Assembly: GCA_913055745.1 (NCBI GenBank)
Contig: CAJXJZ010000006.1
Coordinates: 1 to 62,729, forward strand
Direction: 5' to 3'
DNA from: an uncultured bacterium
GTDB taxonomy: Bacteria > Hydrothermota > Hydrothermia > UBA1063 > CAJXJZ01
DNA length: 62,729 bases
Shown here: positions 1 through 62,729 of the stretch, piece after piece
Position numbering within the stretch: the stretch's first letter is position 1
Layout: each line of letters starts with the position of its first letter
The notes under the pieces: model-generated
The model's database searches: none
What the model was told of the DNA's origin: nothing
Seen by the model: only the letters and a program-made list of their open reading frames with translations
Position numbers and translations under genes: made by a program

Positions 1-753
1 AGGGATAGTCTGAGAGAAAACGCGTTTAGACATATAAAGCAATTTAATTGGGATAAAAGTGCGCAAAGACTTGAAGAAATTCTTAAAGGCGAGTTGAAGA
101 AGAAAAGGAGTTTGAAATCTAAAATACATATCGGTGTTCGTAATCCAAGGAAAGTATTACATAAAGGTAAGTTATTATTAAAAAAGGCGTTTAGAAAGGA
201 TAGGGGTTTTGACAAATACATAGTACGAGGAGCATACCACTGGGAACTTTATAAAAACTATCCAATATATAAAAAACATGTTGACTATATTATAGAAACA
301 TTTGAAAAACATGAGAGAGGAACACTTTTAGATGTAGGGTGTGGTGATGGATTGATAGCCTGCCTTTTGGCTAAAAAAGGCTTTAAGGTAAAAGGCATTG
401 ATTTGGAAAAAGAAGGGATTAGATTAGCCAAAAAGAAGTGTCCTTCAGTTGTTTTTGAAGTAAGGGATATTTTTGATGTAGAAGAACAGTTTGATTATCT
501 TCTTGCATCAGAGGTAATTGAACACCTGCCAGATGATGATGCTTTTCTTGAAAAAATAAAAGGTATATTTAGAAAAAAAGCAATAATAACCACACCGAAC
601 AGAAATTATTATAGAGAGGACCCCTATCATTATAGAGAATACACTGTTTTTGAGTTTGAAGACCTACTTAAAAAGCATTTTAATAAGTTTAAAGTCTATA
701 AGACCGATTATAACTTGTATGCTTTAATTGAAAAAGAAGTGGTAAATCCTTAA
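1..753 (+). CDS. Glycosyltransferase (C-terminal end) fused to SAM-dependent methyltransferase, 5'-partial
   Basis: The frame is open from the left edge of the window with no stop before the methyltransferase. The first ~31 codons (RDSLRENAFRHIKQFNWDKS...) look like the C-terminal helix of a GT4 glycosyltransferase. The rest is a class I methyltransferase with motif I LLDVGCGDG, an acidic residue in GIDLE, and a TPNRNYY...HYREYT segment typical of methyltransferases in O-antigen clusters. A TTG at 94 could start the methyltransferase alone (219 aa), but it lacks a Shine-Dalgarno and nothing stops translation from upstream. I therefore read one fused enzyme that adds and methylates a sugar. 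Its end overlaps the end of the minus-strand gene at 750 by four bases. Confidence 0.8.
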   Translation, partial: RDSLRENAFRHIKQFNWDKSAQRLEEILKGELKKKRSLKSKIHIGVRNPRKVLHKGKLLLKKAFRKDRGFDKYIVRGAYHWELYKNYPIYKKHVDYIIETFEKHERGTLLDVGCGDGLIACLLAKKGFKVKGIDLEKEGIRLAKKKCPSVVFEVRDIFDVEEQFDYLLASEVIEHLPDDDAFLEKIKGIFRKKAIITTPNRNYYREDPYHYREYTVFEFEDLLKKHFNKFKVYKTDYNLYALIEKEVVNP

Positions 754-1982
754 AAATTAAATCTCATACCCATAGAAAGGCGTAGAAGGTTCACGCTATA
801 TCCTTTTTTATGTCTGTAATTTTTAATGTGTGATGCTGATGGTAAAAGATAAAGCATGGTTTTATGAAAATTAAGCATCAAAATTGCAGAAAGTGAGATG
901 GTCTTTTCAACAATTCCACTTAAAAAATAATGCTCAGATTCTTCACTGGTTGTTTTGTATGTTTCATCAAGAGTTCCTTTGCCGTGTCTCTTATAAAAAA
1001 GCATAATGCCTGTATTATTTTGTTTTATCTGTTTTAACATTAACAGTGTTATTTTATCAAAATCATTGCCATCAGGATGGCCAAGCGGCATATTTATAAA
1101 CCTGTATCCCATATAAGGAGCAAAGGTATAATAACAGTATGTGAACCTGTTTACCCTCACATATTCACTGAGCATGGCAATGTCCCTTTTCCTATACACA
1201 ATGCCACCTATTATGCCCATACGGGGATTTTCATGGTAAACCTTTATATAGGGAAAATCATCTATCATAAGTTCTCCATAAAGATGGGCATTTTTCTTTA
1301 AAATCTCGCCTGTAAAGTCAAATATAGAGTTTGTAAGTCCTGATGAATCTAAGGTCCACTGCCTTACATAGTATATGGCAAATGGATTGAAGTAATAGAA
1401 ATCTGGCACATTGGATGTTGTTTTATAAAGTATTATGTCTTTAAAGGTTATTTGCACATTACAGAGGGGCTTTATGAGCACTCTATGGGCTGCAAGGTAT
1501 CTTATGGGTTCAGAATCAAAAAGTGGTGAGAAAAACCAGTCTAAGGACAGTTTTTTTGTGCTTATCCTGTAATATATTAGGTCCATGCCTGGTTCATAAC
1601 CTGTAAAAACAAGAGACCCCAGGGGTGATGGGCTCCACCTTATAGGGAGCCTTCCCAATATAAAGGTAAAATGCTTGTTTTTATATCTTAAATAAAGCGT
1701 ATTATAGTCTGCTGCAAAGAGGTTATTCCAGAGTTTATAGGGATAAATATCTTTGTCTCCACGCTTTATAATTATGTTTCCACCAGCACTTAATTTTCCG
1801 ATATGTACATCTTTTCCTGCACTAATGAGCGTATAAAAAGGCGTGATGTCTATCCATTGATATTTTATGAAGGATGGTAGGGGAGTTTCTCTCTCATAGA
1901 AGTTATTGGAATAAAGTAGAGAGAAATTGGAGACTTCCTGATAGTTAAATATAGAGATTATGAAATAAAGCACAAATTCCAT
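750..1982 (-). CDS. Wzi-like outer-membrane beta-barrel (capsule/exopolysaccharide assembly)
   Basis: This 410-residue protein has a short hydrophobic N-terminus (residues 1-12), alternating aromatic/polar strands throughout, and a C-terminal Phe (MRFNF), the usual barrel-assembly signal. Residues about 78-135, with YPYKLWNNLFAADYNTLYLRY and GRLPIRWSPSPLGSLVFTG, resemble the Wzi/capsule-assembly family, whose members bind surface polysaccharide at the outer membrane. The start overlaps the stop of the phosphoglycosyltransferase gene (TAATG), so the two are translationally coupled at the end of the polysaccharide operon. The family call is by pattern only; another porin-like barrel is possible. 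Confidence 0.55.
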   Translation of the reverse strand: MEFVLYFIISIFNYQEVSNFSLLYSNNFYERETPLPSFIKYQWIDITPFYTLISAGKDVHIGKLSAGGNIIIKRGDKDIYPYKLWNNLFAADYNTLYLRYKNKHFTFILGRLPIRWSPSPLGSLVFTGYEPGMDLIYYRISTKKLSLDWFFSPLFDSEPIRYLAAHRVLIKPLCNVQITFKDIILYKTTSNVPDFYYFNPFAIYYVRQWTLDSSGLTNSIFDFTGEILKKNAHLYGELMIDDFPYIKVYHENPRMGIIGGIVYRKRDIAMLSEYVRVNRFTYCYYTFAPYMGYRFINMPLGHPDGNDFDKITLLMLKQIKQNNTGIMLFYKRHGKGTLDETYKTTSEESEHYFLSGIVEKTISLSAILMLNFHKTMLYLLPSASHIKNYRHKKGYSVNLLRLSMGMRFNF

Positions 1983-3271
1983 TATACCCCCTTTGCTTTT
2001 AAGACAACCCCAATGGTTTTCAAAAGTATTATAATATCAAGTAAGACACTTCTATTTTTCAGATAATAAAGGTCGTATTCAAGTCTTCTTATCTGTTCTT
2101 CAAGAGAAGGGCCTGTATATTTATAGTGGGCCTGTGCCCATCCTGTGAGTCCGGGTTTTACCTCAAGCCTTAGTTTATAATAGGGGATTTTTTTACTGAA
2201 TTCTTCCACAAACTCAGGTCTTTCAGGACGGGGGCCTGTGAGACTCATGTCACCTTTTATTATGTTGATTAACTGTGGTACCTCATCAAGTCTCAATTTT
2301 CTCATTATACGTCCTATTTTAGTAACCCTTTTGTCATCTTTACTTGAAAACTTCTTCCCTGTCTTTTCTGCATCTTTTATCATAGTTCTAAACTTTATTA
2401 GATAAAAGGTATGACCGTGTTTTCCGGTTCTAACCTGCTTGTAGAACAGGGGTCCTGGGGATTCAATTTCATGAATAAGTGCTAAAAGAAAAGATATGGG
2501 GAATAATATAATAAACAGTATTGGTGTCAGGGTATAATCTATTAGTATCTTCACTCCATCGGTAAAATGTTTTATGTTGATAAAATCAGATATGTGGTAA
2601 AATTCTTTTATATAAATAAGCGGAATAAGCCCTGCCTCAAGTTCAATGAGATAAGGTATGGGAATGGCAGTAAATCCACTTACAATTTTTTCAATTGTTG
2701 CCTTTTCTTCTTCTATATTAGGGTCATCATACAAAATTATACCCTTTTCTGATGTATCTAAGGTGGATAGGTCATTTTTTACATTGAGAATATTTATACC
2801 GTATTGCTTTTTTAGTTGTTCGGGTGTCATATTTTTACATAGCCATATATACGAGGTGTTTTTCTTTATAGTTTGTTGCAAAAAATACTCTAAATTCAGG
2901 CTGAAAAAAACCGAAATTAGTATGAAATCATAAAGAAAAATAACCCTCCCTATACTCCTTGTGTAAAAGAGTAATATTGAAACACCATAGGCAACAGACA
3001 GTGAAATAAAAGAAAACCATATAGATTGAATAACATTAAAGGATGTCCACGCCTTTGGTCTTTTTCTATAAAAGGATACCATTCCAGTTGCATATAGCAT
3101 CAAATAGGTAATAAAAATAATTATCAAGTGCTGATAAAGATGCGTTTTTATAAATAGCATAGTGGTGCTTAGATGATGCATATAAAAGAAGGTTGAGATA
3201 AAATGGAAAAGCACCAAAATCGCCAAAATAAATAAATAAAAATAGAGTCTTCTTGCAAATAATTTACTCAT
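1982..3271 (-). CDS. Initiating sugar phosphotransferase (polyprenyl glycosylphosphotransferase, WbaP/PglC superfamily)
   Basis: The enzyme transfers a sugar-1-phosphate from a nucleotide sugar to undecaprenyl phosphate, the first step of repeat-unit assembly. Four hydrophobic segments lie in the first ~130 residues and a fifth at about 243-267. The C-terminal catalytic domain shows KFRTM (~293), LDEVPQLINIIKGDMSLTGPRPERPEF (about 328-354, described by key residues D-E-PQ and GPRP) and PGLTGWAQ. I chose ATG 3271, which overlaps the end of the upstream GT2 gene by eight bases; a TTG six bases earlier is possible. At 429 aa it has the usual length for the five-helix form. Substrate unknown. Confidence 0.93.
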   Translation of the reverse strand: MSKLFARRLYFYLFILAILVLFHFISTFFYMHHLSTTMLFIKTHLYQHLIIIFITYLMLYATGMVSFYRKRPKAWTSFNVIQSIWFSFISLSVAYGVSILLFYTRSIGRVIFLYDFILISVFFSLNLEYFLQQTIKKNTSYIWLCKNMTPEQLKKQYGINILNVKNDLSTLDTSEKGIILYDDPNIEEEKATIEKIVSGFTAIPIPYLIELEAGLIPLIYIKEFYHISDFINIKHFTDGVKILIDYTLTPILFIILFPISFLLALIHEIESPGPLFYKQVRTGKHGHTFYLIKFRTMIKDAEKTGKKFSSKDDKRVTKIGRIMRKLRLDEVPQLINIIKGDMSLTGPRPERPEFVEEFSKKIPYYKLRLEVKPGLTGWAQAHYKYTGPSLEEQIRRLEYDLYYLKNRSVLLDIIILLKTIGVVLKAKGV

Positions 3272-4271
3272 TACCAATGTTCCTTAAATATCCTATTATA
3301 AATCCGAGAGCAAATGACAAGTGGATAATAAAATAAACAAGAGGTAAGGTAAATGAAAAAAGTATATTCTTTGCTTTTATGGACTCATATACAGAGAAAA
3401 GCAATGCTCCGAATATATAACTCAATGCAAGCATACAAAAGAAATAGAATGCTGGTTTAAAGGCAAAAGAAAACAGCAAGGAAAAAATCAAAAGGGTAAA
3501 AAACACCGGAGGGACAAATGCCCTATAGGAAAATGTTTTTTTTAGAATTTTGGTGCTAAGTGCCCTGTAATACCCATATTCAAAATACTGCTTTGCAAGA
3601 CTCTTAAAATCCCTTCTTGTAATAACCTTTACATTTGCGTCAGGAATAATAAGATTTTTCCCACCATTTTTTATGATTCTGGCATTGAACTCTGCATCCT
3701 GGTTCCTTATAAGTTTCTCATTGAAGAGCCCAAGTTTTTCAAAGGTCTCTCTTTTCATGCAAAAAAAGGGTGTTGTATCAGCATAAGTGGGTTTTTTAAC
3801 GCCGAGTCTCCACAGGGAATTACCCACTCCAAAAATGCTTTTTTGGGCAATGGCAATGGATTTTTGAAACAGTGCATTGCCGTAGGGTGCAGGTTCTACC
3901 ACAGGTCCTACATTCCACGCATCTTTTTCATTCTTAAGGTATTTTATTAAGGTCTTTATATAGTGAGGTGGATATATAGCATGCGCATCCATCCGAATGA
4001 GAATATCTCCCCTTGCTGATTTAATACCAAGATTTAGTGCGTGTGGAACATATCTTGCTGGATTGTTAATAAGTTTAATAATGCCCGGATACTTTTTGGA
4101 CAGAGATTTTACAATATCACGGGTTTTGTCAGTACTCATGCCATCTACAACGATTATTTCTAAGGATAGGTCCTTGTTATGGAAAATAAGGTCTTCAATA
4201 ATCTTGCCTATATATCTTTCTTCATTTCTACACGGTATTATAACACTTATCTCAGGTTTTCTTTCTTGCAT
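3264..4271 (-). CDS. Family 2 glycosyltransferase with C-terminal membrane helices (ExoA-like)
   Basis: The N-terminal GT-A domain starts ISVIIPCRNEERYIGKIIEDL, with the metal-binding DMDAH-type acidic site seen as IRMDAHAIYP at about residue 92 and a second acidic site RNQDAEFNARI at about 190. Three hydrophobic segments at about 250-330 anchor it to the inner membrane. The layout matches ExoA-type enzymes that extend a lipid-linked glycan on the cytoplasmic face. It overlaps both neighbours by a few bases, so it belongs to the same operon as the phosphoglycosyltransferase downstream. Sugar specificity cannot be read from sequence. Confidence 0.9.
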   Translation of the reverse strand: MQERKPEISVIIPCRNEERYIGKIIEDLIFHNKDLSLEIIVVDGMSTDKTRDIVKSLSKKYPGIIKLINNPARYVPHALNLGIKSARGDILIRMDAHAIYPPHYIKTLIKYLKNEKDAWNVGPVVEPAPYGNALFQKSIAIAQKSIFGVGNSLWRLGVKKPTYADTTPFFCMKRETFEKLGLFNEKLIRNQDAEFNARIIKNGGKNLIIPDANVKVITRRDFKSLAKQYFEYGYYRALSTKILKKTFSYRAFVPPVFFTLLIFSLLFSFAFKPAFYFFCMLALSYIFGALLFSVYESIKAKNILFSFTLPLVYFIIHLSFALGFIIGYLRNIGNE

Positions 4272-5601
4272 CTTTGTATATGAAATAACTCTCCTTTCCT
4301 CCTCTTAATGGCGGTATATTATCAACTATCTCTATCTTTGGTCTAATCCCGAAAAGTTTTTCACTTTCTTTAATTATAATATCCTCTATGCGTTTGTTAA
4401 ACCTGTTATTTACAATGAGTTTTAGAATAAGTGTTTTTTCATCAAGTTCGTATCTGTATTTAATTATAGACCTTGTGTTTGCTACTCTTTCAAATATGAA
4501 AGTAGGTCCCATAGTAGGGATTTTTTTACCATTAGGCATAACTATTTTTTCAGTTTCTCTTCCTGAAAATCCATCTATAATAGGATATGCAAGTTTGCAT
4601 GTGTGCTCCCATTTTAACCCGGATGAGGCAATATCTCCTATTTTATATCTTACCATAGCAAATGCCTTTTGAAAGAGGTTTGTTATCAAGATAGTGCCAT
4701 CTTCCATGACCTCCATATAGTTTGTATCCATTAGTACATGATGATGGCCAAAAGGGCAATCAAATGAGATTATGCCTACCTCTGATGAACCGTATATATT
4801 AACAACAGGTACATTAAACGCCTTTTTTATTGTGTTTCTTTGAACAGGATAAAGCATCTCTCCTGTGGTAAAAATGCTTTGAATCGTTTTTGGAGAAGGT
4901 AATTTGTTCCCTAAGATATAATTACTAAATGCAAAAATAGCAGAAGGCATACCGTATAAATAGTGTGGTCTGAATTTTATCATTTTTTTGTATTGCTTAT
5001 ATAAATAGGATGCGCTTGTATTGTAAGAGTTTAGTCTTAATCTATTTAAAAGCAAATCTTTTTCAAAATACTCTATTTTTGTCTTAAAGTACCAGTCACT
5101 TGCCCAATAAAATACATAAGGTGAAAATGGATTTATATGATACAGTGAAAGGATGTAAAACATATTTGCATGAGACCTTGCCCAATCACGCATATCTTTT
5201 GGAAATTTTATAGACTGACCTGTTGTGCCAGATGAAACAGTTTCAAAAGTTGGTATAGATTTTTCTTCCTTAGATCTTAATTTATGTGGAGTTTCTATGA
5301 TCTCCTGTTTGTAAGTTATGGGAAGTTGTTTGAGCAGGTCATCAAATTCTCTAATGTCCTTTACCTTTTTGAGTAATGTTAAAATATGTCCTCTGTTTTT
5401 CAGTTCCATGTATTTTGGAACATTGTTTAGAATGTACTCAAGATGGGACCTTCCACGATGTAACACTCTTTCTTTTAATGCCTTTTTATCTGTATGATCC
5501 TGTGTCTTTATCTCTTCCCATGCCTGTTTTACAGGCTCTTTGCGTAGTTTTTGGATAAGGAAATAGATGTGCTTTTGAATTTTAGGACTTCTTCTAAGCA
5601 T
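4252..5601 (-). CDS. CapK/PaaK-like AMP-forming ligase (adenylate-forming enzyme)
   Basis: The protein belongs to the phenylacetate-CoA ligase/CapK branch of the ANL superfamily. The phosphate-binding loop TVSSGTTGQSIKFP sits at residues 121-134, followed by IYGSSEVG (~275) and a C-terminal lid domain. CapK homologues are frequent in capsule and O-antigen loci, where an acyl or amino-acid group is thought to be activated for sugar decoration; their chemistry is poorly known. A good Shine-Dalgarno (AAAGGAGG) precedes ATG 5601. The gene follows the hairpin cluster at 5.75-5.88 kb and overlaps the next gene by 20 bases. Confidence 0.85.
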   Translation of the reverse strand: MLRRSPKIQKHIYFLIQKLRKEPVKQAWEEIKTQDHTDKKALKERVLHRGRSHLEYILNNVPKYMELKNRGHILTLLKKVKDIREFDDLLKQLPITYKQEIIETPHKLRSKEEKSIPTFETVSSGTTGQSIKFPKDMRDWARSHANMFYILSLYHINPFSPYVFYWASDWYFKTKIEYFEKDLLLNRLRLNSYNTSASYLYKQYKKMIKFRPHYLYGMPSAIFAFSNYILGNKLPSPKTIQSIFTTGEMLYPVQRNTIKKAFNVPVVNIYGSSEVGIISFDCPFGHHHVLMDTNYMEVMEDGTILITNLFQKAFAMVRYKIGDIASSGLKWEHTCKLAYPIIDGFSGRETEKIVMPNGKKIPTMGPTFIFERVANTRSIIKYRYELDEKTLILKLIVNNRFNKRIEDIIIKESEKLFGIRPKIEIVDNIPPLRGGKESYFIYKDARKKT

Positions 5602-5930
5602 TATGGCCTCCTTTTATTTGAATTGAGCCTGTTAAAGATTTCCAAGCCCATTGAAATGACTCATTCTTTTCATCCCCTCCTCCTTGCACATACCCCCATA
5701 TCTCTCCTCTTTGACATCGTGTGTTTCAATAAGGGAAGTGAAATCTTTAGGAACAATCCCCCTTAATCCCCCTTCACCAAGGGGGAGAATTGAGGGAATA
5801 ATCCCCCTTGGTCCCCCTTTACTAAGGGGAAAAACTGCTAAAATTCCCCCTTCTTTAGAAGGGGGGTAGGGGGGATGTTTCAACCGCATCTCCTCTTTCA
5901 ATTTTCTCAACATAACCCTCAATGTATTTT
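5602..5930. other. Non-coding gap holding the hairpin repeat cluster
   Basis: This is the only long gap in the minus-strand polysaccharide run. The part next to the ligase gene (5602-5754) is low-complexity pyrimidine-rich sequence on the plus strand with the ligase ribosome-binding site at its edge. The middle holds three C/G-rich hairpins annotated separately. A minus-strand frame of 110 codons crosses it but is made mostly of the repeat itself, so I do not call it a gene. Confidence 0.7.
5755..5876. repeat. Three consecutive CCCCCTT/AAGGGGG hairpins (PPLxKGG-type dispersed repeat)
   Basis: Three perfect hairpins with four-base loops follow each other. CCCCCTT 5768-5774 pairs with AAGGGGG 5779-5785. 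CCCCTT 5814-5819 pairs with AAGGGG 5824-5829. CCCCCTTC 5846-5853 pairs with GAAGGGGG 5858-5865. Each is preceded or followed by a further C5 or G5-6 run (AATCCCCCTT units). Similar repeats, which read as PP-x-PPL-x-KGG when translated, are scattered through many bacterial genomes and are thought to be small mobile or REP-like elements. Base composition is very unlike the AT-rich surroundings. It may also weaken transcription between the two parts of the operon. Confidence 0.8.
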
Positions 5931-6950
5931 TTAGCAGCCTATTTGGTTTAAGAGTAAGAGCCATTGTTCTATTACATTTTTTGCGTCAAATTCCATGGCG
6001 AGTGCTCTCCCCCTTGTCCTAATTCCTTTAAGATCAATCTTACCTTTTATTATGCCAATTACATAATCTGCCATTTTTTTGTAATCATCTGGTTTGACGA
6101 GCAGGGCATTGTATTTGTGTTTTAGTAAATAGGGTATTCCCCCTACATCTGTTGCAATAACAATGAGGCCACCTGCAAGTGCCTCTATAACGCTCACGGG
6201 TGTATTGTCTATAAAGTTGGTATGAAGGTAGATAAAATGTGATTTAAAATATTCATATTTTTTCTCCTTATCCAAAAAACCTGGAAAACTGACCTTATCT
6301 GAAATGCCCAATTCTTTTGAGAGTTTTATCATATCCTTCATTATACCCCTATCAACTCCTGCCATGGTTAAAAATGCCTCTGGAAATACTTTTAAAACCT
6401 CTCTGTGGGCATACAAAGCCATTTTGGGGTTATAAATGGGATGAAAGGTCCTCATCCATAGCAGTTTTGGAGATATATTATTTTCTGTGTGATATGGGTA
6501 ATCTTCAATATGTATGATATTGCGAATTACTTCTACCTCATATCCATATCTTCTAAAGTATGTTGCAAGATAAAAAGATGGAGCAATTAGTATTTTACCA
6601 CGGTTTAGTACCCTCTTCACCCATTTTTTGTGCTTTTCCACAAATTCTGGTAACGCACCTCCATGTAACCAAAAGACAATTGGGATGTGAAATCTATGCA
6701 TTAGGTATGAAGCAATGTCTGCATACAAAAACGCACCAAAGCTGTAAACCATTATAATGCCTAATTTGGCATCTTTGTGTCTTATAATAGTTTTTATTAT
6801 GTCCTGTGCTCTTTTTATCCTTTGCGGGTACTTGCTTGCCCATACGACCTCAATGCCTTTTTGGGATAAAAGTTCAATTAGGTATTCTGCCTGACTTTTT
6901 TCTCGCCCTCTGTTGTACCCTAAGATGGGTCCTGTCAATAAAACCTTCAT
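5931..6950 (-). CDS. Family 4 glycosyltransferase
   Basis: The 339-residue protein has the GT-B fold pattern of GT4 enzymes: an N-terminal acceptor domain beginning MKVLLTGPILGYNRGREKSQAEYL, a middle HGGALPEF segment, and a C-terminal donor domain with the E-x7-E region NTPVSVIEALAGGLIVIATDVGGIPYLL. It starts four bases inside the end of the Wzy-like gene (ATGA overlap), so the two are coupled. It presumably adds one sugar of the repeat unit in the cytoplasm; donor and linkage are unknown. Confidence 0.9.
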   Translation of the reverse strand: MKVLLTGPILGYNRGREKSQAEYLIELLSQKGIEVVWASKYPQRIKRAQDIIKTIIRHKDAKLGIIMVYSFGAFLYADIASYLMHRFHIPIVFWLHGGALPEFVEKHKKWVKRVLNRGKILIAPSFYLATYFRRYGYEVEVIRNIIHIEDYPYHTENNISPKLLWMRTFHPIYNPKMALYAHREVLKVFPEAFLTMAGVDRGIMKDMIKLSKELGISDKVSFPGFLDKEKKYEYFKSHFIYLHTNFIDNTPVSVIEALAGGLIVIATDVGGIPYLLKHKYNALLVKPDDYKKMADYVIGIIKGKIDLKGIRTRGRALAMEFDAKNVIEQWLLLLNQIGC

Positions 6951-8302
6951 TCTTCTCTATGCATGTTAAGATATGCTATACCTGGCAAGTATCCTGTTAT
7001 TGCAATTCTTGTTGCAGAATGTGCCATCTCTACAATACTCCATAATACAAAAGCAGCATTTTCACCCTTTTTATCTATACTGTGTACATTTTTTATAGGT
7101 ATGTACATCATAGTAAAAAGAATAATAAGGGCTATGAGTCCAAAGATGCCGTGTTCTGCTAAAAGTCTTGTATACTCTGTATGGGGGTTTGTATAATATC
7201 CAAGGATTTCTGACCTCTCTGCTATGCCGACCCCAGGTCCTACGCCAAATATAGGGTGCTTTTCAAAGAGTTTAAGTTCAGCAAGGGCTATTTTGTCCCT
7301 TCCTGTGGGATTCAAGTTGGTAAATCGCTCTTTAAATTGTCCCTGTGTTAGATACTGCAGTTTCGGTAATAAAAGAAGAATGAATATAGAAATAACAAAT
7401 ACTGAACCCAATACCCTTGCCCTTGTTTTTTTATCTTTTATCGTAAACCATAAAAGACTTAAGACAGCCAAAGAGAAATTAAAAAAACCACCCCTTGAAA
7501 AGGTAAGCAGGGATTGGATAAATAACCACAAAGAGAGTGTATAAACCAGGACCTTTTCTGATGGCGTTTTATAATAATTTATAGCAAGTATTAAAAAAAA
7601 TAGTGCACCAAGGCTCATCGTAGCAGATACCTGATTGGGACCAAATCCACCGCTTGCTGTGAAATTGGAGGTTGCTGTATAAATTATAGGATTTGTTAGT
7701 AAAGAGTAAAGGGATATGGCTCCTATGGATATGGTAGGCATAGAGGTTGAAAGCAAAACCCACCTCATCTGTGTTTTTGATATTTTTATATTGTAAAAAA
7801 GCATAAGACTAAAAGATAATAGAAAAGGGCCGGATAGGTTAAATGCCAATTCCCTTCTTATATCCTCCCATGAACCATAATAGTTAATGGTAAGTGGTAT
7901 AGAAATAGATAACAAGAGAATAAATAATCCGGGTAATATAAAATTTTTAATATGCCTTACATAGCGTAGTATAATGAGTATAGCAAGGAGTATGCTTACA
8001 TACTTGCTGTATTCCCAGAAAACATGTGCCTTTGTCATTCGCCATAAGACATGGCTTGTGACAATATAGGATAAAAATGATATAGATATAAAAGGCTTTT
8101 TGAAACTTAAGGCTAATATAGCAAGTAATGGAAGTAAAAGGGCATGAAGGGTGGCAAGGATGCGTATTTTATACAGCAAAAGTCCTATAAACATATTTAG
8201 TATAATCAACAAAATAAGTCCCAAAAGTGAATGTTTTTCTTTATCAGATGGGAAACTGTATGTCCTTTGTGATGTTTTTGATATGTTCAAATCGTTGTTC
8301 AT
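6947..8302 (-). CDS. Wzy/O-antigen ligase-like polymerase
   Basis: This is a multi-pass membrane protein of 451 residues with roughly ten or more hydrophobic helices. Near the C-terminus lies PTGRDKIALAELKLFEKHPIFGVGPG...NPHTEYTRLLAEHGIFG, the signature of the Wzy_C/O-antigen ligase superfamily (periplasmic loop, H/N and E residues). In a locus with Wzx and Wzc this is most likely the polymerase that joins repeat units in the periplasm; a ligase role is the alternative. The annotated start overlaps the upstream glycosyltransferase by 59 bases. A later start would remove hydrophilic residues 1-25 without touching the helices. Confidence 0.88.
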   Translation of the reverse strand: MNNDLNISKTSQRTYSFPSDKEKHSLLGLILLIILNMFIGLLLYKIRILATLHALLLPLLAILALSFKKPFISISFLSYIVTSHVLWRMTKAHVFWEYSKYVSILLAILIILRYVRHIKNFILPGLFILLLSISIPLTINYYGSWEDIRRELAFNLSGPFLLSFSLMLFYNIKISKTQMRWVLLSTSMPTISIGAISLYSLLTNPIIYTATSNFTASGGFGPNQVSATMSLGALFFLILAINYYKTPSEKVLVYTLSLWLFIQSLLTFSRGGFFNFSLAVLSLLWFTIKDKKTRARVLGSVFVISIFILLLLPKLQYLTQGQFKERFTNLNPTGRDKIALAELKLFEKHPIFGVGPGVGIAERSEILGYYTNPHTEYTRLLAEHGIFGLIALIILFTMMYIPIKNVHSIDKKGENAAFVLWSIVEMAHSATRIAITGYLPGIAYLNMHREE

Positions 8303-9455
8303 CTACTTTAAATCCATATTGATTTAACACCTGCGTTAATTTTAATCCGTAGTACTCGTATGTAAAAAAAACGGCATATCTGTATGCATTCTGGGATGCC
8401 GTTTTCCACAGGTCAGGCTGCTCTATATATCTTATTATACCATCTACAAAGGCATTTATGTGGGAATAGGGTGCGTAAAATCCACAATTACATGCAGAGA
8501 GTACATCAGGTATTATAGACACATTACTTGATATAGGTACAGCACCCATACTCATTGCCTCATTCAATACTTTGGGCCATCCTTCTGTGTATGATGGAAA
8601 TAGGAAAAAATGTGCATTTTTCAATATGTCAAAAACCTTTTCATGTGGCATGGGGCCATGAAATATGACCTTCTCTACAAGATTATTATTCAACACATAT
8701 TCTCTTGCCATATTTTCAAGTTTGCCACTCCCTACAATATGGAATCTCAAATCTATGCCTTTTTTTAATAGTTCTTTGATTATATGTAAGGATTCCATTA
8801 TTCCTTTTTCCCTGTATAGATTCCCCACGAAGGCAATATTAATAATAGAAGATAGTTTCTTTTCCTGGATAATGTTCTTGTGTTCAAGATAAGAGGAAAG
8901 ATAATATGATGGGTTGGGAAATGGTATAAAATTCTTGTTGGGAAGGTCTTTTATGTAGTTTACACTAACAAAAGAACTATATATGCCAGATTTTATGATT
9001 CTTTTTTGCAACTTTGCTGCAAGGCTCTCAGCACTGTTATCTTCCCAGTTCCCTGCAAATTTGATCCATTTTAATGTCTTTATATGGCTCAATTTAAAAA
9101 AGGAAAGTACCACAAGGGAAAAACTTGATGGGGTCCGTAGATGTATAAGGTCAAATGCTCTGTTTTTTAGCGTGTTTTTAATGGTCGTTATCCAACCTGA
9201 TGCTCTTAAGAGGATTTTTAGTTTTTCTGTAAGATTTTTTCCTCCCGCGGGCAGAACGGGTAAAAATTCTATGTTATCTGATGTATAACTTAGAAAACTT
9301 TTTGGGGGTGTGCCTTTATACAAAGGGGCTATATGTGTTATATGTTCAAATAATGTGGCAAGATAACTTATTTCTTTTACTGTTGCGCCATGTCCTTTTA
9401 ATGCGCCCTCCTTGTCTATGTAGTGTGCTGTAGGAGATATTATAAGCAATCTCAT
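8244..9455 (-). CDS. Family 4 glycosyltransferase
   Basis: A GT-B fold protein of 403 residues. The N-terminus MRLLIISPTAHYIDKEGALKGHGATVKEISYLA and the donor domain (VGNLYREKGIMESLHIIKELLKKG, then HFFLFPSYTEGWPKVLNEAMSMGAVPISS with the E-x7-E motif) are standard for GT4. No Shine-Dalgarno precedes ATG 9455. Instead a TATAAT box sits seven bases upstream, so the mRNA is probably leaderless. The gene would then start a second minus-strand transcript covering wzy and the genes after it. Confidence 0.92.
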   Translation of the reverse strand: MRLLIISPTAHYIDKEGALKGHGATVKEISYLATLFEHITHIAPLYKGTPPKSFLSYTSDNIEFLPVLPAGGKNLTEKLKILLRASGWITTIKNTLKNRAFDLIHLRTPSSFSLVVLSFFKLSHIKTLKWIKFAGNWEDNSAESLAAKLQKRIIKSGIYSSFVSVNYIKDLPNKNFIPFPNPSYYLSSYLEHKNIIQEKKLSSIINIAFVGNLYREKGIMESLHIIKELLKKGIDLRFHIVGSGKLENMAREYVLNNNLVEKVIFHGPMPHEKVFDILKNAHFFLFPSYTEGWPKVLNEAMSMGAVPISSNVSIIPDVLSACNCGFYAPYSHINAFVDGIIRYIEQPDLWKTASQNAYRYAVFFTYEYYGLKLTQVLNQYGFKVDEQRFEHIKNITKDIQFPI

Positions 9456-9462
9456 TTTGTTT

Positions 9463-9490
9463 ATTATAAGGGAGTATTATTGTTTATAAA
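9463..9490 (-). promoter_or_regulatory. Leaderless-type promoter for the glycosyltransferase at 9455
   Basis: Reading the minus strand, TTTATA (9490-9485), a 16-base spacer, TATAAT (9468-9463), then seven bases to ATG at 9455. The expected transcription start falls at or next to the A of the ATG, and no Shine-Dalgarno is present. It overlaps the -35 element of the opposite promoter. Confidence 0.6.
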
Positions 9491-9511
9491 ACGCCTTTAT
9501 TGTCTTAAAAT
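9483..9511 (+). promoter_or_regulatory. Leaderless-type promoter for the glycosyltransferase at 9518
   Basis: TTTATA (9483-9488), a 17-base spacer, TAAAAT (9506-9511), then six bases (ACAGGT) to ATG 9518. The spacing puts the transcript start on the start codon. The -35 region shares bases with the divergent minus-strand promoter, so the two promoters probably compete. Confidence 0.6.
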
Positions 9512-9517
9512 ACAGGT

Positions 9518-10756
9518 ATGAGGATTGGGCTTGTTATACCATCCCTTGAAAAGGGTGGTGCAGAAAGGGTGGCAGTTAATCTCGCGAAAGGGTTTGTAAA
9601 AAGAGGGGATGATGTGTCCTTTATACTATTTTCCCATAATTTATATTATACTATTCCGCCTGAATCATTGGTGTTTTCCATTGATGTGCCGGGTAGTAAA
9701 AGCCTTTTCTATAAATTTATAAATCTTTACAAGCGTAAGAGGCATCTTGAAGAGATTAAAAGGGATATGAATATAGATGTGTCCATAAGTCTTCTTGAAA
9801 ATGCCAATATTGCCAATCTCTATACAGACACAAAGGATGCAAAAATTGCTACAGTACATAATACAACTTTTGGTTTTGATGATATGAAACCTATATTAAG
9901 AGATTTATACAAGTTTTTTATTAAAAAAACCTATAGACGTGCAGATAAAATCATCGGTGTTTCCCATGGAGTATATGAAAGGATATTGAGTTTAGGTCCC
10001 TCCTTTAAGTCAAAGACAGAGGTAATATATAACCCTTTTGAGATAGAGAGGATAAAAGACCTTTCGAGAGAGCCTTTATCTTCCTTCAAAGAGCATATTT
10101 TTCATAAGCATCGCATTCTTTTGAACATAGGAAGACTTGTGTATCAAAAAGGGCAGTGGTATCTTTTAAAACTTATGAAGATGTTAAAGATGGAAAGTGA
10201 TGCCTTTAAATTGGTAATACTCGGAGATGGTCCATTAAGAAAAGATTTGATAGATTTTGCCCATGAACTTGAACTTAAGGTATTTCATAAAGATGAGCCT
10301 TTGAAGGAACATGATAACTATGATGTGTATTTTTTTGGTGCTGTCCATAATCCGTATAAATACATAATGCATGCCTTTTTGTTTTTATTTACTTCTTTGT
10401 GGGAGGGATTTGGTAATGTGTTAATAGAATCTATGGCAGTGGGTACACCTGTTATCTCTTCTGATTGTAATTCAGGCCCAAGGGAGATACTTGCACCACA
10501 TTCAAACCTTTCAGATGTAGCAAAAGATATTGAGTTTGAAGAATTTGGCATTCTTATGCCACCATTCAGTAAAAACCTTGATTTTTCAAGTAGAGCGGAT
10601 GAGCATATATTACATCTTTGGAAAAAGGCAATAATGACCCTGTACGATGATAAATCATTGTATATAGATTATAGAAATAGGGCTATGAAGAGGGCAAGGG
10701 ATTTTGACCTTGAGAATATCATGGGAAAGTGGTATCGTTTGATTTTAGGCCTTTAA
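9518..10756 (+). CDS. Family 4 glycosyltransferase, inverted within the minus-strand operon
   Basis: The 412-residue protein shows the GT4 plan: MRIGLVIPSLEKGGAERVAVNLAKGF with the G-G-A-E acceptor-site motif, LNIGRLVYQKGQWYLLKLMKML at the domain border, and LWEGFGNVLIESMAVGTPVISSD (E-x7-E) in the donor domain. It is the only plus-strand gene within the 20-kb polysaccharide run and has its own divergent promoter. Its 3' end overlaps the 3' end of the tandem GT2 gene by 38 bases, so the two transcripts would be antisense there. Confidence 0.92.
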   Translation: MRIGLVIPSLEKGGAERVAVNLAKGFVKRGDDVSFILFSHNLYYTIPPESLVFSIDVPGSKSLFYKFINLYKRKRHLEEIKRDMNIDVSISLLENANIANLYTDTKDAKIATVHNTTFGFDDMKPILRDLYKFFIKKTYRRADKIIGVSHGVYERILSLGPSFKSKTEVIYNPFEIERIKDLSREPLSSFKEHIFHKHRILLNIGRLVYQKGQWYLLKLMKMLKMESDAFKLVILGDGPLRKDLIDFAHELELKVFHKDEPLKEHDNYDVYFFGAVHNPYKYIMHAFLFLFTSLWEGFGNVLIESMAVGTPVISSDCNSGPREILAPHSNLSDVAKDIEFEEFGILMPPFSKNLDFSSRADEHILHLWKKAIMTLYDDKSLYIDYRNRAMKRARDFDLENIMGKWYRLILGL

Positions 10757-12347
10757 TCATCTTATCTGCTTCTTGCTTTCTTGAGTACACCACTATTAAG
10801 GTATGAGGTAAAAGAATAAATCCTACCAAGACCTTTAGTATTTTTTTAAATATGCTGCCTTTTAGCACAAAAGTGCCTCTTATGTTGTGCAATATAGCCT
10901 CATTCACTTGAAAGTCCTTGTAATACTTTTTATAAAGATAAATGCTTGTTTTATGGATGAGGTTTCTATGAAATATATTTTTTCTGGAACTTGTGTAGGT
11001 TATAATTCTTGCCTTATGCTGCCTGAGGCCTCCGCTTGGTGCCCTGTGGTGAAATACATCAACAAAGGGATTTACTCCCATTATATAGCCAGAGAGGTAG
11101 ATTCTCATACCAAGGTCGTGATCTTCCTGCATACCTTTGTCAAAATTTATATCAAAATAACCGCTTTTTTTAAGAATATCTCCTTTAAACATTACATTAT
11201 CGGTGGGAAAATAATCAGCCAATTGCACTATTTTTTGAAAGTTATGCATTTTATAGTCTATACCCCTTTCTGTTAGAGTACCGCATGAGACATCCACGCC
11301 AAAGAATTCAATATATCTTAGATGATTCTCAATAAAGTTATTGGGTATTTTGTCTATATCATCATCTACAATCATAATGATAGAGCCTTTTGCGTTGCGA
11401 AGGCCTATGTTCCTTGCAGTACTTTGACCTTTATGGTTGTCTGTAAATACCTTAAGGTTTAATTTATCTTTGTATTTATTATAAAACTCAGGGAAATAGT
11501 CTGCATCAATGACTATAACTTCAAAGGGCTTTATAGTCTGCCTTGTAAGTGCATTTAAGACATTTTTTATATAGGAATGTCTTTTTAATGTGGGTATAAT
11601 GACAGAGACTTTTGGTGTGTTTTTTAGTTTATATGATTCGGGTATGCTCCTTTCCCATATATTAGGAGGCAATGTTTTTAATGTAAAGGTCAATTTTAAA
11701 CCTTGTATTATCCCACTTATTGGATATTTATACCAAAGACTCCTAAAAAGTGCCCATATAATCTGATTCTTTGAGTAATGCCTTCTTAACATTCGTACCT
11801 CATCCAGAACAGGTATATTTTCTATAAAAGATGGAGATTTTATAATGTGCTTTAAAATATCAGGTTCAAATACCAAAAATGCACCACCTTTTAATAGCCT
11901 GAGCCCAAGATCTAAAGATGCACCCTCAATACTCTTAAAATCTTCATCCAATATACCTATATGCCTCAATGCCTCTTTTTTAAACAATGTGCCATAGATA
12001 TGCATTCTAAAAGATGCTATTTTTTTAAAATCGTCTGGGTCTTTATTAAACATCCATGTAGGTGCTACAAAATTTAAAAGAAAAGGCTTTCCCTTCATAC
12101 CAAGAAATAAACCAGAATGCCATACATCCCCTTGTGTATTTAGCACTTTTTGTATATTATCAAATGCTGGCATTCCCAAAGATTCATGCCATATCAATAG
12201 ATACTCGGTTTCATTATTGTTTAGTGATTTTTTAATAAGGTTGTTCAGGTCTTTTAAGGAGGCAACTTCCTTTGTAAATACATTGCCATTCCATTTAAAA
12301 CCGTCTTTTAACGAGGCACCTACATATATAAGATCAACGCTTTTCAT
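10719..12347 (-). CDS. Tandem family 2 glycosyltransferase (degenerate N-terminal plus active C-terminal GT-A domain)
   Basis: At 542 residues this is nearly twice a single GT2 domain. Residues ~245-470 are a normal GT2 domain: PKVSVIIPTLKRHSYIKNVLNAL, the VIDADYF site, GQSTARNIGLRNAKGSIIMIVDDDID, and MQEDHDLGMRIYLSG. Residues 1-190 lack a nucleotide-binding motif, but ALRHIGILDEDFKSIEGASLDLGLRLLKGG matches the C-terminal half of a GT2 domain, so this looks like a worn second domain. It overlaps the upstream GT4 gene by four bases. It probably acts as an inner-face transferase for the repeat unit. Confidence 0.87.
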   Translation of the reverse strand: MKSVDLIYVGASLKDGFKWNGNVFTKEVASLKDLNNLIKKSLNNNETEYLLIWHESLGMPAFDNIQKVLNTQGDVWHSGLFLGMKGKPFLLNFVAPTWMFNKDPDDFKKIASFRMHIYGTLFKKEALRHIGILDEDFKSIEGASLDLGLRLLKGGAFLVFEPDILKHIIKSPSFIENIPVLDEVRMLRRHYSKNQIIWALFRSLWYKYPISGIIQGLKLTFTLKTLPPNIWERSIPESYKLKNTPKVSVIIPTLKRHSYIKNVLNALTRQTIKPFEVIVIDADYFPEFYNKYKDKLNLKVFTDNHKGQSTARNIGLRNAKGSIIMIVDDDIDKIPNNFIENHLRYIEFFGVDVSCGTLTERGIDYKMHNFQKIVQLADYFPTDNVMFKGDILKKSGYFDINFDKGMQEDHDLGMRIYLSGYIMGVNPFVDVFHHRAPSGGLRQHKARIITYTSSRKNIFHRNLIHKTSIYLYKKYYKDFQVNEAILHNIRGTFVLKGSIFKKILKVLVGFILLPHTLIVVYSRKQEADKMIKGLKSNDTTFP

Positions 12348-13573
12348 GATTTATCTCCTTTTAGCACCTTTGTATAGAACTTAAAAAACTCTTCTGCCTG
12401 TTTTGTAAGTGTAAAGTGTTTTTCTACATATTTTCTTGCATTTGTGCCTATTTCCTTCCTTAGGTCAGGATTCTTGATAAGGATTTCAAGTTTGTTGGCA
12501 ATATCTTCTGGGTCTCTCCTTTCACAAGGCAGTGCTATTTTATATTTGTTAACCAATTCTATGTTCTCTTCATACTCTCCTGCAACAACAGGAAGCCCTA
12601 AGGATAATGCCTCTAAAACTGCATTGGGAGAGCCTTCCAAGATCGTTCCCCATGCTTGGGTAAGAACAAAAACATCTGATGAAAGGTATAAGGGAACAAT
12701 CTCAGAAAACGCCAACTTTCCGTGTAATACAACATTGTCATTGATTTTTAATGCATGGGAGAGGTAAATCACCATTTCTTTTAAAGGCCCAACGCCTACA
12801 ATATGGTATTCAAACTTAAGTCCTCTTTCTTTTAATATGGATAAAGATTTTAGTATGTATTCATATCCCTTTGTCCAATGGAGGCGTGCTACAGTTAAAA
12901 TCATGCAGGGTGCATTTGTGCCATCCCTTTTGGAGTATTCTCGTTTTAAGGATAAAAGATCTTCTGGCACTGCTGGTGGGATTTTATAAGTAAGGATATT
13001 TGAAGGGAAATTCCTGTATTTTTTTGCATATTCTACGAGGTGGTTTTCTAATGTATGAACTGCATCAATATGTTTAAATGTATCTTTATAAAAATCTTTT
13101 TTATCTATTTCCACATACATTACACCATGACCTCTAAAACTGGAAATTGCTTTAAATCCAAAAATCTGTTTCAAATGAAAATGCTCTCTTGCAATAGAGA
13201 TGTATTCAAAGTGTACAAGCTCGGGTTTTAGGTCAAATAAAGGATACTCTATATAGAACTTTTTGAGAGAATTTATTATCCCATATAGAGGTATTGTAGT
13301 TTTAAAGTATTTAAAAAATATTATGGGATGTGATAATAGGTTCTTAACTAAGAGATACAAGAGTATGAATAATGATTTCCATCTCGGTCTTGTTGAAGGA
13401 AGGTAATGTATGCGAGATATATGGGGATAAACCTCTGGAAATAGGGAAAGTTCATCGGATCTGTAGCCTACAATATGGACATCTACGCCCTTTTCTAATA
13501 AATACAAAAACTGCCTTGCGATAAATGTTTCAGAAAACCTTGGGAAATGATAGGTGTATAGTACTATCTTCAT
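12344..13573 (-). CDS. Family 4 glycosyltransferase
   Basis: The 409-residue GT-B protein opens MKIVLYTYHFPRFSETFIARQFLYLLEKG, the N-terminus usual for GT4 enzymes of the WcaL/AmsK-like group. SFRGHGVMYVEID lies mid-protein. The donor domain shows VARLHWTKGYEYILKSLSILK and WGTILEGSPNAVLEALSLGLPVVAGE with the E-x7-E motif. Four-base overlaps join it to both neighbours. It is likely one of the cytoplasmic transferases building the lipid-linked repeat unit; donor unknown. Confidence 0.93.
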   Translation of the reverse strand: MKIVLYTYHFPRFSETFIARQFLYLLEKGVDVHIVGYRSDELSLFPEVYPHISRIHYLPSTRPRWKSLFILLYLLVKNLLSHPIIFFKYFKTTIPLYGIINSLKKFYIEYPLFDLKPELVHFEYISIAREHFHLKQIFGFKAISSFRGHGVMYVEIDKKDFYKDTFKHIDAVHTLENHLVEYAKKYRNFPSNILTYKIPPAVPEDLLSLKREYSKRDGTNAPCMILTVARLHWTKGYEYILKSLSILKERGLKFEYHIVGVGPLKEMVIYLSHALKINDNVVLHGKLAFSEIVPLYLSSDVFVLTQAWGTILEGSPNAVLEALSLGLPVVAGEYEENIELVNKYKIALPCERRDPEDIANKLEILIKNPDLRKEIGTNARKYVEKHFTLTKQAEEFFKFYTKVLKGDKS

Positions 13574-14751
13574 ACCAGCACTTCTTCAAAAAACTCTATA
13601 TGACCTTTTTGCATGTTACTTAGGGTGAATCTATCTTCAACGGTTTTTCTACCAGATTTTTTCATCTTTGAAAGTACATCCGGGTGTGTATATAGGTAGT
13701 ATAGATATGATGCAGGCTTTTCCATATCAAGTAATGGAAAGACAAAACCATTTTCTTTGTGCTTTATAGGTTCTGAATTACCATGCACATTGGACACTAT
13801 GGGCACCGTGCATGTTGCCATTGCCTCAAGTATAACATTTGCAAGCCCTTCTGCGAAAGATGGTAATAATAGGGCATCCATATCCATAAGGATTTCAGCA
13901 ACCTCTTTCTCTGTTTTTTTGCCAAGGTAAAATGTATTGTGAGAAATACCGAGGTTATTCATTGTGGAGTACATCCTTTCTTTTTCATCGCCATCACCGA
14001 TTATGTACATCTTTCCACTTCCACCTTTCTTTAAAAACCTATAAAAAATAAAGAGGGCACTATCTATACCTTTTTTCCATATTAAATTGCCTATAAATAC
14101 AATGTTTAATTCAGAAGATGCACTTTTTTCTTTGCACTTGAATAAATTGGTATCAACACCATTATAAACAACTTTTGTACGTGCATCCTTATATATCTTT
14201 TTTGTCTCATTTTCCAATGCCTTTGATACGCAGTGTATAGAGGCAGCACCTTTAAGCACTTCATATAAATCCTTTTTATACTCTTCGCTCAAAAGAGGGT
14301 CTATTGTTATCTGTCTTCCTCTTATGCTCACTGTATAGACCTTATTAAGGTATCTCAAAAGTGGTAAGAAGTAGGACGTATATGCCACCCATTCAAAGTG
14401 TATCACATCAAAATCCAAAAAGGCAATACTTAGATACTTAAGAAGACGATTGAAAAACTGTTTTTTATTAATTGAATACTGTTTTGATATGTTTATTATG
14501 TTTAATGTTTTAATGGGATGAAAGATGCCAATTATAAGGTATTTTAATAGCCATAACACTCTTATCATAAGTGGGTCTCTTATTTGGGGTAATCTTATGA
14601 CCTTAAAACTATATGAATTTTTTGGAACTTTTCCGTATGCCCCAACCATGAGTTTAAATTTGTCTGTATGAGATAAAATGTCTATTTTCCTTTTGATGAA
14701 TGTAGTAGGTGGCCAATCAACCCCCATTATAAAGATGATGGGCTTCTTCAT
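13570..14751 (-). CDS. Family 4 glycosyltransferase
   Basis: A GT4 protein of 393 residues. The donor domain is clear: NIVFIGNLIWKKGIDSALFIFYRFLKKGG, then DALLLPSFAEGLANVILEAMATCTVPIVSNVHGN with the E-x7-E motif, and RFTLSNMQKGHIEFF near the C-terminus. The start lacks a Shine-Dalgarno and has TAAAAT (14764-14759, minus strand) seven bases upstream, so a secondary leaderless start inside the operon is possible. The 36-base gap to the flippase gene is one of the few gaps in the operon. Confidence 0.92.
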   Translation of the reverse strand: MKKPIIFIMGVDWPPTTFIKRKIDILSHTDKFKLMVGAYGKVPKNSYSFKVIRLPQIRDPLMIRVLWLLKYLIIGIFHPIKTLNIINISKQYSINKKQFFNRLLKYLSIAFLDFDVIHFEWVAYTSYFLPLLRYLNKVYTVSIRGRQITIDPLLSEEYKKDLYEVLKGAASIHCVSKALENETKKIYKDARTKVVYNGVDTNLFKCKEKSASSELNIVFIGNLIWKKGIDSALFIFYRFLKKGGSGKMYIIGDGDEKERMYSTMNNLGISHNTFYLGKKTEKEVAEILMDMDALLLPSFAEGLANVILEAMATCTVPIVSNVHGNSEPIKHKENGFVFPLLDMEKPASYLYYLYTHPDVLSKMKKSGRKTVEDRFTLSNMQKGHIEFFEEVLV

Positions 14752-14758
14752 ATCTTTT

Positions 14759-14787
14759 ATTTTAATTCTTATTAAATGGATAATAAA
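14759..14787 (-). promoter_or_regulatory. Possible internal leaderless promoter before the glycosyltransferase at 14751
   Basis: On the minus strand, TTTATT (14787-14782), 17 bases, TAAAAT (14764-14759), and seven bases to ATG 14751. It has the same geometry as the other leaderless starts in this window but a weaker -35, and it lies in AT-rich DNA where chance matches are common. Confidence 0.35.
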
Positions 14788-16236
14788 CTATCTCAAAGAT
14801 TTAAGAAGTTCAGAGATCATATTGCGGGTCTTTTTATCCATGAAAATAAGTATGCCATATATGAGCATACCCACTGCGGTATAAAGAAAAAGCGATATAT
14901 ATACATTGCTTATGCAAAACACTTTTTTTGCTATGTATATTACTATGCCCATAAAAGATGCGTATATAAATGGTCTTATCATGTGCGAGAAGAGTTTAAA
15001 TAGGGAATATTCAAGTTCCCTTGATACAAGATAGAATATAAAAAGTCCACCTGTAGTGCGAACGATGGTAACCGAAAGTGCTACACCAATCATGCCATGC
15101 AGTGCACCAAAGAAAACAGATATAAGATACAACGGGGTAAAAACAATGCCGAATTTTAGCATGATATCGGGCTTACCCTTTGCATTAAAAAGTGTGCCAG
15201 CGGGTGAACCAACGACCCTTCTAAGTGCCATAATAGCGAGTATTTGCATAGGCACCACAGCCTGGATCCATTGTTGACCATACAGCACCAAGATAAATTC
15301 CCTTGCAAGGACAATAAGTCCAATTGTAAGTGGAAAAGCAACCACAGAGAGGAGTTCAAGCATTTTTATAAAAGCCCTGTGCAATCTCTTTATATCTCTA
15401 TTTACAGATGATAAGGATGGAAATGACACATCCGTTGCAACGCTCTTTATATTACTTACAATGAGATTGGCTGATGCATAGGCACGATTGTATATTCCCA
15501 AATCCCTAAAGCCCAAGAGTTTGCCTACTATCAATGTATCTCCTTCATTACCAAGAAATGTCAGGATATTTGTCCCAATTATATGGACTGTATATTTTAT
15601 AATGCGCCCTGCTCCTTTGAGGGATATTTTATTGGGAAACCATTTGCTCTGGAAAAAAGATACAGGTAGGTTTAATATTGAAACAATCACAAAAGGCGTT
15701 ACAAGGCTCCATACCCCATACCCATAAATCGCCATAAATACGCTGATTATTGCAGACAGGCCATCCATGATTGTGTCTTTTAAAACGAGTTTGTTGTATA
15801 ACAACTTCTTTTTCAATAGTGCATCTGGAATGCTCCTTAATTCTGTGAATACAAATGCAACAAAAAACCATAGAACAATACGCTTTAGAAAGATACCGCC
15901 TTTGTAAAATTTAACAATAAAGGGTAAGATTATTAGTAAAATGATAAATAGAAGGATCAGAAGAATTACATTTAGCCAAAATCCTGTATTAACACGCTCT
16001 TTCCAGTCTTCCTGGTTATCGTAAATTATGAATGTAGATGTTGTTTGAGATGTGCCGTCTGTAATAAGTCTCAGGGCTACTCTTGCAAGGGCTACTACAC
16101 CAAAATCCGAGGGGGATAGTTTTCTTGCAAGGACATATATAGCGCCTAAGTTTATAAGACGTACGGCAAATTTTCTAAAAAAAAGCCAGAATCCAGCCTT
16201 TAATGTCTTTTTCTTAAGGGAGGCATCTTTACTCAT
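14788..16236 (-). CDS. Wzx-type oligosaccharide flippase (MOP superfamily)
   Basis: This 482-residue protein has about 12-14 hydrophobic helices and no large soluble domain. The N-terminus SLKKKTLKAGFWLFFRKFAVRLINLGAIYVLARKLSPSDFGVVALARV is the hallmark of the WzxC/polysaccharide transporter family (helix 1 plus LSPxDFGxVALA). It would flip undecaprenyl-linked repeat units to the periplasm for the Wzy polymerase encoded downstream. It starts nine bases after rfbC ends, without a clear Shine-Dalgarno. Confidence 0.93.
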   Translation of the reverse strand: MSKDASLKKKTLKAGFWLFFRKFAVRLINLGAIYVLARKLSPSDFGVVALARVALRLITDGTSQTTSTFIIYDNQEDWKERVNTGFWLNVILLILLFIILLIILPFIVKFYKGGIFLKRIVLWFFVAFVFTELRSIPDALLKKKLLYNKLVLKDTIMDGLSAIISVFMAIYGYGVWSLVTPFVIVSILNLPVSFFQSKWFPNKISLKGAGRIIKYTVHIIGTNILTFLGNEGDTLIVGKLLGFRDLGIYNRAYASANLIVSNIKSVATDVSFPSLSSVNRDIKRLHRAFIKMLELLSVVAFPLTIGLIVLAREFILVLYGQQWIQAVVPMQILAIMALRRVVGSPAGTLFNAKGKPDIMLKFGIVFTPLYLISVFFGALHGMIGVALSVTIVRTTGGLFIFYLVSRELEYSLFKLFSHMIRPFIYASFMGIVIYIAKKVFCISNVYISLFLYTAVGMLIYGILIFMDKKTRNMISELLKSLR

Positions 16237-16245
16237 GCATGGGAT

Positions 16246-16779
16246 TTAGGTTATAGGTGTTATACCATCTAATTGTGGAAATCTTTGGTCTTTATTGGAT
16301 AAGATGGGTGGCATAGGAAAATGCATGCCAAGACTTTTCATATTTATTCCCCTTTCATGCTCTTTGCTATAGTATTCATCTACCTTATAGTTTATTATGG
16401 CAAAGTCTGATAGGGTATAAAAGCCATGGGCAAGCCCCTTTGGTATAAATAGCTGATGTTTGTTTTCACTGTTTAGTTCCAAGGTCATATATTTAAGATA
16501 AGTTTTGGAGTCCTCTCTTAGGTCAAGTATTATATCTATGATTTTTCCATATACGACCTTTAGCAATTTACTTTGAGCCTTTGGGGGTATCTGATAATGC
16601 AATCCTCTAAAAACATGCTTTTTTGAGTATGATTCATTGTCCTGAACAAATGTTATCTTACCAATGTATCTTTCAAACAGATCCTGTCTGAAACTCTCAA
16701 AAAAATACCCTCTTTTATCATAATGTACAACTGGCTTAATTAAAAAAACACCTTTTATGGCAAGTTCTCTAAACTCCAC
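16246..16779 (-). CDS. rfbC: dTDP-4-dehydrorhamnose 3,5-epimerase-like protein
   Basis: RmlC family cupin, 177 residues. Conserved features include KRGYFFESFR, FVQDNESYSKKHVFRGLHYQ (catalytic His in RGLHY), IIDIILDLREDS and KGLAHGFYTLSD. The C-terminus departs from classic RmlC: HERGINMKSLGMHFPMP replaces the usual DRGIRW...WP, so a related 3- or 5-epimerase acting on another deoxy sugar is possible. It abuts rfbA (TAATG). The family members RfbB and RfbD, needed for dTDP-rhamnose, are not in this window. Confidence 0.9.
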   Translation of the reverse strand: MEFRELAIKGVFLIKPVVHYDKRGYFFESFRQDLFERYIGKITFVQDNESYSKKHVFRGLHYQIPPKAQSKLLKVVYGKIIDIILDLREDSKTYLKYMTLELNSENKHQLFIPKGLAHGFYTLSDFAIINYKVDEYYSKEHERGINMKSLGMHFPMPPILSNKDQRFPQLDGITPIT

Positions 16780-17657
16780 TACAATTCATCCAAAAGTTTT
16801 AAAAGATATTTCCCATAGGCACTATGCTCCATTGTACGGGCAATGTTTACAAGTTTTTCCTTTGTAATAAAACCTGCTCTATATGCTATTTCCTCAAGAC
16901 AGGCAATCTTAAGGCCTGTTCTCTTTTCTATTGTCTCTACAAAATGGGATGCGCTTAAAAGGTTTTCTGCTGTGCCTGTATCAAGCCATGCATATCCACG
17001 CCCCATTAGCTTTACCCGAAGTCTTTTCTCTTTCAAATACATAGTGTTTATGTCTGTTATCTCAAGTTCCCCTCTCCAGGATGGCTTGAGCATTTTTGCC
17101 TTATCTATTACATCAGGTGGATAAAAATATATGCCCACTACTGCCCAATTGCTCTTTGGTCTTTTGGGTTTTTCTTCAATGCTTAAAGGCATGCCATTTT
17201 TGTCCAATTCTACCACACCATAATGCTCGGGATTTTTTACTGTGTATGCCCATATTACAGCGTTTTGTTCTGTTTTAGTAATTTGTATACTTTGTTTTAT
17301 AAGATTGGTCAGTCCATGTCCAAAAAAGATATTATCACCCAATATCAGTGCCACAGGATCATGTTTAATAAAATCTTCTCCAATGAGAAATGCTTCACCT
17401 ATCCCATTGGGCCTTTCTTGTATGGCATAACTTATATTTATTCCCCAGTCAGAGCCATCTTTTAACAGTTCTTTGAACCTTGGGATATCCTTTTTTGTGC
17501 TTATAAGTAGAATATCATGGATGCCACCCAATAATAAAACAGATAAGGGATAATAAATCATGGGTTTATCATACACAGGCAAAAGGTGTTTGGACACTGT
17601 TTTTGTTATGGGAAAAAGCCTTGTACCACTACCACCTGCAAGGATTATACCCTTCAT
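16779..17657 (-). CDS. rfbA: Glucose-1-phosphate thymidylyltransferase
   Basis: The enzyme makes dTDP-glucose from dTTP and glucose-1-phosphate, the entry to dTDP-deoxy sugars. The length is full (292 aa). The nucleotide-binding N-terminus is [33 protein letters not shown], followed by [18 protein letters not shown]-type [21 protein letters not shown], and GYAWLDTGT. It sits between a nucleotide-sugar epimerase and rfbC with single-base stop/start overlaps on both sides. Confidence 0.96.
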
Positions 17658-18625
17658 TATAACTTAAATCCTATATGCCTTCCTTCTTTTAAATACCACT
17701 CTACGGTTCTTTTAAGCCCTTCATCAATGGATATCAAAGGCGTCCATCCCAAAAGTTTTTTGGCTTTGGTAATATCAGCCTGCGTGCTCTCCATATCGGC
17801 CTTGTTTTTTTCTTTGAAAACTATTTTTGCCTTTTTATTAAGAAGATGTTCATATTTTTTGATGACCTCTTTAATACTTATGGGCTCTTTGCCTCTCCCG
17901 AGGTTTATAATTTCAAACCCTTCTATGTTTTCCATTGCAAGTATAATACCCCTTGCAATATCGTCAACATAAGTAAAATCCCTGGATTGTTCACCATTTC
18001 CATAAATAATGACGGGCCTTGCTTCGTATATCCACTTGAGGAATCGCAAAAGCGACATATCTGGCCTTGATGCAGGACCATATACTGTGAAGAATCTGAG
18101 CACTACGACATTGAGATTATATAGATAGTGGTATGTATAGGCAGTAACCTCAGCAGATTTTTTGGATGCTGCATAGGGAGATATAGGGCTATTTACAGGC
18201 AGATCCTCTGTAAATGGCATCTTTTGCCCTGCATATAAAGATGATGTGGATGCAAGAATAAATCTCTTAACCTTATATTTTACAGATAGTTCTAAAAGAT
18301 TGAGATTACCTAAAACATTGGTTGTGTAATAAACATAAGGATTTTCTATGGATGCCCGAACCCCTGCCCTTGCTGCAAGATTTATGACAATATCTGGTCT
18401 AAATTCATCAAAAACTTTCTTGAGAAAAACGACATCTTCAATATCTCCTTTGATAAATCTAAACATCTTATATGCCTTCAGTTTAAAAAGACGGTATTCT
18501 TTTAGTTTGGTATCATAGTAATCATTGATATTGTCTATACCTAAAACCTCATGTCCACCCTCAAGTAAAAATTCCCCTGTTTTCCATCCAATAAATCCAC
18601 AGGCGCCTGTTAGAAGAACCCTCAT
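17657..18625 (-). CDS. NAD-dependent nucleotide-sugar epimerase (UDP-glucuronate 4-epimerase-like)
   Basis: Extended SDR enzyme of 322 residues. The Rossmann motif TGACGFIG starts at residue 6, and [21 protein letters not shown] is the signature of UDP-glucuronate/UDP-glucose 4-epimerases. The catalytic STSSLYAG and YAASKK (Y-x3-K) follow. I place the start at ATG 18625, preceded by AAAGGAGG five bases upstream; an earlier in-frame ATG at 18664 lies inside the SLBB gene. It likely supplies a uronic or hexose donor for the polysaccharide. It is not RfbB by motif. Confidence 0.88.
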
Positions 18626-18636
18626 ATTTACCTCCT

Positions 18637-19212
18637 TTAAAAGTTGGTCTGGTAAAAACTCCACAAAAGAACTATGGCACTTATAATGGATGTAATATCT
18701 GAGAAATTAACATGGAATTTTTTGGAAACCTCAATTGCATCACCTGAAAAAAGGCCAAGTTCTTTTACGGTTGTATGTTTTTCAACTGCTTCGTAATAAT
18801 TGATTTTAAAGGTTTTAGAATGCGTATAAATCTTTATCTTTTTGAGGTTTGCAAGTGGAGTAGTACCTCCTGCAAGACCTATTAGAGAACTTATGGGTTC
18901 ATTTTCGTTTATGTATCCAACATAAGGCTTTTTTACCTCACCAATAACCGAGACCTTTACATATCTATCAATAATAACCCGTGTCTCTGGTAGTATGGTT
19001 TTGTAAACAGAATCTATAACATGTCTTATATTTTTTGTAGAATTTATATTTATAACACCTAAATTCGTGGAAAAAAGGCTTACAGAATCCTCAAGACAAA
19101 ATGTGTCAAGTGGTGCATATACCATTCCTCGTATAGAGTCTGATACAGGGTATCTTACAATAAACATATCTCCCTGGGATACCAAGGTGAATATAAGGTA
19201 AATCAATGTCAT
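18637..19212 (-). CDS. Short polysaccharide-export protein with SLBB domain
   Basis: 191 residues: a hydrophobic N-terminus (1-14) that may be a signal, a weak polysaccharide-export-like stretch (~40-85), one SLBB domain (KVSVIGEVKKPYVGYINENEPISSLIGLAGGTTPLANLKKIKIY..., about 87-160), and a C-terminal helix (~172-188). Wza-type channels usually have more than 330 residues and two or more SLBB domains, so this is a reduced form. It is coupled to the Wzc-like gene by a four-base overlap, which supports a shared role in export. No lipobox cysteine is visible. Confidence 0.75.
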   Translation of the reverse strand: MTLIYLIFTLVSQGDMFIVRYPVSDSIRGMVYAPLDTFCLEDSVSLFSTNLGVININSTKNIRHVIDSVYKTILPETRVIIDRYVKVSVIGEVKKPYVGYINENEPISSLIGLAGGTTPLANLKKIKIYTHSKTFKINYYEAVEKHTTVKELGLFSGDAIEVSKKFHVNFSDITSIISAIVLLWSFYQTNF

Positions 19213-21575
19213 TTTTTTCTCCCCTTTTTGCGTTTAAAGAACCTTTTTATTGTATGCTTGATACCTTTGCGTGTATCGTGGTAATAATAGCCATAATAGT
19301 AATACCTATAACCATAGCCCTGGGATGTTTTAAAGTCATTGAAAACACCGCCTATGATATTAACATTGTTACGCACAAGTTCCTTGCATACTGCAGAGAG
19401 AAAATCAGCATTTGTAAAATTGTATTTTATTGCAAGTAGTAGGCCATCAAAGAGATTATTAGCAAAAAGCAATGTGCTTGATACAACACCTATTGGTGCA
19501 GTGTCAACGATTACAATATCGTAGGAAGAAGTAAGCTCCTTAAATTTTTTTGATGCCTGCCCTCTAAGTAGGTATGATGAGATATATCCCTTGTTTTTCC
19601 CTGAGGGCAAAAAATCAAGGCCTTTTAGTTTTGTTTTGAGTATGTTTGCTTTTTCTGAGTCCCTGTATAGGAATTCACTAAGACCTTCTTCATTCCTTGG
19701 TATACCAAGTATCTTATTCTGGGTAGGCTTTACAAAGTCAGCATTAACCAATAGCACATTATAACCTGAAAGTGCAAGTGTTTGTGCAAGATTAAGTGAA
19801 AGTATTGTTTTCCCCTCACCACTTGCAGTACTGCTTATTCCAATGGTTTTTAAGGATGGATTTGTTTTTCTTAAAAATTCAAGGTTGATTTTGAACCTGT
19901 TAAGTGACTCTATAAGTTTTTCATCCTTACATGTACCAATTGGCTCTATAACAGGTTGAGGCACATCCATATGTGGTATGACTGCCAAGATTGGTGCATC
20001 TATTATTTTTTCTGCTGTTTCTGGGTCTTTGATGCTTTTATCAAGATGCTCCTGTAAAAATGCAATGAGAACACCGACAAAAAGACCTAATACCAGTGCT
20101 AAGTAGAGATTAAGTGTCTTATTTGGAGAAAATGGGCTTTTGGGAACAAGGGCATAATCAAGTACCCTTGCATCTGGTATCTGTGACGCGTGCTCTATTT
20201 TAGCCTCTTCTAATCTTAAAAGTAGATTTTCGTAGATTTGTTTTAATGCATCTATTTTCCTCCGTAGATTAAAGTATGTGAGGGAGACATCAGGGACTTT
20301 TGATAGTTTGTTTTCATAATCCTTTAGTACCTCTTGTATAGCCTTTAAACGGGCACTGTATAATATGCTATTTACTTCGCTTTCCTGTAATATAGAGAGG
20401 ATTTTTGGAGAAATCCTATCTTCTGATGTTAATGTGTCTTTATGTATCTTTTGTGAGAGGTCTTTTTGTAATGCATTTATTTTCTTTTCAAGCCTCTTTG
20501 CCTCAGGATGCTCAGGAGAATAATTTAATATCAAAAATGCGCGTCTTTTCTCAAGTGCGAGTAATTTATCTATTAAATCACCATAATCTCCTGTCATAAG
20601 AGATGAACCACCTGAAAGTTTTAATTTTCGCGTGAGGGTTTCAGAAAGTGCGCTTGCCTCTTTATACCTCATCTCTGCTTGATACTTTTCAGATACAAGT
20701 GCAAGATAGTTTGATAAAAGTTCTTTATTGGTCTCTTCGCCATCTTTTATCATTAGCGTGGAGAAATAATCAAACTCTTTTTCCATCATGGAAAGTGAAT
20801 CCTCTTTTACCTTTAATTGCCTTTCTACGCGTGCCACCTGACCTTCTAAAAAATCTTTTAACACTCTTGCGGAATAGCGTGCATCTTCAAGGGTATAATC
20901 CACATAAGATTCAGCATACGCATCAGCAAGTTTCTTGGCGAATTCAGGGGAATAATCACGGGCCTCTATTCTTGCGATAAAAGAATTTCCTTCCTGCTGA
21001 ATTTTGATATGTCCCCCTATTTTCTCCAATAGGTTTCCTATATCTCTTATGCGTAAGTGAAGTTTTAGAGGTAGTTTAATATCTGACGATATTTTAATTA
21101 AAAGGCCAATCTTGTCATTTTCAGACCATTTGTTTACCTTTCCTGATATTAAAACGTTGTTTGTAGAATCCTTAACATAGTATGAACTATCTTCTTTTAT
21201 GTCTAATGTGTAATGTCCAGGTGTTAAGGTGGGTGATACTTTAAGGGAATCTATAAAAACGCTGTTTACTGAATCCTCTAATCTTATGGCTAAGTGTAGT
21301 TTTTCTATGACCCTTTTGCGTATGTTAAGGGATTTGAGGATCGCGAGTTGTGTAGGAACATCATTCCATGGGGTGGTCATACCTTGAAGGGCTATTTGGG
21401 TGATGTTGTTACTACCGGGCAATCTGACCCTTGCCATAGCCCTATATACAGGTCTTTTTTTATGGTTATAATACAAAGCAGAAAATAAAAATATGAGGAC
21501 TACCCAAAAAATTGTTGCTTTTCTACGTCTTAGGGTGGTAAATATCTCCTCTACATTGATTTCTTTCTCTTCCAT
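19209..21575 (-). CDS. Wzc-like polysaccharide copolymerase/tyrosine autokinase
   Basis: 788 residues. A Wzz domain with a transmembrane helix at about 20-35 is followed by a long periplasmic coiled-coil region with a GNVR-type end, a second helix at ~485-505, and a BY-kinase domain. Walker A is SSTASGEGKTILSLN (~580-594), Walker A' VLLVNADFVKPTQ (~606-618), and Walker B YDIVIVDTAPIGVVS. The C-terminus holds the tyrosine cluster YGYRYYYYGYYYHD, the expected autophosphorylation site. It controls chain length and export with the SLBB protein. The first Asp of the usual A' D-x-D is Asn here. No partner phosphatase gene is seen. Confidence 0.95.
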   Translation of the reverse strand: MEEKEINVEEIFTTLRRRKATIFWVVLIFLFSALYYNHKKRPVYRAMARVRLPGSNNITQIALQGMTTPWNDVPTQLAILKSLNIRKRVIEKLHLAIRLEDSVNSVFIDSLKVSPTLTPGHYTLDIKEDSSYYVKDSTNNVLISGKVNKWSENDKIGLLIKISSDIKLPLKLHLRIRDIGNLLEKIGGHIKIQQEGNSFIARIEARDYSPEFAKKLADAYAESYVDYTLEDARYSARVLKDFLEGQVARVERQLKVKEDSLSMMEKEFDYFSTLMIKDGEETNKELLSNYLALVSEKYQAEMRYKEASALSETLTRKLKLSGGSSLMTGDYGDLIDKLLALEKRRAFLILNYSPEHPEAKRLEKKINALQKDLSQKIHKDTLTSEDRISPKILSILQESEVNSILYSARLKAIQEVLKDYENKLSKVPDVSLTYFNLRRKIDALKQIYENLLLRLEEAKIEHASQIPDARVLDYALVPKSPFSPNKTLNLYLALVLGLFVGVLIAFLQEHLDKSIKDPETAEKIIDAPILAVIPHMDVPQPVIEPIGTCKDEKLIESLNRFKINLEFLRKTNPSLKTIGISSTASGEGKTILSLNLAQTLALSGYNVLLVNADFVKPTQNKILGIPRNEEGLSEFLYRDSEKANILKTKLKGLDFLPSGKNKGYISSYLLRGQASKKFKELTSSYDIVIVDTAPIGVVSSTLLFANNLFDGLLLAIKYNFTNADFLSAVCKELVRNNVNIIGGVFNDFKTSQGYGYRYYYYGYYYHDTRKGIKHTIKRFFKRKKGRKK

Positions 21576-21584
21576 GCTACGTTT

Positions 21585-21612
21585 ATTTTAAGGTATTATG
21601 AGGGTTTGGCAA
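21585..21612 (-). promoter_or_regulatory. Promoter of the polysaccharide operon (Wzc-like gene first)
   Basis: On the minus strand, TTGCCA (21612-21607), a 16-base spacer, TAAAAT (21590-21585), then nine bases to ATG 21575. The leader would be two or three bases at most. The divergent gene at 21666 has its own -10 box 60 bases away. Confidence 0.5.
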
Positions 21613-21652
21613 AAAAATATTGAAAAGTCTACACTTTACACATCATAAGCCT

Positions 21653-21658
21653 TAAAAT
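21653..21658 (+). promoter_or_regulatory. -10 box of a leaderless-type start for the gene at 21666
   Basis: TAAAAT lies seven bases before ATG 21666, and no Shine-Dalgarno is present. I see no good -35 element at 16-18 bases upstream, so the call rests on the -10 spacing alone. Confidence 0.4.
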
Positions 21659-21665
21659 TTAAGGC

Positions 21666-23096
21666 ATGAAATGGGCTTTGATGTTTATTTTATCTTTTCC
21701 TTTCTTCAGAAAACATGCTGCAAATTGGGATGCATATCTCAGGGCAAGGGAGTTTTTGGCTTCTAAGAATTATGAAAAAGCAGGTAAAATAGCGGACTCT
21801 CTTATTATAGAGGGTTTTAAAGATAAAGATGTTCTGCATCTTTTAATGTATTCCCTTTACCAAAGGTCAATGTGGGATTCTATTATTTCATTGAGCAATA
21901 ATCTTGAAGATTTTAAACTGCCACCTAAAACCCAGGAATACTCGGATATAATGTTTATGATTGCAGTTTCGTATTTTAAGAAAGATGATATTGCCCTTTC
22001 TTTGTATTATGCCTCAAAATCTGGTAATACGATGAAAAATAGGAACAGGGCACTTGATTTTGTGAAAAACTATATTGGCATGTCATATCTACCACAAGAT
22101 ATATCCCTTAAGTGGCTTTTAAGGCCTGAAAGACCAGGGATTTTTATACCAAAAGGAGAAAGTGGTAGTGTTGCAGAGGATTTTATGAATGGATTTAACC
22201 TTGGGCTCGGAGGCACTATTCCCTATAATAGGTTTGATAATATAAAAGATGTTAAAAATGCCTCCTTGGTGGTTGGACCTATGTATTCTCAAAGCATTGT
22301 AAATAGTCTTGAATATTTAAAAACAATCTTTGAGCCTTGTATCTTTCCACTTTCAGAGGATGTAAGAATTGATATGGAATTGCCATTCTTTTCATTAAAC
22401 AGAAGGTATGCTATTGAATTAGAAAAAGGCATTATGCTATTTGCTGATAAATTGGGTTATATGAACTATGCGATTTACTATGATGAAAATGACCCTATAT
22501 CTCTTTCTTCTAAGTTGTTTTTAGAACGGGAAATTGCAAAAAGGGGCCTTTATATCGCCTTTGAGAAACCTTTTAGTGAAGATTCTATTTCAATTATTTC
22601 AGAGATTGATTCTACCACAGGAGAGGGTTGGGATGCAGTGTTTGTGCTCGGCAGAAGTGATTTTGCTCTGACACTTGCCACCACATTTAGAAGAGAGGTG
22701 GAGGACCTGCCTGTGTTTGTGTTCTCTGATTTTAAATGGAAGGTGCTTCATGGTGGATATGTGGGTCTAAATGGCGTTATTTTTGCAGGCTATTATATGG
22801 GAGAGCGAAAGATGCTTGATATAATGTCTTCAAAGGACCAGTTTCAAGGCATGTATGAAAAGCAATTTGGGAACTATCCATCCTATTTTGCCGAGCGTGG
22901 ATACGATGTTGGAAATCTTATAAAAAAAATGGTAAGTGAATTGGACACATTCAACAGAAAAAATGTTATAAACTACCTTCGTAGAATGGGTGTATATGAG
23001 GGTATATCGGGATATTTTTTATTTAGAGATGATCCTTCACTTATTAAGGTGTATACTTTTAAAAATGGCAGAATAGTAGAGTACAAGGAGGAATAA
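21666..23096 (+). CDS. Secreted periplasmic-binding-fold protein (LpoA/LivK-like)
   Basis: 476 residues with an N-terminal signal-like stretch (MKWALMFILSFPFF). Residues ~20-140 look like TPR-type helices (ASKNYEKAGKIADSLI, LYQRSMWDSIISLSNNL). The remainder resembles a type I periplasmic-binding fold: GSVAEDFMNGFNLGLGGTIPYN, NASLVVGPMYSQS, YAIYYDENDPISLSSKLFLEREIAKRG, then WDAVFVLGRSDFALTLA. The helix-plus-binding-fold plan recalls LpoA, the outer-membrane activator of a penicillin-binding protein, but no lipobox is obvious. It is followed at once by a small membrane protein gene with a strong Shine-Dalgarno. Confidence 0.65.
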   Translation: MKWALMFILSFPFFRKHAANWDAYLRAREFLASKNYEKAGKIADSLIIEGFKDKDVLHLLMYSLYQRSMWDSIISLSNNLEDFKLPPKTQEYSDIMFMIAVSYFKKDDIALSLYYASKSGNTMKNRNRALDFVKNYIGMSYLPQDISLKWLLRPERPGIFIPKGESGSVAEDFMNGFNLGLGGTIPYNRFDNIKDVKNASLVVGPMYSQSIVNSLEYLKTIFEPCIFPLSEDVRIDMELPFFSLNRRYAIELEKGIMLFADKLGYMNYAIYYDENDPISLSSKLFLEREIAKRGLYIAFEKPFSEDSISIISEIDSTTGEGWDAVFVLGRSDFALTLATTFRREVEDLPVFVFSDFKWKVLHGGYVGLNGVIFAGYYMGERKMLDIMSSKDQFQGMYEKQFGNYPSYFAERGYDVGNLIKKMVSELDTFNRKNVINYLRRMGVYEGISGYFLFRDDPSLIKVYTFKNGRIVEYKEE

Positions 23097-23097
23097 A

Positions 23098-23331
23098 ATG
23101 CAAGGAAAGAAAAATACAGGTAAAGCAAAGAGAGAACTGCCCAAAGGTAAAGATGAAAATATCTATTTGCCATATGGAAAAAAGGCTTATATTGTCCAGG
23201 GTGTAGGGCTTTTGTTAGGCATAATTGGTTTTATCTTTGTCGCATTGGGAGACATCACCTTCTCTGTTATATCAATGGTATTAGGACTTGTTATTCTCAT
23301 ACCTGTGGGACTTTGGATGAAGGGCGCATGA
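23098..23331 (+). CDS. Small two-helix membrane protein (DUF3098-like)
   Basis: 77 residues: a charged N-terminal tail, then YLPYGKKAYIVQGVGLLLGIIGFIFVALGD and a second helix SVISMVLGLVILIPVGLWMKG. The 'PYGKKAY' entry to helix 1 resembles DUF3098 proteins of Bacteroidota-type genomes. AAGGAGG precedes the ATG. The start lies one base after the previous stop, so they share a transcript. The last base abuts the end of priA on the other strand, leaving no space for a terminator. Function unknown. Confidence 0.75.
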   Translation: MQGKKNTGKAKRELPKGKDENIYLPYGKKAYIVQGVGLLLGIIGFIFVALGDITFSVISMVLGLVILIPVGLWMKGA

Positions 23332-25500
23332 CTATAACATACTATAAGGATTAACATTTACAGTAATCTTCATATTTCTGATATCTGATTCTTCTCTTAA
23401 GGATTTTAAACTTTCTGTTATCTCATCAAGATCGTTTTCTTTGACCTTTAAAACAAGTTGCCACCTATACTCGCCTCTTATTTTTTCGTAGGGTGGGGGA
23501 GCAGGACCAAGTATAATAACATCTTTATGAGTATTTTTAATCTCTTCATTGATTTTTATGATCTGTTCTCTCGCAACTTTGGCGTTTTTTGAGCGTGCAA
23601 TAATCCGAATAAGATAGATGAAGGGGGGATATTGGTATCGCTTTCTGTTATCCAGCTCATAAAGTAAAAAAGCCCTATAGTCGTGGTTTTTGAGATAAAC
23701 AAAGATTGGATGTTCTGGGTCTCTTGTTTGAACTATTACCTTACCCTTTTTTCTAAGTCTTCCTGCAACCTGAAACAATGTTTGTGCAACACGTTCTTCT
23801 GCTCTGTAATCAGGGAACATGAGTCCTGTATCTGCATTAATAATACCAACTGTTTCAACATGAGGGAAGTCAAAGCCCACAGAAATCATTTGTGTACCTA
23901 CAAGGATGTCTATTTTTTTATTTATAAAATCCCTGTATATTTTTTCTTTCATGCCCTTTTTCTGTACAGTGTCTCTGTCTAAAATGGATATTGTAGCATA
24001 AGGGAAGAATCTTTTAACCTCTTCCTCTATTCTCTCTGTCCCGTATCCTCCAAAGAATAGGTTATGTGAACCACAATAAGGACAAGCATCTGGTATAGGC
24101 TCTGTATGCCCGCATATATGACATTTTAATACCTTTTCCCTCTTATGTAGCACAAGTGGGACAGAACACATAGGACAATAAATAGTTTTACCACAGTCCA
24201 TGCATTGAACAAAAGGGGTATATCCACGACGGTTTATAAATAGAATAATGCCCTTTTTTTTGTCTAAACTCCTCTTTATTTCATCTATAAGATGTAGAGA
24301 AAGCGCCTTGCCAGGGCGTTCTTTTTTCATATCAACTATTTCTATTTCTGGATTTGCATAATCCTTGAAGCGTTCAGTGATTATATGGATACCATGGTCA
24401 TTTTTTATAGAAGCCTTGTAAAAACTTATCACATCTGGCGTTCCGCTTCCCATCAAGACCGGTATATTCAATCTCCTTCCTATGAATTCGGCTATTTCTC
24501 TTGCATCGTACATGGGCATGCGTTCCTCTTCTTTGTATGAAAAATCGTGTTCTTCATCCACTACCAGAAGAGAAAGATTAGATATAGGTAAAAACAGAGA
24601 AGACCTTGTGCCTATTACAACAACAGAGTCTGAACTTGCACATTTTTTTGCGATCCAGTTTTTTTCGGTGTTTGAAAGACCACTATGATAGACAAATACC
24701 CTTTCTTTATACCTATTAAGAAAGTAAGTCAGAGTTTGAACAGTTAGTGCTATCTCAGGAACAAGGAAAATGCCACTTTTGTTGTTTTCAAGTACATACT
24801 CAAATAGTTTATAATAAATGGCGGTCTTCCCACTACCTGTAACACCAAAGAGCAAAAAGTTTCTAAAATTGTGATTTTTTATGTCTCTTAAAACATCGTT
24901 GTATATTTTCTGCTGTTCTTCAGTAAGCGTTGAAACCTCTTTATGTTTGATATCTTCAATATGATAAGTAAATGGTTTTGGCTTTGCAGTCTTAAGGACA
25001 TCTCTACAGGTTATAAGCCCTTCAGTTTTAAGTTCAGATATAATATTGCTTACATTGGAGCCAAACTCTTTTGTGAGGGTGCTTTTTTTAATCCATCTTG
25101 GGTAGCGTGTCCTTAAATAGGAAAAGATTTCTAATTTTTTCCCTGTTAGCGTAGGGGGTATTTCAATCTTTTTTGCCCTGCACTCATTTTTTGACCGCTT
25201 AAGTACCCCAGGTGGAAAAAACAGCAATATAGCCTCGCTCTCAAACGCTGCGTAGTGTTTTACCATGAAATTAAAAAGGTCAAGCCTTGGGCCATGTAAA
25301 GAAAATTCAGGAAATGCAATACTTTCAACCTCTTTTATATTAAAATCCACTTCTTTTGCAACGCTTTTGGATATTACCACTCCTCTTGCTGTGCCTTTCC
25401 CAAATGGTATATTTACTATGTCACCTACATGTACCCTCTCATTACATTTATAGGTGTATGCCTTTTTGCCTGCGTGGGGTATGATGATATCACAGAACAC
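23332..25500 (-). CDS. priA: Primosomal protein N' (replication restart helicase)
   Basis: PriA reloads the replisome at collapsed forks. The 722-residue protein has the N-terminal 3'-end-binding domain, Walker A GVTGSGKTAIY (~218), the DEEH box VVDEEHDFSYKEEE, and the zinc-binding segment with four C-x2-C pairs (CMDCGKTIYCPMC...CHICG...CPYCG, about 430-475). The helicase motif GTQMISVGFDFPHV and the QVAGRLRKKGKVIVQT region complete the C-terminal lobe. It starts two bases after tamB ends. Confidence 0.97.
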   Translation of the reverse strand: MFCDIIIPHAGKKAYTYKCNERVHVGDIVNIPFGKGTARGVVISKSVAKEVDFNIKEVESIAFPEFSLHGPRLDLFNFMVKHYAAFESEAILLFFPPGVLKRSKNECRAKKIEIPPTLTGKKLEIFSYLRTRYPRWIKKSTLTKEFGSNVSNIISELKTEGLITCRDVLKTAKPKPFTYHIEDIKHKEVSTLTEEQQKIYNDVLRDIKNHNFRNFLLFGVTGSGKTAIYYKLFEYVLENNKSGIFLVPEIALTVQTLTYFLNRYKERVFVYHSGLSNTEKNWIAKKCASSDSVVVIGTRSSLFLPISNLSLLVVDEEHDFSYKEEERMPMYDAREIAEFIGRRLNIPVLMGSGTPDVISFYKASIKNDHGIHIITERFKDYANPEIEIVDMKKERPGKALSLHLIDEIKRSLDKKKGIILFINRRGYTPFVQCMDCGKTIYCPMCSVPLVLHKREKVLKCHICGHTEPIPDACPYCGSHNLFFGGYGTERIEEEVKRFFPYATISILDRDTVQKKGMKEKIYRDFINKKIDILVGTQMISVGFDFPHVETVGIINADTGLMFPDYRAEERVAQTLFQVAGRLRKKGKVIVQTRDPEHPIFVYLKNHDYRAFLLYELDNRKRYQYPPFIYLIRIIARSKNAKVAREQIIKINEEIKNTHKDVIILGPAPPPYEKIRGEYRWQLVLKVKENDLDEITESLKSLREESDIRNMKITVNVNPYSML

Positions 25501-25502
25501 CG

Positions 25503-28500
25503 TTAAAACCTCTTTTCAAATGAGAGACCAAAGTAGTATCTACCTTCCTCATCTCTAATAGCATTTAGGCCAAAATATCGTGATATTTTGTATCTTAAAT
25601 CAAACCTGTCATACTGAATAGAGAGAAAATCATGATAGTATTTCAGGTAGATATTAGAACTTACATAAAAACCAATACTGAGGTGTGGGTCTTCTTCGAT
25701 ACTACCAGATGAAACTTCAAGTTCTCTGAGGCCAAGTTTACTACGAATGCTCCTTGTGAGATAACTCTGAGCAAATCCAAGTGCTTTTTTCTCAAGCAAG
25801 GTGGTGGTAAGTACATTAAAGGAACCCTGTGATAATAGTTTACCAAAGGTCAAGAGTGCAATTATATTACTTTCATCAAGTGAGGGAGTAGATGTAAGAT
25901 TTATGACGGGCTCTGTCAATGTACCAGAAATATTTAGTCTGACGGTGTATGAATCAACATCTGTTTCAGCGTTTATATCAAGTTCAGGGTCTATCTTGGA
26001 TAGATTATTAAACTCTACAGTGCCATCTGCAACCTTAAACATTCTGTCAAAATAGGAAAAATCACCAGAAAGCACGGTAAGTTTACCATTTAATAGCATA
26101 CCTCTTAAACCATAGATATATGATAATTTGCCTGAAAACTCTATGCGCGCCATCTCATTTAATAGGAAAACATTGTTATCCCATGATATGTTTATATTCA
26201 TGGATAATATGGGATTATACTCCTCTTTGGATACAGTGGGGGGAGATTTGAATTCCGCAAACAAATACCCTTCTTTTACCTTCACATCCCCTTTTATGAG
26301 AAGAGGCGTTTTTTCACCCCTTGTGAGATAGAGGTTTGCATCGCATACACCCTCTATTTCAGAACCTATCTCAATATATATATCCTTTGCAGATATGCTA
26401 ATATCCGGTGAATCAAAAAGCGCGCTTGTGCTTTTTATTTTTCCGCGTGCTATTATCTCTCCTGCGTCGCTTTCACCTCTTAGGCTCCTAAGTATGATTT
26501 CGTCACCTTTAAACTGTATATATCCCTTAATATTATCCGTTCTTATCCCAACTGCTGGTAGGTATCCATTCTGGCCATTTATCAAGATAGTACCTCTGAA
26601 TAATGGATGTTTCAATGTGCCTTGAAGAATAATATCACCATCAACACTGGCATATTCAATATTGTAAACATCAGATATATAAGAAAATGCTGGGGTTATA
26701 TCAAATGTTTTAAATTTAACTGTTATATCAGGTGTTATGCTGTCGGCTATTATTGGATACAATTTATCCCCGAATGTGAGGGTTCCCTGTGCTAACATCT
26801 CGCCTTCATTTCGCAAAATCTTAAGATATTTTATAGAAAGTATATGCCTTTCAAAACTCAGTGAATAGGCGATATTTTCTGCAGAAATGCCATGAAATTT
26901 AGGATTGTGTATATTCCCACTTGATATAAGAATGGGGTTATTTAATGTGCCTTTTAATACTGTTTTGGTACTTAACATCATATTATTTTCTTGTGGGTAT
27001 GGTAATACGAGTGAATCGGTTTCAATGGATATGTTCATTGTCCCATACCTATCAAATGTTCCTTTTATATTTAACCTTCCTTTTTCTGCATATAAATTGC
27101 CTGTCGCAAGGTAAACTGTATCTTTTTTGTATGAGGCAAATATACCTTTTTCCGAGAAGATATGCATCTTATTTATTATCCCATACATGGTATCTATACG
27201 GGCTGTGTATTCGCCCCTTTTAGTTTGAGCATTTCCTTTAAGATACATCCGGCCTCTTTGTGATGTTAGCCTCAATTTATAGGTGATCGTGGATAATTGC
27301 TTTATATTGGCGTTCATGAAAAGAGAATCTATGGCTATTTTTTCGTTGTATATAACACCACTTGCCTGTATATTTGCCTGTAGAGTATGGTCCTTTATAC
27401 TATGCATATTCAAGGTCACATCTTTTACTGTACCATAAGGTGAATGTAAGTGGGAGGCTTGAAGATAGCCATCGACTGAAACTTTCTTCCCTTTGATGAT
27501 TGTAGTGATAATTTCTCCCTTTATATGGCCATTTAAAGTGGTGTCATAATCTGCTATGTGTATATCCGGGAAAATGTGCAAGCGTTGTAACTCTGGTGTT
27601 ATTGTACCATTCAATACAGTTAAACTCCTACTATTTTGTATAGAAACGCTGTCAAGGGTAAAAATCATAGGTCTCTTAAAATTAAAAAATGCAGTAATAC
27701 TTCCTATGGGTCTTCCTCTATAATAACTTGTATCCACTTTTAAGAGGCCTTTTAATCTATCCCTTTTGCCCTTTACAAAGAGTTTGCCCCTTAAGTACGC
27801 ATCTTTTTCCTCATAAGAAAACCTGTTTATGTGAATTGAATATGTGAAATGGTCTTTATAGTTTATCTCTCCATTACCTTGAGAATGCAGCCAATCAGAG
27901 GCAAGAGTGAAGTTGTATTTAAAGGTATTCTTATCAAGTTTAATATCAAAAGTGCTGTTTTTGATGGTTCTTTGCAATACTTCAATGTTATGCATGTTCA
28001 CATTGATATAAGTTAAATTTGGCAATGCATGTATGGAAAGACGGTCCAACACAATATTCATATTATTTGAGGTAATGCCTCTTAGGTTCAATACTACAGT
28101 AGAATCATAGGTGGCACGAATATTGTCAATATAGAATATATTGCTTGCAAGTTCACCATTTTCAAGTTCAATGGCATTCTTTTTGTGGTAAATAGTAGAT
28201 TTAAAAAAATCAAGATGAAAGTCCTTCATACTGAGATCTTCCATCGTAAATTGGGCAGAGAAGCGGTGAGTAGAGCCATTAAATCTCACCTTAAGTTTTT
28301 TTAGAGAAACCGAATCATTTTTGTAATAAAGCACCATGTTTTTTACTTGTAGTGCGTAGATAAAAAATGGAAGATTTGGTATTTTAAAGTGTTTTTGCCT
28401 TTGCCTGCTTACATTTTGTGCATTTTTAGAAAGTGAGTTAAGATATATATGAATACCATTTATGTCAATTCTTCTAAGACGCAATCTAACAAGTTCAATG

Positions 28501-28739
28501 AAAGATGTGGATATACGAATGGTATCTATAGAAAAGTGCGGTGCACGTACCCCATATAAAGTGGTATTAAGAGGGCCTTTATTGATGACTTTTCCAATCT
28601 TAAATTCAGAATGGGTAAATCTTGAAATAAGACCAGATAATACATAGGCCCTCTTTTTGTATATTGCCCAAAGACCTAAAAAAAGGATAATAAAAAAAAG
28701 AAGGTCGGCTAAATAGCCTTTCTTAACTTTTTGTAGCAC
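25503..28739 (-). CDS. tamB: TamB-like translocation/assembly or lipid-transfer protein
   Basis: 1078 residues with one N-terminal membrane helix (about 10-27), a long AsmA/TamB-type repetitive beta region, and the DUF490/TamB C-terminus (residues ~880-1078: GTVEFNNLSKIDPELDINAETDVDSYTVRLNISGTLTEPVINLTS, then TFGKLLSQ and a terminal Phe). Family members span the periplasm and aid outer-membrane protein insertion or phospholipid transport. The start is GTG 28739, 31 bases inside rpmB, so translation is likely coupled. No TamA/BamA-type partner is adjacent. Confidence 0.88.
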   Translation of the reverse strand: MLQKVKKGYLADLLFFIILFLGLWAIYKKRAYVLSGLISRFTHSEFKIGKVINKGPLNTTLYGVRAPHFSIDTIRISTSFIELVRLRLRRIDINGIHIYLNSLSKNAQNVSRQRQKHFKIPNLPFFIYALQVKNMVLYYKNDSVSLKKLKVRFNGSTHRFSAQFTMEDLSMKDFHLDFFKSTIYHKKNAIELENGELASNIFYIDNIRATYDSTVVLNLRGITSNNMNIVLDRLSIHALPNLTYINVNMHNIEVLQRTIKNSTFDIKLDKNTFKYNFTLASDWLHSQGNGEINYKDHFTYSIHINRFSYEEKDAYLRGKLFVKGKRDRLKGLLKVDTSYYRGRPIGSITAFFNFKRPMIFTLDSVSIQNSRSLTVLNGTITPELQRLHIFPDIHIADYDTTLNGHIKGEIITTIIKGKKVSVDGYLQASHLHSPYGTVKDVTLNMHSIKDHTLQANIQASGVIYNEKIAIDSLFMNANIKQLSTITYKLRLTSQRGRMYLKGNAQTKRGEYTARIDTMYGIINKMHIFSEKGIFASYKKDTVYLATGNLYAEKGRLNIKGTFDRYGTMNISIETDSLVLPYPQENNMMLSTKTVLKGTLNNPILISSGNIHNPKFHGISAENIAYSLSFERHILSIKYLKILRNEGEMLAQGTLTFGDKLYPIIADSITPDITVKFKTFDITPAFSYISDVYNIEYASVDGDIILQGTLKHPLFRGTILINGQNGYLPAVGIRTDNIKGYIQFKGDEIILRSLRGESDAGEIIARGKIKSTSALFDSPDISISAKDIYIEIGSEIEGVCDANLYLTRGEKTPLLIKGDVKVKEGYLFAEFKSPPTVSKEEYNPILSMNINISWDNNVFLLNEMARIEFSGKLSYIYGLRGMLLNGKLTVLSGDFSYFDRMFKVADGTVEFNNLSKIDPELDINAETDVDSYTVRLNISGTLTEPVINLTSTPSLDESNIIALLTFGKLLSQGSFNVLTTTLLEKKALGFAQSYLTRSIRSKLGLRELEVSSGSIEEDPHLSIGFYVSSNIYLKYYHDFLSIQYDRFDLRYKISRYFGLNAIRDEEGRYYFGLSFEKRF

Positions 28740-28894
28740 TTGCTACATACCCTAACCCGTTTCTTTTTGCCATCTACAATTATTGTAGTTTTAATAAGGT
28801 TGGGTTTCCATTTTCTACGGGTTCTATTATGTGCGTGGCTTACATGGTTTCCAAACATAACCTCTTTTCCACAAATATCACATTTTGCTGCCAT
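28709..28894 (-). CDS. rpmB: 50S ribosomal protein bL28
   Basis: 61 residues, full length for bL28. It opens AAKCDICGKEVMFGNHVSHAHNRTRRKWKPNL, the L28 signature, and keeps two C-x2-C pairs (CDIC and CSKC), so it is the zinc-binding form. A GAGGAGGT Shine-Dalgarno precedes ATG 28894. It heads a minus-strand transcript with tamB and priA from a near-consensus promoter. Confidence 0.97.
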   Translation of the reverse strand: MAAKCDICGKEVMFGNHVSHAHNRTRRKWKPNLIKTTIIVDGKKKRVRVCSKCYKKLRKAI

Positions 28895-28923
28895 CTTATA
28901 CCTCCTCTTCTGTGTTGAGGTAT

Positions 28924-28952
28924 ATTATAAAGTTATAAACTCACATATACAA
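28924..28952 (-). promoter_or_regulatory. Promoter for rpmB-tamB-priA
   Basis: On the minus strand, TTGTAT (28952-28947), a 17-base spacer, and a perfect TATAAT (28929-28924), with a leader of about 23 bases carrying GAGGAGGT before ATG 28894. It lies back to back with the hsp20 promoter. Confidence 0.75.
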
Positions 28953-28956
28953 AGTC

Positions 28957-28985
28957 TTGCAAGTTCATGGGAAAAAAGTTAATAT
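28957..28985 (+). promoter_or_regulatory. Promoter for hsp20-lon
   Basis: TTGCAA (28957-28962), a 17-base spacer, TAATAT (28980-28985), then about 20 bases of leader with GGAGGAG before ATG 29012. No CIRCE-type inverted repeat is seen, so heat control, if any, uses another route. Confidence 0.5.
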
Positions 28986-29011
28986 TTATTACAGTAATAA
29001 GGAGGAGTAAA

Positions 29012-29422
29012 ATGTTTGATGATCCGTTTGAGGAGTTTGAAGAATTTTTTGATACTGCTTCACAGAAAATGTTTGCTTCAACTTTTTATAGGCCACCTAT
29101 GGATATCATAGAAACAAAGGAGAAGTACGTTATTACAGTTGAGATACCTGGCCTTGCTAAAGAAAACATAAAACTCGTATTAGAAGGCAATATACTGAAA
29201 ATAGAAGGTTTCAGACCAAGAGATCCAGTGTGTGATGAGGAAAATACCAATGCTTCTTTTGTTCATAGCGAAATACATTATGGGCATTTTAAAAGAAGGG
29301 TTGAGTTCCCCAATGGAATAATTGACGCGGATGCAATACAATCAAGATATACAAATGGGTTTTTGATAATTGAAATACCTAAAAAACAACCAAAAGAAAT
29401 AGAAATACAACTGGAGGATTAA
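29012..29422 (+). CDS. Small heat-shock protein (Hsp20/alpha-crystallin family)
   Basis: 136 residues from ATG 29012, chosen because AAGGAGGAG precedes it; an in-frame ATG 45 bases upstream would add a tail that overlaps the promoter. The alpha-crystallin domain covers ~30-130 (PPMDIIETKEKYVITVEIPGLAKENIKLVLEGNILKIEGFR, and the GxLxI-type NGFLIIEIPKK near the end). The protein holds unfolding proteins in solution as large oligomers. It is followed by lon after three bases, pairing holdase and protease in one quality-control operon. Confidence 0.95.
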   Translation: MFDDPFEEFEEFFDTASQKMFASTFYRPPMDIIETKEKYVITVEIPGLAKENIKLVLEGNILKIEGFRPRDPVCDEENTNASFVHSEIHYGHFKRRVEFPNGIIDADAIQSRYTNGFLIIEIPKKQPKEIEIQLED

Positions 29423-29425
29423 TAA

Positions 29426-31795
29426 ATGTTAGATGAATCTCAAGATTTTGCACCAGAAAGCATTAATATACCGGAAGTTGTGCCTGTTTTACCTATAAAG
29501 GGTGGGGTAGTGTTCCCAAATCTCATTGTGCCACTTGTTATTACAGATGATAAGTCCAAAAAACTCATAGATGAAGCCTTAAAGGGTGAGAGGATAATTC
29601 TTGCTGTAACACAAAAAGATGAACACAAGGAAAATCCCGATTTTAGTGAACTGTATAACGTAGGGACTGCATCACTTATTTTAAAAATGATGCGTACTTC
29701 TGATGGTTCTGTGCGTGTTATGATACAGGGGATAAAGAGGGTGAGGATAAAAGAGGAGGTTCAAAAAGAACCTTATTTAAAGGCACGTATAGAGCCTATT
29801 AATGAGATTGTCAAAGATGATTTTGAGGTGCAGGCGCTCATGCGCAATCTACTTAAGGACTTTGTAGAGATAGTGAAACGGGTAAACTACCTACCTGCAG
29901 AACTTGCTAAGGTGGTAACAGGGATAAAGGACCCATCTAAACTATCTGATTTTATTGCCTCATATATAAACTTCAAGATTGAAGAAAAGCAAAAGGTTTT
30001 GGAAGAGAGCGATGTTGAAAAAAGGCTGAAGTATATACTGGATTTATTAGTTAAAGAACTTGAGGTGTTAAAAGTCTCTGAACAGATAGAGGAGAAAGTA
30101 AGATCAGAACTTGACAAGGGACAAAGGGAGTATATCTTAAGACAGCAACTTAAGGCGATACAGAAAGAACTTGGAATTACAGATGAGAACCAACGGGAAA
30201 TAAACGAATTAAAGGAAAAACTTGAGAAAAAGAAACTCCCTGAAGAAGTGAAAAAAGCGGCATTAAAAGAAATAGACAAACTTTCTAAGATGATGCCGGG
30301 GTCACCAGAGTATGCTGTGTCCCGTAATTATATAGATTGGATATTGGAGTTGCCATGGCTTGATGAAACAGAGGATAATCTGGATCTAAAAAGGGCAAAG
30401 CGTATTTTAAATCAAGACCATTATGACCTTGATATTGTAAAAGAAAGAATCATAGAGTTCCTTGCTGTAAGGAAATTAAGAAAGGATACAAAGGGCCCTA
30501 TCCTTTGTTTTGTTGGCCCTCCAGGAGTCGGTAAGACCTCCCTTGGCATGTCCATTGCAAGGGCGATGGGAAGGAAGTTTGTCAGAATGTCACTTGGTGG
30601 TATAAGGGATGAGGCAGAAATAAGAGGCCATAGAAGGACATATGTGGGTGCACTCCCTGGTAGAATTATTCAGGGTATAAAGAATGCGGGTTCTCGGAAC
30701 CCTGTTTTTATGCTTGATGAAATAGATAAAGTTGGAGCAGATTTCAGAGGCGATCCTACTTCTGCCCTTTTAGAAGTGCTTGACCCAGAACAGAATTTCT
30801 CATTTGTTGACCATTACCTTGATCTTCCCTTTGATCTTTCAAGGGTATTTTTCATTGCAACTGCCAATACAATCCAAACAATTCCTCCAGCACTATTGGA
30901 TAGAATGGAAGTTATATCTCTTCCTGGGTATGTTGATATGGAAAAATTCTATATTGCAAGGAAGTACCTTATTCCAAAGCAAAAGAAAGAGACAGGTCTT
31001 GAAAATTACAAGATCACCTTTTCTAAAAAGGCTATTTTAAGTATAATAAGGGAATACACAAGAGAAGCAGGCGTAAGGAATCTTGAGAGAAATATCCAAA
31101 ATGTTTTTAGAAAGATAGCAAAGGAAATTGTAGAAAAAGACATTAAACCTGAAAAGGTCAATATTAGGATTACTCACACAAGGGTACATAAATACCTTGG
31201 ACCTCCTAAGTTTTACGAAGAGACAAAGGAAAGGGTATCTGAGTTTGGCATCGTCACAGGGCTTGCTTGGACGCCTACAGGTGGAGATATTCTATTTATA
31301 GAGGCGCTTAAAATGAAAGGTGAGGGAAAATTAATCGTAACAGGCCAGTTGGGTGATGTGATGAAGGAATCCATACAGGCGGCCTTTTCTCTTGTTCGTT
31401 CTAAAAGGGAAGAACTGGGTATTGAGGAAGGGTTTCATAAAAAGTATGATGTTCACATACATGTGCCAGAGGGTGCAATACCAAAAGATGGACCCTCTGC
31501 AGGCATTACGATTTTTACGGCCCTTGTTTCTCTTTTTACTGAAAAATCCGTGTCGCCAGACCTTGCTATGACCGGTGAGATAACACTAAGGGGAAAAATT
31601 TTGCCTGTTGGTGGCATAAAGGAAAAGGTTATTGCTGCCCATAGAGCAGGCATAAAGAAGGTTCTCTTGCCTAAATGGAATGAGAAAAACCTCATAGATA
31701 TTCCTAAGTATGTAACAGACGAAATAGAGTTCCATTTCGTTAGCAATGTTGATGAGGTGATAAAAATTGTCTTTGGTGAACATACATCAAGGTAA
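29426..31795 (+). CDS. lon: ATP-dependent protease Lon
   Basis: 789 residues, typical of LonA. The N-terminal substrate domain begins VPVLPIKGGVVFPNLIVPL. The AAA+ module has Walker A GPPGVGKTSLG (~363) and Walker B FMLDEIDKVG. The protease domain carries the catalytic Ser in KDGPSAGIT (~690) and the Lys in GGIKEKVIAAHRAGIKKVLLP (~733). It degrades misfolded and regulatory proteins in the cytoplasm. A TGGAGG Shine-Dalgarno overlaps the end of hsp20, which implies co-translation. Confidence 0.98.
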   Translation: MLDESQDFAPESINIPEVVPVLPIKGGVVFPNLIVPLVITDDKSKKLIDEALKGERIILAVTQKDEHKENPDFSELYNVGTASLILKMMRTSDGSVRVMIQGIKRVRIKEEVQKEPYLKARIEPINEIVKDDFEVQALMRNLLKDFVEIVKRVNYLPAELAKVVTGIKDPSKLSDFIASYINFKIEEKQKVLEESDVEKRLKYILDLLVKELEVLKVSEQIEEKVRSELDKGQREYILRQQLKAIQKELGITDENQREINELKEKLEKKKLPEEVKKAALKEIDKLSKMMPGSPEYAVSRNYIDWILELPWLDETEDNLDLKRAKRILNQDHYDLDIVKERIIEFLAVRKLRKDTKGPILCFVGPPGVGKTSLGMSIARAMGRKFVRMSLGGIRDEAEIRGHRRTYVGALPGRIIQGIKNAGSRNPVFMLDEIDKVGADFRGDPTSALLEVLDPEQNFSFVDHYLDLPFDLSRVFFIATANTIQTIPPALLDRMEVISLPGYVDMEKFYIARKYLIPKQKKETGLENYKITFSKKAILSIIREYTREAGVRNLERNIQNVFRKIAKEIVEKDIKPEKVNIRITHTRVHKYLGPPKFYEETKERVSEFGIVTGLAWTPTGGDILFIEALKMKGEGKLIVTGQLGDVMKESIQAAFSLVRSKREELGIEEGFHKKYDVHIHVPEGAIPKDGPSAGITIFTALVSLFTEKSVSPDLAMTGEITLRGKILPVGGIKEKVIAAHRAGIKKVLLPKWNEKNLIDIPKYVTDEIEFHFVSNVDEVIKIVFGEHTSR

Positions 31796-31831
31796 TAATG
31801 TTCTTTTTCTGTTTTAAGAAGGAAGTTTAGA

Positions 31832-32635
31832 ATGGAAAAGGAGAGGGTGCTTATTACAGGATCTACTGATGGCATAGGAAAAAGTGCTGCAATGTATCTT
31901 GCAGAAAATGGTTATAGGGTGATTGTACATGGGAGGAGCAAGGAAAAAGTAGATGAAATAACTTTTGAAATAGACAACAATGCAAGTGCTGTATATGCAG
32001 ATTTTGAGGACCTTAAAGATGTGGCGAGGATGGTAGATGAAATAAGAGAGAACTATCAAGATTTGAGTATTTTGATTAATAATGCGGGTGTTTTTGAACA
32101 TACAAGGAGAATAACAAAAGACGGACTTGAGGCAACTTTCCAGATTAACTATCTTGCACATTTCCTTCTCACATTGAAACTACTTGATCTACTTAAAAAG
32201 AATGCGCCAGCGTACATTATTAATGTGAGTTCAATGGTTCATGCCTCATCTTACAATAAGAGTAATATTCAGGGAGAGCAAAGATATGATGGATATACTG
32301 CGTACGGCGTATCAAAACTCTTTAATGTTCTTTTTACATATAAATTGGCAGACATGTTAAAAGAAGAGAATGTGCATGTGTATGCTGTTCATCCTGGGGT
32401 GATAAATACCAAACTTCTTGTCAAGGGTTGGGGGGCAGTTGGAAGTTCACCTGTGGTAGGAGCAAAGAATATCTTGAGCCCTATATTAAATGACAAATTG
32501 AGAGAAAAGACAGGCATATATGTAGAATATGGCAAAGTAAAAAAGTCTAAACCCATTACATATAGCAAAGAGGAGCAGGATTTTTTATGGAATTATAGTT
32601 TAGAACTATTGAAGAGTAGGGGTATTAAAATATAA
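31832..32635 (+). CDS. Short-chain dehydrogenase/reductase
   Basis: 267 residues with the classical SDR motifs: cofactor loop GSTDGIGKS (residues 9-17), VHGRSKEKV favouring NADP, NNAGVF (~85), catalytic Ser in INVSSM (~131) and Y-x3-K in YGVSK (~157-161). The overall sequence resembles retinol-dehydrogenase-like SDRs of unknown substrate. It lies 36 bases after lon and 12 bases before the GlmU-like gene. Confidence 0.9.
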   Translation: MEKERVLITGSTDGIGKSAAMYLAENGYRVIVHGRSKEKVDEITFEIDNNASAVYADFEDLKDVARMVDEIRENYQDLSILINNAGVFEHTRRITKDGLEATFQINYLAHFLLTLKLLDLLKKNAPAYIINVSSMVHASSYNKSNIQGEQRYDGYTAYGVSKLFNVLFTYKLADMLKEENVHVYAVHPGVINTKLLVKGWGAVGSSPVVGAKNILSPILNDKLREKTGIYVEYGKVKKSKPITYSKEEQDFLWNYSLELLKSRGIKI

Positions 32636-32647
32636 GGGAGATGTGGT

Positions 32648-33829
32648 ATGTATGTAATTTATGAGCGTAAAGAAGCACTACTTGATTTCTATCCATTTTC
32701 CCTCTCACATCCTTTGTGGGATTTGCGAGCAGGAGTCTATACCATAAAAGAGTTGTGGGAGACATTATTGCAGGATAAGGTCTATGTTTATACAGAACGA
32801 GAATATATGAAAGAGTATATAGAGGGACTTGGAACAGGTAGGTTTAGAAAACCAGATGTGTCTGATATTGTTATCTGTCCAACATATTTCCCAACTATTC
32901 AACTTGCAGAAAAGGTTAAAAAACTGAAGGAAGGTGAAGCGCTTGTGGACAAAAACGACAATATAATAGCATACAGAGCCTCTTATGCATCAGGGACCTA
33001 TTTTGAGTATTTTTCAAAAGAAACAGTTGATATACCTCGCATTGGGCATCTTTTTGAGCTTATTGATTTTATTGGAGAAAGAATTAATTATGAATTCAGT
33101 ATAAAAGATGAAAATAATGAGCCTGTATATAAAGATAAAAAAAATACAGTGCTTGTGAATAGGGAGGGGATAAAATTCGGGAAGAATGTAATATTACATC
33201 CTTTTGTGGTCATAGACGCAGAAGAGGGTAAGGTCATTATTGAAGACAATGCGATAATTTATCCATTTTCTTATATAAAAGGGCCTGTTTATATTGGTAA
33301 AAACTCCATTATAAAACCCCATTCAAAGATTTATGATGGTGTAAGCATAGGCAAGGTCTGTAAAATAGCCGGTGAGGTAGAGGGGAGCATTGTATACGGT
33401 TTTTCCAACAAACAACATGATGGATTTCTCGGGCATTCCTTTATCGGAGAGTGGGTAAATTTAGGTGCAATGACAACCAACAGTGATCTTAAAAATACCT
33501 ATGGCAGTGTTAAAATACAGATACGCCAAGAAAAAATAGATACAAAAAAGACATTCTTAGGACTTTTAATGGGTGACCATTCAAAAAGTGGCATAATGAC
33601 CATGTTTAATACAGGAACTATTGTAGGCTTTTCATCCAACATCTTTGGCGCTGATTTTCAGAAAAAGTACATACCATCCTTTTCTTGGGGAAGAGATGGT
33701 GTATACAAGCTTGAGGGTGCAAAACGTGCAGCAAAGAGGGTGATGGCAAGGAGAGGAAAAGAGTTTACAGAGCATCACGAGAAACTCTTTGAATACATCT
33801 ACACATTGAGAATCAATGAGGATTTATAG
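32648..33829 (+). CDS. GlmU-like putative sugar nucleotidyltransferase with left-handed beta-helix
   Basis: 393 residues. The N-terminal ~145 residues (YVIYERKEALLDFYPFSLSHPLWDLRAG) match a nucleotidyltransferase-like family seen mainly in Bacteroidota-type genomes, but they lack the canonical G-x-G-T-R-M loop. From ~170 on there are hexapeptide repeats (GKNVILHPFVVIDAEEGKVIIEDNAIIYPFSYIKG, IGKNSIIKPHSKIYDGVSIGKVCKIAGEV) forming a beta-helix. It may make or modify a nucleotide sugar for the aminotransferase and dehydratase genes downstream. The SD is GGGAG; start ATG 32648. Confidence 0.8.
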   Translation: MYVIYERKEALLDFYPFSLSHPLWDLRAGVYTIKELWETLLQDKVYVYTEREYMKEYIEGLGTGRFRKPDVSDIVICPTYFPTIQLAEKVKKLKEGEALVDKNDNIIAYRASYASGTYFEYFSKETVDIPRIGHLFELIDFIGERINYEFSIKDENNEPVYKDKKNTVLVNREGIKFGKNVILHPFVVIDAEEGKVIIEDNAIIYPFSYIKGPVYIGKNSIIKPHSKIYDGVSIGKVCKIAGEVEGSIVYGFSNKQHDGFLGHSFIGEWVNLGAMTTNSDLKNTYGSVKIQIRQEKIDTKKTFLGLLMGDHSKSGIMTMFNTGTIVGFSSNIFGADFQKKYIPSFSWGRDGVYKLEGAKRAAKRVMARRGKEFTEHHEKLFEYIYTLRINEDL

Positions 33830-33840
33830 GCCTTGTTTTG

Positions 33841-33879
33841 ATAAGATGTATTTATAGTTCGCCCATCTTATTTTAAACT
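33841..33879 (+). promoter_or_regulatory. Inverted repeat and possible promoter before the DegT gene
   Basis: ATAAGATG (33841-33848) pairs with CATCTTAT (33864-33871) across a 15-base loop and is followed by a T run. Overlapping it are TTTATA (33851-33856) and TAAACT (33874-33879), 17 bases apart, ending nine bases before ATG 33889. The hairpin could terminate the upstream transcript or act as an operator on the new one. The sequence alone does not decide. Confidence 0.45.
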
Positions 33880-33888
33880 ATCAGTAGT

Positions 33889-35067
33889 ATGATGCATGTA
33901 CCTTTATCGAGGCCCTATAAAACAGAGGAGGCGATAGATTATATAAAGGATGTCCTCTCAAGTCCTTATGTGAGTTCTGGGCCATACATCAATCGTTTTG
34001 AAGAATCTATCAAAAAGGTGAGTGGGGCAAGATACGCTGTATCATGTTCAAGTGGTACAGCAGCGCTTCATATCCTCATTAAATCCCTTAATATAGGAGA
34101 AAATGATGATGTTATAACAACGCCTTTTTCTTTTATTGCGACTTCCAATGTAATACTTTATGAAGGTGCCAATCCTGTATTCTGTGATGTAGAGGAAAGA
34201 CATCTTAATCTTTCTTATGATAGGGTGAAGGATTGCATAGAAAAGGATTATGCATGGAAAAACGGCAAACTCCAAAACAAACATACAGGAAGAATACTAC
34301 AAGCTATCATGCCTGTTCATATATATGGATACCCTGCATACATGAAAGGTTTTAAAGACCTTGCCCAAAGGTATGGATTGAAAATCATAGAAGATGCAGC
34401 AGAGGCATTTGGTTCTTATATTTACATAGATGGGAAAAAACAGATGGCAGGTACCATAGGTGATGCGGGAGTCTATGCCTTTTATGCCAACAAACAAATA
34501 ACCACAGGGGAGGGGGGAGTAATAGTAACAGGGGAGCGAAAAATAATGGATGATGCCCTTTCTCTTCGTAATCAAGGGAGGTCACTTTCATCTAAGTGGT
34601 TAATCCATGAGAGAATTGGTTACAACTACAGAATGTCAGCATTAAATGCTGCCTTGGGTCTATCTCAGGTAGAGCATCTTCCAAAAGTCATTGAAAAGAG
34701 AAGGAGTGCATTCTATAGGTATAACCAATTGCTTGGTGATATTGATGAAATAGAACTCTTTACAGAAGAAGACCATGTAAAAACAAACTGGTTTGTTTAT
34801 ATTATAAGATTTAAAAAAGCAGAATTAAGAGATAAGGTGGCTACTTACCTTAAAGAAAAGGGTATTGAAACACGGCCGTATTTTGATCCTCCTTTACACC
34901 TTCAACCCGCCTATAGGAAAATCCTCCCTTATAAGGAAGGAGATTTTCCTATAAGTGAAGATGCATCCCGTAGGGTGCTTGCACTACCGTTTTTTACTGG
35001 GATAAAAGAAGAAGAGCAGATATATGTGAGTAAGACTTTGAAGGAGGCAATCGGAAAACTCCTATGA
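33889..35067 (+). CDS. DegT/DnrJ/EryC1/StrS aminotransferase (sugar aminotransferase)
   Basis: 392 residues. PLP-dependent enzyme that aminates a keto sugar nucleotide. It starts VPLSRPYKTEEAIDYIKDVLSSPYVSSGPYINRFEE, has the phosphate-binding SCSSGTAALHI (~49), the IEDAAEAFGS segment (Asp binding the pyridine N), and the Schiff-base Lys in YANKQITTGEGG (~202). The gene overlaps the next by four bases (ATGA) with a 4,6-dehydratase, so together they probably make a 4-amino-4,6-dideoxyhexose, as PglE and PglF do. No Shine-Dalgarno precedes the start. Confidence 0.93.
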   Translation: MMHVPLSRPYKTEEAIDYIKDVLSSPYVSSGPYINRFEESIKKVSGARYAVSCSSGTAALHILIKSLNIGENDDVITTPFSFIATSNVILYEGANPVFCDVEERHLNLSYDRVKDCIEKDYAWKNGKLQNKHTGRILQAIMPVHIYGYPAYMKGFKDLAQRYGLKIIEDAAEAFGSYIYIDGKKQMAGTIGDAGVYAFYANKQITTGEGGVIVTGERKIMDDALSLRNQGRSLSSKWLIHERIGYNYRMSALNAALGLSQVEHLPKVIEKRRSAFYRYNQLLGDIDEIELFTEEDHVKTNWFVYIIRFKKAELRDKVATYLKEKGIETRPYFDPPLHLQPAYRKILPYKEGDFPISEDASRRVLALPFFTGIKEEEQIYVSKTLKEAIGKLL

Positions 35068-36857
35068 AAATAACAGTTGGTATAAGAAGACTTTTCTTTA
35101 TCCTTATGTATCCAATACTTTGGTTTTTATCCGTAGTTTTATCTTTTTATCTTTTAAGCATCCATATAGATTTTATAAACCTGTGTTTAATGTTCTCTAT
35201 TTTCTTTGTTTTTAGAATACTGCTTTTAAATGCATTCCATTTGTTTGATGTGAGTTGGCGTTTTGTTAGTGTAGGAGAGGTGTTTGACCTTGGAGTTGCC
35301 CTCTTGCTTTCAGAGCTCCCTTCTATTTTAGTAATGTATCTTGTAAATCTTGCGCTTAATTTTAGACTAATAATCATTGAATTTACATTCTCAACTATGT
35401 TTTCTGCCACGCTCCTTTCATTAAAACGCGTATATCTTACATTTCGTTCAGCAGGAGGGCGTTCTAAAGGCGGAAGGAAGGCCATCTTAGTAGGGGATAC
35501 TCAGAGGGCTGAGAAGTTCTTACGTACGTTAGAAGGGATTTCCTCACCCTTTTTCATAGAAGGTATAATAGCCACAGATAATGCAAGAAAGGGTAACTTC
35601 ATTAGAGGGATAAAAATAGTAGGAACGCCCTATGACCTTACATATATTGTAAGGAACAGACTTTATGATACGATTTATGTTATAGGGGATGCACTCCGGA
35701 TAAACCAACTTAAAAACTTAATAAGAGAGTGTGAAAAGTCTAATATCAGAATACGTGTGGTTAGTATTGATATTGCTTACAAGAATAGTTCAATTTTTAC
35801 AGTAAGGGATGTAGATGCAGAGGACTTATTATTTAGAGGAGAGGTCACCATAAGTGCTGAGGTTATAGAAAAATTTATAAATCACAAAAGAGTTCTAATA
35901 ACAGGTGCTGCAGGTTCCATAGGAAGGGAACTTGGGTATCAAGTTGCAATGTTTACCCCATTAAAACTCGTTCTACTTGATATAGATGAAACCCGTGTGT
36001 ATTTACTTTCCGAAAAACTTAAAAAACAGTTTCCATATCTTGACATTGAGTATTATGTTGCTGATATAACCAATGAAGGCAAAATAAATCGCATTTTCAC
36101 AAAGGAAAAAATAGATGTTGTGTTTCATGCGGCTGCTTATAAACATGTGCCTGTAATGGAGAGGTTCCCGGACGAAGCAGTGAGGGTAAATGTGCTGGGC
36201 ACTTACGTCGTCGCAAAGACATGTGCTATACAAGGCGTACATAGTTTTATCCTTATTTCAACAGATAAAGCAGTAGAGCCAACATCGGTTATGGGTGCTA
36301 CAAAAAGACTTGCAGAAAAAATAGTGATAAGTATGGCAAGGGATTTTCCCCATACATCATTTATAGTGGTTAGATTTGGTAATGTTCTTGGTTCAAGAGG
36401 TAGTGTAATTCCAATTTTCAATGAACAAATCAAACAGGGTGGTCCTGTTACAATCACACATCCAGATATGGAACGATACTTCATGACTACCAAAGAGGCT
36501 GTTCTGCTCGTTCTTGAGGCAGGTTCTGTAGGTAAATCAGGTGAGATTTATGTACTTGATATGGGAAAACCTATAAAAATAGTTGACCTCGCAAAGGAAC
36601 TTATCAGGTTACATGGCCTTGAGCCAGATGTAGATATTATGATTAAATTTACAGGTAAAAGACCTGGAGAGAAGTTAAAAGAAGAACTATATTCTAATGA
36701 AGAGCGTCTCAGTAAAACTGAACTTGAGAAGTTATTAAGGTTAAAGCCAAATGGCCTTTATAACTTTGATTATGAGTCCTTTGTTTCAAAAGTAAGCGAC
36801 GCACTTTCAAACTATGATGAGAGACATCTAAGAAAGTTAATCCAGGAATCCCTATAG
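35064..36857 (+). CDS. Membrane UDP-sugar 4,6-dehydratase (FlaA1/CapD/PglF family)
   Basis: 597 residues. Four hydrophobic helices in the first ~125 residues anchor it, followed by a CoA-binding-like Rossmann domain (GGRKAILVGDTQRAEKFL) and the catalytic extended-SDR domain. The latter shows ITGAAGSIGRELG (~277), AAAYKHVPVMERFPDEAVRVNVLGT, and ISTDKAVEPTSVMGATKRLAE, where Met replaces the SDR tyrosine as in WbpM/PglF retaining dehydratases. It converts UDP-GlcNAc or a similar sugar to the 4-keto-6-deoxy form at the inner membrane, the substrate for the DegT enzyme encoded upstream. Confidence 0.94.
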   Translation: MKITVGIRRLFFILMYPILWFLSVVLSFYLLSIHIDFINLCLMFSIFFVFRILLLNAFHLFDVSWRFVSVGEVFDLGVALLLSELPSILVMYLVNLALNFRLIIIEFTFSTMFSATLLSLKRVYLTFRSAGGRSKGGRKAILVGDTQRAEKFLRTLEGISSPFFIEGIIATDNARKGNFIRGIKIVGTPYDLTYIVRNRLYDTIYVIGDALRINQLKNLIRECEKSNIRIRVVSIDIAYKNSSIFTVRDVDAEDLLFRGEVTISAEVIEKFINHKRVLITGAAGSIGRELGYQVAMFTPLKLVLLDIDETRVYLLSEKLKKQFPYLDIEYYVADITNEGKINRIFTKEKIDVVFHAAAYKHVPVMERFPDEAVRVNVLGTYVVAKTCAIQGVHSFILISTDKAVEPTSVMGATKRLAEKIVISMARDFPHTSFIVVRFGNVLGSRGSVIPIFNEQIKQGGPVTITHPDMERYFMTTKEAVLLVLEAGSVGKSGEIYVLDMGKPIKIVDLAKELIRLHGLEPDVDIMIKFTGKRPGEKLKEELYSNEERLSKTELEKLLRLKPNGLYNFDYESFVSKVSDALSNYDERHLRKLIQESL

Positions 36858-36866
36858 TTTTTATTA

Positions 36867-36896
36867 TTGAAAATTACACAAAGTCTGCCTTATAAT
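36867..36896 (+). promoter_or_regulatory. Promoter for the isocitrate-lyase-family gene
   Basis: TTGAAA (36867-36872), an 18-base spacer, and TATAAT (36891-36896). Six bases later an ATG at 36903 opens a 14-codon frame that ends one base before the start of the main gene. Confidence 0.65.
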
Positions 36897-36902
36897 ATAA
36901 AT

Positions 36903-36947
36903 ATGCACAAAGAAGCATTGATAAATATTTTAAAAATGGAGGCATGA
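36903..36947 (+). CDS. Possible 14-residue leaderless leader peptide (MHKEALINILKMEA)
   Basis: The ATG lies exactly where the leaderless starts of this window lie (six bases after TATAAT). The frame runs 14 codons, contains the GGAGG of the next gene, and stops with TGA one base before ATG 36949. It could be a real leader peptide coupled to the enzyme, or simply a chance ATG in a 46-base leader. Confidence 0.3.
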   Translation: MHKEALINILKMEA

Positions 36948-36948
36948 T

Positions 36949-37929
36949 ATGCAGGTATGTGATGATTTTGCCACAAGGGCAAACAGATTCCGCAGCCTAA
37001 TAAAAGGGGAAGGTCTCGTGTTAAGGCCATGTGCCTATGATGCACTCAGTGCAATAATGATAGAGAAAGCAGGATTCAGGGTAGTTGGAACAACAGGTTA
37101 CGGTATCTCGGCATCCTTGATAGGTCAGCCAGATATGGGTCTTGTAGGATATGGGGAGATGGTTGAGAGGGTCCGTACTATTGTAAACGCTGTAGATGTG
37201 CCTGTCGATGTTGATGCTGATACAGGATATGGGAATGCGATGAATGTTTATTGGACTGTCAAAAACTTTGCTGGCATAGGTGCTGCTGGAGTGAGGATAG
37301 AGGATCAAGTATGGCCCAAGCGCTGCGGTCATATGGAAGGCAAGCAAATAATTTCAAGAGAGGAAATGGTAAGAAAGATTAAGGCAGCAGTGAAAGCGAG
37401 GGATGAAGTAAATCCCTTTATGATAATAGGTGCAAGGACTGATGCAAGAAGCGTACTTGGATTTAAAGAAGTTATTGAGAGAGGAAAGGCTTATGCGGAT
37501 GCAGGTGCAGATTATGTTTATGTTGAAGCGCCTGAATCTATGGATGAAGTAGAGACACTTGTGAAAGAGATACCTGTTCCTATAGCATTTAACATTATAC
37601 CCGGTGGACGAACCCCGCCATTCACACTCAAACAACTTGAGGATGCAGGAGTTCGGTATCTTTCAGTGCCCATGGTTTGCCTTTATCCTGCCGTAAAGGC
37701 CATGCAAGAAGCATTAGAAGCACTCAAAAACAAGGACCTTGAAACCATGGTAAAACTTGGCGTATCATGGAGAGAGTTTAATGAAATAGTGGGACTTTCC
37801 AATTGGAGAAAATTGGAACTTGAACTACTTCCTGAGGATGAACTTATAAAAAAGTATGGCACATCTGATATTGAAGAAATAATGAACAAAGAGAAGGATA
37901 AAACAGAGGCTAAGTGGAGTAAGAAATAG
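36949..37929 (+). CDS. Isocitrate lyase/PEP mutase family enzyme (dimethylmalate/methylisocitrate lyase-like)
   Basis: 326 residues, cytoplasmic TIM-barrel family. It shows RPCAYDALSAIMIEKAGF, metal-binding VDADTGYGNAMNV, EDQVWPKRCGHMEGKQII with the catalytic Cys of the lyases (~126), and IGARTDA. The Cys-containing KRCGH loop favours C-C bond cleavage of a 2-methylisocitrate or 2,3-dimethylmalate type acid over phosphonomutase activity. No prpC or prpD gene is nearby, so the physiological substrate is open. GGAGG lies upstream of ATG 36949. A terminator-like hairpin follows. Confidence 0.87.
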   Translation: MQVCDDFATRANRFRSLIKGEGLVLRPCAYDALSAIMIEKAGFRVVGTTGYGISASLIGQPDMGLVGYGEMVERVRTIVNAVDVPVDVDADTGYGNAMNVYWTVKNFAGIGAAGVRIEDQVWPKRCGHMEGKQIISREEMVRKIKAAVKARDEVNPFMIIGARTDARSVLGFKEVIERGKAYADAGADYVYVEAPESMDEVETLVKEIPVPIAFNIIPGGRTPPFTLKQLEDAGVRYLSVPMVCLYPAVKAMQEALEALKNKDLETMVKLGVSWREFNEIVGLSNWRKLELELLPEDELIKKYGTSDIEEIMNKEKDKTEAKWSKK

Positions 37930-37952
37930 TCTGATTTTGTCTTTTTGCAATA

Positions 37953-37985
37953 GGGGAGGGCAAAGTCCTCCCCATCCCTTTGTTA
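37953..37985 (+). terminator. Rho-independent-like terminator
   Basis: GGGGAGG (37953-37959) pairs perfectly with CCTCCCC (37967-37973) across a seven-base loop, 23 bases after the lyase-family gene. The T-rich tract that follows (CCCTTTGTTATTTT) is imperfect, so termination may be partial. Confidence 0.6.
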
Positions 37986-37987
37986 TT

Positions 37988-38016
37988 TTGACCGATTGAA
38001 GTTCTTCGTTTAAAAT
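37988..38016 (+). promoter_or_regulatory. Leaderless-type promoter of asnS
   Basis: TTGACC (37988-37993), a 17-base spacer, and TAAAAT (38011-38016), then six bases (TTAGAT) to ATG 38023. No Shine-Dalgarno is present. This is the clearest example in the window of a transcript that should begin at the start codon. Confidence 0.75.
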
Positions 38017-38022
38017 TTAGAT

Positions 38023-39330
38023 ATGGCACAATGGGTTTATATTGAGGATTTAAAAAATCATATTGGAAACGAAGTTGAATTAAGGGGATGGCTCTATAAC
38101 AAGCGCAGTTCAGGTAAAGTAAAGTTTTTAATCATAAGAGATGGGACAGGATTTGTTCAGGGAGTTATGGTTAAAGGTAGTGTGCCTTCAGAACTATTTG
38201 AGCAGTACAAAGACCTCACTCTTGAATCATCTATAATTTTAAGTGGCACAGTACGAGAGGAGAAAAGGGCGCCACAGGGTGTGGAATTGGACATAAAAGA
38301 TTTTAATATACTTCAGAAGTCTGTGGATTATCCTATACCAAAGGTAAGAGAGGACAATATTCCTGATGTTGGCGTGCTTCTTCCTAAAAGGCATTTATGG
38401 ATTAGGTCTAAGAAACAATGGGCATTACTCAGGATAAGGGATACTATTGAAAAGAGCATAGAAGATTTCTATCACGAGAGAAAGTTTGTAAGAATAGATG
38501 CACCCATACTTACTCCATCCGCTTGTGAAGGGAGTACTACACTGTTTAAAACCGATTATTTTGGTGAGCCTGCATATCTTTCTCAGTCTGGTCAACTCTA
38601 TGTGGAAGCAGCATGCATGTCTTTGGGAAAGGTATATTGTTTTGGGCCTACCTTTAGGGCAGAAAAATCCAAAACGAGAAGGCATCTTATGGAGTTTTGG
38701 ATGGTTGAACCAGAGATAGCCTTCTATGAACTGGATGATATAATGGCACTTTCCGAGGAATTTGTGGAGTATCTCGTAAAAAGGGTGTTAGATGAACGAA
38801 AAGAAGAACTCTTAATATTAGGAAGAGATATAAGCAAACTTGAGAAGATAAAAAGGCCATTTGCGCGAATTACATACGATGAGGCAGTAGAGATATTAAA
38901 AAGTAAAGGTCTTGATTTTGAATGGGGTGATGATTTTGGTGGTGATGAGGAGACCGTTATTTCAGAATCCTTTGATACCCCTGTTATAGTCCACAGGTAT
39001 CCTGCAAAGATAAAGCCATTTTACATGAAAAAGGACCCTAAGAATCCTGAGGTTGTGTTAAACATGGACATGCTCGCACCAGAAGGATATGGAGAGATAA
39101 TAGGAGGCTCTCAGAGAGAAGAGGACTACGATGTCTTGCTTAAAAGAATGCAAGAAGAAAATCTTTCTTTGGATGATTATAAGTGGTATCTTGAACTCAG
39201 AAAGTATGGATCTGTGCCTCATAGTGGTTTTGGCCTTGGTATAGAGAGGACAATAGTTTGGATTTCAGGTATAAGGCATGTTAGAGAGGCCATACCTTTT
39301 CCAAGGCTATTGGATAAAATATACCCATAA
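38023..39330 (+). CDS. asnS: Asparaginyl-tRNA synthetase
   Basis: 435 residues, class IIb. The N-terminal OB-fold anticodon-binding domain (NEVELRGWLYNKRSSGKVKFLIIRDGTGFVQGV) is followed by class II motif 2 FRAEKSKTRRHLMEFWMVEPE and motif 3 GFGLGIERTIVWISGIRHVREAIPFPR. The residues around motif 2 (KSKTRRH) and the absence of the bacterial AspRS insertion point to AsnRS rather than AspRS, so this organism charges tRNA-Asn directly. It begins a plus-strand unit that continues into a small unknown gene and two glycosyltransferases. Confidence 0.95.
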   Translation: MAQWVYIEDLKNHIGNEVELRGWLYNKRSSGKVKFLIIRDGTGFVQGVMVKGSVPSELFEQYKDLTLESSIILSGTVREEKRAPQGVELDIKDFNILQKSVDYPIPKVREDNIPDVGVLLPKRHLWIRSKKQWALLRIRDTIEKSIEDFYHERKFVRIDAPILTPSACEGSTTLFKTDYFGEPAYLSQSGQLYVEAACMSLGKVYCFGPTFRAEKSKTRRHLMEFWMVEPEIAFYELDDIMALSEEFVEYLVKRVLDERKEELLILGRDISKLEKIKRPFARITYDEAVEILKSKGLDFEWGDDFGGDEETVISESFDTPVIVHRYPAKIKPFYMKKDPKNPEVVLNMDMLAPEGYGEIIGGSQREEDYDVLLKRMQEENLSLDDYKWYLELRKYGSVPHSGFGLGIERTIVWISGIRHVREAIPFPRLLDKIYP

Positions 39331-39342
39331 GGAGGATTTAAA

Positions 39343-39666
39343 ATGGCTAAATTAGAAAACACATCATTTTATGTAAGAAACGAGTTTAAAGAAGGGCTTT
39401 TAATGGTTAAAAACATGTACGAAAATAATGAATACAGCATGCTTGCCGTCTTAACAGGTATCTATAAATACGCAAAAGATTATTCTAAAGAAGAAGAGGA
39501 GAAAATATCTCTTTTTAAGTATCTTATCCTTTATCTTAAACATCTTATGGAGATGGATGAAAAAAATTCACTTGAGCACGAACTGGATTATTTGATTGAT
39601 ATTTTTGGGGATACAATGGAACCAGACTTTATTGAGTTGGTTAAAGAGATATTAGAGGAGGATTGA
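39343..39666 (+). CDS. Small acidic hypothetical protein
   Basis: I do not recognise the family. The 107-residue protein is predicted mostly helical, soluble and acidic, particularly toward the C-terminus (DTMEPDFIELVKEILEED). It has no signal, membrane helix or cysteine. GGAGG lies seven bases before ATG 39343, and it starts 12 bases after asnS. Its stop (TGA 39664-39666) lies just before the likely start of a glycosyltransferase, so it is part of the same transcript. Confidence 0.75.
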   Translation: MAKLENTSFYVRNEFKEGLLMVKNMYENNEYSMLAVLTGIYKYAKDYSKEEEEKISLFKYLILYLKHLMEMDEKNSLEHELDYLIDIFGDTMEPDFIELVKEILEED

Positions 39667-39670
39667 TCAT

Positions 39671-40723
39671 ATAAGGATTCTCCAGTTAGGAGACCTGTAT
39701 TCCTTTCATACAATAAGATGGCATAGAATACTGAAAAATGCAGGTTATGAAGTCTTAACCTCGGGTTTTGAGGTATCACAAGGGGATTGGGCAGATGAAG
39801 TAATTTATATAAAGCCCATCATAAAGAGGCGTCCTTTTCGGTATCTCTTCGTACCTGATAAGCTCAAAAGAATATACGATGATTTCAAGCCACAAATCGT
39901 TATATCTCACATGATTGGGTCTTATGGATATGTAGCAACAAAACTTCATAAAGGTAAAATCCTCATGGTTGGTTGGGGACCAGATGTGCTCATAACACCC
40001 TTTAAAACTCCATTCCATCGCTCGTTCATAAAGAAGGTTTTGAAAAGATCTGCAAGAATTGTTGTTGATTCAAATAATATGAGAGATATACTCCTAAATC
40101 TCGGTGTGGAAAATAGTAAAATAGATGTTTTTCCCTTTGGACCTTCTAAGGAATGGTATTTATTTCCAAAAAGAGAGCGTATTTTGAGTCCTTTGAGGAT
40201 TATAACGCATAGAAAACTTGAGCGAGAATACGATCCCTTTACGGTATTAAAAGCCCTAAATTTATTGGACAAAGGAGGTATTGATTTTTCTTTTACCTTT
40301 GCATCATTTGGCTTTCTTGAGCAAGAACTTAAACAGGAGATTAAAAAATTAAATCTTGAAAAAAAGGTAAGGATTACAGGGTATCAACAACTGTCCACTC
40401 TTATAAAAGAACTTTCAAAAGCGGATATTTATGTATCTGCAAGTCTTTCAGATTCCACAAGTGTTTCCTTGCTTGAGGCAATGGCTCTTGGCTTGTTCCC
40501 CATAGTAAGTGATGTAAAGGACAATTTAGAATGGATACATCCCCATAAAAATGGATGCATTTTCAAGCGAGGGGATGTTAATGGATTAGTTCAGTGCATT
40601 ATTAATGTCTTGAGTATGAGCGAGGAAGATTATAAAAAGGTTGTGGAATACAATTACGATATTATAAAAAAAATAAGACCTTTTGAAGAGAATGTATTAA
40701 AAGTGGTAGAAGATATAAAATGA
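39671..40723 (+). CDS. Family 4 glycosyltransferase with apparent ATA start codon
   Basis: The frame is open from 39656 (stop TAG at 39653) and reads IRILQLGDLYSFHTIRWHRILKNAGYEVL..., a normal GT4 N-terminus, long before the first ATG at 39911. No ATG, GTG or TTG exists in this frame before 39911. ATA 39671, nine bases after GAGGAGG, gives a family-like 350-residue protein starting at the expected position; a single-base change from ATG would explain it. The donor domain shows ITHRKLEREYDPFTVLKALNLL and SDSTSVSLLEAMALGLFPIVSDV. It overlaps the next gene by four bases. Calling it from 39911 would cut away the acceptor domain. Confidence 0.8.
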   Translation: MRILQLGDLYSFHTIRWHRILKNAGYEVLTSGFEVSQGDWADEVIYIKPIIKRRPFRYLFVPDKLKRIYDDFKPQIVISHMIGSYGYVATKLHKGKILMVGWGPDVLITPFKTPFHRSFIKKVLKRSARIVVDSNNMRDILLNLGVENSKIDVFPFGPSKEWYLFPKRERILSPLRIITHRKLEREYDPFTVLKALNLLDKGGIDFSFTFASFGFLEQELKQEIKKLNLEKKVRITGYQQLSTLIKELSKADIYVSASLSDSTSVSLLEAMALGLFPIVSDVKDNLEWIHPHKNGCIFKRGDVNGLVQCIINVLSMSEEDYKKVVEYNYDIIKKIRPFEENVLKVVEDIK

Positions 40724-41943
40724 GGGTGTTATTTATTTCCTTTTATTTTCCTCCGTATTCTGTCTCCACTCCTGTAACAAGGGCAGTTGAGATTATAAAA
40801 CATTTAAGAACTTTTGGCATTGAGCCTTTTGTTCTATCTCAAGAGGGGTTTGTGTTTGGTAAAAAAGACCGCTCTTTTGAACCTGATACAAAAGACATAC
40901 CTGTTTATAGGGTGAAGATGCCTAAGTTTGAGAAAAAATACGATAGAAAGACACCACTCTCTGGTATTATAAAAAATATAACCTGGCCAGATAATATGGT
41001 TTTATTTGCGATGAAAGGACTTTCCTTAGCATTACGCATTATAAGAGAGCATCATATTGATTTAGTTTTTACCTTTTCCCCACCATTTTCATCTATTTTT
41101 CTTACATATTTAATCCATAAAAGGACACATCTTCCCTATGCAATAGATATGCAGGACCCATGGAAGGAAGACTTATACGATAAATACAAAAACAAGATTC
41201 AGCAGAGTTTCACTTATTACTACGAAAGAAGAATATTTAAAAAGGCAAAGTTTATAACAGTGATCAATATGCCTATGGCAACCCTATACAAAAGTGAGTA
41301 TAAACTTGATAATGTATATTTTTTGCCCTTCGGATATAGAAAGCAGGATATTTTAATTATACATGAGATGAGAAAAGATGATAGATTGCGTTTCCTCTAT
41401 GCAGGAACATTGGGTGGAACATATAAAAATCCTTTCCCACTTTTTAAATCCATTGACCTATTCTTTTCCAAGCACTATGGGGCAAGGGCAGAATTCTATT
41501 TTGTTGGGAACAAGACTCCTGATGTTTTATCAAGGCTCTCAACATTTTCCCAAGATGAGGTAGTATCCATACCGTATGTTGAAAAAAAAGATATTTCAAA
41601 ACTCGTAAACAATGCCCATGTTCTTATGTTGTTATCCAGTGAGGGGAGAAACTCACATCTTGTCTCCACAAGTAAGGTGTATGAACTATTGAATATGAAA
41701 AGGCCAGTTGCGGCTTTTTTGCATGATGGATGGGTATATGACCTTGTAAAAAGATACACGCCTTTTATTACAAGATGGGATGATGTAGTTGGAATGGCAA
41801 GTATATTTGAAAAACTCTATGACTTATGGAAAGATGATAGCCTCCAAAAATATGTCCTTATGCCAAAGGAAGAATACGCCTATCCTTATATTGCACAAAA
41901 ACTGTATGATATAATAAAAAAACATACTCAAGAGCGTGGATGA
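40720..41943 (+). CDS. Family 4-like glycosyltransferase
   Basis: 407 residues. The N-terminus MRVLFISFYFPPYSVSTPVTRAVEIIKHLRTFGIEPFVLS and LPYAIDMQDPWKEDLYDKYKNK are typical of WbuB-like GT4 enzymes (acceptor domain with an Asp-Pro-Trp segment). The donor half (RFLYAGTLGGTYKNPFPLFKSI, HVLMLLSSEGRNSHLVSTSKVYELLNMKRPVAAFLHDG) has the E-containing loop. ATGA overlap couples it to the preceding glycosyltransferase. Its end overlaps the end of the Xer gene on the other strand by 16 bases. Confidence 0.9.
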   Translation: MRVLFISFYFPPYSVSTPVTRAVEIIKHLRTFGIEPFVLSQEGFVFGKKDRSFEPDTKDIPVYRVKMPKFEKKYDRKTPLSGIIKNITWPDNMVLFAMKGLSLALRIIREHHIDLVFTFSPPFSSIFLTYLIHKRTHLPYAIDMQDPWKEDLYDKYKNKIQQSFTYYYERRIFKKAKFITVINMPMATLYKSEYKLDNVYFLPFGYRKQDILIIHEMRKDDRLRFLYAGTLGGTYKNPFPLFKSIDLFFSKHYGARAEFYFVGNKTPDVLSRLSTFSQDEVVSIPYVEKKDISKLVNNAHVLMLLSSEGRNSHLVSTSKVYELLNMKRPVAAFLHDGWVYDLVKRYTPFITRWDDVVGMASIFEKLYDLWKDDSLQKYVLMPKEEYAYPYIAQKLYDIIKKHTQERG

Positions 41944-42812
41944 GCCCTATCATATGTCTCTTTCAGCATTTTTATATCAACATGGGTATAAACTTGTGTG
42001 GTAGTGATAGAGGAATGGCCTAAAAGTATCTGAAGAGTTCTTAAATCACAACCTGCCTGAAGCATTAAAGTGGCAAAACTATGTCTTAAAATATGAGGGT
42101 AAACCCTTTTTTTTATCCCTGCTTTCAACGCATAGTTTTTTAATATCTTGTAAAATCCAACCCTTGTTATGCGCTCTCCCCTGTAATTTAAGAAAAGGGC
42201 TTGTGTTTTCCTTCTCAAAAGTTGATTTCTTCCTTCTTTTATATACAAGAATAAGTATTTTTTTGCCATACTTCCAAAGGGTACAATTCTTTCCTTGTTT
42301 CCCTTTCCCAAAACCCTAAGAAAATCTTCGTCAAAGTCTATATCCTTAAGATTAAGGCCTACAAGTTCAGATACGCGTAGCCCAGAAGCAAAATCAAGTT
42401 CAAGCATGGCTCTGTCTCTCTGACCAATGGAAGTAGATAAGTCTGGCATATTTAGTATCATCTCCACCTCTTCTTTTGTAAGGTACTCCGGTATCTTTTT
42501 TGTTTTCTTTGGCATATATAGGAGTTTTGCAGGGTTCTTTTCAATATTGTGATATTCTGCCAGAAAGGAGAAAAATGATCTTAGACTGGATATAATCCTT
42601 TCCCTTGTTGAAGGTGCAAGGCCGTATTTACTTATAAAATTTACAAAATCTTGCAATTCGCTTTTAGTTATAGACAAGGCATCTATATCATCTCCAAGAT
42701 ATTCCATGAGTTTTTTTAGGTCCTGTTCGTACGCTTTTGCTGTATTGGATGAGTATCCCTTGTTTTCAAGCAAATAGGTAGTGAAAGATATTACAGCCTC
42801 ACGAAGTTCCAT
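41928..42812 (-). CDS. Xer-type tyrosine recombinase (XerC/XerD family)
   Basis: 294 residues, the usual Xer length. The N-terminal SAM-like core-binding domain is followed by the catalytic domain with the tetrad Arg in ASGLRVSEL (~146), the H-x2-R in HILRHSFA (~243), a later His in LGHSSITTT, and the nucleophilic Tyr in TQVYTHVD (~275). Its chromosomal housekeeping neighbours (ribE, trpS) and lack of phage genes suggest dimer resolution at dif rather than an integrase role. No dif-like site was identified here. Confidence 0.93.
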   Translation of the reverse strand: MELREAVISFTTYLLENKGYSSNTAKAYEQDLKKLMEYLGDDIDALSITKSELQDFVNFISKYGLAPSTRERIISSLRSFFSFLAEYHNIEKNPAKLLYMPKKTKKIPEYLTKEEVEMILNMPDLSTSIGQRDRAMLELDFASGLRVSELVGLNLKDIDFDEDFLRVLGKGNKERIVPFGSMAKKYLFLYIKEGRNQLLRRKTQALFLNYRGERITRVGFYKILKNYALKAGIKKRVYPHILRHSFATLMLQAGCDLRTLQILLGHSSITTTQVYTHVDIKMLKETYDRAHPRS

Positions 42813-43423
42813 TAAAACTTATAATGGCGCGCATTCTTTAAATACTCTTCTGTAACCTTTACAACATACTTTCCTATCATGTCAAACTCAAGGTTAACTA
42901 AATACCCAATCTTCATTCTTTTCACAGTAGTTATATTGTATGTATGAGGGATCACCTGTACAGAAAACCAGTCGGGTTTTACCTCATTCAAAGTTAAAGA
43001 TATACCATCTATAGCAATTGAACCTTTTTCAACCAGAAATTTATTGTATTTCCTTGGATATGTAATGGTTAATTTGTATGATGCCCCAACTTTTATTAGA
43101 CCTTTTACTTTTCCTGTTGTATCAATATGACCCGATACTATATGTCCCCCAAAAAATGCATCAGCACGCATGGACCTTTCAAGATTAACATATTGACCTG
43201 GGAGAAGATGTGTTTTGAATTTGGTTCTATTAAGTGTCTCCTCTGAAAGAAAGAATGTTGCAATGTTGTCTTTTATGTTTTCAACTGTAAGACACACACC
43301 GTCCACTAAAACAGAATCACCAATATTTGTGGAAAGAGACATCTTAATATCTATCCTCTTTCCCAACGATACATCCCATACTCTAACAATTTTTCCTTCT
43401 TCCTCTACAAGGCCAGTAAACAT
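42812..43423 (-). CDS. ribE: Riboflavin synthase alpha chain
   Basis: 203 residues with the two-fold lumazine-binding repeat: MFTGLVEEEGKIVRV opens the first half and GGHIVSGHIDTTGKV the second, with DGVCLTVENI and DGISLTLNEV as the paired strands. It makes riboflavin from two 6,7-dimethyl-8-ribityllumazine molecules. Single-base stop/start overlaps link it to trpS upstream and the Xer gene downstream. No other rib genes and no FMN riboswitch are seen here. Confidence 0.96.
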   Translation of the reverse strand: MFTGLVEEEGKIVRVWDVSLGKRIDIKMSLSTNIGDSVLVDGVCLTVENIKDNIATFFLSEETLNRTKFKTHLLPGQYVNLERSMRADAFFGGHIVSGHIDTTGKVKGLIKVGASYKLTITYPRKYNKFLVEKGSIAIDGISLTLNEVKPDWFSVQVIPHTYNITTVKRMKIGYLVNLEFDMIGKYVVKVTEEYLKNARHYKF

Positions 43424-44583
43424 CAGTAATCTATCTTCATTTTTTCTCTTACAAGTTCCATTGTCTCTTTTGTCTTTTCACGTGCCTTCTTATCCCCTTC
43501 TTTTATAATATCCCAAATAAGTTCTCTCTTTTCCTCCAACTCATACCTTTTTTCTCTATACGGTTCCATAAATGCGTCTATTTTCTCAAATACTTCCTTC
43601 TTACATTGAACACATCCTCTTATGCCCTTTATACATTCCTCTTTTATCATATCACTGTTTTCTTTATTGAAAATCATATGGTAGTGGAATATAGGACATG
43701 TATCAGGATGGCCAGGGTCATTCTTTTTTATCTTCTTTGGGTCAGTATAAGCACTCATAATTTTTTTCTTGAGGTCTTTTGTATCCTCTCCAATGAGAAT
43801 AGTGTTATTGTAAGATTTAGACATCTTTCTCCCATCAGTACCAGGAACCTTTGCAAACTCATTTAAAACAGGTTCAGGAATAGGGAAGACTTCACCGTAT
43901 AGAAAATTAAACCTCCTTGCTATTTCCCGTGTAAGTTCAAGATGTGGTAACTGGTCCTTTCCGATGGGCACAACATGTGCTCTATAAATAAGAATATCTG
44001 CAGCCTGAAGCACAGGATAACCTAAAAAACCATAGTTTACAATCTCACCATAAGGAATCTCTGTATCCTGAGAAAAAATACCCTGAAGTTCGGACAGGAC
44101 ATGTTCCTTAATCTTGCCTTTTAAGACCTCCTCTCTCTTTTCCCCCTCAGAAAATACCTTCTGAGTAATGTTTTCTGCTATTTTATTAAGGGTTTTCTTC
44201 TCAGTTTTCAATTTTAAGGTCTGTTTTTCTGCAACGTATTCCTTTAGGGTTGGATTTCTTAAAAGTCTTGACAGGGAAACAAGCATGGAAAAAAGAATAT
44301 GGAGTTCTGCATGCTCTTTTATATGGGACTGTACAAAAATTACAGATTTTTCAGGAGAGATACCAGCAGAAAGCCAATCTATTACCATATCCTCTATGTC
44401 CTTTTTCATAGATGCTGTGTCTTGATACCTTGTTGTAAGTGCATGCCAATCTGCCACTTCAAAATAAGTATCATACTCTGACTGAAGTTGTGCCCAGTTT
44501 CCAAGTACACCAAAAAGATGTCCTATATGAAGTCTTCCTGTTGGCCTATTACCAGATAATATAACCTTTCGTTCCTTGCCCAT
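43423..44583 (-). CDS. trpS: Tryptophanyl-tRNA synthetase
   Basis: 386 residues, class Ic synthetase. It begins VILSGNRPTGRLHIGHLFGVL with the HIGH signature (~20) and has KMSKSYNN (~251). An insertion after ~120 (charged helix LKLKTEKKTLNKIAENITQKVFSEGEKREEVLKGKIKEHV) makes it longer than the ~330-residue form. Near the C-terminus, CIKGIRGCVQCKKEVFEKI has three cysteines of unknown role. AGGAGGAAG precedes ATG 44583. Confidence 0.96.
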   Translation of the reverse strand: MGKERKVILSGNRPTGRLHIGHLFGVLGNWAQLQSEYDTYFEVADWHALTTRYQDTASMKKDIEDMVIDWLSAGISPEKSVIFVQSHIKEHAELHILFSMLVSLSRLLRNPTLKEYVAEKQTLKLKTEKKTLNKIAENITQKVFSEGEKREEVLKGKIKEHVLSELQGIFSQDTEIPYGEIVNYGFLGYPVLQAADILIYRAHVVPIGKDQLPHLELTREIARRFNFLYGEVFPIPEPVLNEFAKVPGTDGRKMSKSYNNTILIGEDTKDLKKKIMSAYTDPKKIKKNDPGHPDTCPIFHYHMIFNKENSDMIKEECIKGIRGCVQCKKEVFEKIDAFMEPYREKRYELEEKRELIWDIIKEGDKKAREKTKETMELVREKMKIDY

Positions 44584-44598
44584 TTCTTCCTCCTGTGA

Positions 44599-45480
44599 TT
44601 ACTTACCCTTCGTATAAATAGTTACTGCTGTATTCCCTTTGTTGTCAAAACCAACTGCCAGGGAGAAGTATGATTTTTTAATGGTAAACCCATAGGTTAA
44701 AAGACTTTGATGTCTATCTGAGATATACCCACCACTTACAGAAAATGCCCACTTCTTTGGCTTATATGGAATGTTAAAAACAATACCACCTTTAAAAAAA
44801 CTATTCGGGAATGCCTGGTTTTCTTCATATTCAGCGTTTATACTGAGAAGTTCCTTGAATGGATATACACCCAATGTGAAAAAGAACTTCGTTGGGAGTT
44901 TGGTTTTTTGCTTTGCTTCCCACCATAAAATACCATAGAGGTTGTTATAAGAAGCGCCCAAAGTGAAGTTTTTGCCGTAAACACAAAGGCCTACATCCTG
45001 GGTAAACCCTTTTGCAAAGTCAAGGGCATATGATGAAACTGAATCAGCATCTATGTATGCATACATTCCAGTAAGGTATTTTAAGTTAATACCCATTGAT
45101 ACAGATTTTTGGGATGAGGAGAAACCTACTGTATACTCAGAGTATCGTTCCTTATTAACATAGAGTGGAGTATCCACCCTCTCATCAATAGAGTAGATTT
45201 TTCTATAGTAGAGGGCAAATTTTGGCGATAAAATACCATACATAGGAGTTTTTGACCTGCCATTTGTCTCAACATAAAAGGTCCTGTTATTGCGAGGACT
45301 CTCAGATAAAGCAGTATAAATATCTTTCAAAAATCCGAGTATTGCGGGATTATCATATGCTGAAGAGATGGTTGCTTTAGAATGTATAAAGCCCTCTGCC
45401 ATAAAGTCTCCACCCAATAGATTATCAAAGTATACATTTTCTGAAAAATAGCTCAAAAATATGAGGACGAATTTAAGCAT
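44599..45480 (-). CDS. Predicted outer-membrane beta-barrel protein (PorV/PorQ-like)
   Basis: 293 residues from ATG 45480, which gives an N-terminal signal (MLKFVLIFLSYFS); an in-frame ATG 63 bases further upstream would hide it. Early AYDNPAILGF recalls the N-P-A segment of PorV/UPF0164-type barrels, and the rest alternates aromatic and polar residues as beta strands (FTLGASYNNLYGILWW, WAFSVSGGYISDRHQSLLTYGFTI). The specific function is unknown. It lies 15 bases before trpS in the same direction. TATAAT seven bases before the ATG and no Shine-Dalgarno suggest a leaderless transcript. Confidence 0.6.
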   Translation of the reverse strand: MLKFVLIFLSYFSENVYFDNLLGGDFMAEGFIHSKATISSAYDNPAILGFLKDIYTALSESPRNNRTFYVETNGRSKTPMYGILSPKFALYYRKIYSIDERVDTPLYVNKERYSEYTVGFSSSQKSVSMGINLKYLTGMYAYIDADSVSSYALDFAKGFTQDVGLCVYGKNFTLGASYNNLYGILWWEAKQKTKLPTKFFFTLGVYPFKELLSINAEYEENQAFPNSFFKGGIVFNIPYKPKKWAFSVSGGYISDRHQSLLTYGFTIKKSYFSLAVGFDNKGNTAVTIYTKGK

Positions 45481-45487
45481 GGAAAAA

Positions 45488-45515
45488 ATTATACAATCTT
45501 GGATGCGTAAAACAA
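45488..45515 (-). promoter_or_regulatory. Leaderless-type promoter for the outer-membrane protein-trpS-ribE-xer unit
   Basis: On the minus strand, TTGTTT (45515-45510), 16 bases, a perfect TATAAT (45493-45488), then seven bases to ATG 45480. No Shine-Dalgarno is present. Confidence 0.65.
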
Positions 45516-45530
45516 AAGAAAGGAAACAGG

Positions 45531-45559
45531 TTGTATATGCCACAAAATTAAGTTATACT
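45531..45559 (+). promoter_or_regulatory. Promoter for the secreted protein gene at 45585
   Basis: TTGTAT (45531-45536), a 17-base spacer, and TATACT (45554-45559), then a 25-base leader with AAGGAGG ahead of ATG 45585. It is a conventional leadered transcript, in contrast to the divergent leaderless one. Confidence 0.65.
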
Positions 45560-45584
45560 TTAAGTACAAAAAAGGAGGTAAAGT

Positions 45585-46214
45585 ATGAGAAGGATATTGA
45601 TAGGTATAATGGTAATGGCTGGTATGCTCACAGCAGGGCAAAATAAGGAAGCAGAGAAGGTGTGGCAGCCTTATAAGTTCAAAGGTACAGAGCACTTCAA
45701 GTATGAACTAAAGGTAAAGGATGAGGAAGGGAAAACAAAGAAGGGTGAGTATGTAATAGACCTATCTAAAAGTGGTGAAAAATACAAGATTAAGTTTGAA
45801 GGCTCTTTTGATGGTAATGAAGGGAATTTCACCACTACAGTAGATGATCCAAGTTCCATATCTGGCACATTATTTGCTCAGATGATGTTTAATCCATGGC
45901 TTGCGCCGCTCACCACAACGCTCTTTTCAAATGCATTTATTGCAATGTATGCAGGAGGGGCATTGGCAAATGGTTTTCAGGGAACATCTCATTGGTCTTA
46001 TAAATCAAAGGAGGGAGAAAAAATAGAGTTTGATGTGGAAGGCGAATGTAAATATGCCGGTAAAGACGGAAAGCACATGATTATGAAGAGTAATGGAAAA
46101 ACCGTTTATGAGTTATGTGTTGCGCCTGATGTGGCGTTGCCTCTATATGTTAAATATTCAGATAAAGATGATGAAACTTCTACTTCTATGGAACTTTTAG
46201 AATACAAGGAATAA
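45585..46214 (+). CDS. Secreted protein of unknown function
   Basis: I do not recognise the family. 209 residues with a signal peptide (MRRILIGIMVMAGMLTAGQ) and a mature part rich in charged beta-strand segments (HFKYELKVKDEEGKTKKGEYVIDLSKSGEKYKIKFEGSF). A hydrophobic stretch follows in the middle (LFAQMMFNPWLAPLTTTLFSNAFIAMYAGGALANG). The strand pattern recalls lipocalin- or LolA-like periplasmic proteins, but nothing proves it. It has its own promoter and a strong AAGGAGG ribosome site. The next genes are tRNAs with a separate promoter. Confidence 0.8.
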   Translation: MRRILIGIMVMAGMLTAGQNKEAEKVWQPYKFKGTEHFKYELKVKDEEGKTKKGEYVIDLSKSGEKYKIKFEGSFDGNEGNFTTTVDDPSSISGTLFAQMMFNPWLAPLTTTLFSNAFIAMYAGGALANGFQGTSHWSYKSKEGEKIEFDVEGECKYAGKDGKHMIMKSNGKTVYELCVAPDVALPLYVKYSDKDDETSTSMELLEYKE

Positions 46215-46290
46215 AAGAGGGTGCGAAAGTAGCGAAGAGGGTTATAGAGAGAGGAAACAATGGCCTATGGCGTAGGGGAATCCCGAGTGT

Positions 46291-46319
46291 TTGAAAAAAC
46301 TTTTGATTTGGGTTATAAT
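46291..46319 (+). promoter_or_regulatory. Promoter of the tRNA-Pro/Arg/His cluster
   Basis: TTGAAA (46291-46296), a 17-base spacer, and TATAAT (46314-46319), ending 11 bases before tRNA-Pro. The match is strong, as expected for a stable-RNA operon. Confidence 0.75.
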
Positions 46320-46330
46320 TTTATCACTTA

Positions 46331-46405
46331 CGGGGCGTAGCGCAGGTTGGATAGCGCGCCTGCCTTGGGAGCAGGAGGTCGGTGGTTCGAGTCCACTCGC
46401 CCCGA
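46331..46405 (+). tRNA. tRNA-Pro (TGG)
   Basis: The acceptor arm CGGGGCG (46331-46337) pairs with CGCCCCG (46398-46404), and the discriminator is A. The anticodon loop CTTGGGA sits on a CCTGC/GCAGG stem and gives TGG. A GGTTCGAGTCC T-arm is present. The 3' CCA is not encoded. Confidence 0.97.
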
Positions 46406-46411
46406 TAAAGA

Positions 46412-46485
46412 GCGCCCGTAGCTCAACAGGATAGAGCAGTGGATTTCTAATCCACTGGTTGGGGGTTCAAGTCCCTCCGGGCGCG
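46412..46485 (+). tRNA. tRNA-Arg (TCT)
   Basis: GCGCCCG (46412-46418) pairs with CGGGCGC (46478-46484), with discriminator G. The anticodon loop TTTCTAA on GTGGA/TCCAC gives TCT, which reads AGA/AGG, the main Arg codons of this genome. CCA is not encoded. Confidence 0.97.
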
Positions 46486-46490
46486 TATAT

Positions 46491-46564
46491 GGTGAGAGTA
46501 GCTCAACTGGCAGAGCGCTGGACTGTGGCTCCAGTGGTTGGGGGTTCAAGTCCCCTCTCTCACC
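46491..46564 (+). tRNA. tRNA-His (GTG)
   Basis: GTGAGAG (46492-46498) pairs with CTCTCAC (46557-46563). The extra 5' G at 46491 faces C73, the identity element of tRNA-His. The anticodon loop CTGTGGC on CTGGA/TCCAG gives GTG. A T run follows directly, and CCA is not encoded. Confidence 0.97.
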
Positions 46565-46632
46565 CTTTTTTAATTTTAAAAACATGAAAATATCAATTTC
46601 TCTAAATCCCATCCATAAAGAAGGAGGATTCA

Positions 46633-48177
46633 ATGAAGAGAGAACATTGGGGTTCAAGAATAGGCCTTGTTCTTGCTGTTGCGGGTAATGCAGTTGGTCT
46701 TGGAAACTTCCTAAGATTCCCTGTGCAGGCTGCAAAACACGGTGGTGGTGCATTTATGATACCCTATTTCTTTGCATTCTTACTTTTGGGTATTCCCCTT
46801 ATGTGGGTTGAATGGACTGTGGGAAGATTCGGGGGAGCAAAAGGGCATGGCACCACCCCTGGGATGTTTGACGAGATGTGGAAACACCCTGTGTCAAAGT
46901 ATATAGGCTCAATTGGCGTTCTTCTCCCTCTTATGATTGGTATTTATTATGTGTATGTAATGACCTGGTCTTTGGGTTATGCTATTTATTCACTTTTCGG
47001 AAAAATGAATTTTTCTGCCTTCGCACAAGCAAAAGAGTTTTTTAATGGTTATATAGGTGTTGCACAAAATTCATACTTTCACAACATCATCCCTGCATAT
47101 ATCTTTTATCTTGTAGGCTTTGCTTTAACAGTATGGGTAATCATGAGGGGCGTTTCTGGGGGCATAGAAAAACTTGCAAAGATTGCCATGCCAACACTCT
47201 TTATATTCGCCATATTACTCGTTGTAAGAGTGCTCACTATTGGAACGCCTGATCCTGTTCATCATCCATCCTGGAACATAAACAATGGCCTTGGTTTTAT
47301 GTGGAATCCGAGGTTTGATACACTTTTAGACGGTTCAACATGGCTTGCAGCGGCCGGACAAATATTTTTCACCCTCAGTCTTGGTATTGGTGCTATTCAG
47401 TGTTATGCAAGTTATGTGAAGGAGCATGAGGATATTGCCCTTGCAGGTCTTACTACTGCTTCCACCAATGAGTTTGCAGAGGTTATCTTAGGCGGTACAA
47501 TAGCAATCCCTGCAGCCTATGCCTTTTTTGGACCTGAAATATCAAAGATAGCAGGTACCTTTGATCTTGGATTTAAAACATTGCCTCTTGTTTTTGCCAA
47601 AATTCCCTTAGGAAATATTTTTTCCGCTTTGTGGTTTTTACTCTTATTCTTTGCTGGTATTACATCCTCTGTCGCGCTCGCACAGCCTCCTGTTGCATTT
47701 TTAGAGGATGAGTTTGGCCTGGATAGAAAAAAGGCATCTCTTATTGTGGGTATTATTCTTTTTGTTTTCTCACAACCTGTAATATTTTTCCTGTCCCATG
47801 GCTTTTTGGATGAGATAGATTGGTGGATGGGCACATTTGGTCTTGCATTCTTTGCAACCTTGGAAATATTTATATTTAATTTTGCTTTTGGAACAAAGAG
47901 AGGATGGGAAGAATTACATAAAGGTGCGCAGATAAAGGTTCCTGGTATCTTTTACTATATCATTAGATACATAACACCGCTGTTTCTGACTTTTATCTTT
48001 CTTTACTGGGCTTTAACCGATGGAAAAGCAAAACTACTTATGGAAGGAGTATCCGCTACGGATAGACCATATATAATCCTCGCCAGGGTTATAATACTAC
48101 TTTTCCTCGTTGCTGGAATTGTTCTTGTTAAAATAGCCTGGGATAGAAAACAAAGGGGTAAGGAGGTAGACTTATGA
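46633..48177 (+). CDS. Sodium-dependent amino-acid symporter, NSS family (MetP-like)
   Basis: 514 residues with about 12 transmembrane helices. It opens EHWGSRIGLVLAVAGNAVGLGNFLRFPVQAAKHGGGAF, the NSS helix-1 signature with the unwound Na+/substrate site (GNAVGLGNFLRFP). The substrate is probably an amino acid; MetP of MetPS systems, which take up methionine and alanine, is the closest named type because a MetS-like peptide gene follows. GGAGG precedes ATG 46633. It may be co-transcribed with the tRNAs, since no separate promoter is evident. Confidence 0.92.
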   Translation: MKREHWGSRIGLVLAVAGNAVGLGNFLRFPVQAAKHGGGAFMIPYFFAFLLLGIPLMWVEWTVGRFGGAKGHGTTPGMFDEMWKHPVSKYIGSIGVLLPLMIGIYYVYVMTWSLGYAIYSLFGKMNFSAFAQAKEFFNGYIGVAQNSYFHNIIPAYIFYLVGFALTVWVIMRGVSGGIEKLAKIAMPTLFIFAILLVVRVLTIGTPDPVHHPSWNINNGLGFMWNPRFDTLLDGSTWLAAAGQIFFTLSLGIGAIQCYASYVKEHEDIALAGLTTASTNEFAEVILGGTIAIPAAYAFFGPEISKIAGTFDLGFKTLPLVFAKIPLGNIFSALWFLLLFFAGITSSVALAQPPVAFLEDEFGLDRKKASLIVGIILFVFSQPVIFFLSHGFLDEIDWWMGTFGLAFFATLEIFIFNFAFGTKRGWEELHKGAQIKVPGIFYYIIRYITPLFLTFIFLYWALTDGKAKLLMEGVSATDRPYIILARVIILLFLVAGIVLVKIAWDRKQRGKEVDL

Positions 48178-48266
48178 CAACACTTGGATGGGTTTTTATG
48201 TGTACTTTCTGGGGAGTTATTATCGCATTGCTCCTTTATACATTCTCAAAACTCCTTTCAGCGTAG
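48174..48266 (+). CDS. MetS-like small subunit of the NSS transporter (30 residues)
   Basis: The peptide MTTLGWVFMCTFWGVIIALL...FSKLLSA is a single membrane helix. It starts at ATG 48174, overlapping the symporter's stop (ATGA), with AAGGAGG upstream. Tiny one-helix MetS partners are known beside MetP-type NSS transporters and are required for their activity. Size, position and composition all fit. It is short enough for standard gene calling to miss. Confidence 0.8.
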   Translation: MTTLGWVFMCTFWGVIIALLLYTFSKLLSA

Positions 48267-48277
48267 CATTGTGCTTT

Positions 48278-48305
48278 TTGACTTTTTTGTTAAAAGCCTT
48301 ATAAT
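48278..48305 (+). promoter_or_regulatory. Promoter of the V-type ATPase operon
   Basis: TTGACT (48278-48283), a 16-base spacer, and TATAAT (48300-48305), followed by a ~25-base leader with AAAGGAGG before ATG 48337. It lies 11 bases after the MetS-like gene. Confidence 0.75.
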
Positions 48306-48309
48306 TTAA

Positions 48310-48810
<501 letters not shown>

Positions 48811-48828
48811 GAAAAAGAGGGATTAAAA

Positions 48829-49410
48829 TTGCCCATAGAGAAACTGATAAACAAAATTAAGAAAGAGGCAGAGGAAAAGGCCTCAAAAATACTGCAGGAT
48901 GCCGAAGAAGAGAAGAATAAGATCCTTGAGGATGCAGAAAAAGAGAAGGTAAAGATTATCACTTACGCAAAAAGGGAAGCACAAGAAGAGAAAAAAATAA
49001 GGATAGATGCTATCAAAGAGGAAGAGCGGATACGCGGAAGGATGATGATAACAGCGAAAAAGAGGGAAATTATAGAAATGGTTTTTAAGAGAGCCTCAGT
49101 GTTGCTCAAGAATGAGGATGCTAAGGAATACAGAAGGCATGCAGAAAAACTCTTTGAACTCGCAGTAGAAGATGGGGATGAAGAGGTTGTTCTTGATAAA
49201 GAAGAAAAGAGGATAGATGCCTCATTTATTGAATCTTTAAATAACTCGCATCATTGGAAACTCAAACTTGCAAAGGACAGAGAAGATATGGGAGGTGGGT
49301 TTAAACTGAAAAAAGGCAGAAAAATTGTGGATTTTTCATATCCAGTGCTATTTTCTACGCTCAGTGAAGACCTGTTGCCTGAAATATCCAGGATACTGTT
49401 TGAGAAATGA
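48829..49410 (+). CDS. V-type ATPase subunit E (peripheral stalk)
   Basis: 193 residues: an N-terminal charged coiled coil to ~90 (IEKLINKIKKEAEEKASKILQDAEEEKNKILEDAEKEK), then a small C-terminal alpha/beta domain that caps the catalytic head. The start is TTG 48829 with an AGAGGGA ribosome site; no better ATG is available in frame. It overlaps the C-subunit gene by four bases. The family pattern and the operon position between K and C make the call firm. Confidence 0.9.
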   Translation: MPIEKLINKIKKEAEEKASKILQDAEEEKNKILEDAEKEKVKIITYAKREAQEEKKIRIDAIKEEERIRGRMMITAKKREIIEMVFKRASVLLKNEDAKEYRRHAEKLFELAVEDGDEEVVLDKEEKRIDASFIESLNNSHHWKLKLAKDREDMGGGFKLKKGRKIVDFSYPVLFSTLSEDLLPEISRILFEK

Positions 49411-50426
49411 TCCGACTTCCATTTTTTAGATTTCCCTCTTATGCAAAAGAAGATGCCTTTTATACCTATGCCTGTGGGAGGATAAGGGCACTTGAATTAA
49501 CTCTAATAGACAGGGTTCGTGTAGAAAGGCTTAAGGAATTGAAAACAGCAGGGGAGGTATTCCGTAATCTTCAGGATACCTATTATGCTAAGTTTTTACA
49601 GGATATTGAAACACCAGAGGAGTTTGCAAAAATCATTCCACTTGTGAGAAGAGAGACTATTGATGTAGTGTCAAAACTATTAGAAAGAGAATATCTTGAA
49701 GAACTCTTATGGGAATACGATTTTAGGAATCTAAAGACAGGGTTGAAACTCGTTGTAAGTGAGAGAGGATTGGACGGAGTTATGGCGTATAGCACTGTAA
49801 ATTTTCCTTTTAAACTCTTATTTGAAGCACTAAAAGAAGATAGGGTAGACCTTTTACCACCAAAACTCCGAGAAGGGGCAGTGCTTGCCATTGAAGGTTA
49901 TTATGAAAGGCATGAGGCAAGAAAAATAGACAGTGTCGTAGACAGATATTTTTATGGAAAACTCATTCATACCTTTAAAAGTGAATTCCTTCGTAATTAC
50001 TACAGAATAAAGGCGGATTTTATAAATATTTTTACCTACCTTCGCCTTTTAATGATGAATAAGATGGAATACCTTAAAGAATACATCCTTGAAGGCGGGT
50101 TTATCCCATCAGAATTTTTTATAAAGGTTCAATCGCAGGAATTTTTTAAAGAACTTGAATCTATCCCTTATTATGATTATTTGAAGGACGGTATTGCGGA
50201 ATTTAATCGTACGAAGGATGTATTACTCCTTGAGAGGGGCTATGAAAATTATATCGTTGATTATCTCAAGACAACGAAGTATATTCATATGGGGCATGAG
50301 CCTGTTGTAAGTTATTATCTTGCAAGGCTCCATGAATTAAAGGTTTTGAAGATTATAATAACAGGTAAACTGGTGGGGGCATCGCAGGATGAACTTCAAA
50401 AAAGGGTTCCGGAGGTTGCAGGATGA
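49407..50426 (+). CDS. V-type ATPase subunit C (d-type, rotor collar)
   Basis: 339 residues, the usual length of the V-type C/AC39 subunit that connects the central stalk to the rotor ring. It is helical and soluble, with FRFPSYAKEDAFYTYACGRIRALELTLI near the N-terminus and YLKTTKYIHMGHEPVVSYYLARLHELKVLKIIITGKLVGAS at the C-terminus, the conserved end of the family. It overlaps both neighbours (ATGA), so E, C and F are coupled. Confidence 0.92.
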   Translation: MIRLPFFRFPSYAKEDAFYTYACGRIRALELTLIDRVRVERLKELKTAGEVFRNLQDTYYAKFLQDIETPEEFAKIIPLVRRETIDVVSKLLEREYLEELLWEYDFRNLKTGLKLVVSERGLDGVMAYSTVNFPFKLLFEALKEDRVDLLPPKLREGAVLAIEGYYERHEARKIDSVVDRYFYGKLIHTFKSEFLRNYYRIKADFINIFTYLRLLMMNKMEYLKEYILEGGFIPSEFFIKVQSQEFFKELESIPYYDYLKDGIAEFNRTKDVLLLERGYENYIVDYLKTTKYIHMGHEPVVSYYLARLHELKVLKIIITGKLVGASQDELQKRVPEVAG

Positions 50427-50728
50427 AGGAGATTGTAGTTATAGGCAATCCAGAGATCGTTGAACCTTTTAGAGCGGTTGGAGTAGATGTTGAAGTTGTA
50501 ACCACGCCTTCAGCATCCGAAGAGATACTAAAAAGACATATCAAAGAGGGCACAAAATTGATTTTTCTTGAGGAGGTATTTTTCAAACATAATATTAAAC
50601 TCATTATGGAAAACAGAGAAAACCTTTTTCCCACTATAGTACCCATCCCTGGTAGGGGAAGAGGAGGGTATGCTCAGGAAAGATTGAGAATACTTATAAG
50701 AAAAGCAGTGGGTGCTGATATTTTTTAG
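50423..50728 (+). CDS. V-type ATPase subunit F (central stalk)
   Basis: 101 residues, the small F subunit of the central stalk. It begins KEIVVIGNPEIVEPFRAVGVDVEVV (Rossmann-like strand-loop), contains LIFLEEVFFKHN, and ends PTIVPIPGRGRGGYAQERLRILIRKAVGADIF, where the 'P-x-P' and the R-I-R/KAVG end are characteristic. The following gene starts nine bases later with AGGAGG. Confidence 0.93.
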   Translation: MKEIVVIGNPEIVEPFRAVGVDVEVVTTPSASEEILKRHIKEGTKLIFLEEVFFKHNIKLIMENRENLFPTIVPIPGRGRGGYAQERLRILIRKAVGADIF

Positions 50729-50737
50729 GAGGTTGAG

Positions 50738-52492
50738 ATGAAAGAAGGAAGAATAGTTAAAATTGCAGGTCCGTTGGTTGTTGCAGAAGGCCTCTCTGGT
50801 GCAAAGATGTATGAGGTTGTTTATGTGGGAGAAGAGCGTTTAATGGGTGAAATTGTTGAACTTAAAGGCGATATGGCTTTTATACAGGTTTATGAAGAGA
50901 CAGGTGGGCTTGGACCAGGTGATCCTGTCTTCCCATCAGGTGCGCCGCTCTCTGTTGAACTTGGACCAGGCCTTATTGAATCCATTTTTGATGGCGTGGA
51001 ACGACCACTTGATGCCATAAGAGAAAAAGTAGGTGATTTTATAGAGAGAGGGGTTCAACTGCCTGCACTTAACAGAGAGAAAAAATGGCATTTTGTACCA
51101 CTTAAAAAAGTAAAGGATGAAGTGGAAGGTGGAGACATCCTTGGATATGTTCAGGAAACGCCTTTGGTAAAGCATTATATTATGCTTCATCCGGAAAAAA
51201 GTGGTGTAATTGAAGATATAAAGGAAGGCGATTTTACTGTAACCAGCACCATAGCCAAAATAAAAACAAAGGATGGAGAGGTTTATGAGGCAAAGATGAT
51301 GCAGGTGTGGCCTGTAAGAAAGCCAAGACCGTATAAAGAAAAACTTTCTCCTACAATACCAATGGTCACAGGTCAGAGGGTTATTGATACGTTTTTCCCT
51401 GTTGCAAAGGGCGGAACAGCGTGTGTACCAGGTCCATTTGGTTCTGGAAAAACTGTTATCCAGCACCAACTTGCAAAATGGTCTGATGCAGACATAGTGG
51501 TTTATATAGGTTGTGGTGAACGCGGGAATGAGATGACAGATGTGCTTATAGAATTTCCTGAACTAAAAGACCCACGTAGTGGCAAACCCCTTATGAACAG
51601 AACGGTACTTATTGCCAATACATCCAACATGCCGGTGGCAGCAAGAGAAGCATCTGTTTATACGGGTATTACAATAGCAGAGTATTTTAGGGATATGGGC
51701 TATACTGTGGCACTTATGGCAGATTCAACATCCAGATGGGCAGAGGCTATGAGAGAAATATCAGGCCGTTTGGAAGAAATGCCTGGTGAAGAGGGTTATC
51801 CTGCTTATCTTGCTTCACGTGTGGCAGAGTTTTATGAGAGGGCTGGAAGGGTCAAATGCCTTGGTAAGGATAACAGAGAAGGTGCACTCACTGTAATAGG
51901 TGCAGTTTCTCCTCCAGGTGGAGACCTTCAGGACCCTGTTGTTCAGGCAACATTGAGGGTAGCTAAAGTATTTTGGAGCCTTGAAGCGAAACTCGCATAC
52001 AGCAGGCATTTTCCTGCAATTAACTGGCTTACAAGTTATTCCCTTTACAAGGATACTGTAAAAGAGTATTTTGACGAACATGTAGCAAAAGATTTCTTTG
52101 ATTTATCAACAGAATCCATGCGGATTTTAGAAAAAGAGGCAGAACTTGAAGAGATTGTAAGGCTTGTTGGTGCAGAATCCCTTTCTCCATCTGACCAATT
52201 ACTCTTAGAGATAGCAAGGAGCATAAGAGAGGACTTTTTACATCAAAATGCTTTCCATGAGGTTGATACTTATGCATCATTAAAAAAGCAGTATCTCATG
52301 TTAAAGAATATTATTGGGTGGTATAAAAAAGCCTCTTCTTTATTATCAATGGGCGTGGATATAAAGGAAATTAAGCAATTTGATATATGGGAAAAACTTG
52401 CAAGGATGAAGTATTATCCAGAATCACAGCTTAATGAACTTGAAAAACTTTTAGAGGAGATAAATAATGCAAACATCCCGTCAAAAACTTAG
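50738..52492 (+). CDS. V-type ATPase catalytic subunit A
   Basis: 584 residues. Catalytic subunit with the P-loop [11 protein letters not shown] (~231), the Walker B region [19 protein letters not shown], and the A-subunit insertion between the N-terminal barrel and the nucleotide domain ([20 protein letters not shown]...[12 protein letters not shown]). Motif details distinguish it from F-type beta. It hydrolyses or makes ATP at the three catalytic sites of the head. It overlaps the B gene by 26 bases. Confidence 0.97.
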
Positions 52493-53885
52493 AAAGAGCC
52501 TCACATATTACAGAACCGTAAGTGAAATTCAAGGTCCCCTTCTTTTTGTAGAGGATGTAGAGGGGGTAAAATACGGTGAACTTGCAGAGATTACACTTCC
52601 TGATGGTGAAGTACGCAGAGGTCAGGTACTAATGGTTGAAAAAGATAAGGCGCTTTTGCAGGTATTTGAGGGTACTACTGGTATAGATGTTCCTTCCACA
52701 TATCTTCGCTTCAAGGGTAAGGGTATAGAAATAGACCTCTCTTTAGAAATGCTTGGAAGGACTTTCAACGGATTGGGCATTCCCCGTGATGGTGGACCTG
52801 CTGTAATACCTGAAAAAAGACGTGACATAAATGGTGCCCCTATTAATCCTTACGCAAGAGACTACCCAAACGAGTTTATACAAACAGGGATTTCATCCAT
52901 AGATGGACTAAATACCCTTGTAAGGGGTCAAAAACTTCCCATATTTTCAGGGTCAGGCCTACCTCACAACAAAGTTGCAGCACAAATAGCAAGGCAGGCT
53001 AAAGTGCTTGGTTCTGGAGAGAAGTTCGCCGTTGTGTTTGGCGCGATGGGGCTTACCTTTGAAGAGGCAGATTATTTTATATCAGAGTTTAAAAAGACAG
53101 GCGCTATGGGAAGAACTGTGTTATTTTTAAACCTTGCCAACGAGCCCGCAATTGAAAGAATAGCCACACCAAGGGTTGTACTTACAACAGCGGAGTATCT
53201 TGCATTTGATAAGGATATGCATGTGCTCGTAATTCTCACAGATATGACCAATTATTGTGAGGCATTAAGACAGGTTTCAGCAGCAAGGAAAGAGGTACCT
53301 GGAAGGAGAGGGTATCCTGGATACCTCTATACAGACCTTTCCACTATCTATGAAAGGGCAGGTAGAATAAAGGGCAAAAAAGGCTCTATTACACTTATCC
53401 CAATACTCACCATGCCAGAGGATGATAAGACCCATCCTATTCCAGACCTCACAGGTTATATTACAGAAGGCCAGATAATACTTTCAAGGTCACTTCACAG
53501 AAAGAAGATTTATCCCCCTGTAGATGTATTGCCTTCTCTTTCAAGGCTAAAAGACAAGGGGATTGGCAAAGGCAAGACAAGGGAGGACCATGCTGACCTC
53601 TTCAATCAGTTATATGCGGCGTATGCAAGAGGAAAGGAAGCCCAGGAACTTGCCGTTATCTTGGGTGAGGCTGCACTATCTGATATGGACAAACTCTATT
53701 ACAAGTTTGCAGAGATCTTTGAAGAGAGATACATAGGTCAGGGAGAGTATGAAAACAGAAGTGTGACGGAAACACTTGACCTTGGATGGGAACTCTTATC
53801 CATGTTCCCAAGGGGAGAACTCAAGAGAATAAGGCCAGAGTACCTTGACAAGTATCTACCCAGGTTCCAGAAGAAAAATGCTTGA
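52467..53885 (+). CDS. V-type ATPase regulatory subunit B
   Basis: 472 residues, non-catalytic partner of A. Characteristic stretches are [53 protein letters not shown] (a P-loop-like site without the GKT core), [42 protein letters not shown], and [17 protein letters not shown]. The likely start, ATG 52467, lies inside the A gene. The stop codon overlaps the -35 element of the tRNA-Gly promoter. Confidence 0.97.
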
Positions 53886-53910
53886 TTATACGGTTTTGTT
53901 ATGTTATAAT
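53882..53910 (+). promoter_or_regulatory. Promoter of tRNA-Gly inside the ATPase operon
   Basis: TTGATT (53882-53887), a 17-base spacer, and TATAAT (53905-53910), ending ten bases before the tRNA. The -35 includes the TGA stop of the B-subunit gene. Confidence 0.75.
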
Positions 53911-53920
53911 TTAAAAACAT

Positions 53921-53992
53921 GCGGGAGTAGCTCAGTGGTAGAGCATAACCTTGCCAAGGTTGGGGTCGCGGGTTCAAATCCCGTCTCCCGCT
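53921..53992 (+). tRNA. tRNA-Gly (GCC)
   Basis: GCGGGAG (53921-53927) pairs with CTCCCGC (53985-53991), with U73. The anticodon loop TTGCCAA on a TAACC/GGTTG stem gives GCC. The T-arm is GCGGGTTCAAATCCCGT. A run of T follows, and CCA is not encoded. The gene splits the ATPase genes B and D. Confidence 0.97.
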
Positions 53993-54015
53993 TTTTTTAT
54001 TATTAGGAGACTTTA

Positions 54016-54636
54016 ATGGTCGGAAATGTAAATCCCAACCGCATGGAGCTGTTGCGTCTTAAAAGGCGCATTCAGATTGCCAAAAGAGGACATAAACTCC
54101 TGAAAGATAAACAAGATGAATTAGTAAGACAATTATTCACCCTTCTTAAAGGCATTAGAGAACTAAGGGAGCAGGTAGAAAAAGAACTTAAAATCGCCCA
54201 GAAAAAGTATGCTATGGCAAAGGCGAGTTGTGATGAGGAGATACTTTATGAATCCTTTCTTATTTCAACAAAGAAACTCCATTTAAACATAGAACAAAAG
54301 AAACTTTTGACATTTTCTGTCCCTGTATTTAAAGAAAGCATTGAGGGAGATGTCCTATCTTATGGATTTTCTGATACACCTATGGAATTAGATATGGCTC
54401 TTTCTGCCCTTGATAAAGCATTAAAGGGTCTTATAGAACTCGCTGAGAGAGAAAAAACACTTGAACTCCTTGCGGTAGAGATTGAAAGAACAAGAAGAAG
54501 GGTTAACGCCCTTGAGTTTAGACTCATACCAGAATTAGAGGAGACTGTTAAGTTTATTACCCAGAAGCTTGCTGAGATGGAAAGGTCGGATATTACCCGA
54601 CTTATGAAGATTAAAGATATTGTAAGAGAACACTGA
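54016..54636 (+). CDS. V-type ATPase subunit D (central shaft)
   Basis: 206 residues forming the long antiparallel coiled coil of the rotor shaft. It begins NPNRMELLRLKRRIQIAKRGHKLLKDKQDELVRQLFTLLKGI, the D-subunit signature, and closes the coil with RTRRRVNALEFRLIPELEETVKFITQKLAEMERSDITRLMKIKDIV. Ribosome site AGGAG; start ATG 54016, 23 bases after the tRNA. Either the tRNA is processed from a read-through transcript or D is expressed from the tRNA promoter. Confidence 0.96.
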   Translation: MVGNVNPNRMELLRLKRRIQIAKRGHKLLKDKQDELVRQLFTLLKGIRELREQVEKELKIAQKKYAMAKASCDEEILYESFLISTKKLHLNIEQKKLLTFSVPVFKESIEGDVLSYGFSDTPMELDMALSALDKALKGLIELAEREKTLELLAVEIERTRRRVNALEFRLIPELEETVKFITQKLAEMERSDITRLMKIKDIVREH

Positions 54637-54666
54637 TTTTTTTGTTTTAACAATAAGGAGGATGCG

Positions 54667-57456
54667 ATGACAAAACATACACGCAAGTGGATCATTTTTA
54701 CACTTGTTAGTCTTATTACATTCCTTGTATATTTCATCACAACTTCGCCTACAATTGTATTCTGGGATGTTGGAGAGTTTCTCGCCACCAGTGTGATTTT
54801 TGGCGTTCCACACCCCCCTGGAACCCCGCTTTATGTTGTACTTGGTAGGTTTATGACAATATTACCCCTTCCACTTGCGCCGCTGTATCATTTACTAACA
54901 GGTAGCATACCTGTAAATAATGTTTTAAAAATAACTCTTATTTCAATGTCCAATGGTGCACTTACAGCAGGTTTTATATACCTTATAACCTTTGAGGTAA
55001 TTGATCACTGGCATTCAAAATTTCCCGAGGGATTTGCCCATATTGCAGGCATATTCGCTGGTTTTATAGGCGCTTTTGCAAGAACAGTCTGGATGAATTC
55101 CATTGAGGCAGAAACATATACCCCAAGTGTCTTTGTTATAGCATTCTTAGTATGGGTCACACTTAAGTGGTATGACAATAGAGAACAAAAGGACAGTATA
55201 AGATACCTTCTCTTTACCTTATATGTGCTTTTTCTTTCAAGTGGGATACATCTTATGCCACTTGTTTATTTCCCTGTTCTTTTTATTTTCGTATGGATTA
55301 TAGAACCCAAACTTATATGGGACCTTGAGTTTTTAGGAACCTTTGGTCTTGCTGGTATTCTTATCTCTGCTTTAGAGATATTATACGAGCCTTCCTTTAA
55401 GTGGTACGCGCTGTTTGCCATAGGCGTTGTTATGGTTTACTATTATCTTGAAAAGCGAAACATATTTAAAGAAGGCGGATGGGCACTATGGGCCGGAATA
55501 TTGGGTCTTGTTATTACCGTATTTGGAATGCTCACAAAGAGTTTTGATATTACCTGGGCTGGTGCCCTTTTGTTTTTCGTAGGCTCATATATAGAAACCA
55601 AACTCTATAAAGACTGGAAGGGCTTTGCACTGATTTTGATAATAATAGGGGTAAGTGCAGAACTTGTCCTTATTTTGCGTGCCATTCATAACCCTCCTAT
55701 AAATGAGGCAGACCCTTCCAATTTTAAGGCGTTTATGGATGTTCTTACAAGAAAACAGTATGGGCCTGGTGGGGTATTTCCCAGAAATATTCCATGGATA
55801 GACCAATTTAAGGTTTATTGGCTTTATTGGAGTTGGCAATACAAAGAGTTGCTTATTCCTATAACACTATTAGGTATTTTTGGTATGATAACGCACTACA
55901 GCAATGACAAAGATACATTCATACTTGTTTTTGGCACCTTTCTCATACTTTCTCTTGGACTGTTGGTTTATCTAAATCTTAAGGATTCTCCTACACATCC
56001 CATACATGCATGGAATCCCAGGGAGGTAAGGGATAGAGACTATTTTTATGCAGGTGCATATACCTTCTTTGGCTTGTATGCTGGTATAGGACTTTGGGAG
56101 GTATTAAGGCTTTTGTGGGTTAATATTAAGGAAAAGTTCACCTTGAGTATAGGCGTATTAGGTGGCGCACTGGCTTTTTTCATGGTAGTGGCACAACTTA
56201 AGGCATTTTATCCCATAGTCAACAGAAATCATAATTATGTAGCAGCAGATTATGCCCATGACCTTTTAGCGTCTCCTGAGGGAAGGAGCGTGCTTTTCAC
56301 CAATGGAGATAATGATACATTTCCTCTATGGGCCGCACAGGAGGTTTTGCGTGACAGAACAGATGTGATAAATGCAAATCTGTCATATCTCAATACAGGT
56401 TGGTATTGTGTGCAACTGAAAAAGAAGGGTGCTCCCATAAGTCTTCCTGATAAAGTGCTATTAAATATGCCTCCTGCCATTGTTATGCCAGATGGTTCCA
56501 TGCTTTTAATGCGTGATATTGTAATCAAGGATATGATTGCCACAAGCGTAGGTTATAAGCCCAAAAAATATAGAAAACTCCAAAATGTAGAGATTCCAGA
56601 GATTTATTTTGACAACAAGAGGTTTGTTAAAGAAGTTCTTGATGGAAGGCATTTGAACTTCCCACTTTATTTTGCAACATCATGTGATCCAAATGTTTAT
56701 AAGATTTATACAGGGCATCTTGTTCTACAAGGTCTTGCCTTTAAACTCGTTGGCAAGAAGGTAACTGGTATAAAAGGACCTGCTGGAGATGCAGCAGTTG
56801 ACCTTGAAAGAACAGATTACCTTCTTCATGGCGATATTCCTGTTGATACCTTCTTCAAAAAATACAAATATGCAATCTACAAAAATGATGTATTCAGGTA
56901 CAGAGGTATGATTGACACAACGGTTTATAAAGATGGTGCGCATCTCCTTGTTCTCAAAAACATCGCTGCTGTATCTCTTCATCAGGCATCCTATGCCCAA
57001 TATATGATGAGGATGGATACAACAAAGAAAGATTATTACTTTAAGAAGGCTGAAGATGGATTAAAGATAGCAAGGATTATGACCCTTAACATCATGCCAT
57101 TTGAAAATAGAAGAGCCGAGATACTCGCCTATGTTGACCAATACCTTGCAGAACTCTATAGGCGTGCTGGTATGTATAAAAAGGCTATTTTTTACATTAA
57201 CGAGGCGCAAAATTATCTTCCAAACCCTGCATTTGCAACTATGAAGGGCATTACCTATTACGATATGGGGCTTTTGGATAGCGCACTTATTTATCTCAAT
57301 ATGTCCATGGGCATGCAAAGAGGCAAGACCCTAAGAGAAAATTACCTGTATCTTGGCAAGATTTATCTTGAAAAGGGTGATACACAGAAGGCAAAGGATT
57401 ACCTCTCTAAAATAAAACTTGATATAAATGATTTGGACACCATGAGGTTAAGATGA
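54667..57456 (+). CDS. TMEM260/DUF2723-family membrane glycosyltransferase-like protein with C-terminal TPRs
   Basis: 929 residues. The N-terminal ~500 residues hold about a dozen hydrophobic helices. The first periplasmic loop has PTIVFWDVGEFLATSVIFGVPHPPGTPLY (D34, E37, H49), the acidic/HPPG signature of DUF2723; the animal homologue TMEM260 is a protein O-mannosyltransferase, so a GT-C type transfer from a lipid-linked sugar is likely. A soluble domain follows (NGDNDTFPLWAAQEVLRDRTDVINANLSYLN), then TPR-like helices at ~800-920 (YRRAGMYKKAIFYINEAQNYLP, YLYLGKIYLEKGDTQKAKDYL). GGAGG precedes ATG 54667. Confidence 0.87.
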   Translation: MTKHTRKWIIFTLVSLITFLVYFITTSPTIVFWDVGEFLATSVIFGVPHPPGTPLYVVLGRFMTILPLPLAPLYHLLTGSIPVNNVLKITLISMSNGALTAGFIYLITFEVIDHWHSKFPEGFAHIAGIFAGFIGAFARTVWMNSIEAETYTPSVFVIAFLVWVTLKWYDNREQKDSIRYLLFTLYVLFLSSGIHLMPLVYFPVLFIFVWIIEPKLIWDLEFLGTFGLAGILISALEILYEPSFKWYALFAIGVVMVYYYLEKRNIFKEGGWALWAGILGLVITVFGMLTKSFDITWAGALLFFVGSYIETKLYKDWKGFALILIIIGVSAELVLILRAIHNPPINEADPSNFKAFMDVLTRKQYGPGGVFPRNIPWIDQFKVYWLYWSWQYKELLIPITLLGIFGMITHYSNDKDTFILVFGTFLILSLGLLVYLNLKDSPTHPIHAWNPREVRDRDYFYAGAYTFFGLYAGIGLWEVLRLLWVNIKEKFTLSIGVLGGALAFFMVVAQLKAFYPIVNRNHNYVAADYAHDLLASPEGRSVLFTNGDNDTFPLWAAQEVLRDRTDVINANLSYLNTGWYCVQLKKKGAPISLPDKVLLNMPPAIVMPDGSMLLMRDIVIKDMIATSVGYKPKKYRKLQNVEIPEIYFDNKRFVKEVLDGRHLNFPLYFATSCDPNVYKIYTGHLVLQGLAFKLVGKKVTGIKGPAGDAAVDLERTDYLLHGDIPVDTFFKKYKYAIYKNDVFRYRGMIDTTVYKDGAHLLVLKNIAAVSLHQASYAQYMMRMDTTKKDYYFKKAEDGLKIARIMTLNIMPFENRRAEILAYVDQYLAELYRRAGMYKKAIFYINEAQNYLPNPAFATMKGITYYDMGLLDSALIYLNMSMGMQRGKTLRENYLYLGKIYLEKGDTQKAKDYLSKIKLDINDLDTMRLR

Positions 57457-57529
57457 AAGGCCTTGACTCTATGCCAAACATCATTTATTATCATAACACT
57501 AAACAAAATTAAGTGGAGGATAAGGAAAA

Positions 57530-58657
57530 ATGGCGCATGCATATACACCAGGTCTTAAAGTAACAAGGGCTACCATTATTAGAAAGGTAAGAAGATTACC
57601 CCTTCAGGGAGAAGTACTCGTAAAGAAGGGTGATAAAGTAAAGGCAGAGGATATTGTTGCAAAAACAGAACTTCCGGGCAATGTTCAGCCAGTAAATGTA
57701 GCGGGCTTTCTATCCATTCCACCTGAAGATGTCCCTCAGGTTATGTTAAAAAAGCCAGGGGATACTGTTAAAAAAGGTGAGCCCATTGCTATGTCAAAGA
57801 GCTTTTTTGGTCTTTTCAAGACCACAGTGACAGCACCCATTGATGGTATCATAGAATCCGTTTCCAATATAACAGGACAGGTTATCCTGAGAGAGGCTCC
57901 AATGCCTGTAGAAGTTAACGCATATATAGATGGCGTAATTACAGATATTTTTGAAAAGGAAGGTGTTGTTGTTGAGACAAAGGCCTCATTAGTTCAAGGC
58001 ATATTTGGTATAGGAGAAGAGAGAATCGGCACGCTTCATGTAATAGCAGATTCACCTGATTTTATTGTTGATGAAGATAAAATTTTACCAGAGCATAAGG
58101 GTAAAGTCCTTGTTGGAGGCGCATTTGTTACATCAAAGGCACTTAAAAAGGCGGCAAAAATAGGAGTAAAGGGTATTGTTGTTGGTGGCATTGATGATCA
58201 AAACCTCAGAGACTTTTTAGGATATGACATAGGCGTTGCTATCACTGGAAATGAAGGAAAAGGAATAACACTTATAGTTACAGAAGGTTTTGGGAAACTC
58301 TCTATGGCAAAAAGGACCTTTGAATTACTTAAGTCCCTTGAAGGCAAAAAATGCTCAATCAGTGGTGCTACACAGATAAGGGCTGGCGTAATCAGGCCTG
58401 AGGTTATTGTTCCTGATGAAACACTCAAGGTGCAAGGTGAGGACAAAGAGATGCAGGAAGGAGGTCTTATCATTGGACAAACAAGGGTTCGTATAATAAG
58501 GGAGCCATACTTTGGCAAAATAGGTACAGTTGTATCCCTTCCCCCTGAACTTCAGAAAATAGAGACAGAAGCAATGGTAAGGGTACTTGAGGTTAGGTTT
58601 GATGATGGCTCGCAGGTAACCATACCAAGGGCAAATGTTGAGATTATAGAGGAATAA
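57530..58657 (+). CDS. Unrecognised protein with lipoyl-like barrel repeats and C-terminal KOW-type motif
   Basis: I do not recognise a named family. In 375 residues, the first ~190 contain several hammerhead-like motifs: LPLQGEVLVKKGDKVKAEDIVAKTELPG, VMLKKPGDTVKKGEPIAMSK, TAPIDGIIESVSNITGQVI, and AYIDGVITDIFEKEGVVVE, as in biotinyl/lipoyl or RnfC-type barrels, but without a biotinylation or lipoylation Lys context. A middle alpha/beta part (GKVLVGGAFVTSKALKKAAKIGVKGIVVGGID...GITLIVTEGFG) follows. The end, PYFGKIGTVVSLPPELQKIETEAMVRVLEVRFDDGSQVTIPRANVEII, looks like a KOW domain. No signal or membrane helix. It has a TGGAGGA ribosome site and may share a transcript with the next gene. Confidence 0.75.
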   Translation: MAHAYTPGLKVTRATIIRKVRRLPLQGEVLVKKGDKVKAEDIVAKTELPGNVQPVNVAGFLSIPPEDVPQVMLKKPGDTVKKGEPIAMSKSFFGLFKTTVTAPIDGIIESVSNITGQVILREAPMPVEVNAYIDGVITDIFEKEGVVVETKASLVQGIFGIGEERIGTLHVIADSPDFIVDEDKILPEHKGKVLVGGAFVTSKALKKAAKIGVKGIVVGGIDDQNLRDFLGYDIGVAITGNEGKGITLIVTEGFGKLSMAKRTFELLKSLEGKKCSISGATQIRAGVIRPEVIVPDETLKVQGEDKEMQEGGLIIGQTRVRIIREPYFGKIGTVVSLPPELQKIETEAMVRVLEVRFDDGSQVTIPRANVEIIEE

Positions 58658-58672
58658 TACAAGAGGAAAACA

Positions 58673-59845
58673 ATGAGCCTTTCCAGAATGGTAAATAACC
58701 TAAAAGAATCAGATTCTTTTAAAGTTCTCTCCTATGCCAAACAACTTGAAAGACAGGGTAAAAAAATCATACATTTTGAGATAGGTGAACCTGATTTTGA
58801 TACAGACCAAAAGATAAAGGATGCACTATGGGATGCACTTTCAAGGGGAGAGACCCATTATACAGCGTCTCAGGGCATTCTCTCCTTAAGAGAAGAAATA
58901 GCAAGGTATGAGAAGAGGTTTAGAAATATAGAAGTAAGTCCTGACAATATAGTAATAACACCTGGTGGAAAGCCTATTCTACTGTTTGTGCTCATGGCAA
59001 TCTTAAACGAAGGCGATGAGGTACTTGTGCCAAGCCCTGGTTATCTATCCTATGCAAGCCTTGTCAGATTCGCAGGCGGAAGGCCCATATATTACAATAT
59101 CAATATCTATGAGAGGAACACCATAAACCCAGATGAAATAAAGAGTAAAATAACAAGAAGAACAAAGGCAATAATAATAAACTATCCATCCAATCCGACA
59201 GGGAGAATGGCATCTGCCACAGACCTTCTTGAAATCCTTGAAATAGTAAGGGATAGGAAGATACCAGTAATTTCTGATGAGGTATATTCCCGCATCACAT
59301 ATGAAAATGAGCACATCTCCATAACAAAGATGGCAGAAAAAGAAGATATGGATTTAATTGTTGTTGTTGATGGGTTTTCCAAAACATACGCAATGACAGG
59401 TTGGAGGCTCGGTTGGGGAGTATTACCCAATGTTCTTATAAAACCAGTGGTCAAAATAATACAAAATTCTATCTCATGTGTGCCCCCATTTGTGCAGTAT
59501 GCAGGGATCGTGGCCTTACAAGATGGTGATAATTTCATAAAGCACATGGTAAAAGAATTCAAAAAAAGGCGTGATACCATCTTTGACATGTTGCTTGAAA
59601 GTGATAGAATAGAAGTTCCAAAACCAGAAGGTGCATTTTACTTCTTCCCGCACATCGTTGATCTAAAAATGACAAGCGTAGAGTTTACCAAAGGATTACT
59701 TGAAAAATATGGAGTTGCCATGCTACCTGGGAGTGCCTTTGGTCCAACAGGAGAGGGGCATATAAGACTATCTTTTGCAAACTCCCTTGAAAATCTCCAA
59801 AAAGGCGTTCAATACCTTTTAGATTATCTCAAAGAACTAAAATAA
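58673..59845 (+). CDS. Class I/II pyridoxal-phosphate aminotransferase (aspartate aminotransferase-like)
   Basis: 390 residues, fold type I. It shows FEIGEPDFDTDQKIKDAL, HYTASQGILSLREEIARY, NYPSNPTGRM, DEVYSRITYE and the PLP Lys in DGFSKTYAMTGWRLGW (~236), with the substrate-binding Arg in EGHIRLSFANS near the end. These fit the Iγ/bacterial AspC-like amino-acid aminotransferase group; the actual amino donor is unknown. It starts 15 bases after the previous gene with AAGAGGA upstream and is the last gene before the gap that precedes the restriction locus. Confidence 0.92.
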   Translation: MSLSRMVNNLKESDSFKVLSYAKQLERQGKKIIHFEIGEPDFDTDQKIKDALWDALSRGETHYTASQGILSLREEIARYEKRFRNIEVSPDNIVITPGGKPILLFVLMAILNEGDEVLVPSPGYLSYASLVRFAGGRPIYYNINIYERNTINPDEIKSKITRRTKAIIINYPSNPTGRMASATDLLEILEIVRDRKIPVISDEVYSRITYENEHISITKMAEKEDMDLIVVVDGFSKTYAMTGWRLGWGVLPNVLIKPVVKIIQNSISCVPPFVQYAGIVALQDGDNFIKHMVKEFKKRRDTIFDMLLESDRIEVPKPEGAFYFFPHIVDLKMTSVEFTKGLLEKYGVAMLPGSAFGPTGEGHIRLSFANSLENLQKGVQYLLDYLKELK

Positions 59846-60174
59846 GTTTGATAAAACTCGTTTACTGATTGCTTTTGTCGTTATAGAGAATAAATAATTT
59901 TAAATGCATTTTCGGATTTCAACTTTATCCCTATATTAATAGTTTACACTTTTTCCGTGTAGTGGATTATTTCAAGATATTTTATTTTGATTTTTTTTGT
60001 TTATTATTTTATAATATAATTGTAAAGGCAGAGGATGACTGAACATGGCCATATCTGAAAGATACCTATTGTGTAAACCTTTTAATGTGTTTTATAATAA
60101 GAGAGATAACTCAATGAGAGTATAAATGAAACAGTGGTTTAATAAAGGTAAACAAGAATTTGGAGAGTGTGGAT
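59846..60174. other. AT-rich gap between chromosomal genes and the type I restriction locus
   Basis: No gene, tRNA or integrase site is recognisable in these 329 bases, which are more AT-rich than the flanks. They contain a small TACAC/GTGTA inverted repeat near 59946-59962, a strong promoter at 59987-60015, and a leader of about 150 bases with a chance 27-codon frame (60045-60125). The change of gene type here suggests the edge of an accessory region. Confidence 0.6.
59987..60015 (+). promoter_or_regulatory. Promoter for the type I restriction-modification operon
   Basis: TTGATT (59987-59992), a 17-base T-rich spacer, and TATAAT (60010-60015). The transcript would carry a leader of about 150 bases before hsdM, far longer than others in this window. 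Confidence 0.65.
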
Positions 60175-62634
60175 ATGAAAAATAATAATGGAAATAATGG
60201 TAAGATAACCTTAAGACAACTTGAGACCCATCTTTTCAAGGCAGCAGATATTCTAAGAGGCAAAATGGATGCCTCTGAATATAAGGAGTATATTTTTGGC
60301 ATGCTTTTCTTAAAGCGTGCATCAGATGTTTTTGAAGTAAAAAGGGAAGAATTAAGAGACAAATATGAATCCCGGGGCTTTCCTGATGAACAGGTTAACG
60401 AACTTTTAGAAGATCCCGTTTCATATGGAGAGACATTTTTCGTACCAGAAAAAGCAAGATGGCATAATATTCTTAATTTAAAGGAAGATGTAGGTAATCA
60501 ATTAAATAAAGCATTATATGCTTTAGAAGAAAAAAATCCAGAATTGTATGGAGTGTTAAAACATATTAATTTTAATGCTGTAAAAGGAAAAACGCGTCTT
60601 AAAGACCAGCAACTTATAGATCTAATTCATCATTTTAACAAATATAGGCTTACCAATGATAATTTTGAGTTTCCTGACCTTCTTGGTGCTGCTTACGAAT
60701 ATCTTCTTAAGCAGTTTGCCGATTCAGCAGGGAAGAAAGGCGGTGAGTTTTATACCCCTCCTGAGGTCAAAAGGTTAATGGTTAGACTTATAAAACCGCA
60801 AGAAGGCATGACAGTCTATGACCCTACTGTTGGTTCGGGTGGTTTTTTAATAGCATCTAAGAACTATATTGAAGAAATAGGACAAAATTCAAGGAATTTA
60901 GCCCTCTATGGTCAAGAACTCAATGGTTTAACCTGGTCTATATGTAAGATGAATATGATTCTTCACGGCATACCAGATGCACATATAGAAAATGAGGATA
61001 CCTTAACAACTCCTATGTTTGTAGAGAATGGTTATGTAAAGCAATTTGATAGGGTTTTAGCAAATCCTCCTTTTTCTCAGAACTATTCCCGTACCAATAT
61101 GCAATTTCCTGAAAGATTTAAGTATGGCTTTACTCCCGAGACAGGCAAAAAGGGAGATTTAATGTTTTTGCAGCATATGATTGCCAGTTTAAAACCAAAT
61201 AGCATAATGGCAACAGTTATGCCTCATGGTGTATTGTTCAGGGGTGGACAGGAAAAGGTTATAAGAGAAGGAATTGTAAAGGATGACCTTATTGAGGCAA
61301 TCATTGGCCTACCTCCCAAACTCTTCTATAATGTAGGCATCCCCGCCTGTATCATTGTAATAAATAAAAATAAACCAGCATATTTAAAAAATAAAATCTT
61401 ATTCATAAATGCAGATAGGGAATATGGAGAAGGAAGAAACCAAAACTATTTAAGACCTGAAGATATTGAAAAAGTAGTCTCTGTTTTTGATAATAAAAAA
61501 GAGATACCAAAATATTCAAAAATTGTACATATAAAGGAGATAGAAGAAAACGATTTCAATTTAAACATCCGTAGATATGTAGATAATTCACCAGACCCTG
61601 AGATTGAAGATGTACATGCTCACCTTGAGGGTGGAATTCCTAAAAAAGAGGTTAAACTTTACGAAAAAAAATTCAAAAAATTTAATTTTTCACCTGAGTT
61701 AATCTTAGAAGATAAAAACGATAAATACTTGCAGTTTTCTTCAAGTATTGATGAGAAAAGCAAGATAAAAGAAATCATTGAAAATAATGAAGATGTAAAT
61801 ACTACTATCTTAAAACATAAGGAGAAATTGCAGGAATGGTGGAAAAAGGTAAGTCCTGATATTGAGAACTTCCCTGATAATAACAATTTATGGAAGTTTA
61901 GAGAGAAGGCCATTAATCTCCTAAAAGAAAGCCTTATGCCTTTTGGCACTCTTGATGAATTTAAAATTGCAGGTATATTTGTGAACTGGTGGGAAGATCT
62001 TCAATATGACTTTAAAACCATAGTTTCAACAGGCTGGAGTAAAAATTTGATTGAAGATGAGAGGATAAAGGAAAAGTTTTTCATGGAAGATATAGAAGAA
62101 ATTGAAGAACTGGAGAATAAAGTAGCAGAGGTTGAAGGAGAACTAAACGAGATTTTAGAAGAGGTTGAGGAGTGGGACGAAGAGGAACAGGGTAATAAAA
62201 CTGCCAATAAGGTAAAGAAGTACTTAAAAGAGATTGTTAAGGACTTGAGAATGGATGGGAGTGAATCTGCACTAAAAGAAGTTACAAAATGGGAGTATCT
62301 AATTGCAAGAATTGATAAGAAAGAGAAGGAGTTAAAAAAGTTAAGGAAGGAATTGAACAATAGGGAAAAGGAGACTGAGGTAAAGATCGGACAAAAAAGA
62401 GAATCATTAACAGAACGGGAAGCGAAGCAATTACTTCTTGAAAAATTTAATGAACTTATTGAGGAGTATCTTCACAAATATCTGAATACAGAGAAAAAGG
62501 AACTTATAAAGATATTTGAAAACCTGTGGGATAAGTATCAGGTTTCTTTAACCGAATTAAAACAGGAAAGAGATGCTGAAGTTAAAAAACTGGATGAGTT
62601 TTTGCTAAGATTGGGATACTATGGACAGAAATGA
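60175..62634 (+). CDS. hsdM: Type I restriction-modification DNA methyltransferase subunit (HsdM), long form
   Basis: 819 residues from ATG 60175 (GGAG upstream); a TTG 15 bases earlier is in frame. The HsdM N-terminal domain ([36 protein letters not shown]) is followed by the N6-adenine methyltransferase core with motif [11 protein letters not shown] (~216) and motif IV NPPF (~297), and [14 protein letters not shown] before motif I. Residues ~500-819 are an extra highly charged, coiled-coil-rich extension ([31 protein letters not shown]). Standard HsdM has about 500-530 residues. It methylates the target adenine with HsdS; hsdS and hsdR would lie to the right. Confidence 0.95.
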
Positions 62635-62729
62635 TATTCTAAAACTGCTTGAAAGGGGAGAAAGCAATAAGCTGGAGTTTAAGGAACGATTTAATGACGG
62701 CGTCCTGAAAACAATATCCGCTTTTGCAA
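62621..62729 (+). CDS. AlbA_2/Schlafen-type putative DNA-binding protein, 3'-partial
   Basis: Starting at ATG 62621, inside the end of hsdM, the frame reads [20 protein letters not shown]...[13 protein letters not shown] and runs off the window. 'GES-x-x-LEFK' followed by a 'K-x-I-x-A-F-A' helix is the opening of the AlbA_2 (divergent AAA-4/Schlafen-like) domain. Such proteins often sit between hsdM and hsdS in type I loci. Only 36 codons are visible, so the rest is unknown. Confidence 0.75.

Follow-up and report, generated by a model that had tools for sequence, protein, structure and literature searches.

The window, the whole stretch of DNA analysed here, is the entire contig C6 (62729 bases) of a source genome of 1.79 Mb in 63 contigs, whose completeness is rated at 95.36%. 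Its final 2.9 kb hold one complete gene and one cut gene, both on the + strand, and the following features were mapped there.

59846..60174, + strand: AT-rich intergenic region upstream of hsdM, 26.7% GC
59987-60015: single sigma-70-like match in this upstream gap, from the promoter scan
60175..62634, + strand: hsdM, 819 aa, long-kind type I modification subunit (PADLOC PDLC03031), from the open reading frame with domain and model matches
60220..60636, + strand: HsdM_N domain, residues 16-154, from the domain scan
60676..61590, + strand: N6_Mtase domain, residues 168-472; it includes DPTVGSGG (216-223) and NPPF (297-300)
61636..62631, + strand: C-terminal extension of HsdM, residues 488-819, helical, from its conservation in the relatives compared, its charge and structure models
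62621..62728, + strand: AlbA_2/Schlafen-type gene, first 36 codons, cut by the contig end, from Pfam and the homologue in locus L008

The hsdM gene starts with the ATG at 60175, which is preceded by GGAG at 60162-60165, and runs for 819 codons to the stop codon at 62632-62634. The gap before it has a GC content of 26.7%, lower than in the window (36.5%) or in hsdM (33.6%), so that the AT-rich gap pointed out in an earlier note on this DNA, made from the sequence alone, is borne out. The promoter signal upstream is weak, because the region 59700-60300 contains 6 promoter-like sites on both strands, compared with 3.1 +/- 1.8 in shuffles. HsdM_N (115.5 bits, cut-off 24.5) and N6_Mtase (351 bits, cut-off 20.4) both score well above their cut-offs, confirming the identification of the gene as a type I hsdM, and the NCBIfam hsdM equivalog TIGR00497 was narrowly passed (243.9 bits versus a cut-off of 242.75). 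DPTVGSGG and NPPF, which we take to be the AdoMet-binding and NPP(F/Y) catalytic motifs of HsdM, contain the residues D216, P217, G220-G223, N297, P298, P299 and F300, all invariant in 47 aligned HsdM sequences (alignments A1 and A5, comprising 46 of the 80 loci described below and the window copy). The PADLOC model PDLC03031 (MTase_I) is matched end to end, residues 10-816 of 819 aligning with model positions 2-834 of 834 at 1262 bits; all 47 aligned members match it, the window copy included, and at the level of the model match no difference from the window HsdM was seen. Judging from its family, the long HsdM would make m6A at a bipartite site picked by HsdS.

The most conspicuous part of the protein is its C-terminal tail. 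The closest solved HsdMs by sequence are the two 7vru chains of 499 and 504 aa (11 solved sequences were matched, with lengths of 445-638 aa), and the 819-aa window protein thus carries about 315-330 extra residues. Asp, Glu, Lys and Arg make up 42.5% of residues 488-819 versus 27.3% of the preceding residues. Structure models predict a largely helical tail with long helices at 697-744 and 747-788, and the AlphaFold mean pLDDT was 89.2 for the whole HsdM and 93.0 for residues 488-819 modelled alone. The description of some 300 extra charged, coiled-coil residues therefore agrees with these values. When the tail was searched as a possible known domain, no Pfam family matched the window tail at E 0.001, and a Pfam scan of 47 tails returned four families, each in only one or two members. 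A profile search of solved sequences found mostly coiled-coil proteins (best E 0.0043), Foldseek found nothing for the tail model at E <= 0.001, and the best VIA-align result (7zr1_C, Z 9.3, rmsd 15.7, 169 aligned residues) was within the range that the tool itself states for unrelated helical models. Assignment to a known domain thus found no support in the Pfam, profile, Foldseek or VIA-align searches, which does not in itself make the fold a novel one. The tail of the long HsdM is a domain without a name, open to testing.

The second open reading frame begins with the ATG at 62621, inside hsdM, overlaps it by 14 nt and offers 36 codons before the contig ends. On these 36 residues PF04326 (SLFN_AlbA_2) gave E 0.019 and 15.9 bits, below its curated cut-off of 25.3 bits. 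The AlbA_2 assignment is kept as probable despite this score, because the fragment shares 64% identity with the AlbA_2 protein at the same position in L008 (BLASTP E 8.6e-13; E 1.5e-7 in the genome search), a homologue which itself matches PF04326 at 72 bits. The statement that the next gene overlaps hsdM and opens like an AlbA_2/Schlafen protein was thereby corroborated. Judging from the same homologue, the full gene is expected to encode AlbA_2 followed by HATPase_c_4.

A scan of genome contigs with six search patterns gave 544 stretches encoding an HsdM relative, from which the best 80 were kept. For the comparison of tails, 74 of these loci were used, after six (L022, L025, L026, L029, L075 and L077) were dropped because their hsdM is cut by a contig end. 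The tail was present in 74 of 74 uncut relatives, in a set that favours tailed copies because it consists of the best 80 of 544 matches and because the tail contains three of the six search patterns. HsdM lengths in these 74 relatives and the window ranged from 749 to 963 aa (median 841). For several records from bacteria and archaea within the best 80, the core (residues 10-480) was 85-86% identical to the window. Among the 22 nearest relatives, identity to the window was 44-71% over the tail part 621-815, versus 78-86% over the core. Judged by these sequences, the extension is a family trait of this kind of HsdM. Type I enzymes in general can do without it, since the short HsdMs of Geobacillus (500 aa) and Vibrio casei (588 aa), in which the match ends at residue 484-489, also directly precede hsdS. 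Among plasmid records, only 2 of the 3480 with a match cover 80% of the HsdM query at one place, indicating that most plasmid type I HsdMs lack the tail or have it diverged or split. A match to HsdM was found in 16 of 40 taxonomic relatives, and none aligned beyond residue 499; because these matches stop there, the window hsdM was probably gained by horizontal transfer.

In some cyanobacteria the tail is a gene of its own. Plasmids of Synechocystis, Nostoc C052 and Oscillatoria PCC 7112 carry it as a separate gene between the hsdM core and hsdS, and Synechococcus PCC 7502 has a single long hsdM gene. The split core and tail genes lie at L104:4995-7668, L106:3998-6597 and L107:3998-6606, where the tail gene is annotated only as hypothetical protein. 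On the Synechocystis plasmid pSYSX, slr6095 (the HsdM core) and the 373-aa slr6096 (gene names from passages of PMC7296061) stand as separate genes ahead of hsdS, and slr6096 matches the window tail in two blocks (E 3e-20 and 7e-15). This system, Ssp6803V of Synechocystis sp. PCC 6803 (slr6095/slr6096/slr6097/slr6102), shares the HsdM core, the tail homologue, HsdS and HsdR with the type of locus considered here; its tblastn match covers 70% of the window HsdM query at 56.6% identity and runs into slr6096, and its bipartite m6A motif is known from passages of PMC7296061. Unlike the window, it has the tail as a separate 373-aa gene and no AlbA_2 gene between hsdM and hsdS; genes of the Fic family and HigB type sit between its hsdS and hsdR.

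According to the relevant passages of Wu et al. (2020, PMC7296061), who describe slr6096 as the C-terminal part of the M subunit, slr6095, slr6096 and slr6097 (hsdS) were disrupted one by one. Each mutant had 0 methylated sites among 1261 for GGAN7TTGG and likewise 0 among 1261 for CCAAN7TCC, whereas wild-type cells had 1255 and 1256. The same passages allow that the first two insertions (slr6095 and slr6096) may be polar, that in slr6096 possibly on slr6097. They also give a reduction of the unrelated GGm4CC methylation, to 57% in the slr6096 mutant (comparison value 98.8%) and 72% in the slr6097 mutant, which the authors judge indirect. Since disruption of slr6096 abolishes the bipartite m6A methylation, with polarity possible, the tail most likely belongs to the methyltransferase. 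Under this reading the helical coiled-coil tail would be built into the enzyme as a constitutive element, probably aiding the assembly of HsdM with HsdS. Slr6096 has also been considered as a filament former, and gave no discernible structures in vitro according to a passage of PMC7002697.

The genes following the long hsdM were then counted in 73 loci; the six cut loci and L017 gave no downstream ORF. Downstream ORFs were chosen mechanically, longest first, with a minimum of 80 aa, or of 40 aa if open at the contig end, so that short genes can escape the count. In these 73 loci from the best 80 of 544, the next ORF matched Methylase_S in 60, AlbA_2 in three (L005, L008 and L019), Fic in two and a MazE-like antitoxin in one by Pfam. 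At least 7 of the 73 had a next ORF with none of these four assignments, among them L004 and L018, where the Methylase_S ORF comes after the ORF lacking assignment. These two intervening ORFs, L004:12734-13549 (271 aa) and L018:12438-13106 (222 aa), have no Pfam match at E 0.001, and the 222-aa protein shows a weak match to PADLOC PD-T4-6. Within or beside the sister operons we found genes for Fic, MazE/PIN, an OLD-like ATPase and a GmrSD-type protein, the Fic protein of L012 matching SoFic at 352 bits (PADLOC). Variable slots after hsdM or hsdS were seen at L012:12494-13633, L015:12583-13710, L016:12475-13126, L004:14950-16725 and L020:13777-15642.

AlbA_2-family genes occurred in several of the 80 loci (best of 544): three adjoin hsdM, one is a remnant, five follow hsdS (L027, L047, L066, L070 and L073) and one, in L042, lies about 8 kb away from hsdM. 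The copy in L019 (L019:12443-12814), beside a long hsdM, is shortened to 123 aa comprising N- and C-terminal parts, and L011 has AlbA_2-family remnants immediately after the long hsdM (L011:5917-6331), the ORF entered in the count for this locus lying past the remnant. The profile used for these loci derives from six locus proteins plus the window fragment, so that the matches of those six are built in. By Pfam, AlbA_2 is confirmed in L005, L008, L019, L027, L042, L047, L066, L070 and L073, and weak matches were obtained in L039 and L041. Located after hsdS, L027:13752-16109 encodes a 785-aa protein with AlbA_2, NB-ARC and TPR-like matches. Some functional link between HsdM and AlbA_2 is possible, because AlbA_2-family genes recur near this HsdM. 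On the gene orders read here, they are recurrent in several positions and are not a fixed partner of the long hsdM.

The closest locus with the whole order readable (best 80 of 544) is L008 of Candidatus Atribacteria UBA6251, whose HsdM is 75-76% identical to that of the window, has the same tail and is followed by an AlbA_2 gene in the same position, which begins 36 nt past the hsdM stop, whereas that of the window overlaps hsdM. By Pfam, its order is hsdM, AlbA_2+HATPase_c_4, Methylase_S (hsdS), HSDR_N/SWI2_SNF2 (hsdR) and a YgjP-like peptidase, a standard hsdM-cargo-hsdS-hsdR arrangement. In three of the related loci, the 3' end of hsdR is overlapped by a gene for a YgjP-like metallopeptidase (L008:18443-19153, L004:20772-21470 and L021:18761-19438).

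The earlier note had proposed that the extension docks the AlbA_2 protein. This would give a restriction-modification complex that holds an extra effector, in a guard arrangement like that of PrrC, which according to passages of PMC3874165 and PMC2610378 is kept within a type I enzyme. The two genes are adjacent and overlapping in the window, L008 and L005 have the same order, and AlbA_2-family genes recur in these loci. However, the tail is found in 74 of 74 uncut relatives, yet hsdS comes next in 60 of 73 loci (best 80 of 544), and most loci read have a tail without an adjoining AlbA_2 gene. Nor are the tails of the AlbA_2-linked copies distinct: in the 22 relatives with core identity >= 78% (from the best 80 of 544), identity to the window over 621-815 was 56-70% for the AlbA_2-linked copies (n=4, including the L011 remnant) and 44-71% for the others (n=18), the 44% being that of L024, where the match breaks off at residue 720. 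In a tree of 27 HsdMs, AlbA_2-linked rows were interspersed with HsdS-linked ones (8 of 24 inner branches well supported). L019 and L011 keep the tail although their AlbA_2 gene is shortened or decayed, and three plasmid loci of cyanobacteria encode the tail separately, with no AlbA_2 gene adjoining it. In addition, the methylation loss reported in passages of PMC7296061 for the disrupted Synechocystis tail homologue, arising directly or via polarity on hsdS, speaks against docking. The note had named, as a finding contrary to its idea, a standard type I locus downstream together with absence of the extension from close relatives; L008 is indeed a standard type I locus, but the extension is present in the sequence relatives. 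As a dock for AlbA_2, the tail is unsupported by tail identity, neighbour counts and tree, and we regard this role as very improbable. An equally slim chance is given to a broader version, in which the AlbA_2/HATPase_c_4 protein, and the Fic or PIN protein replacing it, are guarded effectors kept inactive by a common HsdM tail; if so, the tail, besides being part of the methylase, would serve as a dock for effectors in general and would release the one carried by the locus on inhibition of the restriction-modification enzyme.

Instead, the second gene probably travels with the locus as an optional passenger, AlbA_2 being one kind of cargo that can be exchanged for others such as Fic and MazE/PIN. 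The AlbA_2/HATPase_c_4 gene would fill the hsdM-hsdS slot that sister loci fill with Fic or MazE/PIN or leave empty, and its own role would probably be accessory defence or regulation. That the protein is a transcriptional regulator of the operon and not an effector concerns the second gene only and is compatible with its being optional cargo. L008 and L005 share the AlbA_2 + HATPase_c_4 architecture, and the relatives in L066 and L070 also match winged-helix/HTH families. The group for this architecture is presumably COG2865. COG2865 is placed among transcriptional regulators in a passage of PMC3339403, though it appears as RecG-like replication/repair in a figure legend of PMC7641849 on the neighbourhoods of proteins that frequently accompany type I systems. 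Against regulation, the AlbA_2 gene is missing from the slot in most loci and therefore not generally required, Fic and MazE/PIN genes occupy the slot alternatively, and the L008 and L005 proteins match PADLOC Argonaute-associated defence models (best E 2e-26 and 4.4e-24), which suggests defence no less than regulation; the regulator is thus possible but rather doubtful. We found no paper on hsdM, hsdS and AlbA_2 together, and noticed none on AlbA_2 proteins between hsdM and hsdS among the matches listed. Extra genes carried within a type I locus, as AlbA_2 would be in the window, are described for PrrC, the Rlo genes of Campylobacter jejuni and tgvAB of Vibrio cholerae (passages of PMC3874165, PMC2610378, PMC2928727 and PMC11411939); unlike the window gene, these belong to other protein families, and in those passages only PrrC is described as held by the restriction-modification enzyme.

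The locus is not extendable rightward in the assembly, because the window is the whole of contig C6 and ends there. The possibility that the rest lies on another contig was followed up, and hsdS, hsdR, YgjP and further AlbA_2 were not found in this assembly. Profile searches for Methylase_S (in the rest of the assembly) and HSDR_N (in the assembly), which were positive in 9 of 14 control genomes, gave no match, and no HsdR homologue, YgjP or further AlbA_2 was found in the rest of the assembly by searches of which one was run without a control and another missed the window's own 36-codon fragment and would miss short pieces. These results would fit a decaying remnant consisting of hsdM and a partial AlbA_2 gene, with no hsdS or hsdR. 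But hsdM is complete and the AlbA_2 frame runs without interruption to the edge of the contig, so that the break is one of assembly. With a genome rated 95.36% complete in 63 contigs, a segment of about 6 kb could be missing; decay is accordingly unlikely.

Because the remaining locus is absent from this assembly, the operon of the window was reconstructed from L008. The window would hold the 5' portion of a type I operon that has spread horizontally, most likely with the order hsdM-albA_2-hsdS-hsdR. We consider it highly probable that the whole is to be read in this way, with the tail as a constitutive part of the methylase and not a dock for AlbA_2, and with AlbA_2 as optional cargo. The end of the window thus appears to hold the first gene and a small part of the second from an ordinary bacterial type I restriction-modification locus, belonging to what looks like an already known long-methylase subtype of type I systems. 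This kind occurs across many bacterial and archaeal phyla, and the window is one more member that carries little weight by itself. A useful by-product is that the Pfam-unmatched tail of the long HsdM has a stand-alone homologue in slr6096, and since this gene has already been disrupted with loss of methylation, as passages of PMC7296061 report, the role of the tail is directly testable.
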